This document shows, piece after piece, positions 1 through 48,060 of a stretch of 48,060 nt of DNA. The notes below the pieces were generated by a model. The model saw only the letters and a list, made by a program, of their open reading frames with translations. It was not told the DNA's origin and did not search any database. The stretch is taken from NCBI GenBank assembly GCA_021372615.1, contig JAJFUB010000112.1, forward strand, positions 1 through 48,060, read 5' to 3'. The stretch's first letter is position 1. Each line of letters opens with the position of its first letter. The translations under genes and the position numbers were made by a program. This stretch comes from a bacterium. GTDB lineage: Bacteria; Armatimonadota; Zipacnadia; Zipacnadales; UBA11051.

Positions 1-1
1 C

Positions 2-544
2 TCGTACATCATCTACGTCACGTTCTTCGTGAAGGGCCTGATGGCCGAGGGTGGGTACACCCAGGTGGGAGCGGGGCGCCTGTTCATGGTCATGGGGTGG
101 GCCAGCCTGCTGTGCGGGCTGATCTGGGGCTGGGTCTCCGATGCCATCGGGCGCAAGACCACCCTCGTCATCGTCTACCTCATCCAGACCGTCGCCTTCG
201 GGCTGTACGCCCTCCATCCGCATCCGGCCGGCTTCACGGTCTCAGCCATCCTGTTTGGCCTGACCGCCTGGAGCATCCCCGGCATCATCGCCGCCGCCAG
301 CGGCGACCTGTTCGGGCCACGCCTGGCCCCGGCCACGCTGGGCTTCGTGACCGTCTTCCTGGGCGTTGGCCAGGCCGCTGGCCCCACGGTCGCCGGGATG
401 CTCGCCGATGCGCACGGCTCGCTGCTGCCGGCCATGCTGCTGGCCGCCGTCGTGGCACTGCTGGGCGCGGGGCTGTCAGCCACGCTACACCCCGTGCATG
501 GCAAGCGCTCGCTATCCCCCGCGCGTGGAGGCGACCATGGATAA
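2..544 (+). CDS. MFS transporter, C-terminal part (5' end outside window)
   Basis: The reading frame is open from the first bases of the window, so only the last ~180 residues are visible. A motif-A-like loop, G-W-V-S-D-A-I-G-R-K, sits between two hydrophobic segments. About four further membrane spans follow, then a short hydrophilic tail. Motif A with this number of spans after it fits the loop between TM8 and TM9 of a 12-TM major facilitator, so this is the C-terminal half. Substrate cannot be told. The stop codon overlaps the start of the next gene by 8 bases (ATGGATAA), which implies translational coupling with the methyltransferase. Confidence 0.8.
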   Translation, partial: SYIIYVTFFVKGLMAEGGYTQVGAGRLFMVMGWASLLCGLIWGWVSDAIGRKTTLVIVYLIQTVAFGLYALHPHPAGFTVSAILFGLTAWSIPGIIAAASGDLFGPRLAPATLGFVTVFLGVGQAAGPTVAGMLADAHGSLLPAMLLAAVVALLGAGLSATLHPVHGKRSLSPARGGDHG

Positions 545-1325
545 CGAGCGACAGGTGATCCACCGCGAGCGGACCAGCCAGGGCGCCCAGTGGAGCACTG
601 TGCACCACGGGTACTTTGGGAGCGAGGAGATCGCGCGTCCGCTCGTGGACGCGGTCCTGCAGACGGTGGACCAGTCGCCACCCGCGGTGCTGGCCGACCT
701 CGGCGGCGGTACGGGGTTCCTCCTCGGGCAGATTCTCCAGCGCCGGCCGGAGCTGAGCGCACGTCTGGTGAATGTGGACCTGTCCGCCGACCAACTGGCC
801 GCGTGTGAGGAGCCCCGCCTGGAGCGCCTGCAGGCCTCCGCCTCCGGGATCAAGCGCGAGGACCTGGCCGTGGGCGACGGGCGCCTGATGCTGATGATGC
901 GCTCCGTGCTGCACTACTTCGGCTGCGAGGGCGCCCTGCGCGTGCTGCGGCACCCGCGATCCCAGACGCTCCCGGGTGAGGTCTTCGTGCACCAGACGGC
1001 CTGCTTCTGGCTGGGGCCGTACCGGCGCTGCATCAACCTGCTCTACCAGCGCATGGCGACCGGCAAGTGGTACCCCCTGGTGGGGGAGCTGGAGTTCCTG
1101 CTGGGCAAGGCCGGGTGGGAGGTGGTGGAGGTCGTGCCTGCGCCCCCGCTCCTGCTCGACTCACCCTCACTGGCGGTGCGGTATGACCTGGGCGAAGAGG
1201 CCGTGCAGGCCATTCGGGAGGAGTTGCTGGGGGACTTCGGGGTGCTGCGGCGGGTCTTTGAGCCCCAGGAGGCGGGCTTTGCGGCCTGGCTGCACTACCA
1301 CATCTTTACCTGCCGGGCGGTGTAG
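537..1325 (+). CDS. Class I SAM-dependent methyltransferase
   Basis: A 262-residue protein. Motif I of the Rossmann-fold methyltransferases is clear around residues 51-60 (D-L-G-G-G-T-G-F-L-L), followed by an acidic strand end (V-N-V-D-L-S) that would bind the ribose of SAM. After this, a segment resembling motifs II/III (R-S-V-L-H-Y-F-G) and a C-terminal beta-rich half are present. The open frame extends further upstream, but the ATG at 537 is preferred because it overlaps the MFS stop and places motif I at a normal distance from the N-terminus. The acceptor is unknown. Overlap with a transporter gene suggests that the methylated product or its precursor is moved across the membrane, which is inference only. 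Confidence 0.75.
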   Translation: MDNERQVIHRERTSQGAQWSTVHHGYFGSEEIARPLVDAVLQTVDQSPPAVLADLGGGTGFLLGQILQRRPELSARLVNVDLSADQLAACEEPRLERLQASASGIKREDLAVGDGRLMLMMRSVLHYFGCEGALRVLRHPRSQTLPGEVFVHQTACFWLGPYRRCINLLYQRMATGKWYPLVGELEFLLGKAGWEVVEVVPAPPLLLDSPSLAVRYDLGEEAVQAIREELLGDFGVLRRVFEPQEAGFAAWLHYHIFTCRAV

Positions 1326-1362
1326 GGCAGGGCGCAGCGGCCTCCGCGGCGAACAGCCCCCC

Positions 1363-4224
1363 ATGCCTCGGCCGGTCCTGATTCCCGCTCTGCTTGCCCT
1401 GCTGTGGCCCTGCGCGTTCTGCTCGGGGGACGGGCTCGCCCAAGTCATCGGCTATGTCTCCTCCCTGGACCAGTCGGTGCAGCAGTATGGCGTCTACCTG
1501 CCCGCGGCCCCGGCGCCCTCCCCGGCGGGCTATCCGGCCATCCTGCACATGCACGGCTACGGCTGGTCGGTCAGCGCCGGGTTCTCGGACTTCCAGAAGC
1601 GCTGGGCCGAGGACCACGGCTGGATTCTCATCAATCTCAACGCCCGCGGGCCCCAGTTCTATGAGGGTGTCGGCGATGTCGAGACCCGCAACGTCGTGCG
1701 CGATGCCCACGAACGGTTCGGCCTGGACCTGGGGCGCCTGTTCCTGACCGGCGGTTCCATGGGCGGCACCGGCGCCTACCGCATGGGCATGCGCTATCCC
1801 GACCTCTTCACCGCTGCCGTGGGCGTGGATGGCTGGTCGGACTACCGCGAGTGGCACTACCACTGGTACGCCCGGACCGACCAGCACTCCGACATCGAGG
1901 AGTTCCGGCGGCCCCTGCTGGAAGCCATCTCGCCGCTGTACTGGGCCGGGCGGACCCGCTGGAACGCCATCCAGACCTCCGTCAGCGGCCGCGACAACGT
2001 GGTGCTGCCCGAGAACGGCCTGCTGCTGTCCAACGCCCTTGGTGTCCGGGCCCAGCAGACGCCCGGCGCCTACGCCAACCGCCTCTTCGTGGACTACGAG
2101 GCCGGTCACTGCGGCAGCACGCGCCTGGACCAGATCTACGAGTACTTCCTGCACCGCCAGACCCATCCCAATCCTCCCGGCTTCCTATGCGAGACGCCAC
2201 TGCTGGCCCACGGGCAGATGTACTGGGGCAGCATGTTGCGGCTGAAGGTGCAGGGGGCGTCGGCGGCGTTGGAGGCGACCGTGGACCCGGGGACGCCGTT
2301 GGAGGGGCCGGCTGATAGCCGGCCCGCCGTGGCCGCCGCCGGTCATCAGCCATCCGGGGAGCTGGTCGCGTCCGCCACGAACGGCGGGCCGGCTGATAGC
2401 CGGCCCCTCCGAACGGCGACGGCTACTGTCCTCACCCGCAATCTGAGCCGAATCGCCGTGCATCTGCAGGCCTCGCCGGCCGCCGAAGCTCGCGATGTGG
2501 CCCTGTACGTCGATGGCTTCCTGGCCTACCAGGGACCGCCCCGAACGGTGACCCTCCAGGCGGACTTCTCGCCGAAGGGTGACCTGTGGGGGTGGGCGGA
2601 GACGGGGGCCGCGAGCGAGACCGGGACGGCGGGCCGGCTGGTAGCCGGCCCCTCCAACGGCCTGGCCAAGACGCCGGAGCTGGAGGGGCCCCTCGGCGAG
2701 GCCTTCAAGCGGCCGTTCCTGGTAGCCTACGGCACGGACGGCGCGCCCGAGCAGGTGCGCCGCAACCGCCGCGAGGCCGAGGACTTCGCGCGCGGCTGGA
2801 ACGGCTTCATGGTCCATGCCGACGCCGTCGCCGCGGTGCCCGAAGAGCGCGTGCCGGCCGCCGACGTAGCGAGCAAGTCTCTCGTCATGTTCGGGACCGA
2901 ACAGAGCAGCCGCCTGCTGCGCGAGGCCAATGCCCGGCGCGAGCTGCCCGTGCACATCACTGACGATGCCATCACCGTGGCCGACCCGCAGTGGGGCGAC
3001 CGGGCGTACCGCGGGAGCCAGTATGGGGCCTTCCTGTGCTTTCCCAACCCGCTGTGCGACTTCCGGCAGTACCTGGTGGTATGTCGCGGCCAGTGGGCGA
3101 CCAAACCCAACGGTTCGGCCCGGCAGGGGCTGGAGTACGACCTGGAGAAGTTGCCGTGGGCGTATTCTGACTACGTGGTCTTCGACACGGATCAGCGCGA
3201 GCTGCCGCATGTGCTGAATGTCAACAACAAGCCGCCGGTCACGTGCTATGAGGCCGGCTACTTCGTCGAGGCGGGGTACTTCGACCAGGACTGGCAACCC
3301 TATCGCGCGGCGACGCTGGACCGGGTGCGGGCCCAGGGCCTGCCGACCCGCCTGGTACATGTCGAGCAACTGCGCCCCTCGGCCGCCGGGTTGCAGGTGC
3401 TGATCGCGGATGCCTCGGGGGCGCTGGTGCCCCAGGCGCGGGTGACGGTGAGCGGCTTCGGGAGCCCGCCGGTGACCTCCTCGGCGGTCACGGATGGCGC
3501 CGGCCTGGCCACGTTCCCGGTGCTCGCCGCTGGCACGCCTGCCAGCGTCGTCAACGTCATGGCGACCGGCGCGGAGTATGACTGGCAGGCCGACCGCGTG
3601 TCGGCCACCGGACAGGGCGGGATCGGGCTGGCGGCTCGCGCCGCTGCACCCGATGAGAACGGCCGCGCCCGGGTGACGCTCGATCTGAACAGCGACCACC
3701 CCGAGCGCGTGTCGGCGCGGCTGCTCGTCCCCGTGGGGGAGGTGGACCAGCCCGTCCGCGAGGTCGCGCTGGCGGAGGGGCAGGGGTCCTCGGTCGCCCT
3801 GGAGTGGCGGCTGCCCGGTGTCCCGGCCGGGACATACCGGGCTCTGGCAGAGGTGACATCCAGCCGGCGGCCGGTGCGCTTCTCGCGGCCGGTCTTCGTC
3901 ACGGTCGGCTTGTGGGCGGACAGCCCGCTGCGGGTGACGGAGCTTGTTCCGACCGACATCGGGCTGGGGGCGGCATGGCAGGTTGCCGTGCGTGTCACCA
4001 ACTTCGGGACCACACCCGAGACGGTCACAGTGCGCCTCGCGCTGCCGACCGACCGGTGCTACCCCGAGCCGCAGTCGGTGACGCTCGAACCGGGGAAAGA
4101 GACGACAGTCACGTTCAAGCAAGCGCCGGGCACGCCACCGCTGGAGCAGGGCCTGCACCCGGTGCGGGCGTATGTGCAGGGGCATCGCGGCGCTGTTGCC
4201 TATGCTGAGTTTACGGTGAAATAG
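1363..4224 (+). CDS. Secreted alpha/beta-hydrolase (esterase/prolyl-oligopeptidase-like) with C-terminal beta domains
   Basis: A 953-residue protein. Residues 1-26 form a signal peptide (basic start, leucine/alanine core), so the ATG at 1363 is chosen over the long upstream extension of the frame. Residues ~30-275 are an alpha/beta-hydrolase: oxyanion-type H-M-H-G-Y-G near residue 63, nucleophile elbow G-G-S-M-G-G with Ser132, and a likely catalytic His249 (A-G-H-C-G-S). The rest looks like stacked beta domains: a carboxypeptidase-regulatory-like segment around residues 675-740 and a CARDB-like segment at the C-terminus. Three palindromic repeats are embedded in the coding sequence (residues about 314-351 and 422-432), in a linker-like region. 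Next to a PL11 lyase, a polysaccharide esterase is plausible; peptidase activity is not excluded. Confidence 0.75.
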   Translation: MPRPVLIPALLALLWPCAFCSGDGLAQVIGYVSSLDQSVQQYGVYLPAAPAPSPAGYPAILHMHGYGWSVSAGFSDFQKRWAEDHGWILINLNARGPQFYEGVGDVETRNVVRDAHERFGLDLGRLFLTGGSMGGTGAYRMGMRYPDLFTAAVGVDGWSDYREWHYHWYARTDQHSDIEEFRRPLLEAISPLYWAGRTRWNAIQTSVSGRDNVVLPENGLLLSNALGVRAQQTPGAYANRLFVDYEAGHCGSTRLDQIYEYFLHRQTHPNPPGFLCETPLLAHGQMYWGSMLRLKVQGASAALEATVDPGTPLEGPADSRPAVAAAGHQPSGELVASATNGGPADSRPLRTATATVLTRNLSRIAVHLQASPAAEARDVALYVDGFLAYQGPPRTVTLQADFSPKGDLWGWAETGAASETGTAGRLVAGPSNGLAKTPELEGPLGEAFKRPFLVAYGTDGAPEQVRRNRREAEDFARGWNGFMVHADAVAAVPEERVPAADVASKSLVMFGTEQSSRLLREANARRELPVHITDDAITVADPQWGDRAYRGSQYGAFLCFPNPLCDFRQYLVVCRGQWATKPNGSARQGLEYDLEKLPWAYSDYVVFDTDQRELPHVLNVNNKPPVTCYEAGYFVEAGYFDQDWQPYRAATLDRVRAQGLPTRLVHVEQLRPSAAGLQVLIADASGALVPQARVTVSGFGSPPVTSSAVTDGAGLATFPVLAAGTPASVVNVMATGAEYDWQADRVSATGQGGIGLAARAAAPDENGRARVTLDLNSDHPERVSARLLVPVGEVDQPVREVALAEGQGSSVALEWRLPGVPAGTYRALAEVTSSRRPVRFSRPVFVTVGLWADSPLRVTELVPTDIGLGAAWQVAVRVTNFGTTPETVTVRLALPTDRCYPEPQSVTLEPGKETTVTFKQAPGTPPLEQGLHPVRAYVQGHRGAVAYAEFTVK
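2301..2410 (+). repeat. Inverted pair of 30-bp palindromic repeats inside a coding sequence
   Basis: The 30-mer at 2301-2330 and the 30-mer at 2381-2410 are reverse complements of each other except for the central three to five bases. Each has palindromic arms GGGCCGGCT and AGCCGGCCC around GAT, with an asymmetric edge (GGAG on one side, GCCGT on the other). Both copies are read as G-P-A-D-S-R-P. The other frame through the centre would give TGA-TAG, so the element is only tolerated in some phases. The arrangement resembles twin REP/BIME units or the protein-internal palindromic elements known from Rickettsia. Confidence 0.8.
2626..2655 (+). repeat. Third copy of the 30-bp palindromic repeat, read in another frame
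   Basis: This copy has the same 30-mer as 2381-2410, with one change at the centre (TGGTAG instead of TGATAG). It lies in the same gene but is shifted by one reading phase, giving T-A-G-R-L-V-A-G-P-S instead of G-P-A-D-S-R-P. Conservation of DNA rather than peptide argues for insertion of a DNA element and against a duplicated protein motif. Confidence 0.8.
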
Positions 4225-4231
4225 GAGCACG

Positions 4232-5353
4232 ATGATGACTCGCCTTCTGGGCCTGCTGGCCGCCCTCACGACAGTCCTGCCGGTTGCCGCCGAGGTTGTG
4301 CAGCTCTCGCGACCGGGCGAGATGGTGATGACGCTGCAGCCCGGCAGCGCCCGGGCGCTGGTGCGGGAGACGCGCACGCTGCAGCTTCCCGCGGGCGACA
4401 GTGCCGTCGGCTTCTCGTGGAACAAGGCCAACGTGGACCCCTCGTCGGTCACGCTGGCGCTGGAGCGCGGCACGGTGGGTGAAGCGTCGCGCGCCCCGGG
4501 GCAGGACCGGGCCCTGGTGTGGCAGGTGAACATGCCCCAGGCCGGCGCGACCGCGGCGGTGGTGAGCTATCTGCTGGACGGCGCCAAGTGGCAACCGAGC
4601 TATGTGCTGACCCTCAACCCCGCGGCCGGGAAGGCCGTCCTGGAGGGCAGCGTGCGGCTGACCAATGAGACCGGCGTGGCCCTGCAGCAGGTGTCCCTGC
4701 AGATGGGCGCGCCGGGGACGACCCTGGCCGACCGTCCCGAGGGCCCACAGAAGTCGGCCCGGCCCTTCGCGGCCAGCGCGACCATCGAGCCCGGCGCCAC
4801 CGCCGTCGTGACCTTCACCGTCATCCCTGACATCCCCGCTACCGTCCGGTACGTGTATCAGTCTGACCGCTCGGGCAACATCGAGCAGGTCCTGCGCCTG
4901 GGGCTGGACCAGGTCGGCGTGCCCGCCATCGCTCTGCCTGACGGGCCCATGCTGATCCAGCAGGCCGGCGAGCCGCCCGTGCCGGTCTTCAAGACCCAGC
5001 TAGACCTGCAGCCGGACAAGGAGTTCGAGGTGTCCATGGGGACGGAGCCGGACATCGTGGTGGAGCGCCGCCTGGTCTCCAGCCGGCGGGGCAACTTCGA
5101 CGTGGACCGCTTCGGCCGCATCACCGGCGTGGACACCACGGAGGAGTACCTGCTCACCGTCCGCAACCACCTCGGCCGAGACGTCACCGTGGACGTGGTC
5201 GAGACCGTGCTCTCGACGTGGGACCTCAAAGCGCCCGACCCCGCCCGGCGCGAGACAAGCTGGGTGCAGTGGGCCCTGCCGGCGCTGGCCGGCCAGGCGG
5301 CGGAACTGCGCTTCTCGCTGGTGAAGCACGCGGGCACCCGGGCGAAGAAGTAG
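4232..5353 (+). CDS. Secreted DUF4139-type protein
   Basis: A 373-residue protein with a signal peptide (residues 1-20, cut near V-A-A-E). AGGAG-like bases lie 7 nt before the ATG pair at 4232/4235; the gene follows the esterase by 7 bp. The N-terminal third contains the L-Q-L-P-A-G-D and W-Q-P-S-Y-V-L elements of the DUF4139/mucoidy-inhibitor-like fold. The C-terminal part (residues ~270-365) has E-Y-L-L-T-V-R-N-H-L-G and T-W-D-L-K, typical of the DUF4139 core. The family has no established enzymatic role. Its position between an esterase and a polysaccharide lyase suggests an extracytoplasmic role in glycan use or envelope upkeep, as inference. Confidence 0.65.
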   Translation: MMTRLLGLLAALTTVLPVAAEVVQLSRPGEMVMTLQPGSARALVRETRTLQLPAGDSAVGFSWNKANVDPSSVTLALERGTVGEASRAPGQDRALVWQVNMPQAGATAAVVSYLLDGAKWQPSYVLTLNPAAGKAVLEGSVRLTNETGVALQQVSLQMGAPGTTLADRPEGPQKSARPFAASATIEPGATAVVTFTVIPDIPATVRYVYQSDRSGNIEQVLRLGLDQVGVPAIALPDGPMLIQQAGEPPVPVFKTQLDLQPDKEFEVSMGTEPDIVVERRLVSSRRGNFDVDRFGRITGVDTTEEYLLTVRNHLGRDVTVDVVETVLSTWDLKAPDPARRETSWVQWALPALAGQAAELRFSLVKHAGTRAKK

Positions 5354-5434
5354 ACGCCCGTCGCCCCGTGAAGCCCCTGCAGGACGATCCTGCGCTCATG
5401 TCGAATGTCAGTGGACTGCCACGATGGAGGCTTG

Positions 5435-8400
5435 ATGATGCGCCGCTGTCTGCTTGTATTGCTCCCGCTTGCTCTAGCTGCTCCGCTCTGCGCCGCCCCC
5501 CTGGTCTTTGAGGCTGAGAAGGTCTCCGGCCCGGCCGAGGCCTGGGGAGAGAACATCACCCCCACGACCAAGTGGAACCTGTGGAGCAAGGATAGCGACG
5601 CCGACAAGAAGTGGTCCGGCGGCGTGGTCCTGCAGTCCCCGCAGGTCATGGCCGACCGCGAGAAGCCCGAGGATGGCGCGCCGGTGCTGCACACCGTCCT
5701 GACTGACATCCCCAAGGGCACCTACATCATCGACATCAAGTTCGGCCGCGACCTGGGCGTCTCCCTCGACGGCAAGGAGTGGAAGCGGCTGTCGGCGCTG
5801 GGCGGGCGCCTGGGCAAGTTCGAGATCGACGGGACGTTCGAGTGGTGGGTGGACGACCGCTACGCCGATCGCAACAGCCCCGGCTTCGGCTACTACGACT
5901 ACATCACCCTGACCCCGACCCAACCGGAAGTCATGGGTGTGGCCAACGGCGGCTTCGAGTTCGGCAAGAGCCTCGACGACAGCGCCTGGGCCTGGTGGTC
6001 GCGTGAGAACGTGGGCAGCGCTGAACTCGTCGCTGAGGGGAAGACAGGCCGTGCCGTGAAGATCATCCACACCGGCGAGAAGGACTTCGCCCTGACGAAC
6101 GCCGGCCGCCTGAAGGTCAACCCCGGGGAAGCCTACCTCGCGACCGCCTGGATGAAGTGCCAGGACACCGCCTCCGCCAACCTGGACATCGTCTCGGTGG
6201 GCGGCGGGAGGGTGCTGTCGTGGAGCCTGGCGTCCGACGGCGTCTGGGGCACCAGCGACTGGAGAAAGCTCGCGGCCAAGACCTTCATTCCGGCCGGGTG
6301 TGACGAGATCTACCTGCGCGTCACCGGTCGCGGCGCCGTCACGGTGTGGGTGGACGATGTGGCCATCCAGAAGCTGAACGAGCAGCCGCCCGTCGCCAAG
6401 CCCAAGACCAAGGTGACGGGCTGGGCCAAGACCCGCGTCACCGAGAAGCTGGACCGGGGCCTCGTGGCCATGCCGGTCGAGGGCGGCAAGGTCTACCTCG
6501 GCTGGCGGCTGCTGAAGACCGACCCCGAGAGCATCGCCTTCAACGTCTACCGCGGCACCGGGCGCATGCTGCCGGTCAGGCTCAACGACAAGCCGCTGAC
6601 GCAGACCACCGACTTCGTGGACGAGAAGCCGCCGCTGGACAAGGACAACATGTGGTACGTCAAGCCCGTCATCGGCGGCAAGGAGGGGCCGGCGTCCGGA
6701 ACGGTCATGCTGCCCCCGAACCCCGAGGTCAAACCATACGTGTCCTTCAAGCTGCAGGGCGACTACACGTTCCAGAAGGTCGGGCTGGGGGACCTGAACG
6801 GCGATGGCAAGCTCGACTATGTCATCAAGCAGCCGCAGGACAACATTGACCCCGCCGACTCCTACTGGTACAAGAGCCCCGACACCTACAAGCTGGAAGC
6901 GTATCTGAACGACGGCACCTTCCTGTGGCGCTACGACCTGGGCTGGAACATCGAGCGCGGCATCTGGTACTCCCCCTACGTCGTGTGGGACTTCGACGGC
7001 GACGGCAAGGCTGAGGTCGCCGCCAAGACCAGCGAGGGCGACGACCGAGCCCCCGATGGCCGCGTGCTCGGCGGGCCGGAATATGTCGCCATCATTGACG
7101 GCATGACCGGCAAGGAGAAGACGCGCCTGCCCTGGCCGAGCCGCAAGGACTTCGGTGGCGGCCTTTCCGGCTACAACCTCGCCTCCCGGAACCAGCTCGG
7201 CGTGGCCTACCTGGACGGCAAGACCCCGTGCCTGATCGTCGCACGCGGCACCTACACCGTCATGCGCGCCATCGCGTATCAGTACCAGAAGGGCAAGCTG
7301 CAGGAACTGTGGGCCTGGGACAACCGCGAGGAGACTGGCGGGGGCAACTGGCGCGGCCAGGGCGCCCACTGGATGCACTGCGGCGATGTGGACGGCGACG
7401 GCCGCGAGGAGGTCCTCCTGGGGTCGTGTCTCGTGGACGACGACGGCAAGGGCGTCTGGACAACCGGTCTGGGCCACCCGGACCGCTGCTTCCTGACCGA
7501 CGTGGATCCCACCCGCCCCGGGCTGGAGATCTTCTACCATATCGAGCCGCGGCAGAAGGAGAACGGCCTGTGTGTGGTGGACGCCAAGACCGGGGAGATC
7601 GTCTGGGGCCTCAAGGAACAGACCTACCATGTCGGCTCCGGCAACTGCGCGGACATTGACCCGCTGCACCTCGGCCAGGAAGTCTGGGCCTGCGAGGATG
7701 GCAAGGGCGATCCGAAGCAGGAGAACTACAAGGGCAATCCACCCAAGTGGCTGCTGACGGCCCAGGGCGAGGTCCTGGCGCGCGATGAGAAGGTCCCGTC
7801 AGTCGAGACCGTCTACTGGGACGCCGACGGCCTCAAGGAACTCGTGGGGGGTGGCCGCATCTACAAGTACCTCGGCGGCGGAACCGTCGCCCAGGGCCTC
7901 GAAGGCGGTCGCTCCTTCTGGGCCGACATCATCGGCGACTGGCGCGAGGAACTCGTCACCACCGTGAAGGGTGAGTTCCGCATCTACACCACCACCATCC
8001 CCGCCTCCGACCGCCATGTCTGCCTGCTGCAGGACCCGATCTACCGCGCGGACGTGGCGCACCTGGCCATGGGCTACCATCAGAATCCGGTGCTGGGGTA
8101 CTACCTGAGGCAGCTCAGCCCGACCATGTGGCCGTCCGCCTCCGCCTCGACCATCGTCGTCGGCCAGCCCGTGCCGGCGAAGATCACGCTCGCGGCCCCG
8201 GCCGAGCAGGCCGTCGCCGGCAAGCTCACGCTCACGCCCGACCCGCTCGTCACCGTCTCCCCGGCGACGATTGACCTGAGCGCCGCGCCCGGCCAGACCA
8301 CCGAGGCCGCCTTCACAGTCACGCTCAAGGAAGCCCCGCCGCTGCTGTACGGCGGCAAGACGGCCAACGTGAACGCCGAGTTCATCGGCGCGACCCCCGG

Positions 8401-8881
8401 AACGCCGCCCCTGCGCACGGTCCTGGCCCTGAAGGTGGAGGAGAAGCCGCTGCAGGGCGTACCCATGGCCCAGGCCGAGGACTTCAGCGACCAGAGCGGT
8501 GGCCAGGTACAGCTCCGCACCGACAAGCTCGGCGCGGTGGGCAAGGCCATCTCGCACTGGGACACCGCCGGACACATGCTGCAGTGGAAGATCAGCGTGC
8601 CGCAGGCGGGCAAGTACTGGGTCATCCTGCGGTGTTGTTCGCCGACGGGCGCCCAACGCGAGACCACGGTGGACGGCCTGGCCCCGCTCAAGCAGAGCTT
8701 CGGCAGCACCGGGGGCTTTGGCAGCGACACCAGCAGCGACTGGGCCCACCAGGCGGTGCGCGGCGCTGACGGCAACCGTGTCGTTTTCGACTTGACGGCG
8801 GGCGAACATGCCATCAAGATGGTCAACCTGGACGGCAAAGGGCTGAATATGGACTACATTGCGCTGGTGCCCGCGAGGTAG
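5435..8881 (+). CDS. Secreted rhamnogalacturonan lyase, PL11-type (YesW-like), multi-domain
   Basis: A 1148-residue protein. A GGAGG box at 5426-5430 supports the tandem ATGs at 5435/5438 rather than the earlier ATG at 5405, and puts a signal peptide at residues 1-21. Order of domains: a CBM-like N-terminal region (~22-165), a CBM4/9-like jelly roll (~168-315, beginning G-V-A-N-G-G-F-E-F), the PL11 lyase core (~330-905), an Ig-like segment and a C-terminal CBM35-like domain (~1010-1148). The core shows the PL11 calcium-loop signatures D-L-N-G-D-G-K-L-D (near 450) and D-F-D-G-D-G-K-A-E (near 517), plus K-T-S-E-G-D-D. PL11 enzymes cleave the rhamnose-galacturonate backbone of pectin by beta-elimination. 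Length exceeds the usual ~600 residues because of the accessory domains. Confidence 0.88.
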
Positions 8882-8918
8882 CGACAGGCGCCGGGCATCG
8901 GGGATCGGGGACCGGAAC

Positions 8919-9920
8919 ATGCGAAGATCTGCCGCCGAACATGTTGACGTCGAACGCGAGGAGACCGGGTTGCCGGCCTTCTGGGTGACGCTCTACCTGT
9001 TGGCTGTGCTCATCGTCGGTGTCGCCGCCGGCACGCTCCTGGGCCGCCATCATGTGGGCGGCGTCGGGGACTTCTGGCGGCTGCTGCCGATGCTCCTGGT
9101 GGGCGAGGTGGTGATCTACCTGGTCATCCTGGCGGTGCCCGGCGACCGGGTGGTGCCGCCGGGACGAGCCATGTTCGGCGTCGTGTTCGGCATGGCGATC
9201 CGTGCGCTGATGGCCTTCCTGACCGCCGCGGCGATGCGGCTGGGCGATCCCAGCGCGGGCCAGGGCGCCCTCATGGCCCAGACCTATGCCACTCAGTGGC
9301 TGGTCGCACTGACCCAGGTCCTGCTGGTCCTGTTCTACCTGTGGCTGATCCGCGGGGCCCTGGAGAGCGAGCAGCTCAGGCCGCCGCTCCAGCGTGCCCA
9401 GGAGGAGATCGTCGAGCAGGAGCGTCAGGAAGCCGAGCAGGCTGCCGAGCGGCGGCGGCGCCTCTTGAGCGCGCTGCAGGAAGTGCGCGGCGAGACCGGC
9501 CCCCTCCCCGAGCCGGAGCCCGTACAGCCCGAGCCGGAGCCCGTGCAACCCGAGCCGGAGCCCGTGCAACCCGAGCCCGAGCCCGTACAACCCGAGCCCG
9601 AGCCCGTGCAGCCCGAGCCGGAGCCCGTACAGCCCGAACCGGAGCTCGTGCAGCCCGAACCGGAGCCCGTGCAGCCGGAACCCGAGCCCGTGCAGCCCGA
9701 ACCCGAGCCCGTGCAGCCGGAGCCGGAGCCAGTACAGCCCGAACCGGAGCCCGTACAGCCCGAACCGGAGCCCGAAGCTGCCGGCGACGACACCGCTGCC
9801 TTCACGCCGGTGCAGTTGGCACGCGCCTCGCAACTGGCGCTGGACATGGATGAGACAGGCGCGGCGGCCGGTGACTCGGCGGCGTCTCCCGCAGATACCG
9901 AGCCGGAGGCCGAGAGATGA
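8919..9920 (+). CDS. Four-TM protein with twelve PEPEPVQ heptads
   Basis: A 333-residue protein of unrecognised family. The ATG at 8919 is chosen because the upstream extension overlaps the lyase gene. Four membrane spans are visible at about residues 20-42, 54-73, 84-105 and 125-146. A charged, probably coiled-coil stretch follows (147-190; rich in Q, E and R), then twelve exact seven-residue units P-E-P-E-(P/L)-V-Q at residues 197-280, a last P-E-P-E-P-E and a short acidic tail. The tail is likely cytoplasmic or periplasmic and extended; acidic Pro-Glu repeats often act as stiff spacers, as in TonB. The stop overlaps the next start (ATGA). Function unknown; it travels with the next two genes. 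Confidence 0.7.
9507..9776 (+). repeat. 21-bp tandem repeat coding for PEPEPVQ
   Basis: Twelve 21-bp units followed by a partial unit, all in frame. One unit has Leu for the second Pro pair (P-E-P-E-L-V-Q). Codons vary between units (GAG/GAA, CCG/CCC, GTG/GTA, CAG/CAA), so the repeat is old or under selection at the protein level rather than freshly expanded. Confidence 0.95.
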
Positions 9921-10702
9921 GCCTGGAGCGCAGGCAAGCCTGGCCGGCCCTGGCCATCATGGGTGTGGGCATCCTGACCCTGGCGATCACCCTGAAGGCG
10001 GCCCAGGCGGACATGCCGGTGCAGCCGCCGTGGATTATGGGCGCATTGGCCGGCCTGTACCTGGTGCTCGCCATGCTGGCGGAAGGCTGCCGCTGGCAGT
10101 CGCTGGCCGTCCTGGCGGCCATGCTGGCAGCGCATGCCTTCCTGGCGCTGCTGATGGGCTGGGGCTACGCGGCCGTCGAGGGGCAGCCGCGGTCCCTCGT
10201 ACCGGCCCTGCAGCATGGACTGTGGGACTACCTGCCGGGCACCGCGCTGCAGTTCGGCTTCGCCTGCCTGGTCGGCATCGTGCTGGATGTGTGGCTGGAG
10301 CCCGCGCCGCAGGCCGAGGAGCCGGAGCCCGAGCCGAAGGCAGTGCCGCCCCCCACGCCGGGTCCAGACCTGTCCGCTGCGGCTGACCTGCAGGCGGCTC
10401 TGGAGGCCGTGGCTGGACTCGCCGGTGTGGCCGGAGCACTGGCCGCGGCTGAGGCACCGCTGGCGGCGGGGGTGTGGGCTCGCGACCCGCAGGCGGCCTG
10501 GCAGCGCGTGCAGGCCATGGTCAAGCGCTCAGGCGCCGGACTGCACACTCTCCCGCTGGACCGTGCTTCACTGCTGATCCGCTCCGAAGAGGGGCACACC
10601 GCAGCGCTGCTGGTGACGGACGCGCTGGACCAGCAACAGGCGCACGAAGTGTTGCGGCAACTGTGGGCAGTGGGGCAGAGGGAGTGGGGCGGCGGCGAGT
10701 GA
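9917..10702 (+). CDS. Four-TM protein with possible roadblock/LC7-like C-terminal domain
   Basis: A 261-residue protein that starts on the ATGA overlap with the preceding gene. Membrane spans lie at about residues 10-28, 38-55, 62-84 and 105-127, followed by a Pro/Glu-rich linker (P-E-P-E-P-K) and a soluble domain at ~155-255. That domain runs helix-strand-strand-helix-strand, with [15 protein letters not shown] at its start and [16 protein letters not shown] later. This pattern is reminiscent of roadblock/LC7 proteins, which bind small GTPases, but the match is by eye and weak. It shares the layout (four TM, then Pro-Glu linker) with its neighbour, so the two may be paralogous or partners. 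Confidence 0.6.
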
Positions 10703-10905
10703 AGCCCACGGCCACCGGTCGAGATCAGGGCCGGGGCCCCGCAGCATGGCTGCGGCGCTGCTGGCGCAGCCTCTCCTCGCGCTTCGTCCGGATGAAGGCG
10801 CCGGGACGGTTCCTGTGTGACAGTTGCCGGTATGACTACGGCAACGCCTGCCGGCGGCCCGGCCGGCCCAATGTGACGGACTGCCCCGAGTACCGGGCCA
10901 GATAG
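10699..10905 (+). CDS. Small four-cysteine (zinc-ribbon-like) protein
   Basis: A 68-residue protein that would start at a GTG overlapping the previous stop by 4 bases (GTGA); an internal ATG at 10792 is the alternative. The C-terminal half carries C-D-S-C, then C seven residues on and C nine residues further (C-x2-C-x7-C-x9-C), with aromatic and basic residues around. This could bind one zinc ion. The N-terminal half is very basic. Its coupling to the two preceding membrane proteins suggests a three-gene unit. No known family was recognised. Confidence 0.6.
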   Translation: MKPTATGRDQGRGPAAWLRRCWRSLSSRFVRMKAPGRFLCDSCRYDYGNACRRPGRPNVTDCPEYRAR

Positions 10906-10928
10906 CCCCAGACATCGACGGATGTGAC

Positions 10929-11600
10929 ATGCCCAGGCAGATACTCATCTCGACCTCGATGCTCAGCGCCGACTTCTCCCGGCTGGCTGAGGAAGCGCGC
11001 GCCCTGGAGGCCGCCGGCGCCGACTGGCTGCACTGGGACTGCATGGACGGACACTTCACGCGCCCGCTGACCCACGGCCCCCTGGTGCTGCAGGCGCTGC
11101 GCGAGCACACGAAGCTGTACTTCGACGCCCATCTCATGATCACCAACCCCGAAGCGCAGATCCCGCTGTTTGCGGACGCGGGAGCCGACGGGATCTCCAT
11201 CCATATCGAGGCCACCGACGAGCCGGCGCGCCTGCTGGACGACATCCGCGCCCGCGGCTGCAAGTCGTGCCTGACCGTCAACCCGCCGACGCCCCTGGCG
11301 GACCTGGAGCACCTGCTGTCGCACTGCGATGTCGTCATGCTGATGGGCGTGATGCCGGGCTACGCAGGGCAGGAGTATGCCCCGGCTACGACGCAGCGCA
11401 TCGCTGAGGTGCGGGAAGCCATTGACCGGGCGGGGCTGGCGACGTTGATCGAGGTGGACGGCGGCGTCAACGATGCAACGGTACGCGAGGTGCTCGGCGC
11501 CGGGGCGGATGTGCTGGTGTCGGCGTCATTCGTGTTCAAACACCCGCAGGGGTATGCGGAGGCTCTGCGGCAGCTACGCGCCGCCGCTCCGGACAGCTAA
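10929..11600 (+). CDS. rpe: Ribulose-phosphate 3-epimerase
   Basis: A 223-residue cytoplasmic TIM barrel that interconverts ribulose-5-phosphate and xylulose-5-phosphate in the pentose phosphate pathway. Family signatures in order: S-x-L-S-A-D-F near the start (residues 9-16), H-W-D-C-M-D-G-H-F (catalytic/metal His and Asp), F-D-A-H-L-M-I, the phosphate-loop V-M-P-G-Y-A-G-Q (usual form V-N-P-G-F-G-G-Q) and E-V-D-G-G-V-N. Length is normal. Some motif residues differ from the norm (C for V after H-W-D, M-P-G-Y-A for N-P-G-F-G), so an epimerase for a related sugar phosphate such as allulose-6-phosphate is possible. It begins 23 bp after the small cysteine protein and ends at a terminator. Confidence 0.85.
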   Translation: MPRQILISTSMLSADFSRLAEEARALEAAGADWLHWDCMDGHFTRPLTHGPLVLQALREHTKLYFDAHLMITNPEAQIPLFADAGADGISIHIEATDEPARLLDDIRARGCKSCLTVNPPTPLADLEHLLSHCDVVMLMGVMPGYAGQEYAPATTQRIAEVREAIDRAGLATLIEVDGGVNDATVREVLGAGADVLVSASFVFKHPQGYAEALRQLRAAAPDS

Positions 11601-11629
11601 CCAGGCACGCGCGCACAGGCACTCACCTA

Positions 11630-11660
11630 GGCCACGGCAACCGCCGTGGCCTGTCTGTTT
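11630..11660 (+). terminator. Intrinsic terminator after rpe
   Basis: Perfect 9-bp stem GGCCACGGC / GCCGTGGCC with an AACC loop (11630-11651), followed by TGTCTGTTT. It separates rpe from the dcw promoter. Confidence 0.8.
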
Positions 11661-11706
11661 GTGCGTTCCGGAGGCACGACGGAGGGCGGCAATACCAAAA
11701 TAGTGG

Positions 11707-11736
11707 TTGACAGCCGTCTGAGATTGACGGTAATAT
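11707..11736 (+). promoter_or_regulatory. Sigma70-type promoter of the dcw cluster
   Basis: TTGACA at 11707-11712 and TAATAT at 11731-11736, spaced by 18 bp, in an otherwise GC-rich region. The predicted start is near 11743, leaving a ~45-nt leader before mraZ. Its position directly ahead of mraZ matches the usual main promoter of dcw clusters. Confidence 0.8.
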
Positions 11737-11740
11737 CGGG

Positions 11741-11767
11741 CCACGCCATGAAAACCAGGGTTTTCCA
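11741..11767 (+). promoter_or_regulatory. Candidate operator in the mraZ leader
   Basis: A perfect palindrome GAAAACC-AG-GGTTTTC covers 11750-11765, just after the predicted transcription start. On the minus strand the same region has TGG triplets beginning at 11767, 11757, 11748 and 11743, i.e. 10, 9 and 5 nt apart. MraZ proteins bind TGGG-type direct repeats spaced by about 10 bp ahead of their own gene, so this may be a diverged MraZ site or a site for another repressor. Confidence 0.45.
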
Positions 11768-11787
11768 CGGCTATCGGTCATACAGAA

Positions 11788-12264
11788 ATGGCTAGCAATG
11801 CACCCAGCATGATCGAGACACCGGGCCCGATAGACCAGGCCATCACGCAGAGCCGCCTGACCCTCAAAGAACTCTACCTGGCCTTTCTGGACAACCCGAA
11901 GCTCGTTGACATCACGTATGGGCCGATGAACTGCTTTCTCATCCACAACCCCGAGCGGCGGCAGAAGTTCGTCAGTCAGATTCTTCCCCCCCGGGGCCAA
12001 CCGCTAAACTCGAGGCAGGACTTCATCGAGCGGCGGCTGGTGTCCGGCAAGCGCGTCGCGCCGGTGGATGACCATGGCAGGATCAGAATTGAAAAGGTGC
12101 ACCTGGGTTGGGCGGGGCTGGAGTCCAGCAGCCAGGCGTTCCTGATGCCCCGCGAGGCGTACGGGTGGATCGAGGTCTGGAACGAGCAGGGCTACTACGA
12201 TTCGCTCCGCACCATGGACGACAAGTGGCAGGAAGCCATGAATGACGTGCTGGAGAAGCTGTGA
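11788..12264 (+). CDS. mraZ: Divergent MraZ-like regulator
   Basis: A 158-residue protein at the canonical mraZ position ahead of rsmH. The second half fits the second SpoVT-AbrB-like MraZ domain: R-R-L-V-S-G-K-R-V-A-P-V-D-D-H-G-R-I-R-I, then A-G-L-E and W-I-E-V-W-N. The first half keeps the spacing (S-R-L-T-L, L-V-D-I-T-Y-G, C-F-L-I-H-N-P) but has lost the D-x-x-G-R core that normally contacts DNA, showing S-R-L in its place. MraZ normally forms a ring that binds repeats upstream of its own gene and represses the dcw operon. With one degenerate half, DNA binding may be altered. No good Shine-Dalgarno is visible before the ATG. Confidence 0.65.
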   Translation: MASNAPSMIETPGPIDQAITQSRLTLKELYLAFLDNPKLVDITYGPMNCFLIHNPERRQKFVSQILPPRGQPLNSRQDFIERRLVSGKRVAPVDDHGRIRIEKVHLGWAGLESSSQAFLMPREAYGWIEVWNEQGYYDSLRTMDDKWQEAMNDVLEKL

Positions 12265-12333
12265 AGGGACGGATCGGCCATCGCGGCGCCGCATGACCCG
12301 CCAGAGCGCACCCGGCCACACCACAGTCCCTGC

Positions 12334-13239
12334 ATGTTGCACGAGACGCTGACGTGGCTGAACCCGCAACCCGGGCAGACGATCGTAGACATGACCGTCG
12401 GGTTGGCGGGGCACGGACGAGAGATCATCAAGCGGATCGGGCCGGACGGGCGCTACGTAGGCCTGGAGTGGGACCCGGAGACATACGCGCTGGCGCAGCA
12501 GGCGCTGGCGGATGAGCCGAATGTGATCCTTGTCAACGAGAGCTTTCTGCAGCTGCCGGAGGTGCTGGCGGCGGCTGGGGTGGGGCGGGTAGATGGCGTC
12601 GTCCTGGACGCGGGTGTGAACCTGTTCCAGTTGACGGCGCCGGAGCGCTCGATGGCGCAGGACAGCGAAGTCGGGCTGGACATGCGCATGGACCGGCGGC
12701 AGGGCGTCCCGGCCGAGGTGCTCGTCAACGAGGCCTCGGAGGCCGAGCTGCGGCAGATCCTGCGGGCAACGCTGAATGAGCGCGAAGCGCGCAGCATCGC
12801 CCGGGCCATCGTGAGGGCCCGTACGCGAGAGGCAATTCGGACGACACGGCGTCTGTCCGAGGTCATCCTCTCGACGCTCAGCCCGCAGGCCCGGCGCAAG
12901 GGACGGCAGCCCGCCCCGGCGCTCCTGGCGTTCAGGGTGGCAGTGAACAGGGAACTGGAGAACCTGGAACAGGGGATCCGGCTGGCGGTGGACGCACTGC
13001 GGCCCGGGGGGCGGCTGGCAGTGATCTCGTTCCACTCCGCCGAGCATAGGGTGTGCCGCGCCGTCTTCCGGAGTTTGGCTCATCCATGCACCTGCCCGCC
13101 GCGCCTGCCGTGCGTCTGCGGGTTGCGGCCCCGGGTGAAGATCCTGACGCCCAAGCCACCCGGACCGGATGAGGAAAGCCTGCGTCTCAGCGGGCCGACT
13201 TGCCGCAGCGCGAGAATGCACGTGCTGGAAGCGCTGTAG
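12334..13239 (+). CDS. rsmH: 16S rRNA (cytosine-1402 N4)-methyltransferase RsmH, possibly frameshifted at N-terminus
   Basis: 301 residues from the first ATG in this frame. Family features: M-L-H-E-T-L, a SAM-binding V-D-M-T-V-G-L-A-G-H-G (residues 18-28), D-M-R-M-D, R-I/A-R-A-I-V, A-F-R-V-A-V-N-R-E-L, I-S-F-H-S, a Cys-rich C-T-C-P-P-R-L-P-C-V-C-G segment and a C-terminal R-S-A-R. The enzyme methylates C1402 of 16S rRNA. The family normally starts with H-T-T-V-x just before M-L; here G-H-T-T-V-P is encoded in another frame (from an ATG at 12293) right up to 12331. A one-base loss near 12332-12333 would explain this. The usual D-L-G-V-S-S is D-A-G-V-N-L. Confidence 0.85.
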   Translation: MLHETLTWLNPQPGQTIVDMTVGLAGHGREIIKRIGPDGRYVGLEWDPETYALAQQALADEPNVILVNESFLQLPEVLAAAGVGRVDGVVLDAGVNLFQLTAPERSMAQDSEVGLDMRMDRRQGVPAEVLVNEASEAELRQILRATLNEREARSIARAIVRARTREAIRTTRRLSEVILSTLSPQARRKGRQPAPALLAFRVAVNRELENLEQGIRLAVDALRPGGRLAVISFHSAEHRVCRAVFRSLAHPCTCPPRLPCVCGLRPRVKILTPKPPGPDEESLRLSGPTCRSARMHVLEAL

Positions 13240-13759
13240 CGGAAGCTCTCGCCGCACCAAGACATGCGTCCGAGGGAGGGGCTCTCGGTGGGCAGGAGGG
13301 GCTTTCCAGCCCCCCAGCTCATGCCGCAGCCGTTGTAGCCGGGGCCTGGAAGGCCCCTCCCACACCATAGACGGACGCCCGACGGGAAGCCGCCGGGCGC
13401 CGACGAGACAACAGCAAGTTCGCCATTTTTCCGAGAGGTCGTCCTGGCCGGAACCTCTCGGACCTGGAGGGAGGGCAGCTAGTCCGGCGGCGGTTCAGCA
13501 GGCAAACACAACACACATCGCAGCATACATCACAGCCACGCTCACTGCACACACGGGCCTTGCATCATACCAACAAGCGCAGCACCAGTCAACAGCAGCG
13601 ATCGCAGCCCGGGCGGACCTCGTCCGCTCAACCACAGCAATCACCGCAGCAAGGACCGAAGCAAGGGTCACACCCGAACCGTACGCCGGCTAGCTGTCCT
13701 CTTTTTTCCTCCTGACGTTGAGCCACAGCCTGTACCTATTCATTGGGAGTGGTGGAACG
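13240..13759. other. 520-bp non-coding gap between rsmH and ftsL
   Basis: No convincing gene. The left part holds an inverted-repeat element (13293-13361) and a 9-bp-stem hairpin CCGAGAGGT / ACCTCTCGG at 13431-13461. From about 13495 to 13690 the plus strand is strikingly rich in A and C and poor in G (many ACA, CAC, GCA runs), unlike any other part of the window; such C-rich, G-poor RNA is typical of Rho-utilisation sites or unstructured leaders. A T-rich patch (CTCTTTTTTCC) at ~13700 follows. An open frame through here has no protein-like features and overlaps rsmH. Confidence 0.55.
13293..13361. repeat. Inverted-repeat (REP-like) element
   Basis: The 21-mer at 13293-13313 (starting CAGGAGGGGCTTTCC) and that at 13341-13361 (GGGGCCTGG...CTCCC) are near-perfect reverse complements around a 27-bp spacer. 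A partial copy of the same GGGAGGGG motif lies at 13274-13281. The layout resembles paired REP units. Confidence 0.6.
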
Positions 13760-14203
13760 ATGCCTCATCCGGCACTGCGTCATCGGACGCTGCCGCGGGT
13801 TCAGCCTCTCCGCCGTCTGCGGTCAGGGCGGCTGTGGTGGCGTCCCCTGCCGTGGGTGCTGCTACTGGGCCTACTGGCGATTCTGCGCGTCAGTTCACAG
13901 GCGCGGCTGTCGGAGCTGGAGTGGGAGAGCCGACGGCTGGAGCGCCTGATCCTCGAGCAGGAGCGACGACGCGGCGAGCTGCTGCGTGAGCGGGGACGGC
14001 TGATCTCCGACGAGCGGCTGTCGCGGATCGCGGCGGAGGAGCATATGGTCCGACCCGCCACGGTCACGCCTGTTCAGGTCAGCGCCCTGCCCCAGCCCAA
14101 GGCGTACTGGGACCTGCCCGACGAAGTCCCCGGCCAACTCAATGGCCAGCAGGTCGGACAGTTGCCGCCGGCCCCTCCCCCGAGCGGCAGCCATGGACCC
14201 TAG
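13760..14203 (+). CDS. ftsL: FtsL-like division protein
   Basis: A 147-residue protein called from position and architecture rather than sequence identity. A strongly basic N-terminus (residues 1-29) is followed by one membrane span (L-P-W-V-L-L-L-G-L-L-A-I-L, ~29-43), then a long coiled coil (~48-90; L-S-E-L-E-W-E-S-R-R-L-E) and a Pro-rich tail. FtsL joins FtsB and FtsQ in the periplasm and activates the FtsWI septal synthase. The ATG at 13760 has a GGAGTGG box upstream; an upstream TTG is less likely. The gene sits between rsmH and ftsI as in most bacteria. Confidence 0.7.
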   Translation: MPHPALRHRTLPRVQPLRRLRSGRLWWRPLPWVLLLGLLAILRVSSQARLSELEWESRRLERLILEQERRRGELLRERGRLISDERLSRIAAEEHMVRPATVTPVQVSALPQPKAYWDLPDEVPGQLNGQQVGQLPPAPPPSGSHGP

Positions 14204-14267
14204 GCCTGTCGCGGCCTTTGGCCTGCGCCCGCCGTCCTGAATGACCTGTCGTGAGGAGGGACCCACC

Positions 14268-16079
14268 TTGGCTGTCACCAGCCGCTATCGCCCGGCCGAT
14301 CACCGCCAGCGCCGGCTGGAGTGGCTGCTCATGGCGGGCTTCGTCGTGATCCTCGGTCGTGTCTTCCAACTGCAGACCATCTCGCGCCAGCACTACGTCG
14401 AGAACGTCGGGGCCATCATTGACCGGCACCGCACCCCGCTGGGCCCCCAGCCCGGCGCCATCCTGGCCCGCGACCTGCAGCCTCTGGCCGAAAGCCTGTT
14501 CCTGAAGACCTGCGTCGCCAACCCCCGGATGATGAGAGACGAAGGCGAGTCACTGCACGGCGTCGCCGAGCAACTTGCCCGCATCCTCAATCGTCCCGAG
14601 ACGGAACTGTTCACCAAGCTCGACGAGCGGCGCAACCGACGCTATGTCGAGGTGGCGCCGTTCCTCCACGAGCCGGTAGCCGAGCGCATCAAGGCCCTGA
14701 AGATCAAGGGCCTGGACCTGGTGCCCGAATGGAAGCGGGAGTACCCCCAGGGCGCCCTAGCCTGTCACATCGTCGGCGGGCGGGACCGCTATCACCATGC
14801 CCGCGGGGGGCTGGAGCATCTCTACGCCGCCTTGCTCGAACCCCAGCAGGGGGCAGGCACCGTCAACCGGGGGGGGGCCTGGACGTACGCCGATGGCGGC
14901 GCCCGGCCGGAGCCCGGCAGGGACCTGGTGCTGACGATTGACCTGGGCCTGCAGCGGCAGGTCGAGGCCGAGCTGGACCGGGTCATGCAGCGCGAGCGAG
15001 CCGAGTGGGTCTGCGGTGTGGTGATGGATCCGCAGACCGGGGCCATCCTGGCCCTCGGGTCGCGACCTTCCTACGACCCCAACCGCTCCGTGGAGCCGCG
15101 GACAGGTTCCGGACAGCGTCGGGCGCCCGCGCCCGCCCGGGCCAGGAACCGGACCAGGGACTTGACCCGGGAGAACGTGCCGGTCACCGCGGCGGTTGAG
15201 CAGGGGAGCACGTTCAAGGTACTATTGGCTACGGCAGCGCTGGAAGCGGGCGTGGTGACCCCCGAGTCGACGTTCCACTGTGGCGGCCACATCAGCATCG
15301 GTGGGCGCCCCATTAGCTGCTGGGGGCGCTACGCCGCTACCGGACATGGCACCCTGAACATCTACGGGATGATCGGCCAGTCGTGCAACTGCATCGCGGC
15401 CCAGGTCGCCGGACGGCTGGGAGCGGCGCGCTACCGCGACTTCCTGAAGCGGGTCGGCATCGGCAGCGACCCCGAAGCCGGCTTCCCGGCCGAGGCCTTC
15501 GGCCTGCTGCCGCCGATCGAGCGCATCCGCCCCCGCGACCTCGCCACGATGGGCTTCGGCCAGAACGTGAGCTGCTCGGGTCTGCAACTGACGGCGGCGG
15601 TGGCCGGGATCGTGAACGACGGGGTGATGAAGCAGCCGCACGTCCTGGACTCGGTGCTCAACAGCGATGGCTCCACCTTCCGGCAGCCGGCGGTGCGCGA
15701 GACACGCCTCTGCTCGCCGGCCACCTCCGCCACCATGCGGGCCATGCTCCAGTACGCCGTCGAGCACGGTACCGGCGCTGCAGTGCGCATGCCGGACTTC
15801 CCCGTCGGCGGCAAGACCGGCACCGCCCAGCAATGGGACTTCGAGCACCGCTGCCACTACACCGACCGGTACATGGTCTCGTTCGTCGAGGTCGCCCCCA
15901 TAGACCAGCCGCGCTATGTCATCTACATCGCCTGCAACTGGCCCAGAGTCGGGCGACACGGCTCGGACGTCGCGGCGCCCTCCTGCAAGCGGATTGCGGA
16001 GTACGCGCTGCACCGGTTGGGCCGCACGCCGGCCCCGGCGGGCCAGGCGACGCCAGGTCCAGCCGCCAGCACGCAATAG
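14268..16079 (+). CDS. ftsI: Septal peptidoglycan transpeptidase FtsI / PBP3-type class B PBP
   Basis: 603 residues from a TTG that has GAGGAGGG 7 nt upstream; an ATG at 14241 in the same frame lacks a ribosome site and would add nine residues. One N-terminal membrane span (~19-37, L-L-M-A-G-F-V-V-I-L), a dimerisation domain with I-L-A-R-D-L-Q-P-L-A, then the transpeptidase domain. Active-site motifs: S-T-F-K with Ser314 and Lys317, S-C-N (Ser372), K-T-G at 516-518. It cross-links septal glycan strands and works with FtsW. No PASTA domains. A basic, Arg-rich insertion precedes the S-T-F-K motif (residues ~270-300), which is longer than usual. Confidence 0.93.
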   Translation: MAVTSRYRPADHRQRRLEWLLMAGFVVILGRVFQLQTISRQHYVENVGAIIDRHRTPLGPQPGAILARDLQPLAESLFLKTCVANPRMMRDEGESLHGVAEQLARILNRPETELFTKLDERRNRRYVEVAPFLHEPVAERIKALKIKGLDLVPEWKREYPQGALACHIVGGRDRYHHARGGLEHLYAALLEPQQGAGTVNRGGAWTYADGGARPEPGRDLVLTIDLGLQRQVEAELDRVMQRERAEWVCGVVMDPQTGAILALGSRPSYDPNRSVEPRTGSGQRRAPAPARARNRTRDLTRENVPVTAAVEQGSTFKVLLATAALEAGVVTPESTFHCGGHISIGGRPISCWGRYAATGHGTLNIYGMIGQSCNCIAAQVAGRLGAARYRDFLKRVGIGSDPEAGFPAEAFGLLPPIERIRPRDLATMGFGQNVSCSGLQLTAAVAGIVNDGVMKQPHVLDSVLNSDGSTFRQPAVRETRLCSPATSATMRAMLQYAVEHGTGAAVRMPDFPVGGKTGTAQQWDFEHRCHYTDRYMVSFVEVAPIDQPRYVIYIACNWPRVGRHGSDVAAPSCKRIAEYALHRLGRTPAPAGQATPGPAASTQ

Positions 16080-16091
16080 GTCATCCTGCCC

Positions 16092-17585
16092 ATGGTCAAA
16101 TCGCTACGTGAACTCACGGCGCCCCTGGTGGTCGGCGGCGCCGACGTGCCCGAGGTCGCCATCCGCTCCGTCACGACGGACAGCCGCACCGTCACCCCCG
16201 GCGCCCTCTTCATCGCCATCAGTGGCACCGCCTTCGAGGGGCACGATTACATCGCGCCCGCCCTCGCCGCCGGCGCCGTGGCCGTCGTGATCGAGAAACC
16301 GGAGGTTGCCGCCCGGGTGCCGGCCGGCTTCCCGGTGGTCTGCGTGGACAACAGCCGGCGCGCCGCGGCGGTCATCGCCGACCGCTTCTGGGGTCATCCC
16401 TCCGGCGCGCTGAACCTGGTCGCCGTGACCGGGACCAACGGAAAGACCACGAGCGTACACCTCCTGGAGGCCATCTTCCAGGCGGCGGGACACCGCACGG
16501 GCATGATCGGGACCCTCGGGCGGCGCGTGGGCGACAGCACCGTTGTCGCCAGCCGTACGACGCCTGACGCCGTCGAGCTGCAGGCTTTGCTCGCCCGGAT
16601 GCGCGACGAAGGGGTCACGCACGTGGCGATGGAGCTGTCCTCGCACGCCATTGACCTCGACCGCGCCTGGAGCTGTAGCTTCGCCGGGGCCCTCTATACC
16701 AACCTCAGCCCCGACCATCTCGACTGGCATCACGACCTGGAGACCTATCGCCAGAGCAAGGCGCGGCTGTTCACCGACTATGCCGACATGGCCCGGCCCG
16801 ATCACGAGATGGTAGGCGCCATCAACACCGATGACCCCAACGGCGCGCTGATCGCCGCGGAGGCCCACTGCCGCGTTGTTAGCTACGGCTTGTCCCCGAC
16901 GGCGATGGTGCGGGCCGAGGCGATCGAGCGCAGCGCCCGCGGCAGCCGCCTGCAACTGGCCACTCCCGACTTCCGCCGGCCACTCAATCTCCAGCTTGTC
17001 GGGCAGTTCAACGTCATGAACGCCCTGGGCTGCGCCGCCTGTGCCTATGGCCTGGGACTGCCCGAGGAGGCCATCGTCGCGGGGCTGGAGGGGCTGGCGG
17101 GGGTGCCGGGCCGGCTGGAGAAGGTGGACCGCGGCCAGGACTTCGTGCTGCTCGTGGACTACGCGCACACCCCCGAGGCGCTCGAGAACGTGCTGCAGAC
17201 GGCCCGGGAGTTGCAGCCGCGGCGGCTGATCTGCCTGTTCGGCTGCGGTGGCGACCGCGACCGCACCAAGCGCCCCGTGATGGGACGGGCCGTGACAAGC
17301 CTGGCTGACCTGGCTATCATTACCTCTGACAACCCGCGCTCGGAGAACCCCCTGGACATCATCGAGGAGATCAGGCAGGGCGTGAGCACGGGGGTGTACC
17401 AGGTCGAGCCGGACCGCGCGGCGGCCATACGGGCGGCGGTGCGCGAGGCCCAGGCCGGCGACATCGTCCTACTGTGCGGGAAGGGACACGAGGACTACCA
17501 GGAGTTCGAGCAGGGGCGGCGGGTGCACTTCGACGACCGTGAGGTCGCGGCGGCGGCCCTGGATGAAGCGATGGGACGGGCATGA
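16092..17585 (+). CDS. murE: UDP-MurNAc-L-Ala-D-Glu:meso-diaminopimelate ligase
   Basis: A 497-residue cytoplasmic Mur ligase that adds the third amino acid of the stem peptide. Seen: T-T-D-S-R in the N-terminal domain, ATP loop G-T-N-G-K-T-T starting at residue 114, Y-R-Q-S-K-A-R-L-F (carbamylated Lys), D-Y-A-H-T-P, G-C-G-G-D-R-D and G-K-G-H-E. The D-N-P-R motif at 413-416, followed by S-E-N-P, is the known marker for meso-diaminopimelate over L-lysine, so the cell wall should be of the A1gamma/DAP type. The gene lies 12 bp after ftsI and overlaps murF by 4 bp (ATGA). Confidence 0.95.
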   Translation: MVKSLRELTAPLVVGGADVPEVAIRSVTTDSRTVTPGALFIAISGTAFEGHDYIAPALAAGAVAVVIEKPEVAARVPAGFPVVCVDNSRRAAAVIADRFWGHPSGALNLVAVTGTNGKTTSVHLLEAIFQAAGHRTGMIGTLGRRVGDSTVVASRTTPDAVELQALLARMRDEGVTHVAMELSSHAIDLDRAWSCSFAGALYTNLSPDHLDWHHDLETYRQSKARLFTDYADMARPDHEMVGAINTDDPNGALIAAEAHCRVVSYGLSPTAMVRAEAIERSARGSRLQLATPDFRRPLNLQLVGQFNVMNALGCAACAYGLGLPEEAIVAGLEGLAGVPGRLEKVDRGQDFVLLVDYAHTPEALENVLQTARELQPRRLICLFGCGGDRDRTKRPVMGRAVTSLADLAIITSDNPRSENPLDIIEEIRQGVSTGVYQVEPDRAAAIRAAVREAQAGDIVLLCGKGHEDYQEFEQGRRVHFDDREVAAAALDEAMGRA

Positions 17586-18946
17586 AGATCACTGCAGGGG
17601 CGCTGGCAGAACTACTGGGGGCGACACTACCCGAGGGCTTCGGGCCCGAGGTCACGCTCGATGGCGTGACGACTGACTCGCGCGAGACCGCGCCGGGCCA
17701 GCTCTTCATCGGCTTGCCGGGGGAGAAGTTCGACGGCGCCGACTACGCCGCGGCGGCTCTGGAGCGCGGGGCGGCGCTGGCCGTCTTGCAGCGCCACGTG
17801 CCGGAAGCCGGCGGGCGGCAGTTGGTGGTACCGGACGCCCTGGCGGCGCTGGGCGCTGTGGCGCGCTGGTGGCGGCAACAGGTCTGCCCCCGCGTCCTGG
17901 CCGTCACCGGTTCCGCGGGCAAGACGACCACCAAGGACCTGATCGCCTCGATCTGCGGCGAGGTAGGCCCGACCGTAGCCACCATCGCCACCGAGAACAA
18001 TGAGATCGGCGTGCCCAAGACGCTCCTGCGGCTGCGCGAGGGGGACCGCTTCTGCGTGCTGGAGTTCGGCATGCGCGGGCGCGGGCAGATCAAGGGCCTG
18101 GCCGAGATCGCTCGGCCTGACATCGGTGTCATCACCGTCATTGGCGACGCGCATGTCGGCCTGCTCGGGTCCCGTGAGGCCATCGCGGAATCGAAAGCCG
18201 AGATGCTGCCCCTGCTGCCTCCGACAGGCACAGCGGTCCTGAACGCCGACGACTTCTTCTACCCCCTGTTCCGTGGCATGTGCACGTGCCAGGTCATCCC
18301 CTTCGGCTTTGCGGAGCAGGCACAGGTGCGGTGTGTGGAAGTGCTGGAGGAGGGCCTGGACCGCACCCGGGCCCGCGTGCAAGTGGGCGCAGAGACGCTG
18401 GAGCTGGCTGTCCCCCTGCCCGGGCGGCACAACCTGATGAATGCGCTCGCGGCGGCCGCCGCGGGGATGGCCTGCGGCGCCGGCAGCGCCCAGCTCAAGG
18501 CCGGCATCGAGAGCTACGGCGGCGCCGCCATGCGGGGCCGCGTCGTGGCGGGGCCGTCCGGCTCGACCATCATTGATGACGTCTACAACGCCCATCCCGG
18601 CGCCATGGCGGCCGCCCTGCAGACACTCGCGCAGGCGCCGGGGCGCAAGATGCTCATCTTCGGCAACATGCTGGAGCTGGGCGAAGTCGGCCCTGAAGCC
18701 CACCGCACGGTCGGTCGGCAGGCGGCCGAGGCCGGGGTGACGGTGCTGATCGCGGTCGGGGAGTTGGCAGCCCTGGCGGCCGAGACCGCGGCAGCGCTGG
18801 GCGTGGAGACCCACGTGGCGGTCACCCCCGAGGAGGCGGCTGCGACGCTGAAGCCGCTGCTGGGGGCGGGAGACACCGTACTCGTGAAGGGCTCGCGCCT
18901 GATGGCGCTGGAGCGGGCCGTCAGAGGGCTGACTGATGCTGAATGA
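17582..18946 (+). CDS. murF: UDP-MurNAc-tripeptide:D-Ala-D-Ala ligase
   Basis: A 454-residue Mur ligase adding D-alanyl-D-alanine to give the pentapeptide. Motifs: V-T-T-D-S-R-E near residue 32, ATP loop G-S-A-G-K-T-T-T from residue 110, T-E-N-N-E-I-G-V-P-K-T (substrate specific to MurF), D-A-H-V-G-L-L-G-S, E-S-K-A-E-M and D-D-V-Y-N-A-H-P. The last motif is usually N-A-N-P; His replaces the second Asn here. Starts inside the murE stop (ATGA) and overlaps mraY by 11 bp. No D-Ala-D-Ala ligase gene is in this window. Confidence 0.95.
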   Translation: MKITAGALAELLGATLPEGFGPEVTLDGVTTDSRETAPGQLFIGLPGEKFDGADYAAAALERGAALAVLQRHVPEAGGRQLVVPDALAALGAVARWWRQQVCPRVLAVTGSAGKTTTKDLIASICGEVGPTVATIATENNEIGVPKTLLRLREGDRFCVLEFGMRGRGQIKGLAEIARPDIGVITVIGDAHVGLLGSREAIAESKAEMLPLLPPTGTAVLNADDFFYPLFRGMCTCQVIPFGFAEQAQVRCVEVLEEGLDRTRARVQVGAETLELAVPLPGRHNLMNALAAAAAGMACGAGSAQLKAGIESYGGAAMRGRVVAGPSGSTIIDDVYNAHPGAMAAALQTLAQAPGRKMLIFGNMLELGEVGPEAHRTVGRQAAEAGVTVLIAVGELAALAAETAAALGVETHVAVTPEEAAATLKPLLGAGDTVLVKGSRLMALERAVRGLTDAE

Positions 18947-19934
18947 CTCCCTGCTGCTGTGCGGGATGTTCGTCCTGGCGGTGGTCCTGGCCGCCGCGGG
19001 CACGTGGCTCGTGCGCCGCTGGGTGCGCCGCGAGGGGCTCGGGCAGACCGTGCGTGACGATGGCCCGCAGTCACACCTGGCGAAGATGGGCACGCCGACT
19101 CTTGGCGGCCTGGGTATGCTGGGCGCCATCACGGTGCTGACGGCGGTGCTCTGGCTCATCCGCGGGGCCAGCCTGAGCCCGGCCGTGCCGCTCTCAGTCG
19201 GGCTGGCGCTCCTGTTCGCCGCTATCGGGTTCGCCGACGACTGGTCCAAGCTGCGCTACAAGCGGCCGCTCGGGCTGAAGGCGCGGGTGCGCCTGCCCGT
19301 GGAGTTCGTGCTGGCGGCGCTGTTCGCCGTTCTGCTGATCCAGACGCGGACCGTGACGGCGGCGGGGGGCCTGGCGCAGGTCATTCCGCTGGGGGCCGGG
19401 GTCGGGTTCGCGATCTTCGCCATGCTGGTGCTGGTGGGATGCGCCAACGCCGTCAACTTGACGGACGGGCTCGACGGGTTGGCCGGCGGTGTGAGTTGCT
19501 TCTGCGCGTTGGCCCTGGGTGCTTCCTGCTGGCTGCTGGGACGGCCGGACCTGGCGATCCTGTGCGCCATCGTGGCGGGATCGGCAGCGGGCTTCCTGTG
19601 GCTCAACGCCGCGCCCGCCTCGATCTTCATGGGCGACGTGGGTAGCCTCGGCCTGGGCGCCATCCTCGCGGCCATCGCGGTCGCGGCGCGGCTGGAGATC
19701 ATGCTGGCCGTCTTCGGGGTCGTCTTCGTCGTCGAGGCTTTGTCGGTGGCGATCCAGGTGCTATACTTCCGGTTCAGCGGCGGCAAGCGCGTCTTCCGCA
19801 TGGCCCCCTACCATCACCACCTGGAGCTGGGCGGGATGGCCGAGACGAAGATCGTTGTCCGCTTCTGGCTGATCACAATCGTCGCCGGGGCCGCCGGCCT
19901 CGGCTTGGTCGCGGCGATGGTGCTGCACATCTGA
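18936..19934 (+). CDS. mraY: Phospho-N-acetylmuramoyl-pentapeptide transferase
   Basis: A 332-residue integral membrane enzyme with about ten spans that moves phospho-MurNAc-pentapeptide onto undecaprenyl phosphate to make lipid I. Conserved sites: K-M-G-T-P-T-L-G-G near residue 49, F-A-D-D-W-S-K with the Asp pair, N-A-V-N-L-T-D-G-L-D-G-L, F-M-G-D-V-G-S-L-G-L-G and the C-terminal P-Y-H-H-H-L-E loop. Length is slightly short (usual ~320-360). Translation is coupled to murF by the 11-bp overlap. Confidence 0.95.
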   Translation: MLNDSLLLCGMFVLAVVLAAAGTWLVRRWVRREGLGQTVRDDGPQSHLAKMGTPTLGGLGMLGAITVLTAVLWLIRGASLSPAVPLSVGLALLFAAIGFADDWSKLRYKRPLGLKARVRLPVEFVLAALFAVLLIQTRTVTAAGGLAQVIPLGAGVGFAIFAMLVLVGCANAVNLTDGLDGLAGGVSCFCALALGASCWLLGRPDLAILCAIVAGSAAGFLWLNAAPASIFMGDVGSLGLGAILAAIAVAARLEIMLAVFGVVFVVEALSVAIQVLYFRFSGGKRVFRMAPYHHHLELGGMAETKIVVRFWLITIVAGAAGLGLVAAMVLHI

Positions 19935-19939
19935 GAATC

Positions 19940-21316
19940 ATGTCACTACCTCCCCTGCACAATCCACCGGGCCTGCCCCTGGAGCGTCGCCGCGCCGTGT
20001 GCTTCGGCATGGGCGCCAGCGGCGTGGCCTCGGGGCTGTTCCTGAAGGCGAAGGGGCTCGACCCCCTGGTGGTGGATGAGGGCCCGGCCGAGAAGCTCCA
20101 GGGCAGCCTGGACAAGCTCCAGGCCGCCGGGGTGCGGGCCCTGCCGGGCCTGCGAGACTACGGCCAGCTTGGCGACCCCGACCTGGTGATCGTCAGCCCC
20201 GGGGTGCCGACCAACCACCCGCTGCTGGTGCAGGCGCGACAGGCCGGGGCACAGGTCATCGGCGAGATTGAGCTGGCCTACCGCTTCTGCGCCGCGCCTA
20301 CCGCCGCCATCACAGGCACCAACGGCAAGGGCACGACCACCCGGATGCTGGAGGGGATGCTGACGGCCGAGGGTCTGCGCGCCCGGGCCGGTGGCAACAT
20401 TGGCGAGGCGCTGGTGGGGCTGGTCGAGCAAGACCTGCAGGTCGTGGTAGCCGAAGTCTCCAGCTTCCAGCTCGAGACCATTGAGTTGTTCCACCCGTGG
20501 GCCAGCATCCTGCTGAACGTGACGCCTGACCACATGAACCGCTATGCGGGCATGCCGGAGTACACGCAGGCCAAGCTGCGCCTGTTTGTGAACCAGACGG
20601 CCGGCGATGTCGTGGTGCTGAACACCGGCGACCCGACGGTGGCGCGTGTGGCCGACGGGCTGCCCCTCCCGGTCCTGAAGGTGAACCTGCACGACCCGAC
20701 GGCCCACGGCTTCCTGAGCGACAGCGACCTGATGGTGCGGCTGCCGGGGGAGCAGGCGGTGCGGGTGTGCGAGTGGACCGACCTGTATCTGCAGGCCGAG
20801 CACTACGCCACCGATGCCCTCTGCGCCGCTGTGGTGGCCCTGAGCGCCGGGGTGGGGCCGGACGCCATCGCCGCCGGAGCGCGAGGCTGGCGGCCGACCG
20901 GGCACCAGCTCCAGGAAGTCGCGGTCATCGGCGGTGTGCGGTTCGTTGACGACTCCAAGGCGACCAATCCCGAGGCGGCGATGGCCGACCTGCGCACCTT
21001 CCCGCGGCCCCTGCTGGTCATCGGCGGGGGCGACACCAAGGGGCGCGACATGAAGGCCTATGCGGACGCGCTGGCAGAGCTGGCCGACGCGGCCTTCCTG
21101 ATCGGCGATGGGGCCGAGCAGATCGCCCGGGCCCTCGGGGATCGCCTGCCGGTAACGATGAGCGGCACGCTGGAGCAGGCCGTTCCGGCCGCCTACGCAG
21201 CCGCCTCCGCCGGCGCCACCGTAATCCTGGCGCCCGGTTGCGCCTCCTTTGACCAGTTCAACGGCCAGGCTGAGCGCGGCGACCACTTCGCCGGGCTCGT
21301 GCGGCAGCTCGCGTAG
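19940..21316 (+). CDS. murD: UDP-MurNAc-L-alanine:D-glutamate ligase
   Basis: A 458-residue cytoplasmic Mur ligase adding D-glutamate. Seen: nucleotide fold G-M-G-A-S-G-V-A near residue 16, V-S-P-G-V-P, N-V-T-P-D-H, D-D-S-K-A-T-N-P-E, G-G-D-T-K-G-R-D and L-A-P-G-C-A-S-F-D-Q-F. The ATP loop (residues 126-133) reads G-T-N-G-K-G-T-T; most MurD have G-x-N-G-K-S/T directly after Lys, whereas G-K-G-S/T is the form seen in folylpolyglutamate synthases. The other motifs leave no doubt about MurD. It follows mraY by 5 bp. Confidence 0.93.
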   Translation: MSLPPLHNPPGLPLERRRAVCFGMGASGVASGLFLKAKGLDPLVVDEGPAEKLQGSLDKLQAAGVRALPGLRDYGQLGDPDLVIVSPGVPTNHPLLVQARQAGAQVIGEIELAYRFCAAPTAAITGTNGKGTTTRMLEGMLTAEGLRARAGGNIGEALVGLVEQDLQVVVAEVSSFQLETIELFHPWASILLNVTPDHMNRYAGMPEYTQAKLRLFVNQTAGDVVVLNTGDPTVARVADGLPLPVLKVNLHDPTAHGFLSDSDLMVRLPGEQAVRVCEWTDLYLQAEHYATDALCAAVVALSAGVGPDAIAAGARGWRPTGHQLQEVAVIGGVRFVDDSKATNPEAAMADLRTFPRPLLVIGGGDTKGRDMKAYADALAELADAAFLIGDGAEQIARALGDRLPVTMSGTLEQAVPAAYAAASAGATVILAPGCASFDQFNGQAERGDHFAGLVRQLA

Positions 21317-21339
21317 CCTTCACAGGAGACATCACAGCC

Positions 21340-22482
21340 ATGGCGCACGCAGCGGCGCTGGAGCCCGAGAGCGTTGATCCGCAATGGGTGACACCCATCT
21401 GCATCGTGACGATGCTGGGGCTGGTCATGGCCTTCTCGGCCAGCTACCCCGAGGCGTGCGCCGGCAGGAATGACTCGCCGGACGCGCTGTCGTTCTTCAA
21501 GACGCAGTTCAGCTATGCCGTCATCGGGCTGATCGGGGGCTGGATCGCGAGCTATGTGCGGCCGCGTGTGTTGCGTAAGCTCGCGCCTCCCGCGCTGGGC
21601 ATCAGCTTCGCGCTGATGATGGTGGCGATCATTGAGGGAGCCATCGGGGGAGGAACGCGCGGGTCGTCGGCCTGGGTGGAGTTGGGCCCGGTGCGCTTCC
21701 AGCCGTCCGAGTTCGCCAAGCTGTTCTATGTGGTCTACTTGGCGTCACTGCTGAGCCTAGGGCCGCTGCAGGGCAAGTTCTTGCGGCGCGTGGGACAGCC
21801 GCTCCTGCTGTGCCTGGGGCTGTTTGGGATCCTGCTGTTGGGCCAGCGCGACCTGGGCATGATGATCCTGGTGCTGTTCATCACCTTCGCCATGTGCTTC
21901 TTGGGCGGGATGGACTGGCGGATCCTGGCGGTGACGCTGGTCGTCGTCCTCGGGGCCGGCGTCCTCTACGCCGTGTTCGACAAGGGTGAACACGGAGGCC
22001 GCTGGGACGCCTTCATCAACCCGATGGCCGATCCCGGCGGCAATGGCTACCAGGTGCTAGCGATGTTGGTGGCCCTGGCGCGGGGCGGGGTGCTGGGGCA
22101 GGGCCTGGGCGAGTGCCCCGACAAGTGGGGCCAGATGCCCGAGGCGCACACGGACGCCATCTTCTGTGTCATGGGCGGCGAGCTCGGCTTCCTGCGGCTC
22201 GCCCTGTTCGTGCTGCTCATGGCCTGGATCGTGCATCGCGCGATGCAGATCGGCCGCCGGTCGGGCGATGCCTTCTCGTACCTGCTGTGTGCCGGGATCG
22301 GGGCCATGATCGGCATACAGGCACTCATCAACATGGCCGTCGCCACCAAGTTCATGCCGATCACCGGGCTCACCCTGCCCTTCATCAGCTATGGTGGCAG
22401 CAGCCTGATCTCATGCCTCCTGGCGGCGGGCGTTGTGCTCTCGGTGTTCCGGTACCGACAGCCACAGCAGGGGGGCGCCTAG
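21340..22482 (+). CDS. ftsW: Septal SEDS glycosyltransferase
   Basis: A 380-residue SEDS-family membrane protein with about ten spans, which polymerises lipid II at the septum together with FtsI. Hallmarks: G-S-S-A-W-V-E-L-G-P-V-R-F-Q-P-S-E-F-A-K, G-Q-R-D-L-G, the P-E-A-H-T-D loop with the essential Asp and G-E-L-G-F after it, and I-T-G-L-T-L-P-F-I-S-Y-G-G-S-S. Position between murD and murG is that of FtsW rather than RodA. The N-terminal cytoplasmic tail is short. The stop is directly followed by the murG ATG. Confidence 0.93.
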   Translation: MAHAAALEPESVDPQWVTPICIVTMLGLVMAFSASYPEACAGRNDSPDALSFFKTQFSYAVIGLIGGWIASYVRPRVLRKLAPPALGISFALMMVAIIEGAIGGGTRGSSAWVELGPVRFQPSEFAKLFYVVYLASLLSLGPLQGKFLRRVGQPLLLCLGLFGILLLGQRDLGMMILVLFITFAMCFLGGMDWRILAVTLVVVLGAGVLYAVFDKGEHGGRWDAFINPMADPGGNGYQVLAMLVALARGGVLGQGLGECPDKWGQMPEAHTDAIFCVMGGELGFLRLALFVLLMAWIVHRAMQIGRRSGDAFSYLLCAGIGAMIGIQALINMAVATKFMPITGLTLPFISYGGSSLISCLLAAGVVLSVFRYRQPQQGGA

Positions 22483-23595
22483 ATGCGGGCGGTCTTCGCC
22501 GGCGGCGGCAGCGCCGGGCACCTGTCCCCCTCGGTGGCCATCGCCCAGCGCTTTCTGCGGCTGGCGGAGGACGCCGAGGTGCTCTTCTTCGGCGCCAAGC
22601 GCGAGCTGGACCGCAAGGTCCTCGCCCCCTACCCCCACCGTCTCTTGAGCGCCACGGGCCTGCCCTACGGGCTCTCCCCGCGGACGGTCATCTCGCTGGG
22701 CAAGATGGCCTGGGCCGGCATGGAGGCGCTGGGGACACTGCGGCGCTTCCGTCCGCAGGTGCTGGTGGGCACAGGGGGTTACGTGACGGCAGCGGCAGCT
22801 TCCGCGGCCGGCCTGCTGCACCTCCCCTGCGTGCTTCACGCCTCGGACGCGCTGCCCGACCGGACCACGGTCAAGCTGGCGCGCATGGCGCACACCATCA
22901 CGGTCGCCTTCGAGGCCGCCGCGGCCTTCTTCCCGGCCGACAAGGTGGTCGTGACGGGCCAGCCGGTGCGTGAGGAGTTCCTGTCCGGTAACCGCGAGAC
23001 GGCGCGGGCCGAACTGGGCCTCGCGCCGGACGACTTCCTGTTCCTGGTGACCGGGGGCAGCCAGGGCGCCCGCAAGCTCAACGACGCTACGCTGGGCGCG
23101 GCGCCGCGCCTGCTGGCCGCCGGCATCAAGATACAGCACCAGACGGGCGGTCTGGACTTCGAGCGCGTCCAGCAAGTCGCCTCCGACCAGGCCTTCGGTC
23201 ACAACTACCACCCCTTCGCCTTCCATGGCGAGCTGTGGCGGCTGCTCGCGGCGGCCGACCTGGTGATGATCCGGGCCGGGGCCAGCAGCCTGGCCGAGGC
23301 TGCGGCCTGGAGCCTGCCGATGGTCGTCGTCCCCGGGGCGTTTGCTCACGGCCACCAGAAGCACAATGCCACCGAGTTGGTCAGCCGCGGCGCCGCGCAC
23401 ATGGTGGAGGATGCCGACCTGACTGCGGGGCTGCTGGCGGACCTCGTTCTGGAGCTGGTGGGCGACCCGGCGCGACGAGCGGCGATGGCCGGCGCCGCCG
23501 GCGGCTGGGGCTCTCGCACCGCTGCCGAGAAGGTCGCCGAGCTTGCCCTCGCCGCCGCCCAGACTTGCCAAAGCCGGAACCAGCGCCTACAATAA
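22483..23595 (+). CDS. murG: Lipid II synthase MurG (GlcNAc transferase)
   Basis: A 370-residue GT28 enzyme that adds GlcNAc to lipid I on the cytoplasmic membrane face. Seen: A-G-G-G-S-A-G-H-L-S-P (glycine loop 1, residues 4-14), V-G-T-G-G-Y-V (loop 2), T-G-G-S-Q-G-A-R (loop 3, ~189-196) and the UDP-GlcNAc binding R-A-G-A-S-S-L-A-E. The region normally reading H-E-Q-N-x-x-P-G is H-A-S-D-A-L-P-D, a notable change. The ATG abuts the ftsW stop with no gap, so translation is probably coupled. Confidence 0.93.
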   Translation: MRAVFAGGGSAGHLSPSVAIAQRFLRLAEDAEVLFFGAKRELDRKVLAPYPHRLLSATGLPYGLSPRTVISLGKMAWAGMEALGTLRRFRPQVLVGTGGYVTAAAASAAGLLHLPCVLHASDALPDRTTVKLARMAHTITVAFEAAAAFFPADKVVVTGQPVREEFLSGNRETARAELGLAPDDFLFLVTGGSQGARKLNDATLGAAPRLLAAGIKIQHQTGGLDFERVQQVASDQAFGHNYHPFAFHGELWRLLAAADLVMIRAGASSLAEAAAWSLPMVVVPGAFAHGHQKHNATELVSRGAAHMVEDADLTAGLLADLVLELVGDPARRAAMAGAAGGWGSRTAAEKVAELALAAAQTCQSRNQRLQ

Positions 23596-23674
23596 CCCCA
23601 GTCGAGGCAGCCGGCGTCGCAGCCGCAAGTCACTGCACCGCACAGGTTGCCTCTGCTGATTCGATGAGAAGACC

Positions 23675-25057
23675 ATGGAATTGCAGTTGAGCGACAGGAT
23701 CCACTTCATCGGCATCGGTGGAGTGAGCATGAGCGCGCTGGCGCACGCTCTAGTGGACATGGGCTACCACGTGAGCGGCTCGGACCGCGGCGATGGGCCG
23801 GTGCTGGCGGGGCTGCGCCAGGCCGGCATCGAGGCGTACGTCGGGCATGCTGCCGAGCACGTGTTCGACAGTGATGTGGTGGTCTATACAACGGCCATCG
23901 GGGCGGACAACCCGGAGATCCAGGCCGCCCGGGCGCTGGGGAAGAAGGTCTTCCACCGCTCGGAGCTACTCGCGTGGCTCATGCGGGGCCGCAAGGCTGT
24001 GGCCGTGACCGGGACCCACGGAAAGACCACCACGAGCGCCATGGTGGGCGTGATCCTGGAGCATGCGGGCCTGGACCCGACCGTCTTCGTCGGCGGCCTG
24101 GTGAACAACTGGGGCAGCAACTACCGCCTGGGACGAGGGCCCCACATCGTCTTTGAGGCCTGTGAGAGCGACGGGAGCTTCCTGCGCTACCGCTGCGCCA
24201 ACCAGATCATCACCGGCATCGAGGATGACCATCTGGACCAGCACAAGTCGTCGGCCGGCCTGGATGAGGCCTTCGCCGCCTTCCTGGAGAGCGCCGACCC
24301 GAACGGGTTCGTCGCCTGGTACGGCGATTGCCCGCGGCTGGAGCGCCTCATCCCGCACACCCGGGCGCGGCTGATCCGATACGGCGAGGCGGAGGGGGCC
24401 GACTACGCGGCCCGGGAGATGGAGCTGGTGGGGACGGAGACGCGCTACCGCCTGGTGCGCGGCGGACAGCCGGCGGAGACCGTGCGGCTGCACCTCCCCG
24501 GGCAGCACAACGTGCTCAACAGCCTGGCCGCCATCGCCACCGCCGAGGCGCTGGGCGTGGAGTTCGCCGCCATCGCCGAGGCCCTCGCCGACTTCCGCGG
24601 CACCGGCCGCCGGTTCGAGTTGCTGGGGCGTTGCAACGGCCTGGCCGTCTATGACGATTACGCCCACCACCCGACGGAGGTCCGGGCCACTCTCGAGGCC
24701 GCCCGGCACTTCGCGCCCGAGCGGGTCATCGCGATCTTCCAGCCGCATCTGTATAGCCGCACGGTCAACCTGCTCGACGACTTCGCGCAGGCCTTCGACC
24801 AGGCCGATGTGGTGATCGTCAACGACATCTACGCGGCGCGCGAGGACCCCATGCCCGGCGTGGACGGTGGGCTCGTGGCCGACGGCATCCGCCGCCATGA
24901 CCCGATCAAGCCGGTAGAGTACCTGCCTTCGCAGGACGAGATCGTACGGCGAGTGGAGGCCCTGGCGCGGCCCGGCGACCTGATCCTGACCATTGGGGCC
25001 GGAGACATCCGCCGCGCGGGTGAGGAACTGGCCCGGCGGCTGTGCCGCGAGGCCTGA
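23675..25057 (+). CDS. murC: UDP-MurNAc:L-alanine ligase
   Basis: A 460-residue Mur ligase adding the first amino acid, L-alanine. Seen: H-F-I-G-I-G-G-V-S-M-S-A-L-A (residues 10-23), S-G-S-D near 35, ATP loop G-T-H-G-K-T-T from residue 113, G-I-E-D-D-H-L-D, D-D-Y-A-H-H-P-T-E and Q-P-H-L-Y-S-R-T. This set is specific to MurC. A 79-bp gap precedes it; no promoter was recognised there. MurB, which often follows MurC or is fused to it, is absent. Confidence 0.95.
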   Translation: MELQLSDRIHFIGIGGVSMSALAHALVDMGYHVSGSDRGDGPVLAGLRQAGIEAYVGHAAEHVFDSDVVVYTTAIGADNPEIQAARALGKKVFHRSELLAWLMRGRKAVAVTGTHGKTTTSAMVGVILEHAGLDPTVFVGGLVNNWGSNYRLGRGPHIVFEACESDGSFLRYRCANQIITGIEDDHLDQHKSSAGLDEAFAAFLESADPNGFVAWYGDCPRLERLIPHTRARLIRYGEAEGADYAAREMELVGTETRYRLVRGGQPAETVRLHLPGQHNVLNSLAAIATAEALGVEFAAIAEALADFRGTGRRFELLGRCNGLAVYDDYAHHPTEVRATLEAARHFAPERVIAIFQPHLYSRTVNLLDDFAQAFDQADVVIVNDIYAAREDPMPGVDGGLVADGIRRHDPIKPVEYLPSQDEIVRRVEALARPGDLILTIGAGDIRRAGEELARRLCREA

Positions 25058-25094
25058 GCCACTCTCGAACCCGGAGCACAGGCTGCAGCTCACG

Positions 25095-25802
25095 ATGAGA
25101 CACCACTACCGCGTCGGCAAGCTCGTGCTGTTGGTCTCGTTCCTGCTGGCTTTGGCGGTCGGCTTCCTGGCCTCCCCGCTGCTGCGGGTGGAGCAGATCA
25201 CCATCGTGGCCCCGACCGCCGAACTGGCCGCCGAGGTGGGGCGGCAGATACACATTCCGCCCGATGCCTCGGTGCTGCTGTACCCGCTGTGCCGCATCTG
25301 CGAACAGGTGCAGACGTGCTACCGCGTGGAGAGCTGCGCGGTGCGGCGGCAACTGCCCCACGGCCTGCTGGTGGAGGTAACGGCGCGCCAGCCCATCGTG
25401 GCCCTGCGCGATGCGGAGGGCTACACGCTGGTCAGCCGCGAGGGCCTGTGCCTGTACCGGCAGGCGAAGCGGCCCGCGCTGCCCGTGTTCAGCGGTCTCA
25501 CGGCGCCGCGCCCGCCGCTGGGCTCACGCCTGGACACCGATCGCTGGCGCTGGGCGCTGGACCTGCTGGCCGGCGCGACCAAGGCAGGTCTGCGTGAGGG
25601 GCTGGAGTCCGACTTCACGCAACTGCATCAGATCACGATCCGGACCAGCGCCGGCTGGCAGGGCACGCTGGGCAATGTAAACAGCCTGACGCGCAAACTG
25701 ACGGTTATGGGCAATCTGGCCGAGCAGTTGCAGCGTGAGGGGCGCCGGCCGCGCGCCATTGACGTGAGCGTTCCCGAGTCACCGCGCTGGACGGCGGCCT
25801 AG
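25095..25802 (+). CDS. ftsQ: FtsQ/DivIB division protein
   Basis: A 235-residue bitopic membrane protein: short basic cytoplasmic tail, one span (~8-27), then a POTRA domain (~30-100) starting V-E-Q-I-T-I-V and ending R-R-Q-L-P-H-G-L-L-V-E-V-T-A-R-Q-P. A beta domain follows (Y-T-L-V-S-R-E-G-L-C-L). It connects FtsL/FtsB with FtsW/I and FtsA. The POTRA loop has four cysteines close together (L-C-R-I-C, T-C, S-C at about residues 66-82), uncommon in this family and perhaps disulfide-bonded outside the membrane. The ATG at 25095 is used because the upstream frame overlaps murC. Confidence 0.85.
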   Translation: MRHHYRVGKLVLLVSFLLALAVGFLASPLLRVEQITIVAPTAELAAEVGRQIHIPPDASVLLYPLCRICEQVQTCYRVESCAVRRQLPHGLLVEVTARQPIVALRDAEGYTLVSREGLCLYRQAKRPALPVFSGLTAPRPPLGSRLDTDRWRWALDLLAGATKAGLREGLESDFTQLHQITIRTSAGWQGTLGNVNSLTRKLTVMGNLAEQLQREGRRPRAIDVSVPESPRWTAA

Positions 25803-25832
25803 GGCGAGAGAACTACACCAGGGACGGGTTCA

Positions 25833-27086
25833 GTGCCACACGATGACTTTGTAGTGGGTCTCGACATCGGGACCACGAAGATCTGCACGGTGGTCGGGCG
25901 TCCGACGGAGGGCGGGGGCCTGGACATCATCGGCGTGGGCTTGCACCCCTCAGCCGGGCTCAAGCGCGGCATCGTCGTGGACCGCCAACTGACGATCGAG
26001 TCGGTGCGTCAGTCGGTGGCCCAGGCCGAGCGCATGGCCGGCGTGGACATCCGGGCGGCCTATGTCGGCATCTCCGGCGACCACATCAGCTCCACCAACG
26101 TGACCGGGCGCGTACACATCGGGCCCCGGCAGGAAGTGGAGCAGGAAGACATCGAGAAGGCCATCCAGAGCGCGCGCGACAGCGTCACGCTCCCCTCGGA
26201 TCGGCAGATCATCCACACCGTCGTGCGCGACTTCGCCGTGGACGGGCAGCAGGGCGTGTCCCGGCCCCTGGGCATGAGCGGCCGCCGCCTCGATGTCGAA
26301 GTGCATGTCGTCACCGGCATGGCCAGCATCATCACCAACCTCGAACGCTGTGTGGAGGAGGCAGGGGTCAGCGTCCTGTCACAGGTGCTCGAGCCGCTGG
26401 CAACCTCGCTGGCCGTGCTGACCGAGGCCGAGCGCGACCTGGGCGTGATCCTCGTGGACATCGGGGGCGGCACCACCGACATCGCCGTGTTCCTCGACGA
26501 CGCGATCTACCACACCTCGGCGATCCCCGTGGCGGGAAACCAGATCACGCGCGACCTGGCCAAGCTGCTGCGCATCAGCATGGACGAAGCGGAGAACATC
26601 AAGTGCCGCTACGGGCGCGCTCTGGCCGCCGCGGTGCCGCCGGACGATGAGATCCAGATCACGAGCGCCGACGGCGAGCACAACGAGCGGGTGAAGCAGC
26701 AACTGGTCGCCGAGGTGATCCAGGCCCGGCTCGAAGAGATCTTCGAGATGGTGTGGGCCGACGTGAAGCGGGCTGGAGTGGGGGAGCGGTGCAGCGGCGG
26801 CGTGGTCATCTCGGGCGGGGGCTCGCAACTACCGGACACGCCGCGACTGGCGTCCGCGGTCATGGGCGAGATGTCGGCACGTGTGGGCAAGCCCCGGGGG
26901 CTCAGCGGCATGGTGAAGGCCGTGAGCAGTCCCATCCACGCCACTGGCGTCGGGCTGGCGGTGCAGGCCGGGTTGGATGGCGTGCACCTGCTGCGCCGCC
27001 ACGAACCGGCTGACCTCATCGTGCGGGTCAAAGAGTGGGTACAGATGGTGGTAGGGAAGGTATGGCCGCGCCCGACCGGGGCATGA
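25833..27086 (+). CDS. ftsA: Cell division protein FtsA
   Basis: A 417-residue actin-like ATPase that tethers FtsZ to the membrane and signals to FtsQLB/FtsWI. Starts at GTG, with GGGACGGG ~5-12 nt upstream. Phosphate loop G-L-D-I-G-T-T-K near residue 9; SHS2/1C domain (~85-165); second phosphate motif V-D-I-G-G-G-T-T-D near 208; G-G-G-S-Q-L-P-D near 329. The C-terminus ends in an amphipathic helix (V-K-E-W-V-Q-M-V-V-G-K-V-W) that would bind membrane. Last gene of the cluster; a strong terminator follows and ftsZ is not adjacent. Confidence 0.95.
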   Translation: MPHDDFVVGLDIGTTKICTVVGRPTEGGGLDIIGVGLHPSAGLKRGIVVDRQLTIESVRQSVAQAERMAGVDIRAAYVGISGDHISSTNVTGRVHIGPRQEVEQEDIEKAIQSARDSVTLPSDRQIIHTVVRDFAVDGQQGVSRPLGMSGRRLDVEVHVVTGMASIITNLERCVEEAGVSVLSQVLEPLATSLAVLTEAERDLGVILVDIGGGTTDIAVFLDDAIYHTSAIPVAGNQITRDLAKLLRISMDEAENIKCRYGRALAAAVPPDDEIQITSADGEHNERVKQQLVAEVIQARLEEIFEMVWADVKRAGVGERCSGGVVISGGGSQLPDTPRLASAVMGEMSARVGKPRGLSGMVKAVSSPIHATGVGLAVQAGLDGVHLLRRHEPADLIVRVKEWVQMVVGKVWPRPTGA

Positions 27087-27117
27087 AGCCCTGACACACA
27101 TCCGGGCTGAGAATCAA

Positions 27118-27143
27118 AGAGCGGCGTCAGTTGACGCCGCTCT
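27118..27143. terminator. Bidirectional terminator between ftsA and the PEP-CTERM gene
   Basis: Perfect 12-bp stem AGAGCGGCGTCA / TGACGCCGCTCT with a 2-nt loop. On the minus strand it is followed by TTGATTCTC, on the plus strand by CTCCGTTCTG. It lies between converging genes and likely serves both. Confidence 0.8.
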
Positions 27144-27166
27144 CTCCGTTCTGAGTGGGATGGGGC

Positions 27167-27913
27167 CTATGACGACCGGCGCCGGCGCCAGATGCCGAAG
27201 CCCGCAATGCCCAGCGAGAGCAGCGCCATGGTGCCGGGTTCGGGGACGTAATCGGTGTCGTAGGTGTAGATCACTTCGACCGTGATGCGCTCGTTGCTGG
27301 GGGAGCCGCCGCCAATTGACGAGTCGTAGAAGGCGGCGTTCGTGGCGAAGCTGTTGAAGAGTTGCGTCATGTTGACGCCATAGGTCACGTTGCCCAGGCC
27401 CTCGTAGACCCAGAAATCACTGGCGCCCAGATTGGTGGTGCTGCTCAGGTCGCCCCAGACCAGATTGCCCACAGCGGTGTTATGCCAGGTGCCCCAACTG
27501 ACCTGCCCCCAGTTGAAGCCATCGGGTGCTGTGTAGTCCGGGTTGTCCTGCCCGTCACCGTTCTCGGCTTGCAGGGTCTGCAGAGTACCTGTGAGCAGGG
27601 CCGAATCCGAGTCCGTTACAGTTGAGTTGGTCTCAGCCAAGTCCCAAGCGCGCTGCATCTGAGGCTGTGCGTAGCGCACCGCGGCGTCGTCATTGTCGAA
27701 CCGGAAGGTTGACGCCGCCGCCTGGTAGATGTTCACGGTCACCGCTGTCAGCGTACCCAGCGACGTGTCGAACTGGCTCACATCGATGTTCCCGCTGCTA
27801 GGGCTGCTGCCGAGGTCAATGTACGCGGTGTAGCTGATGGTGTCGGCCGCTGCAGCTCCGGCTAACGTCAGAGCCAGCAGCGCGATCATCGGCAGAGAGA
27901 TGTGATGACGCAT
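27167..27913 (-). CDS. PEP-CTERM sorted secreted protein
   Basis: A 248-residue protein with a signal peptide (residues 1-23, A-G-A-A-A-A-D) and a C-terminal sorting signal V-P-E-P-G-T-M-A-L-L-S-L-G-I-A-G-F-G plus R-R-R-R, the tripartite PEP-CTERM pattern recognised by exosortase. The body is low in charge and rich in T, S, N, D and aromatic residues; Q-F-D-T-S-L-G-T-L-T-A-V-T-V near residue 47 resembles the choice-of-anchor E group. Surface or matrix-exposed role is likely; no exosortase or glycan cluster is in the window. Its own strong promoter lies at 27958-27987. Confidence 0.85.
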   Translation of the reverse strand: MRHHISLPMIALLALTLAGAAAADTISYTAYIDLGSSPSSGNIDVSQFDTSLGTLTAVTVNIYQAAASTFRFDNDDAAVRYAQPQMQRAWDLAETNSTVTDSDSALLTGTLQTLQAENGDGQDNPDYTAPDGFNWGQVSWGTWHNTAVGNLVWGDLSSTTNLGASDFWVYEGLGNVTYGVNMTQLFNSFATNAAFYDSSIGGGSPSNERITVEVIYTYDTDYVPEPGTMALLSLGIAGFGIWRRRRSS

Positions 27914-27957
27914 CGCGTGTCCTCAACTTTCGGGCACGGCTTCGGTTTCTAATGGCC

Positions 27958-27987
27958 ATCATAAGGGACGGAACGGAGGTGAGTCAA
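27958..27987 (-). promoter_or_regulatory. Sigma70-type promoter for the PEP-CTERM gene
   Basis: On the minus strand, TTGACT (27987-27982) and TATGAT (27963-27958) are separated by 18 bp. Expected leader ~38 nt before the ATG at 27913, which has a GAGG box. Confidence 0.75.
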
Positions 27988-28026
27988 GACCAAGATGCAA
28001 CAATCGTGCAAGAGATATGCGGCGGG

Positions 28027-28905
28027 TCAGTGACTGGCCGCGGCGCCCGCCTGCGGCTCCCGGCCAGACGCCCGAGCCTGCGGTGAGCGGCGCAGCAGGC
28101 CGACGAGGGCAGGGCTGAACAGGAAGACCAGGTAGGCCAGCGCAAAGAGCAGGGAGCCCCCGTGCTCGCGGCCGAGCACGACAAGGCCCACCCAGGCCCG
28201 CTCCCAGGGGGTGCCGACCGGCGGACGCAGCCGCGCGATCGCCCGCTTCTCGTCGGGTCGCTCGGCCGACTGGGTGGCCTTCTGCAGCCAATCGTTGGCG
28301 GCGCTGTGATCCCCGCGCGCGGCGGCCAGTTGGGCCATGCCCAGGAGGCTGGCGACATGGCCGCCGTCGCGACTCAGGGCTCGGCGGAAGAAGCTCTCAG
28401 CGTCCGCGTCGCGCCCCGAGGCGGCGAAGGCCTGGCCCAGCAGGCACAGCAGCTCTGGGCGCTCATCTTGCAGCACCATCAGCATCAGTTCGCGCCGGGC
28501 AGCATCCGGATCGGGGCCCTGCAGTCGGATCTCCAGCAGCAGGGCTCGCGCTTGCGCGTCGCCATAGTCCGCTCGCGCCCCCTCCAGCGCGACCCGTTCG
28601 GCCGCCGCCACGTAGCCGGCCCCCAGCAGCATTCTCGCCGCCAGCATCCGGTGCGCGATGATGCGCTGAACGAGGAGACGGGCCCGGGGCGACTCGCGAT
28701 CCAGACGCTCCAGACTCCGTCGCTCCTGGACCGAGGCCAGGAGGTAGCACCTGGCCGCCAGGCCGGGCAGGCGCACCCGCTGGGCCGCATCGCCCAGGGC
28801 CGCCACACTCGCCGGCACATCGCCGGCGTTCTGGTAGGCCAACAGGCCTAGCCACAGCACCAACAGCACGAAAGCACCGAGGATGACGAACGGGGGTCGC
28901 ATCAT
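28027..28905 (-). CDS. Membrane-anchored TPR-like protein
   Basis: A 292-residue protein with an N-terminal span (residues ~7-24, F-V-I-L-G-A-F-V-L-L-V-L-W-L-G-L-L), a helical solenoid with TPR-like units between ~75 and 215 (for example L-L-C-L-L-G-Q-A-F-A-A-S-G-R-D-A-D-A-E-S) and a second span near residue 250-270. The loop between spans would face the periplasm or cytoplasm as one domain. Function unknown; the gene is separated from the PEP-CTERM gene by the latter's promoter and is divergent from the next gene. Confidence 0.6.
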   Translation of the reverse strand: MMRPPFVILGAFVLLVLWLGLLAYQNAGDVPASVAALGDAAQRVRLPGLAARCYLLASVQERRSLERLDRESPRARLLVQRIIAHRMLAARMLLGAGYVAAAERVALEGARADYGDAQARALLLEIRLQGPDPDAARRELMLMVLQDERPELLCLLGQAFAASGRDADAESFFRRALSRDGGHVASLLGMAQLAAARGDHSAANDWLQKATQSAERPDEKRAIARLRPPVGTPWERAWVGLVVLGREHGGSLLFALAYLVFLFSPALVGLLRRSPQARASGREPQAGAAASH

Positions 28906-28962
28906 GGACGGGTTGTGCTCTCCCGGTAGGAATCGGGTCCGGTGACGGCGAAGAGCCGCACC

Positions 28963-29508
28963 ATGAGATGCCCCCGTCTGTGCTGCCTGCTACTCACGTC
29001 AGTCGTCTGCTACACCGCCGCGGCGGCCCAGGAGGCTGCCTCCCAACCCGCCAATGGCGGGTTCGAGCAACTCGATGCGCGCACCGGACTCCCAGCCGGC
29101 TGGACCCTGTGGAACGCCAGCCGCAACCTGACCGCCTACACATTGGCCGCAGCGCATTCGGGGGTGGCTGCGGCTTGCGTCACCGATGACAACGCGACGG
29201 ACTCGCAGGGCCTGCGCAGCCCGCGGGTCCCGGTGACAGCCGGACAGACGGTCCTGGCCACTGGTGTCGTTCTGATTGACGACCTGACGGCCGGCGGGTT
29301 CGCGATCTACCTCGAGTTCTGGCGCGGCGACCAACGGCTGGCGAACTTCTCAGCCAGCACCACCGAACGGGGACGCTGGGTCGAACTCAAGTTACAGCAG
29401 GCCGTGCCGGCCGACGCGACCGAGGCGACGGTGCTCATCTACGGCAGCAGCGCCACCATTGGTCGCGCATACTTCGATGATGTCCAGATGCAGGTGACGG
29501 CCCCGTAG
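28963..29508 (+). CDS. Secreted jelly-roll (CBM4/9-like) protein
   Basis: A 181-residue protein. The ATG at 28963 gives a signal peptide (M-R-C-P-R-L-C-C-L-L-L, cut near A-A-A-Q-E); an upstream GTG at 28942 would add seven residues. The mature part starts N-G-G-F-E-Q-L-D, contains G-L-P-A-G-W-T-L-W-N and ends R-A-Y-F-D-D-V-Q-M, the typical beginning and end of a carbohydrate-binding jelly roll. No catalytic domain is attached. It ends 27 bp from the oppositely oriented TPR gene. Binding of a polysaccharide is inferred from the fold only. Confidence 0.6.
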   Translation: MRCPRLCCLLLTSVVCYTAAAAQEAASQPANGGFEQLDARTGLPAGWTLWNASRNLTAYTLAAAHSGVAAACVTDDNATDSQGLRSPRVPVTAGQTVLATGVVLIDDLTAGGFAIYLEFWRGDQRLANFSASTTERGRWVELKLQQAVPADATEATVLIYGSSATIGRAYFDDVQMQVTAP

Positions 29509-29535
29509 GGCCTGCCGGGGCCGGTTCCCCCGCCT

Positions 29536-32424
29536 CTACTCCAGCGCCCGCAGCCTCTCCTCGGCCTTCTTCGACCACTCCTGCTGGTCCTTGTACTTCT
29601 CCACCACGACCCGGTAGGCCTTGACAGCATCCTCGATCGCCTTGGCCTGCTCATAGCACACGCCCGCGGCGTACTGCGCCCGGGCGGCCCACTCCGCATC
29701 CGTGTACAGGATCGCGACCTTCAGGTACTCGGTGGCCGCGGTACGGAAGTCGCCCTGCAGGCGGCGTGTCTCGGCCAGTTCGAACTGCGCCTCCATGGCC
29801 GCCTGCGTGTCCTTCAGCGCGGTGGCCCTGGTGAACGTAGTCGCGGCCTCGTCGTACTTCCTGTCGGCCTTCTGGCAGCGTCCCAGGCCCAGCCAGGCCC
29901 GGGCAGCCAACGGATCATCCTTGTAGCGGGTGAGCACGGCCTGGAACAGCGGCGCGGCCTTGGCTGAGTCCTTCAGCGCCAGATAGGACTGTCCCAGCAG
30001 CAACAGCACGCGCGGGGCCAGGGCGGCGGGAGCGCTCTCCCGCACCGGCTCCAGCAGCTTCACCGCCTCGTCGGACTTGCCGTCCCGCGTCAGGAGCACG
30101 GCCCCCTGGTACCGCGCATCGGCTGCCACCGCCGGATCGCTGGCAGATGCCGCGGCCTTCTGGTAGTGCGGCAGGGCCTCCTGCGGCTTCTCCTGCTTGA
30201 GCAGGGCCCAGGCCAGCTTGTACTCCGCCTCGTCGGCCAGGTCGCTTTGCGGGTACTTCGTCAGCACCTGCTCATAGGCGGCCTGGGCGGCAGGGCAGTT
30301 GCCCTGCTCGTAGCGGATCTCCCCGATGCGGAAGACAGCCTCGGCGGCATGTGGACTGGTGGGCGCCTGGGATACCAGCTTCCCGAAGCTCGCCAGCGCC
30401 TGGGCGGTCTGCTTCTGCTCCAGGTACGCCCAGCCCAGCTCGATGAGAATGCGGTCAGCCATCTTGCCCGCCGGGTCTGCGGCCAGCAGCTCTTCGAGCA
30501 GCCTGGTCTGCTCCTGCGGCTGCTTCAGCTTACCCAGGGAAAGAGCGAGTTGGTACTTGGCCAGTACGGCCGTATCGGCTTTCGGGTACTGGGCCAGGTT
30601 CGCCCGGAAGGCCTCAGCGGCCGCCTGGTAGTCGCCAAGGGCGAACTTGCAGGCCCCGAGGCTGTACTGGGCATACGGCGCCAGCTCGGGCGTCTTGGTC
30701 GCCAGTACCGCCTGGTACAGCTCAGCGGCGGGGCCGTACTGCTGGGTCCCGAAGAGGGCCTCAGCCAGGGCGTAGCGAGCCAGCGGCACTGCCGGGCTGT
30801 CTGCCCACTGCTTGGCCATGCGGTCCAGCAGGGCCCGGGCCGCGTCGGCCTTCCCCGTGCGCGCATAGAGCGCCACCAGCCCGCCGGCCGCGCCGGGAGC
30901 CTGCTCGCTCTGGCCGTACTGGTCGAGCACCCTCTGGTAGAACTCCTCGGCCTTGTCGGGCTTGCTGGCCCTGTCGTAGGACGCCCCCAGCAGGTAGAGC
31001 GCATCGGGGAGATGCAGGTCGTCAGGATGGTTCTGCACGAGCAGGCTGAGCATCTGGATGGCGCGGGAATAGTCCGTGCGGGAATAGCGCAGTTTGCCCG
31101 TCTGGTAGGCGACCTGGGCCCCCAGGTCGGACTTGGGCTGCTGCTCGGCGAGGGCCTCAATGGCCTTGAGGTCGCTGTCGGCCTGCGTGCGCTGGTAGGC
31201 GGCCCAGGCCGCGCCGTAGCGGGCCTGCAGCTTGGCGTCCGGGTCCTGCGCCCGGGCCTCCGCGGCCTTGTAGGAGGCCTCGGCGGCCTGAAGCTGCCCG
31301 GCCTCGACCTGCAGCGCGCCCAGGTGCAGGTAGGCTTCCGCCAGACGCTCATGCTGGGGATAGTCCTTGACGAGCTGGGCGAAGGCCTTGAGCGCCGCCG
31401 CCTTGTCCGGCTTGCGCTCCAGCGACATGGCCTGCCAGAACAGGGCCCCGGCGGAGGCGTCGTTCTTCTTGGCGACCAGCGCGGCATAGGCCCTGGCGGC
31501 CTCGTCGAAGCGCTGCAACAGGTAGAGACAGTCGGCGGCACGCAGAGCAGCCTCGGCGGCCGTGGCGGCGTTGTTGCTCTTCTGCAGCTCGGTGAAGGCG
31601 GCCAGCGCCTCCTCATACTTCTCCTGGTGCCAGTACGACCACGCGACCCCCGAACGCGCCAGCGGAGCAAGCTTGGCGGCCGCCGGGGCGGCCAGCACCT
31701 GCTCGTAGGCTTTGATGGCTGCCGGGTAGTCCTTGGCGGCATAGCGGGTCTCGCCCAGCCGGAACGTGATCTCCGGCACCAACTCGTGCTTGGGGTATTT
31801 CTGCAGCAGGCTCTCCAGACGCTCCGCGGCTTCCTTGTAGCGATTCAGCTTGTACTGTGACAGGGCGATGGAGTAGCCCGCGTAGGCCGCGTAGTTGCCG
31901 TCCGGACTGAGCTGCAGGCTCTTGTCGTAGGAGACGATGGCCTCTTCGTAGCGTCCAAGGCGGTAGAGTGTCTCTCCCTGCCAGTAGGCGGCGCGGTAGG
32001 CCAGCGGGCCCTTCGGATCGCGCTCCAGCAGGGCCTGGTAGGCCTGGAGGGCCTCGCTGAACTTCTCCGCCTTGAACTGCACGTCACCGATGCGGTACTG
32101 CGCGTCCGCGGCCACGTCTGCCCGGGCGAACTCGTTGACGATGCGCTGGTAGTAGGGCAGGGACTTGTCGAACTTGCCCAGGTTGTAGTTGCACTCGCCG
32201 GCGCGGAACAGGGCAAAGGGCACGTGCTCGTGCTTGGGGGCAGCGGCGACGAACTGGTCGTAGTTGGCCAGCGCCTCCTCCCAGCGCTCGCGATCGAAGA
32301 AGCCATTCGCCAGCGTCAGAAGCTGACCGGGCTCAACGGGTGCTTGCGCCACCACAGGGGCGACGGCGACCAGGACGATGCCCAAAGCAACGAGGCACAT
32401 TGAAACGGCTCTGACGGCAGACAT
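29536..32424 (-). CDS. Large periplasmic TPR-repeat protein
   Basis: A 962-residue protein with a signal peptide (residues 1-26, V-A-P-V-V-A-Q-A) followed by an almost uninterrupted series of TPR units to the C-terminus, well over fifteen by eye (repeated pattern A-x-Y-x-x-V/L-L-x-K-Y-P and Y-x-L-A/G). The units resemble those of the BamD/YbgF type found in envelope scaffolds. The ATG at 32424 is chosen because GGAGGAA precedes it; an upstream GTG would lie before the ribosome site. It is 68 bp after the small membrane protein gene and may belong to the same transcription unit. Probably a protein-protein scaffold. Confidence 0.8.
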   Translation of the reverse strand: MSAVRAVSMCLVALGIVLVAVAPVVAQAPVEPGQLLTLANGFFDRERWEEALANYDQFVAAAPKHEHVPFALFRAGECNYNLGKFDKSLPYYQRIVNEFARADVAADAQYRIGDVQFKAEKFSEALQAYQALLERDPKGPLAYRAAYWQGETLYRLGRYEEAIVSYDKSLQLSPDGNYAAYAGYSIALSQYKLNRYKEAAERLESLLQKYPKHELVPEITFRLGETRYAAKDYPAAIKAYEQVLAAPAAAKLAPLARSGVAWSYWHQEKYEEALAAFTELQKSNNAATAAEAALRAADCLYLLQRFDEAARAYAALVAKKNDASAGALFWQAMSLERKPDKAAALKAFAQLVKDYPQHERLAEAYLHLGALQVEAGQLQAAEASYKAAEARAQDPDAKLQARYGAAWAAYQRTQADSDLKAIEALAEQQPKSDLGAQVAYQTGKLRYSRTDYSRAIQMLSLLVQNHPDDLHLPDALYLLGASYDRASKPDKAEEFYQRVLDQYGQSEQAPGAAGGLVALYARTGKADAARALLDRMAKQWADSPAVPLARYALAEALFGTQQYGPAAELYQAVLATKTPELAPYAQYSLGACKFALGDYQAAAEAFRANLAQYPKADTAVLAKYQLALSLGKLKQPQEQTRLLEELLAADPAGKMADRILIELGWAYLEQKQTAQALASFGKLVSQAPTSPHAAEAVFRIGEIRYEQGNCPAAQAAYEQVLTKYPQSDLADEAEYKLAWALLKQEKPQEALPHYQKAAASASDPAVAADARYQGAVLLTRDGKSDEAVKLLEPVRESAPAALAPRVLLLLGQSYLALKDSAKAAPLFQAVLTRYKDDPLAARAWLGLGRCQKADRKYDEAATTFTRATALKDTQAAMEAQFELAETRRLQGDFRTAATEYLKVAILYTDAEWAARAQYAAGVCYEQAKAIEDAVKAYRVVVEKYKDQQEWSKKAEERLRALE

Positions 32425-32492
32425 ACGCAATGTTTCCTCCAGCGGCACGAGACGGCTAGATCGTGCGCGACATATGCATTTAGAGGCAGGCG

Positions 32493-32810
32493 CTAGCCAT
32501 CGGTTTCAGGAGGGGGTGCGTCCCGTCCTCGCCTGCGCAGGGCTTGGAGCCAGGACGGCCACGTGAAGCCGCGCTCGTCATACTCACGGACCACCAGCCA
32601 GACGAGGGCGGTCACCCATCCACCCACCAGCCCCAGCGCGAACCACAGCCAGGGCGAACGCCCGTGGTAACGGGCCTCATCGCGCAGCCACAGGGCGATG
32701 CTGACCAGGCAGGCCACGACCAGTACGGCCACAATGATGAGGCCGATGCCGATCGTCCAGACGACATACGGCGGCGCGCCCTCCACGGGCGGCGGCTGGT
32801 AGCGGATCAT
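32493..32810 (-). CDS. Small two-TM membrane protein
   Basis: A 105-residue protein with spans at about residues 17-42 (V-W-T-I-G-I-G-L-I-I-V-A-V-L-V-V) and 53-73 (W-L-W-F-A-L-G-L-V-G-G-W-V-T-A-L), then a basic tail with many Arg. The start overlaps the transglutaminase stop by 4 bp (ATGA), so it is translated together with that gene. Family unknown. Confidence 0.65.
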   Translation of the reverse strand: MIRYQPPPVEGAPPYVVWTIGIGLIIVAVLVVACLVSIALWLRDEARYHGRSPWLWFALGLVGGWVTALVWLVVREYDERGFTWPSWLQALRRRGRDAPPPETDG

Positions 32811-34966
32811 GAACGGTCACTTCGTGGCGGCTTCTGTCGAGCGGCCCGGCGCAGTGTCGCCACCAGCCCCTCGGCCGCCAGCGCCGCGGCCGGATCGGGC
32901 GCGCGCCGCCCGAAGCGCGCCCGCAGGTAATTCTCCGTCAGGGCTGTGGCTTCCTGCCGCATGTGCCCGAGCGACTCGGGCAAGGCCGCCAACACCTCGC
33001 GCGGGGCCAGGGCCGGGTCGTCGGGGGCGCCGAGGGCCACCAGCAGGCGGCGCAGACGCAGATATGACCGCACAACACGGGCGAGGGGTTCCTGACCGCG
33101 CCAGCCCCGCAGGTGCCGCTGGTGGACATGCCACCGCGCCAGGGCCAGCGCACAGGCCGCCAGCAGGAGCAGCGTAATGACGAGGGGGCCCTCGCGGCGG
33201 AGCAGGCCGTACAGCGCGGAGCCCCCCGTCCGCGCCCCGGTCACGATCTGCTTCCAGGCCTTGGCCAGGCCGCTCTCGCCGACATCCTCAGGGGGTGTGG
33301 GGTCGAACGCGGTCCAGCCGGCGCCGGGGAAGTACACCTCCGGCCACGCGTGGGCGTCCTTCTCGCGGACCGTGTACAGGTCGGGCGTGTCACGGTCCTC
33401 TTCACCCGGCAGGAAGCCGCCCACCATGCGGGCCGGGAGCCCGAGAGCCCGGCACAGGACGACCATGGCGCTGGCGAAGTGGACGCAGAAGCCGCGGCGG
33501 CTGTCGAACAGAAAGTAGTCCACGAAGTCCTGCGGGTAGCCGCTGGGGGCCGACAGGCGGTACGCGTAGTTCCACATCAGCTCCTGCTCGATGGCGTGGA
33601 CCTGCTCGTAGGGGGTGGTCGCATCGCGGGTCCACTCCCGGGCCAGGTCACGCACCCGCCGGGGCAGACTGTCGGGCAGTTGCAGATCGGCCTGGAGCAG
33701 CTCGTCCGCCATGGCGACATCCGGCCGGGGTGTGGGGACAATGGGCTGCAGATAGGAGACGACAGCGTAGGTGTCTCCCGGGCGCAGCAGGTGCGGGATG
33801 CGGATGATCCGGTCGCGGTCATAGCGCACGCGGCGCTGCCGGACCTCGACGCTGGCCGGGCAGAAGAGCGAGGGGAGCGTCCCCACGAGCGCCTTGTGCA
33901 CCGTGTAGATCTGCACCATGCGGGTAGCGCGCTGACGTGAGGCACCCGTGTTCGCTAGGGGGAGCGTCCACCGCTCACCCGACCGCGTCGCCAGGTGCGT
34001 GCGCTGCCGGCCCTGCTGCCACCAGACCCCGGTATAGGTGTGATAGACGGCGAGGCGGTAGTTGCCCGGGGTCTTGGTCGAGACCTGGAAGAGGACGCGC
34101 TCGGAGTTGGACCAACTGTCCAGGCGCGCCAGCAGGAGCGAGGGGTCCGGCGTCAGCGCGTTCTCGCGCGGCTGCATCCAGCGGGCGATCTGCCGCGCCA
34201 AGGTGAAGCGCACGACGTCCGCCCATGTCCCGGACAGTTCGGAGCGGGCGGCCACCCAGGCGACCAGAACGGCCACAATGAGGACGAGGGCGTAGAGGGC
34301 CGGCCACGAGTAGAAGGCCCCGGCGCGCCGACTGGTGCGGCTGTGGACGATGCGGCTGAGCGGGTGGTACTCCCGCCGGGACTCGATCCGGTGCTCGGCG
34401 GCCAGGAGCGCCAGAATGCTCATGATCGTCAAGGCCATGCACCCCAGCACGATGGGGGTGGGACGAACCACCAGCGCGAGGAGGATGATGGAACCGCACG
34501 GCAGGATCGTCTCCACCAGGTCCCGCACGGTGCGCAGCGCGAAGGCGCGGAAGGCCGTGATCCACATGAAGCACAGGATCAGGAACCCCATGCCCTCGAA
34601 GTTATCGCCGGCGACGAGACCATAGCGCAGCGGCCAGTACCGCGCCAGGAAGAACGGGCCGGTCAGGAAGGCCGCAGAGAAGGTCAGCCAGTTGACGACC
34701 AGGCGGGACGTGCGGCGGAAGTGGAGGCGGGTTGACACGCGCAGGGCGACCACCAACAGGACGCCCATGATGATGGTCAGCACAGCGTCCCGCGTCACCA
34801 CGGCCGTGGCCGTCAAGGCCGCGGCCATCATGACCCAGGTGGCGACTGTCAGGCGGGCCCAGGTGCCTTCGCCCTCGTGCGCCACGGCGGCGACCGGGTC
34901 GTAGGGCCGGTGTGGCAGGCCGAACCAGGCGGCGATGCGGTCCGCGCGGCGTTCGAGGGCCATCAT
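32807..34966 (-). CDS. TgpA-like membrane transglutaminase-fold protein
   Basis: A 719-residue protein. N-terminal ~230 residues hold about six to seven membrane spans (DUF3488-like), then a periplasmic part with the transglutaminase-like core: G-F-C-V-H-F-A-S-A-M (Cys ~494), D-A-H-A-W-P-E-V-Y-F (His ~539) and A-F-D-P-T-P-P-E (Asp). A final membrane span (~600-620) and a helical C-terminal DUF4129-like tail follow. Such proteins occur with MoxR and DUF58 genes, as here; the biochemical role of the set is not settled (TgpA of Pseudomonas is essential). Start at 34966 overlaps the DUF58 stop (ATGA). Confidence 0.85.
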   Translation of the reverse strand: MMALERRADRIAAWFGLPHRPYDPVAAVAHEGEGTWARLTVATWVMMAAALTATAVVTRDAVLTIIMGVLLVVALRVSTRLHFRRTSRLVVNWLTFSAAFLTGPFFLARYWPLRYGLVAGDNFEGMGFLILCFMWITAFRAFALRTVRDLVETILPCGSIILLALVVRPTPIVLGCMALTIMSILALLAAEHRIESRREYHPLSRIVHSRTSRRAGAFYSWPALYALVLIVAVLVAWVAARSELSGTWADVVRFTLARQIARWMQPRENALTPDPSLLLARLDSWSNSERVLFQVSTKTPGNYRLAVYHTYTGVWWQQGRQRTHLATRSGERWTLPLANTGASRQRATRMVQIYTVHKALVGTLPSLFCPASVEVRQRRVRYDRDRIIRIPHLLRPGDTYAVVSYLQPIVPTPRPDVAMADELLQADLQLPDSLPRRVRDLAREWTRDATTPYEQVHAIEQELMWNYAYRLSAPSGYPQDFVDYFLFDSRRGFCVHFASAMVVLCRALGLPARMVGGFLPGEEDRDTPDLYTVREKDAHAWPEVYFPGAGWTAFDPTPPEDVGESGLAKAWKQIVTGARTGGSALYGLLRREGPLVITLLLLAACALALARWHVHQRHLRGWRGQEPLARVVRSYLRLRRLLVALGAPDDPALAPREVLAALPESLGHMRQEATALTENYLRARFGRRAPDPAAALAAEGLVATLRRAARQKPPRSDRS

Positions 34967-36216
34967 GTCGCCATCGCCCTCTCCAGGCCCTGGCGATCCG
35001 CCAGCTCGCTCAGGACGTGCGACAGCTCGCCGGGGTTGGCGCCGACGGCCACGGCCACGCCGACATGCCGCAGGCGGGCGGCCAGATGCTCCTGGCGGGC
35101 CCGTTGCTCGGGCGTCAGGGACGCTCCCGGCGCCAGCAGCAGACAGCGCAGGGCCAGGCCCCGGGCCGCGGCCGCCAGCAGCGCCGACTCCAGGCCCGGC
35201 TCGATGCCCGAGGTAATGACGATGCCGGTCAGCCCCGGACGGGCTTCGCGGGCTTGCTCGGCGACCAGGGCGGAGAAGGGGCGGCCGTTCTGGGCCTGGA
35301 CTTCGGCCAACGCCCGCAGGGCCCGTCCTGCAGTCGCCTCGCCCCGGCCCGGGGAGGCCAGTGAGGGCGGCAGGCCCTGCCCCACCAGTGCCACTGCCTG
35401 GTCCATGCGCAAGAGCGCGGGGATGATCGAGGCGGCCATGGACAGCGACATCTCCAGGCTGGAGTGCAGCCCGGAGCCGACCACGCCGACCCCGCTCAGG
35501 TCGAGCCACAGCGAGGCGGACAGCTCCCGGCCGCGCGCATACTCCTTGACGACCAGGTCGCCCCGGTGGGCGGTCACTTTCCAATGCACGTGGCGCAGGT
35601 CGTCGCCGGGCTCATGCTGGCGGATGCCCCAGAACTCGCCCCCGTGGCGCGTGCGCGCCCCGGCCATCAGGCGCGCCGCCGGCGAGAGTAGCTCCCGTCG
35701 CCACATCCAGGGGATGTCGAAGACCTGGGGCAGGGCCAGCAGCAACTGGGGGCTGGACTGTGGGCCGGGGCGGTGGAACATGCCCAAAGGGTCCGTCCCC
35801 ACCAGCACCGCCGGCCCGATCTCCCACCGCCCCCGCGCCGGCAGGACGATCTCGATGGTCGCCTCCGCCACCGCGCCGGGTGTGGAAGCCGGCAGCAGGA
35901 CGTCAACGGTGTCGGTCAGGCCGGGGATGGTGCGGTTGTGCAGCGGGACCTGGATGATGACCTGGGGCCGGGAGATAATCCCGATGTTGCGCAGGATGAT
36001 CTGCACCGGGACCTTGACGCCAGCCTGCACTTCGGCTCGTGGCAGGCGCATCTCCAACTCCAGCCCCGCCACCGCCAGGCGTGACAGCCAGTAGCAGCCG
36101 GCAATGACCGCCAGGCAGATGCCCGAGAGCACGTAGACGGCCGCCGCGTCGTTCATCGCGGCGATGAGGTAGAAGATGATGGCGGCGCCGGCAAAGAGAC
36201 GCAGGTTGCGGGACAT
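34963..36216 (-). CDS. DUF58 domain protein
   Basis: A 417-residue protein: two membrane spans at the N-terminus (~5-45), a beta-rich segment, then the DUF58 core with E-F-W-G-I-R-Q-H-E-P-G-D-D-L-R-H-V-H-W-K (~188-207) and a vWA-like fold afterwards (L-W-L-D-L-S-G). DUF58 proteins pair with MoxR AAA+ ATPases, which may remodel them. A TTG four codons upstream is an alternative start; the ATG at 36216 is preferred. It is coupled to the transglutaminase gene by overlap. Confidence 0.85.
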   Translation of the reverse strand: MSRNLRLFAGAAIIFYLIAAMNDAAAVYVLSGICLAVIAGCYWLSRLAVAGLELEMRLPRAEVQAGVKVPVQIILRNIGIISRPQVIIQVPLHNRTIPGLTDTVDVLLPASTPGAVAEATIEIVLPARGRWEIGPAVLVGTDPLGMFHRPGPQSSPQLLLALPQVFDIPWMWRRELLSPAARLMAGARTRHGGEFWGIRQHEPGDDLRHVHWKVTAHRGDLVVKEYARGRELSASLWLDLSGVGVVGSGLHSSLEMSLSMAASIIPALLRMDQAVALVGQGLPPSLASPGRGEATAGRALRALAEVQAQNGRPFSALVAEQAREARPGLTGIVITSGIEPGLESALLAAAARGLALRCLLLAPGASLTPEQRARQEHLAARLRHVGVAVAVGANPGELSHVLSELADRQGLERAMAT

Positions 36217-36231
36217 GGGCGGGTCCAATGC

Positions 36232-36381
36232 AGGGGGCTGACCCCGGTCAGTATTGCGTCCCGGAATGGACTGTCCGTCCCCATCGCGCGCGGGCGAGGC
36301 CGCCCGCGCTACTGGAGGACGACCTGCGCGCGCCGCGACAGGCCCCGGTCAGGGCCGGGTGCGTGTCGGGGTCAGCCCCCT
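36232..36381. repeat. 150-bp element with 15-bp terminal inverted repeats
   Basis: AGGGGGCTGACCCCG at 36232-36246 is repeated exactly as its reverse complement at 36367-36381. The ends are themselves palindromic (GGGG-x-TGA-CCCC). The interior has another inverted stretch (GCGGGCGAGGCCGCCCGC, 36290-36307) and no gene. Size, termini and lack of coding fit a MITE or REP-type element lodged between moxR and the DUF58 gene. Confidence 0.65.
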
Positions 36382-36383
36382 CT

Positions 36384-36404
36384 GAGACCGACTGCGTCGG
36401 TCTC
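36384..36404 (-). terminator. Hairpin after moxR (weak terminator candidate)
   Basis: Perfect 9-bp stem GAGACCGAC / GTCGGTCTC with a 3-nt loop, 16 bp past the moxR stop on the minus strand. No T-run follows, so it may be an attenuator, a messenger stabiliser or part of the neighbouring repeat. Confidence 0.4.
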
Positions 36405-36419
36405 GGCGGGGACAGACCC

Positions 36420-37361
36420 CTAGACCGGCACCGGCAGGCGCTCCAGCAGTTCGGCGATCACGTGGGCGGTGGTCAGGTCGCCCATGCGCGCCTCGGCCGA
36501 CAGCAGCACGCGATGGGCCAGGATGGGCACCGCCAGTTGCTTGATGTCGTCGGGCTCCACGAAGTCGCGGCCCCGGATGGTGGCGACAGCCTGGGCGCAG
36601 CGGATGAGCGCCAGTGTGCCGCGCGGGCTGGCGCCCAGATACAGCGTCTCCGACTGTCGCGTCGCCTCGACCAGGCCCAGCGCGTAGTCGTAGATGGCGT
36701 CCGCCACGTGGCACTCGGCAGCGACCTGCTGCAGGAGGATCACTTCCTCGGCGCTCGTCACCGCCTGCAACTGCTCGATGGGGTGGCGGGTCAACTGGCG
36801 CGCCACGACGCTCTTTTCCGACGGGCGGTCGGGGTAGCCGATGCGGTCGCGGATCAGGAAGCGGTCCAGTTGCGACTCGGGCAGCGGGTAGACGCCCTCG
36901 TACTCGATGGGGTTCTCGGTCGCCATGACCATGAACGGCCGCGGCAACGGGTAGGTGACGCCGTCCACCGTAACCTGGCGCTCCTCCATCGCCTCCAGCA
37001 GGGAGGACTGAGTGCGCGGCGTGGCGCGGTTGACTTCGTCCGCGAGGAGGATGTGGGTGAAGACCGGGCCCTTGCGGAAGCGGAACTCGCCCGTCTTCTG
37101 GTCGTAGATGGACACGCCGGTGACATCGGAGGGCAGCAGATCAGGGGTGAACTGGATGCGCGAGAAGCCGCAGCCGATGGTGCAGGCCACGGCGCGGGCC
37201 AGCATCGTCTTGCCGACGCCCGGCACGTCCTCGAAGAGCATGTGGCCGCCCGCGATCATCGCCACCAGCGTGCGCTCGATCACCTCGCGCTTGCCGTAGA
37301 TAACCTGCTCGACATTGTCCATGATGCGGCGACAGAGATCGGCGGCAGAAGCGTGATCCAT
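36420..37361 (-). CDS. MoxR-family AAA+ ATPase
   Basis: A 313-residue cytoplasmic ATPase. Walker A G-V-P-G-V-G-K-T (residues ~48-55), Walker B I-L-L-A-D-E-V-N-R, sensor region A-T-E-N-P-I-E-Y-E-G and the C-terminal lid with G-A-S-P-R are all present. MoxR proteins act as chaperone-like partners of DUF58/vWA proteins. The gene order moxR, DUF58, tgpA-like matches the common arrangement; the 203-bp gap holding the inverted-repeat element is an unusual interruption. Confidence 0.92.
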   Translation of the reverse strand: MDHASAADLCRRIMDNVEQVIYGKREVIERTLVAMIAGGHMLFEDVPGVGKTMLARAVACTIGCGFSRIQFTPDLLPSDVTGVSIYDQKTGEFRFRKGPVFTHILLADEVNRATPRTQSSLLEAMEERQVTVDGVTYPLPRPFMVMATENPIEYEGVYPLPESQLDRFLIRDRIGYPDRPSEKSVVARQLTRHPIEQLQAVTSAEEVILLQQVAAECHVADAIYDYALGLVEATRQSETLYLGASPRGTLALIRCAQAVATIRGRDFVEPDDIKQLAVPILAHRVLLSAEARMGDLTTAHVIAELLERLPVPV

Positions 37362-37383
37362 GTGTGTCTCCCGGATAGCCAGA

Positions 37384-39735
37384 TCAGTACACGATCAACC
37401 CAAGGCGTTCGGGTATGTTGCAGGTGACCGACCGCCCGGCCGGCAGAGCCTGCGGCGCATGGCCGGGCAGGCGCAGTTCCACCTGTCGGGCGTCGTCGGG
37501 CAGGACGACCGTCACATCGCCCAGGTTGCCCTCCAGGCCCAGCAGGCTGAGCAACCGCCGGCCATCCCGCGTCTGCTGTCGGACCACGCACACCGGCGTG
37601 GCGGCGCGGACCGGCGGGACGGCCAGTTGGCGCGCGGCCTGCAGCGCCGCGTCGTCATCGCTCACGCACCGGACACGCCCCCGGCCGCAGGGATGGTCGC
37701 CAGGGGTCGTGACCAGGCTCCCCAGGGCCGCCGAGAGGGCAGACTGCGCCCGCCAGCGGCCGTACTCATCCCGCCAGCCCGCCTGGGGCGTGATGACGAG
37801 GACGCCGCCCTGACGCACCCAGTCGGCCACAGCGCGGGCCCCGCCCTCGGTCATGCAGGGGTTGCCCACGGCCAGCAGCACCTGCAGGCCGCGCAGGCGC
37901 TCGGCGGTCAGGCCCGGGTGATCGCGCACCGGCTGCACAGCGAACCCCTCGCGCAGGAGCGCGTTCATCGGCGCTGGCAGCAGCGGCGTGAGCAGCAGGT
38001 CGCGCGTCTCGGTCGAGATCAGGAACCCCACGTCGCCTCGCAGCGCACTGTCGGCCAGCAATCCGACGTTGTCATGCCAGAAAGCGGTGTAGCGCCGCAG
38101 GGCAGCGAGGGACGGCTGGTTGGCCTCGCCGGTGAAGCCGTAGAAGACGATCCAGGGGTTGGCTCCGACGGCAGTGCTGGCGGCGCAGAGCCCGGCGACC
38201 TCATCGGCCGGGCGCAGGCGCTTGTAGTCCTCTTCGTCGAAGGTGCCGATGTAGTTCCACAGGGGGCGCCCCTCAGCCAGCGCGCGCCCCAGGAGCATCT
38301 TGCCGGCCATCTGCAGCGGGCCGCGGCCCCGCGACTCCGACAGCACGGCATCCAGGTGTGCGTACTGCCCGTCCACCGCCAGCAGCCCCGAGGCGTACAC
38401 GTACTGCGTGTTGGCCAACACGACGAGGTCCGGCTTGACCTGGCGCAGCTCCCGGCGATAGGTCTCACAGGCCGCCGCCCAGGTGCGGTTGCGGAAGCTC
38501 AGCCACAGGCCCCAGAGGGGGTCCGTGTCCTGCGCGGGGATAGCGGCTGTCGCGGGGGCGAGATCCGTCCCGGGGATGCGCTGGTCCCCGAAGCGCGCCA
38601 CGAGGTACTGACGCCACGCCGCCTGGCAGCCCGCGCAGTGGCACGTCCACCCACCGGACCTGGTCTTCATGAACTCGTTGTTGTCGAGCATGACGGCCTC
38701 GGCGTCATAGGCGCGTACGAGCCCGGCGGTATAGTCCAACGTCGCCTGCAGGGCGCCGGTGGAGGGGCACAGCCAGGGCTGGCCGTACATGTTCACCGTG
38801 TCGCCCGCGGCATCGCGCATGGACCACTCGGGGTGGGTCCGGCCGAGTTCCCCGAACTGCCACTGCGGGGCATGCCCCATGTGCATGATCGAGGTGTAGA
38901 GGATCAGGCGCACGCCCTCACGGCGGTAGAGCGCGAGGGCCCGGCGGAAGTCGGCGTCGCTCAGGTAGTCGGGATGATCGGGCTTGCCCGCTGCCCCGGT
39001 GATGGCGTTATGAGCCTCGGGGGGCAGGACGATGATCGCGTTGAGACCGTGCTCGCGGGCAAAGCGCGGCGCCCACACCTCGGCCTGCTTGAGCGCGACC
39101 GTCTGGGTCGTCCCCCAGGGCTGGATGATGTTGGCCTGCCAGGTCCAGTCGCCGACGACCGGGAGCGCAGGCAGCGGGGCCTCGGGCGGCCAGGGCGAGC
39201 CCTGGCTCAGGGGCTTCCGCTCAAGCAGGGGTATCTGTGTTGCGCCCACGTGGAGGGTCGGTTCGGCGAACTGCACTCGCACCGGGAAGTTCGTCACCAG
39301 CTTCTGCTCGAGGAGACGGACCGCCAGGTCGAGGGGCTGTCCGGCCGCCGGCAGGTCCCGCGCCGCCAGGCGAAGCTCCACGCGTTGGGGCTGCAAGTCT
39401 CCGCCGGCCACATCGTGCTCCCACAACACCTTGTCCCCGAGCACCACCTGCAGGACATGGTACCCGGCGGTGGGGCCGGTGAAGCTGTCAGCCCAGTAGA
39501 AGGAGAGGGTAGCCGCACGGCCGGGAGCAGCGGTCCGCAGCGGCCAGCGGGCGAACTGCCCCGGCGTCGAGACCGTGTGGGCGGGGTAGACCAGCTCAAC
39601 GGCGGCGGTGGACGGGCCCACGTCCGGCAGGAACAGGCAGGTGGGTTGGGCCTGGAAAGCCCCGGTGACAGTGGCCTGACCCCAGGCAGCGGTCGTGAGC
39701 GCCAGCCCCAAGGCCACGAGAAACGGTCCCAGCAT
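37384..39735 (-). CDS. Secreted TIM-barrel glycosidase-like protein
   Basis: A 783-residue protein with a signal peptide (residues 1-20, T-T-A-A-W-G-Q-A). A beta-sandwich N-terminal region (~20-185) precedes a probable (beta/alpha)8 domain (~200-560): G-V-R-L-I-L-Y-T-S-I-M-H-M-G-H, H-P-E-W-S-M-R-D, D-A-E-A-V-M-L-D-N-N-E-F, then a four-residue C-H-C-A-G-C cluster, L-S-E-S-R-G-R-G and N-Y-I-G-T-F-D-E-E-D. The last third looks like a trimerisation/glutamine-amidotransferase-like domain as in GH42-type proteins and a beta C-terminal domain. Candidate catalytic acids are in L-D-N-N-E and L-S-E-S. Exact family unknown; GH29/GH42-like folds are the nearest by eye. Confidence 0.7.
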   Translation of the reverse strand: MLGPFLVALGLALTTAAWGQATVTGAFQAQPTCLFLPDVGPSTAAVELVYPAHTVSTPGQFARWPLRTAAPGRAATLSFYWADSFTGPTAGYHVLQVVLGDKVLWEHDVAGGDLQPQRVELRLAARDLPAAGQPLDLAVRLLEQKLVTNFPVRVQFAEPTLHVGATQIPLLERKPLSQGSPWPPEAPLPALPVVGDWTWQANIIQPWGTTQTVALKQAEVWAPRFAREHGLNAIIVLPPEAHNAITGAAGKPDHPDYLSDADFRRALALYRREGVRLILYTSIMHMGHAPQWQFGELGRTHPEWSMRDAAGDTVNMYGQPWLCPSTGALQATLDYTAGLVRAYDAEAVMLDNNEFMKTRSGGWTCHCAGCQAAWRQYLVARFGDQRIPGTDLAPATAAIPAQDTDPLWGLWLSFRNRTWAAACETYRRELRQVKPDLVVLANTQYVYASGLLAVDGQYAHLDAVLSESRGRGPLQMAGKMLLGRALAEGRPLWNYIGTFDEEDYKRLRPADEVAGLCAASTAVGANPWIVFYGFTGEANQPSLAALRRYTAFWHDNVGLLADSALRGDVGFLISTETRDLLLTPLLPAPMNALLREGFAVQPVRDHPGLTAERLRGLQVLLAVGNPCMTEGGARAVADWVRQGGVLVITPQAGWRDEYGRWRAQSALSAALGSLVTTPGDHPCGRGRVRCVSDDDAALQAARQLAVPPVRAATPVCVVRQQTRDGRRLLSLLGLEGNLGDVTVVLPDDARQVELRLPGHAPQALPAGRSVTCNIPERLGLIVY

Positions 39736-39850
39736 CTCCGCACAACCTCCCAGGCGGTGCTTTCCGCGGTGTGCGAGCCGCTACCTGCAAGGGCTGAAAC
39801 CCGACGACTGGTCCGAGTTCCATCGAATCAAGGGCCGGGCGGCATAAGCA

Positions 39851-39882
39851 CGCGGACCCGGCCGGTGAGGGCCGGGTCCGCG
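39851..39882 (-). terminator. Strong hairpin downstream of the small secreted protein
   Basis: A 13-bp perfect stem CGCGGACCCGGCC / GGCCGGGTCCGCG with a short GGTGAG loop, 42 bp past the stop at 39924 on the minus strand. No long T-run follows (TGCTTATG), so termination efficiency is uncertain. Confidence 0.6.
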
Positions 39883-39923
39883 CGACGCAGTAGTACCGCT
39901 CGGTCGGACAGGATGGGTGAGGC

Positions 39924-40304
39924 CTAATGGTAGTCGTAGGGCGACTGGTAGCCCTGATAACGCTCGCCGGTGCGTTGCGCGTCCTGGTAGCCGCCGTAGC
40001 CGTCGTAGTTGCGGCCACGATGGGACGAGGCCCGGCTGGCGCGGCCGCCGCCCTGGTACGAGCCCAGGCCTTCGCTGGCCCGGCCGGAGGAACCGCCGGC
40101 CGGTATGACAGCGACGCCGCCATAGCCGAGAGCGGCCAGCAGATCGGCCGCCACGACCGGATCGAGGTACTTCAGCTCGATCACCGTCAGGAGGATGTTC
40201 TGGCCCTCAGGGTTCTGGCCGACGACCACGGAGGGGGAACTGGTGGTCTGGGCGAAACAGGCAGTCGCCGCGAGCAGGAGACAGCATACGAGCAGCGTCC
40301 GCAT
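39924..40304 (-). CDS. Short secreted protein with a secretin-N1-like stretch
   Basis: A 126-residue protein with a signal peptide (M-R-T-L-L-V-C-C-L-L-L, cut near C-F-A-Q). Residues ~35-65 read I-L-L-T-V-I-E-L-K-Y-L-D-P-V-V-A-A-D-L-L-A-A-L-G, which closely follows the start of secretin N1/NolW-like domains (I-x-L-K-Y-A-D-A-x-x-L-A-x-L-L). The remaining ~60 residues are a G/S/R/Y/Q-rich low-complexity tail with repeated G-Y and Y-Q-G. There is no secretin pore domain. The ATG at 40304 has AAGGTGG upstream and its own promoter. It could bind a secretin or pilus machinery, as inference. Confidence 0.65.
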   Translation of the reverse strand: MRTLLVCCLLLAATACFAQTTSSPSVVVGQNPEGQNILLTVIELKYLDPVVAADLLAALGYGGVAVIPAGGSSGRASEGLGSYQGGGRASRASSHRGRNYDGYGGYQDAQRTGERYQGYQSPYDYH

Positions 40305-40352
40305 CGTTACCACCTTCTGAGCCCGCCGTATGGGCTGCAACGTCTACTACAT

Positions 40353-40380
40353 ATAATAGTGGATAGCCCACGTTTGTCAA
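40353..40380 (-). promoter_or_regulatory. Sigma70-type promoter for the short secreted protein
   Basis: On the minus strand, TTGACA at 40380-40375 and TATTAT at 40358-40353, 16 bp apart (TTATAT two bases on gives 18). The leader would be ~45 nt to the ATG at 40304. Confidence 0.75.
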
Positions 40381-40383
40381 GAT

Positions 40384-40410
40384 GGGACAGGCAGAGAATC
40401 TGCCTGTCCC
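40384..40410. repeat. 12-bp-stem palindrome
   Basis: GGGACAGGCAGA / TCTGCCTGTCCC with a GAA loop, lying between the promoter of the minus-strand gene and the next palindromic element. No T-run in either direction, so it is more likely a repeat unit than a terminator. Confidence 0.6.
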
Positions 40411-40428
40411 ACTCTCAGTATCATCAAC

Positions 40429-40513
40429 AGGGACGGAATGCGCGAGACACGTTCGGGAGGGAGGGGTCGTTCGGCGCGTGTCGCGCGGCACCAGCATTGC
40501 GCATTCCGTCCCT
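40429..40513. repeat. 85-bp long hairpin element with 15-bp terminal inverted repeats
   Basis: AGGGACGGAATGCGC at 40429-40443 recurs as its exact reverse complement at 40499-40513. Inside, CGCGAGACACG and CGTGTCGCGCG extend the pairing with one mismatch, so nearly the whole element can fold as one long hairpin. It stands ~75 bp upstream of the mtaD start. Together with the preceding palindrome it resembles a non-autonomous insertion or REP pair. Confidence 0.65.
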
Positions 40514-40588
40514 ACATGACATTAGACACCTGGCGTGCAGAGACGGTTCCTTCGACGGCCGAGAATCTCGTTTGGCGAGGATCACTGC

Positions 40589-41884
40589 ATGAGTTCGCTG
40601 CGCATTGACAACGTAGACATCTGGACCGGCGTGGAGCGCGGCATCCTGCATCAGGGGGCCCTGGAGGCCTGCGACGGCGCCATCCGCTTCGTCGGGGCCG
40701 CGAGCGACCTCCCCCCAGCCGACGAGGGGTGCGAGCGCCTCGACGGGCGAGGAATGTTGCTCATGCCCGGCTTCGTCAACGCCCACACGCACCTGGCCAT
40801 GACGCTCCTGCGCGGCTACGCCGACGACATGCCCCTCAAGCCGTGGCTGGAAGAGAAGATCTGGCCGATCGAGATGAAGCTGAAGCCCGAGGACGTGTAC
40901 TGGGGTTCGGCGCTGGGCGTCGTCGAGATGATCCGCGCCGGTGTCACGTGCTTCAACGACATGTACCACTACCCCGAACAGGGCGCACAGGCTGCGCTGG
41001 ACCTGGGGATGCGGGCCCTGCCCTCCGGGGTGCTCCTGGGCTTCATCGGCGACGTGAAGGGCAGCCTGGAGCGTGCCATCGAGTTCACGCTGGAATGGCA
41101 GACGCGCGGGCGGGGGCTGGTCACGGCGATGCTGGGGCCGCACGCCCCGTATACCTGCCCTGATGACCTGCTGACCTCCGTGGCCGCGGCGGCGCAGGAG
41201 CACGGCCTGGGCATCCACATCCACCTGTCGGAGACCGAGCACGAGGTGCAGGAGAGCATCGCCGCCCATGGGGTGTCGCCAGTGCGCCACCTGGACGACC
41301 TGGGGGTGCTGAACGGGCATGTCACGGCGGCACACTGCGTACACCTGAGCGATGAGGACATCGCCCTGCTGGCCGAGAGGCAGGTTGGCGTCGCGCACTG
41401 TCCGGGCAGCAACATGAAGCTGTCGAGCGGGTTCGCGCGGGTGCCGGAGTTGCTCGAAGCGGGAGCGACCGTCGGCCTCGGCACCGATGGCGCCGCCTCC
41501 AACAACAACCTGGACCTGCTCGAGGAAGCGCGGCTGGCGGCGCTCATCCACAAGGGCTACAGCGGCGACCCGACGGTCGTGAACGCCGACCAGGCCCTGC
41601 GGATGGCGACGGCGGGTGGAGCCGCGGCGCTGGGTCTGGCGGACCGGATCGGCACGCTGGAGGTGGGGAAGAGAGCCGACTGCATCCTCATGGACCTGTC
41701 CGGCGCGCACACCCAGCCGCTGTTCGATGTCGAGTCGCAGATCGTCTACGCCGCCCACAGCCGCGACGTGGACAGCGTGGTCATAGACGGCTGCGTCAAG
41801 CTGCGCCACGGTGAACTGGTGGGCATGGACGAGGCGGAGATCATCGCCCGGGCCACCGCGTGTGCGCACCGGCTGATGGGTTAG
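40589..41884 (+). CDS. mtaD: 5-methylthioadenosine / S-adenosylhomocysteine deaminase-type amidohydrolase
   Basis: A 431-residue cytoplasmic metallo-amidohydrolase. Seen: N-A-H-T-H-L-A-M (metal His pair, residues ~64-71), L-L-R-G-Y-A-D-D-M-P-L-K-x-W-L, H-I-H-L-S-E-T (His and Glu), H-C-V-H-L and G-T-D-G-A-A-S-N-N-N-L-D (metal Asp). This combination marks the MtaD/SsnA/TrzA group that deaminates methylthioadenosine, S-adenosylhomocysteine or adenosine. Start at 40589 follows GGCGAGGA; the upstream extension of the frame is not protein-like. Single gene; its substrate within the group cannot be fixed from sequence. Confidence 0.88.
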   Translation: MSSLRIDNVDIWTGVERGILHQGALEACDGAIRFVGAASDLPPADEGCERLDGRGMLLMPGFVNAHTHLAMTLLRGYADDMPLKPWLEEKIWPIEMKLKPEDVYWGSALGVVEMIRAGVTCFNDMYHYPEQGAQAALDLGMRALPSGVLLGFIGDVKGSLERAIEFTLEWQTRGRGLVTAMLGPHAPYTCPDDLLTSVAAAAQEHGLGIHIHLSETEHEVQESIAAHGVSPVRHLDDLGVLNGHVTAAHCVHLSDEDIALLAERQVGVAHCPGSNMKLSSGFARVPELLEAGATVGLGTDGAASNNNLDLLEEARLAALIHKGYSGDPTVVNADQALRMATAGGAAALGLADRIGTLEVGKRADCILMDLSGAHTQPLFDVESQIVYAAHSRDVDSVVIDGCVKLRHGELVGMDEAEIIARATACAHRLMG

Positions 41885-41901
41885 GGCACTGCGTTAGTCT
41901 T

Positions 41902-42036
41902 CGGTCGTGGGGCCCCGCCCACCTTCGCGCTACGCGCTACGGCGGGCACCCCACGACTCCACCGAGGGGAAGGAAGGGCTCGGGGGTGACGGGGGCTGCC
42001 GCCCCCGCCTAGATTGAGTCGGCCCTCCGGGCCTCG
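41902..42036 (+). repeat. Hairpin-rich repeat, copy A
   Basis: 135 bp starting CGGTCGTGGGGCCCCGCCC and ending GGCCCTCCGGGCCTCG. It can form three successive stem-loops: GTCGTGGGG with CCCCACGAC, GGGGGC with GCCCCC, and GGCCC with GGGCC. A conserved single-stranded CCTAGATTGAGTC separates the last two. Confidence 0.8.
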
Positions 42037-42095
42037 GCGGCAACGGCCCCCCGGGCAGTCGCCGATGGCGACGGTGGCGTGCGCGGAGCCGTCAG

Positions 42096-42212
42096 CGCCG
42101 GAGGCGCGGCTCAATCTAGGCGGGCGCGGCAGCGCCCGTCCGCCGGGCCCCCTCACCTTCCCCTCCGTCAGGAGCCCCGGAGGGGCGATACATTCGGCCC
42201 CGCCCACGGCCA
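42096..42212 (-). repeat. Hairpin-rich repeat, diverged inverted copy
   Basis: Begins GCGCCGGAGGCGCGGCTC, contains CTCAATCTAGGCGGG (the reverse complement of the conserved CCCGCCTAGATTGAG in copies A and B), then CACCTTCCCCTC and a GGCCCCGCCCA end. The order of blocks is that of copies A/B on the opposite strand. Boundaries are approximate. Confidence 0.6.
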
Positions 42213-42251
42213 CTGCCGCCGACGCGGCCGGAGGACGCCATGGGCGCCAAC

Positions 42252-42368
42252 CGGTCGTGGGGCCCCGCCCCTACGGGGCACCCCACGACTCTACCGAGGA
42301 GAAGGAAGGGACACGGGGTGACGGGGGCTTCCGCCCCCGCCTAGATTGAGTCGGCCCTCCGGGCCTCG
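42252..42368 (+). repeat. Hairpin-rich repeat, copy B
   Basis: 117 bp; same start and end as copy A, 350 bp further on. The first loop is shorter (CCTA in place of a 26-bp segment), leaving the GTCGTGGGG/CCCCACGAC stem intact, and the second loop differs (TTCC for TGCC) while the flanking stem is kept. Variation in loops with conservation of stems suggests that structure matters or that hairpin ends define the element. Confidence 0.8.
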
Positions 42369-42531
42369 ACGGCGGCGGTGGACGACACGCGACGGCAACT
42401 GCGCGCCGCCGGCGAGGGGCGGCCGCCTTGCACGCAAGTCTCCCCGCCGGTGGCACATCGCAAACGACGACAGAGCCGCCCTGGGTCCTGACAACGGCCA
42501 AGATGACGCTGGGAAAGCGCTAGGCCGTGGG

Positions 42532-43338
42532 TTAGTACCGTCCCTGCATCCGCCGGAAGGCCGCGGGAGGGACACCCAGCACGCGGGTGAAGGCGCGGGT
42601 GAAGGCGTGGACCGAGCCGTAGCCCGACCGCTCCGCCACCTGCTTGACGGGCAAGTCGGGGTCGGCCAGCAGCTCGGTGGCAGCGGCCTGCAAGCGTGCC
42701 TCCAGCAGATAGCGCTGTGGCGTCCTGCCCAGTAGCGCCCGGAAGCGCCGGGCGAAGTGGTCAGCCGTCACCGCACACTGGCGCGCCATGGCGGCGACCG
42801 ACCGCGAGGCGTAAGGTTGGTCCGCAATCTCCTCCAGTAGCAGGGCCAGTTGGGGGGTGAAAGGGTCCGGGGCGAGAGGGGCGCCGGTCGGAGGAGAGGC
42901 GCCGCCCAGCACATGCGCCAGGCACATCTCGGCCAGGGCCGATGCTTCCACCTCACGCAGCCCGGTCCGGGTCTCCAGCCAGTCCTCGGCCGAGCGCAAC
43001 AGCGCCAGCAGCGGGTCCCCCAGGCTGCCCACGAGCGGCCTGCGGTCTGGCGCAGCGGAGAGGCGAGAGGTGAGCGTCATCTTCAGGGTTGCCCGGCGGT
43101 GGCCGGGCTCGCAGGCGTAGGTGTGCCAGGTGAGCGGGGGGAAGAGCACCGTGGCCCCGGGCCAGTCGTAGCGGTCGCGGCCCTGTTCGGTCCACACCTC
43201 GGTCATGCCCGACAGGTAGACGTCCATCTGCCAAAAGGGGTGCACGTGATAGGGGGCGGAGCCTCCGACCACGCCGCCCGGGTAGCCCTCGATGTCAAAT
43301 ACGAGCAGGTCGCGGATCAGTCTGGGGGGCGGAGCCAT
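42532..43338 (-). CDS. AraC-family transcriptional regulator
   Basis: A 268-residue protein: an N-terminal cupin-like sensor (H-V-H-P-F-W-Q-M-D-V-Y near residue 31) and a C-terminal pair of helix-turn-helix motifs (~170-268) with A-V-T-A-D-H-F-A-R-R-F-R and Q-V-A-E-R-S-G-Y-G-S-V-H-A-F-T-R-A-F. The end P-P-A-A-F-R-R is typical of the family. The ATG at 43338 is used because GGAGAG lies 10 nt upstream; a GTG at 43347 would sit right on it. It is divergent from the MttB-like/GH pair across 187 bp, so it likely controls that pair and itself in response to a sugar or small ligand, by analogy. Confidence 0.85.
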   Translation of the reverse strand: MAPPPRLIRDLLVFDIEGYPGGVVGGSAPYHVHPFWQMDVYLSGMTEVWTEQGRDRYDWPGATVLFPPLTWHTYACEPGHRRATLKMTLTSRLSAAPDRRPLVGSLGDPLLALLRSAEDWLETRTGLREVEASALAEMCLAHVLGGASPPTGAPLAPDPFTPQLALLLEEIADQPYASRSVAAMARQCAVTADHFARRFRALLGRTPQRYLLEARLQAAATELLADPDLPVKQVAERSGYGSVHAFTRAFTRVLGVPPAAFRRMQGRY

Positions 43339-43414
43339 GGCGGTCACTCTCCGGGCAAGATCGGTCTCCAGGCCGCCGCGCAGCGCGGGGTTGCTCTGGA
43401 TAGTACAGCGGATT

Positions 43415-43431
43415 CAGTCAAAAGACTACTG
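43415..43431. promoter_or_regulatory. Small palindrome in the divergent intergenic region
   Basis: CAGTC-AAAA-GACTACTG, an interrupted inverted repeat midway between the AraC gene and the mttB-like gene. It could be part of a regulator site; no matching promoter was identified with confidence. Confidence 0.25.
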
Positions 43432-43525
43432 CCCTCGGGCAAAGACATAGCCGACGCCCGGGGGTACGCTCCATCGGCAGGGGCCGCCTGCGTCCGCCGC
43501 CCATCCGCGGCTCCGAGGTGAGCAT

Positions 43526-44962
43526 ATGCACCTGCTGTCACATGCGCCCACGGTTCTGTCGCAAGAGGAGATGGCGCAGATCTACGAGGCCGGCCTGCGG
43601 GTCTGGGCGCGGGTGCCCTTGCGGGCGCAGGGCCCGGAGGAGTTCATGCAGGCGGCCCGCGACTTCGGCTGCGAGATCACGGGAGATCGCCTCAGCTTCC
43701 CCGCCGCCGTGCGAGATCGGGTACTGGAGGAGATCGGCGTCTACCGCCAGGCGCAGTGGCCGCCGCGGCCGGCGGAAGTCAGCCACGACCGGATTGAGAA
43801 GATGGCCTCGGGCCAGGCGCTGTACTGCTGCGACCTGGAGACCGAGCAGCTCCGCCCGGCGACCGTGCGCGACCAGGAGCAGCTCTCCTGGATCGTGGAC
43901 GCTATCCCCGGCCTCGGGCGCTCCCACCCCACGTTCATCCCCCAGGACGTCCCCCCGCAGTGCCGCGACCTGTTCACCTTCGCGATCGTGGCACTCAACA
44001 GCGTCCACCCCTGGCGCGTGTCGGTCTACAACGCCGACATGATCCCGTACTTCCTGGAAGTGCAGGCCATCTGCCAGGGCGACCGCGAGCAGGCGCGGGC
44101 CCACCCGGTCTTCGCCACCAAGTGCTGGGTCAACACGCCCTTCATGATCACCCGCGAGAACCTCGAGATCGCCATGCGGGCGCGGGAGTTGCTGGGGCAG
44201 CCGCTGCAGTTCTCGACCATGCCCGTCGCGGGCATCGCCACGCCGGTGACACTGGCGGGAGCGCTGACGCTCATCACGGCTGAGTGCCTGGCCCTCAACG
44301 TGCTGAGCATGGCCGTGGACGGTCGGCTGTGCGGCTGGACGGCCGGGCCGCTCAGCTTCGACATGCGCACCGGCATCCACACCCAGAACAGCCCGGATGT
44401 GTCGCTGCTGCGGCTGGGGTCGGCGCAGATGGCTGCCTACGTCTTCGGCGGGCAATGGCGCGGTGTGGGTGGCCCGACGACTTCCTCCAAGCAACCGGAC
44501 GAACAGGCAGCCATGGAGAAGGCGCTGGACACCATGTGGGCGATCTGCGCCGGAGTACGCAGCTTCGGCTCCCTGGGCACACTGGCCGACGCCGATGTCG
44601 GCAGCCTCACCCAGCTCATGGTAGACCTGGAGCTGATGGGCTACTGCGAGCGGCTCGTGGCGGGGATGGCGGTGGACGACCGGCGACTGGCGGAAGATGT
44701 GATCGCCGAGGTCGCGCCACGGGGGGCATACTTCCTCAACCAGGACCATACGGCCCGCTACTTCCGCGAGGAGCTGTGGCTGCCGGAGTTGGTGGACCGG
44801 CGGGTGCCGATGGCCTGGGCGCAGGACCCGCGTACGATGGTGGACAACGCCCGTGCCAAAGCCCGGCGCCTGGCCGCGACGGCGGAGAACCAGTGCCCCC
44901 TGTCGGACGAGCAGCGCCGGCAGATCAGGGCGATCATGGATGAGGCGGCAGCACGATGCTGA
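43526..44962 (+). CDS. MttB-superfamily (trimethylamine/betaine-type) methyltransferase, non-pyrrolysine
   Basis: A 478-residue protein of the trimethylamine methyltransferase superfamily: N-terminal L-S-Q-E-E-M-A-Q-I-Y-E-A-G-L, middle G-R-S-H-P-T-F-I-P-Q-D and C-W-V-N-T-P-F-M-I-T, then A-G-I-A-T-P-V-T-L-A-G-A-L-T and G-G-P-T-T-S-S-K-Q-P-D. True MttB has an in-frame amber codon for pyrrolysine; none is seen here, so this belongs to the larger non-Pyl group, some of which demethylate glycine betaine, proline betaine or carnitine with a corrinoid partner. No corrinoid protein or reductive activase gene is next to it. SD GAGGTGAGC precedes the ATG. It overlaps the following gene by 7 bp. Confidence 0.85.
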   Translation: MHLLSHAPTVLSQEEMAQIYEAGLRVWARVPLRAQGPEEFMQAARDFGCEITGDRLSFPAAVRDRVLEEIGVYRQAQWPPRPAEVSHDRIEKMASGQALYCCDLETEQLRPATVRDQEQLSWIVDAIPGLGRSHPTFIPQDVPPQCRDLFTFAIVALNSVHPWRVSVYNADMIPYFLEVQAICQGDREQARAHPVFATKCWVNTPFMITRENLEIAMRARELLGQPLQFSTMPVAGIATPVTLAGALTLITAECLALNVLSMAVDGRLCGWTAGPLSFDMRTGIHTQNSPDVSLLRLGSAQMAAYVFGGQWRGVGGPTTSSKQPDEQAAMEKALDTMWAICAGVRSFGSLGTLADADVGSLTQLMVDLELMGYCERLVAGMAVDDRRLAEDVIAEVAPRGAYFLNQDHTARYFREELWLPELVDRRVPMAWAQDPRTMVDNARAKARRLAATAENQCPLSDEQRRQIRAIMDEAAARC

Positions 44963-47900
44963 ACGGACTGGCAGGCGGTCTGACACTCTGCGCACTGCTG
45001 GCGTCGCTGTCGGTGGCGGCCGAGTACCGGTGCGACTTCGCCCCGACTGAGGCGGACCCGTGGGAGACCCGACAGGCGGGCGGGGGCCAGACGACGTTCG
45101 CGGCCGAGGGCCTGCTGCTCGACCTGCGAGCCCCGCAGGCGGGCAAGGAAGCCTGGGTGCAACTGCGGCCGGCGCTGCGTCTCCCGGTCGTGATCGAGTG
45201 GGAGCAGCAGCTCGCCGCCGACTCGCCCCACTGCTATCCGACCGGCGCGCTGCTGCGCGACCTCGCCGGGCACATGCTCAGCGTGGGCATGTCCGGCCAG
45301 CCGCAGGAGCACAGGCTGCACGCCGGGGGGCTGCGCTCTGACACGGGCGTCGAGCCGGGGCGCTGGTACGCCTTCCGGCTGGACATAGACAGCGCGCGGC
45401 GGGGCAAGCTGGTCGTGCGCGAGGCCGAGGGGACCAAGGAGGTCTGGCAGGCGGCACTTCCGGACACGGGCCTGCGCGGCGCCTTCATCGGGCTCACCCT
45501 CTACCACAACCAGCGCCCCGACCAGGGGCCGGACCAGTACGCACAGGACCGTGGCGCCAGTCGCTTGCGCAAGCTCCGCATCACGGCGGGCGCCATCGTG
45601 GAGGGGGATGTGAGCCAGTACCGTGACGCTAGCCTGCGTTCGTACGACAGTCATGCACCCACGGCGTACAACCGGGCGATGGTGTGGCTGGGGAAGGACG
45701 ACGGGGTCGAGGGCACGGTGCTGGCCTACGACCGAGGGTCCGAGCTGCCCCTGACCGGGGAGCGACAGGTGGCGTCGTGGCTGCCCAATCGCGGCTGCAC
45801 CATGCGTCCGAGCGGTCCCACCACGAGCGTGTTCACTCGCCCCAACGACCTGGACGGGCCCGATGTCGTGGCCCTGCGGTGCCTGCAGTGGTGTGTCCGC
45901 CAGCACCCCGTGCTGGAGTACAAGCTGACGCCGCGGGCCGGGGCCTGCTGGCTCAAAGTCTGCCTCGTCGAGACGTGTCTGGGAGACGGGATCGAGGTCT
46001 TCCGCAGTGAAGCGACGACGCAGCCGGCGAGCGGTCGGCTCGACCTGCTCGCAGCCCTCACGCAGCATGGCCTCGCCTATCACCAGTTCGGCGAGATCGC
46101 GGTGTACGTCTACCAGGAGCGGCCGACCGACCGGGCGCTGCAGGCGGGGGCGGCCGAGGTCGAGCTGCGCCTCACCGGCTCGGGCGCGCTGGTCACGACG
46201 CCCCCGCTGGTGCGGACGGAGCAGCAGGCCAGGGCGGGCTTCCCCATCTATGCCCTCGTGACCGGCCCTGACGGGGAACCGCTGCACGGCGAGGCCGTGA
46301 AGGTCGAGGCGGTCGTCGGGCAGCGTCGCCTGCCGCTGACGCAACAACCCGGCCGCGCCGTGTTCGCGGCACGTCTGCAGGGCCTGGCCCCCGGCGAGCA
46401 CGCGGTGCGGCTCGAAGCGACCACCCGTGCCGGCCAGCGCCTCACTCAGCCCCTCTCCGTGGCGGTCGTGCCGGGCGAGTATGTGCGCTCGCGCGCCGGG
46501 CGCGTGTCATATGACATCGGTGGCAAGCCCATCCCGACGCTGCTGGGCGACCTGTACGCCTGGGCGCCGATGCTCGATCCGGAGTCGCCGCACCGCCGGC
46601 TGATCCTGTCGGCGGAGGAGTGGAGCAAGCTATCGGCCGAGGAGCAGGGCCGGGTCAGGCTGGTGAAGCACCGGTCGCTGACCGAGGCCGAGATCCGGCA
46701 GCAGCTTGAGGCCCACGCGGCCAACGGCATCCGCGTCATCCGCCTGGCGCACAATGTCACGCCGCACGAGGCGTGTCTGGACGCCGCGGGGCATGTCGCG
46801 ATGCCGGGCCTGGAGACGCTGCTCGCCGTGCTGCGGGAGTGCCGCCGCCTGGACCTGAAGGTCCTGCTCAATGTGTTCCACTACCCGTACGGCAGCCCCG
46901 GCACCGGGAACTGCGCGCCCTGGCAGCAGTACGTAGACGCCGGCTACGCCGGGCCGCAGTCGTTCACAGACCCGCAGGTGTGGCCGCTCCTCACCGCCTA
47001 CCTGGGCGAGTTGTTGGTCTGTTTGCGCGATGATCCGGCCATGCTGGGATACTCGCTGACCGGCGAGAATGACCAGGCCTACGGGGCGGAGTTCGTCAAC
47101 AAGCTGTATGACCACGTGAGGACGTGCGACCCCAACCACCTGGTGACCCTGGAGCAGGGCGGGGGCATCCAGCATTGCAGCGGCGGGCAGCCCTGGGCCT
47201 ATGCCGACTTCAAGCCGGCGGCCTCGGCCGGCGTCGGCTACCGGACCTACTACACCGAGGGAATGCGCTCCGACGCCTACTTCATGGTGTGCGGGCGGTT
47301 CTACCGGGGCAGCCCGCCGGCGTTCCTGGCCGAAGTGGCCAGCGGGCCCGGGTGGTACAACGGCTTTGCGCAGACCTGGGCGCACCCGGACTTCCTGACC
47401 AAGGTGCGGGACAACTGTTGGGCCTCGGTGCTGACGCAGGAGACGATGTGCCTGACGTGGTCGGCCCCATGGACGCAGCACGAGCGCTCCGTGCCCCAGC
47501 AGTGCATGGAGGCTATGGACTGGTCGCGGTTCGAGCGCGCGCGGCCGGCCGTGGGGGTGCTCGTCAAGCCCGTGGACCGGGCGATGGTCCGCCGCCTGGC
47601 GGACGTCGAGACGGCCCTGGCGAAGCTCGGCGTGGACTACGACTACGTATGGGACGGGCGGGACGACCCGAAGCAGTATGCGGTGGCGCTGGATGCGCGG
47701 GAGGCCTTCACACCGCCCGTGCTGCCGGAGGCAGTCCTGGCGCAACGGCCGCTCGTCGCGACCGGCGACTTCTCGGTGTCGTACCTGCTGGACGCTTCAC
47801 ACCGGCAGATGATCGCCTTCGTGAAGAACACGGCGGACTACCGCCTGGGCCCCGGCTACGGCACGGGCGTCCAGGAGCTGCACCGCCAACGGGAGCAGGC

Positions 47901-48057
47901 CAGCCCGCTCGCGCTGACCCTGCGCGGCTTCGCGGCGACATGCCGCTATCGCATCTACGACGTGGAGGAGCGGCGGGTATTGCGCGAGGAGCGGTGTGGG
48001 GGAGAGACGCTGGACCTGGGCACCACCCACCATGACTTTGCGGTAGTCGTCTATTGA
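44956..48057 (+). CDS. Large secreted GH-A-like (TIM-barrel) protein
   Basis: A 1033-residue protein with a signal peptide (residues 1-21, A-S-L-S-V-A-A-E). Beta-rich regions (~22-220, concanavalin-like with W-Y-A-F-R-L-D; ~225-410; Ig-like ~415-515) precede a probable TIM barrel (~520-860): I-R-V-I-R-L-A-H-N, L-K-V-L-L-N-V-F-H-Y-P, G-Y-S-L-T-G-E-N-D (candidate acid/base Glu) and P-A-F-L-A-E-V-A-S-G-P-G (candidate nucleophile Glu). A C-terminal beta domain ends the protein. Layout recalls clan GH-A enzymes (GH5-like), but no named family is certain. Its start overlaps the mttB-like stop, tying a secreted glycan enzyme to a methyltransferase. Confidence 0.75.
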   Translation: MLNGLAGGLTLCALLASLSVAAEYRCDFAPTEADPWETRQAGGGQTTFAAEGLLLDLRAPQAGKEAWVQLRPALRLPVVIEWEQQLAADSPHCYPTGALLRDLAGHMLSVGMSGQPQEHRLHAGGLRSDTGVEPGRWYAFRLDIDSARRGKLVVREAEGTKEVWQAALPDTGLRGAFIGLTLYHNQRPDQGPDQYAQDRGASRLRKLRITAGAIVEGDVSQYRDASLRSYDSHAPTAYNRAMVWLGKDDGVEGTVLAYDRGSELPLTGERQVASWLPNRGCTMRPSGPTTSVFTRPNDLDGPDVVALRCLQWCVRQHPVLEYKLTPRAGACWLKVCLVETCLGDGIEVFRSEATTQPASGRLDLLAALTQHGLAYHQFGEIAVYVYQERPTDRALQAGAAEVELRLTGSGALVTTPPLVRTEQQARAGFPIYALVTGPDGEPLHGEAVKVEAVVGQRRLPLTQQPGRAVFAARLQGLAPGEHAVRLEATTRAGQRLTQPLSVAVVPGEYVRSRAGRVSYDIGGKPIPTLLGDLYAWAPMLDPESPHRRLILSAEEWSKLSAEEQGRVRLVKHRSLTEAEIRQQLEAHAANGIRVIRLAHNVTPHEACLDAAGHVAMPGLETLLAVLRECRRLDLKVLLNVFHYPYGSPGTGNCAPWQQYVDAGYAGPQSFTDPQVWPLLTAYLGELLVCLRDDPAMLGYSLTGENDQAYGAEFVNKLYDHVRTCDPNHLVTLEQGGGIQHCSGGQPWAYADFKPAASAGVGYRTYYTEGMRSDAYFMVCGRFYRGSPPAFLAEVASGPGWYNGFAQTWAHPDFLTKVRDNCWASVLTQETMCLTWSAPWTQHERSVPQQCMEAMDWSRFERARPAVGVLVKPVDRAMVRRLADVETALAKLGVDYDYVWDGRDDPKQYAVALDAREAFTPPVLPEAVLAQRPLVATGDFSVSYLLDASHRQMIAFVKNTADYRLGPGYGTGVQELHRQREQASPLALTLRGFAATCRYRIYDVEERRVLREERCGGETLDLGTTHHDFAVVVY

Positions 48058-48060
48058 GGC

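Follow-up and report, generated by a model that had tools for sequence, protein, structure and literature searches.

A palindrome repeated in an esterase gene of the Armatimonadota, very probably a REP/REPIN-type element read in frame

How does one palindrome come to stand three times within a single reading frame? The question is raised by the gene of a secreted, esterase-like protein in the 48,060 nucleotides of armatimonadotal DNA analysed here, referred to below as the window (Table 1). Residues 111–260 of the product match Peptidase_S9 in Pfam (E 1.1e-6), and orthologues are found in most genomes of the order. A sequence-only reading of the window had taken the palindrome for a 30-nt mobile element inserted three times, in the manner of the Rickettsia elements. 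The palindromes are real and lie where that reading placed them (2301–2330, 2381–2410 and 2626–2655), but the unit extends beyond the 30 nt reported, to about 36 nt, as is shown by copies 1 and 3, whose complementarity runs over 36 nt (92%; 2295–2330 versus 2626–2661). With up to three mismatches allowed, the window contains seven core matches against 1.1 expected by chance, and none of the shuffles reached seven.

Copies 1 and 2 are inverted with respect to each other, 90% complementary and separated by a 50-nt spacer that is not common to other units, and together they fold as one long hairpin (−53.9 kcal/mol, z −7.95, strand fold). They form one inverted-pair unit of the REPIN type, and the three copies therefore need two insertion events rather than the three first proposed. 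The two members of the pair do give the same peptide, GPADSRP, and copy 3 is read in another phase, as TAGRLVAGPS, both as the sequence-only reading had it. The first two peptides are identical because copy 1 carries its 3-nt loop in the opposite orientation (GAT within 2301–2325, where the other copies mostly have AYY on the GGAG strand); copy 1 is the observed exception to the rule that loop orientation follows the tag, and exchange within a hairpin or cruciform could be the cause. The pair occupies the junction of the catalytic part with the module that follows, the linker position that had been claimed for all three copies, but copy 3 comes ∼65 residues later, at a turn within that module.

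Table 1. Features of the esterase gene and its palindromes (positions in the window)
Feature	Positions	Strand	Remarks
Gene carrying the palindromes: esterase-like secreted alpha/beta-hydrolase, 953 aa, ATG at 1363	1363–4224	+	ORF
REP copy 1	2295–2330	+	GGAG end on + strand, loop inverted relative to family; read as PLEGPADSRPAV; covariance-model match 2295–2333, E 1.4e-6
REP copy 2	2381–2416	−	GGAG end on − strand; read as GGPADSRPLR; covariance-model match 2378–2416, E 3.3e-7
REP copy 3, single	2626–2661	−	GGAG end on − strand; read as TAGRLVAGPSNG, residues ∼420–433; best covariance-model match genome-wide, E 7.3e-9
REPIN-like unit formed by the inverted pair of copies 1 and 2	2295–2416		GGAG ends outside; arrangement common to 25 genome sites
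Inserted protein segment, esterase residues 309–354	2287–2424	+	Without counterpart in orthologues; alignment with L032–L050

The element and its copies

The element is a polar 36-nt unit, GCCGTT-GGAG-GGGCCGGCTAYYAGCCGGCCC-GCCGT. In the consensus of 70 copies the outer GCCGTT is weak, GGAG is strong, a 9-bp stem GGGCCGGCT encloses the loop AYY, and the closing GCCGT is again strong. GGAG is kept in 66–69 of the 70 copies at each position and stands directly 5′ of the stem, giving the unit its polarity. The source assembly (6.41 Mb, 171 contigs, 96.7% complete) yields 57 + 53 matches to the core at one mismatch or less, counting both strands of the palindrome, and none to the core pattern read backwards. 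A covariance model built from 32 aligned copies and searched against the same genome recovers 78 copies at E ≤ 1e-3; four more from weaker model matches and the pattern search make up the working set of 82. The expectation that the palindrome would recur elsewhere in its genome is thus borne out, with ∼80 copies at 55 sites, and it is not unique to the esterase gene.

The 82 copies are arranged as 25 inverted pairs, one triple and 29 singles. All 25 two-copy sites are head-to-head (+−) with GGAG outside, and the spacing falls into two classes, 64–68 bp (12 pairs) and 77–83 bp (10 pairs), with a single case of 46 bp and two of 35 bp besides. Apart from a few bases beside the hairpins, the spacers have no sequence in common, which gives no indication that the element spread very recently. 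Neither an excision nor an unoccupied site was observed within the species. The innermost stem pair is C–G in 55 of the 70 copies and A–T in 13, with T–A also seen, and this replacement of C–G by A–T implies that the hairpin itself is kept. In all, nine cells of the comparison are changed on both sides of the stem, where shuffles give 2.7 ± 1.2; the other pairs are too constant to be informative on covariation. Inspection by eye of copies viewed with their flanks revealed no target-site duplication. The GCCGT found on both sides was considered as one and set aside, changes on the left and right not being correlated (judged by eye).

The distribution of the element is narrow. The order's other 40 genomes contain no match at one mismatch or less, and 60 relatives taken out to the phylum give one match with two mismatches. 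The exact 25-mer has two isolated matches among 84,980 species genomes, a scan that may leave out records very near the window's own genome; these two, in a Phycisphaerales MAG and a Methylobacterium, were treated as chance. The family is therefore either young or confined to the source lineage.

Insertions within genes and their reading phase

Twenty-three of the 55 sites (42%) are inside reading frames, 20 of them internal and 3 near a terminus, and the other 32 are outside genes. As the genome was unannotated here, the count is model-based, a codon-usage model trained on long ORFs being used to score both flanks, and doubtful sites were judged by eye. Two candidates were removed, C92:161728 and C166:11092: each has a stop just before the element, and our reading of the proteins places the former at a nuoI/nuoJ-like gene junction and the latter at a gene boundary.

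The hosts identified with Pfam include NAD-dependent DNA ligase (LigA), MutS2, an MrfA-like DEAD helicase, HypF, a photolyase and several glycoside hydrolases; the tRNA-modifying enzyme TsaD was identified against solved structures, with an 11-residue gap at the insert. LigA and TsaD are generally regarded as essential. The LigA insert interrupts a two-residue turn of the adenylation domain, falling between residues 160 and 163 of the E. coli enzyme (2owo). The helicase insert (299–338) lies between the DEAD domain, which ends at 263, and Helicase_C, which starts at 354; that of HypF (286–299) precedes a domain starting at 311, and that of MutS2 (268–304) an SH3-like domain starting at 308, both again interdomain. 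Across the host genes there is no positional pattern, the sites ranging from the N-terminus to the C-terminus.

Matches to the esterase in the genome search end at residue ∼308 and restart at ∼355. The sequence-only reading had predicted that the residues at the palindromes would be missing from orthologues, and this is what is found: 16 of the 19 aligned orthologues have nothing at residues 309–354 (one of the 19, L045, ends before the first insertion site), three (L032–L034) have an unrelated linker at that place, and the segment of about 13 residues at copy 3 lacks a counterpart in all 19. In relatives the insert is missing cleanly from LigA, and helicase orthologues are also without it. 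It is missing less cleanly from HypF and MutS2, comparisons that are weaker because linker lengths vary. The host proteins presumably still work despite their inserts.

The phase in which the element is read is far from even. Although the GGAG strand offers three stop-free frames, 11 of the 12 intragenic sites on it use one of them, PLEGPAISRPAV, each site being counted once by the first copy of a pair or by the single. The one-frame binomial probability is 4.7e-5, or 1.4e-4 when multiplied by three for the choice of frame; the phase tests are post hoc and treat sites as independent. On the opposite strand one frame has stops, and the sites are in the other two, GGPADSRPLQR (6) and TAGRLVAGPSNG (5). 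Phase A is found at 17 of the 23 intragenic sites, and the peptides are consequently similar between genes. Selection may have caused the bias. In-frame insertions that can be counted, with cleanly empty orthologues, offer material for testing whether it stems from selection on the peptide or from target choice.

Nature and mobilisation of the element

An interspersed palindrome of 20–50 nt with a 5′ tetranucleotide tag, spaced head-to-head pairs and compensatory stem changes is what defines REPs and REPINs, and all of these are found here. The three palindromes of the esterase gene are very probably copies of such an element, one that is mobile but non-autonomous, specific to its lineage and tolerated in frame. 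The nearest likeness in anatomy is the REPIN (BIME) of the GI group in Pseudomonas fluorescens SBW25 (PMC3116915), which shares the tagged short hairpin, the inverted pairs with tags outside, the singles that are likely remnants of pairs and a regular spacing, 71 bp in SBW25 GI and 64–68 and 77–83 bp here. The tag differs (GGAG here, GTAG there), the element described here has fewer copies and no cognate RAYT was found for it, and 42% of its sites are intragenic whereas the REPs of SBW25 were selected and described as extragenic (PMC3116915). It also resembles the intragenic GTAG REPs of Opitutus terrae and other bacteria (PMC3733652), which occur in frame as singles and HH dimers in many genes and sometimes make two insertions in one gene. 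DNA repair genes are frequent hosts of such in-frame REPs (Di Nocera et al. 2013, PMC3733652), and the hosts in common with that study include DNA ligase (O. terrae) and photolyase (Thauera). Sequence, tag and lineage are different from those of the O. terrae elements, and the phase bias and absence from orthologues were here checked gene by gene.

The element does not belong to either of the large groups. The tag variants of the GTAG superfamily are GYAG, GYRG, GTRG, GTMG and GTGG (PMC3733652); GGAG is outside them, and the element is therefore not filed there. Members of the CGTC superfamily have a terminal CGTC, TGTC or CCTC and stems beginning with A–T pairs (PMC3733652); here neither end bears such a tag and the stem begins GGG. 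The Rickettsia elements RPE-4 and RPE-6 (the CGTC-4 and CGTC-1 REPs) and RPE-1 are likewise palindromes read in frame in functional proteins, so that the analogy first drawn with them is fair as to behaviour, but the family that fits best is REP/REPIN rather than RPE. The sequences are unrelated, the CGTC tag is absent, RPE-1 units are longer, and the present genome is of free-living size (6.4 Mb) and high in GC. The lineage is indeed unrelated to Rickettsia, as had been stressed; in-frame REPs beyond Rickettsia, in O. terrae and others, had however been published already in 2013 (PMC3733652), and the phenomenon is for that reason not new. The novelty lies in the family, which is GGAG-tagged and outside the GTAG and CGTC groups, in the lineage that harbours it, in the bias of reading phase and in the parallel invasion described below. 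REP-type elements can thus inhabit coding as well as intergenic DNA in a lineage unrelated to Rickettsia.

RAYT enzymes are thought to move REPINs by working on their hairpins in single-stranded form (PMC3116915, PMC8266576). The source genome has seven Y1-type (Y1_Tnp) transposase genes, of which the NCBIfam REP-transposase model recognises five at E < 1e-16, and two above its cut-off. None of the seven has GGAGGGGCCGG hairpins within 1.5 kb in this assembly of 171 contigs and 96.7% completeness, and none was accepted as the cognate, their flanks carrying other palindromes or none. Because no Y1 gene is flanked by the element, we can only infer that it was mobilised by an enzyme of the RAYT type. 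Most likely a single-strand transposase (HuH, Y1, RAYT-type) would recognise tag and hairpin and copy the unit elsewhere, the moving unit probably being, as a rule, an inverted pair like copies 1 and 2; the enzyme may be encoded in an assembly gap, may have been lost or may be one of the seven Y1 proteins acting in trans. A unit entering a gene would survive only if it kept the frame, was free of stops and fell in a linker or surface turn, and its translation would then be a short segment rich in Gly, Pro and Ser. Two such events in the esterase would account for residues 309–354 (the pair) and ∼420–433 (the single).

Three other explanations deserve weighing. The element might be a palindrome of the Rickettsia type or a MITE, mobilised by a DDE-type or other transposase and REP-like in shape only. 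RPEs are characterised by in-frame insertion in many genes (PMC3733652), and the missing cognate RAYT would fit, but a tagged hairpin of ∼36 nt, single or head-to-head at regular spacing, is the anatomy of REPs and REPINs. MITEs have terminal inverted repeats of 15–30 bp and are 70–300 bp long (PMC3733652), no target-site duplication was recognised, and this genome has other palindromes with a direct link to RAYT genes. We regard such an origin as unlikely.

Even less probable is that the hairpins were domesticated and are kept for a role in mRNA or DNA. They are certainly very stable, and in enterobacteria REPs serve as nuclease barriers or as gyrase- or IHF-like sites, but here the host genes have no common position pattern, every sister genus is without the element, and Rfam contains no match for it. 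The idea with least to recommend it reverses the relation of DNA to protein: a repeated Gly/Pro linker peptide would have been selected, and its GC-rich codons would have produced the palindrome incidentally. The prevalence of phase A and the similar peptides would be expected from it; against this, most sites are outside genes, one DNA sequence is translated in three phases and from either strand while compensatory changes preserve its stem pairing, orthologues lack the peptide, and the host proteins are unrelated. There is next to no chance that it is correct.

Other palindromes and parallel invasion

Most of the Y1-type genes L024–L028 and L030 have palindromes of their own nearby, so several REP families coexist in the source genome. 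A second family, CCAGTGCCGGCGTCTCGCCGGCCC, surrounds the RAYT-type gene L029 (G000:C146:72401–75556), with five copies adjoining it. Of its 23 scored sites 11 are intragenic, and it is read in frame in at least 11 genes (L138–L167); all but one of these sites read SAGVSPAQ or AGETPAL, that is 11 of 12 when the borderline L138 is counted.

In the nearest relative compared, G001, which is another genus, a different palindrome, CCCCTCTCCAC..GTGGAGAGGGG, occurs at ∼20 places; the window's genome has none. Two of its copies, ∼84 bp apart, are in frame in the G001 helicase (L132, G001:C2:119300–120800), in the same linker that is occupied by the GGAG element in the window's genome. Unrelated pairs of palindromes in one linker in two genera imply that two REP-like families entered it independently, and suggest that REP elements repeatedly supply bacterial proteins with new linker sequence. 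This recurrence, together with the bias of 11 in 12 in each of the two families, raises the tentative and rather doubtful possibility that the REP families here are shaped, in their own sequence or in the chemistry of insertion, for one harmless coding phase, so that spread within genes would be regular and not accidental.

The window holds further repeats. A third palindrome, of the GACGGGGGCTTCCGCCCCCGCCTAG type, has three copies at 41988 (+), 42320 (+) and 42116 (−), within a segment (41944–42378) that also contains a 103-nt direct repeat of 90% identity; palindromes of this type are found around the Y1 transposase gene L025 as well. A reading frame at 8847–9917 (+) carries a 21-nt tandem repeat (9444–9842) that is translated as VQPEPEP heptads following a hydrophobic N-terminal part.
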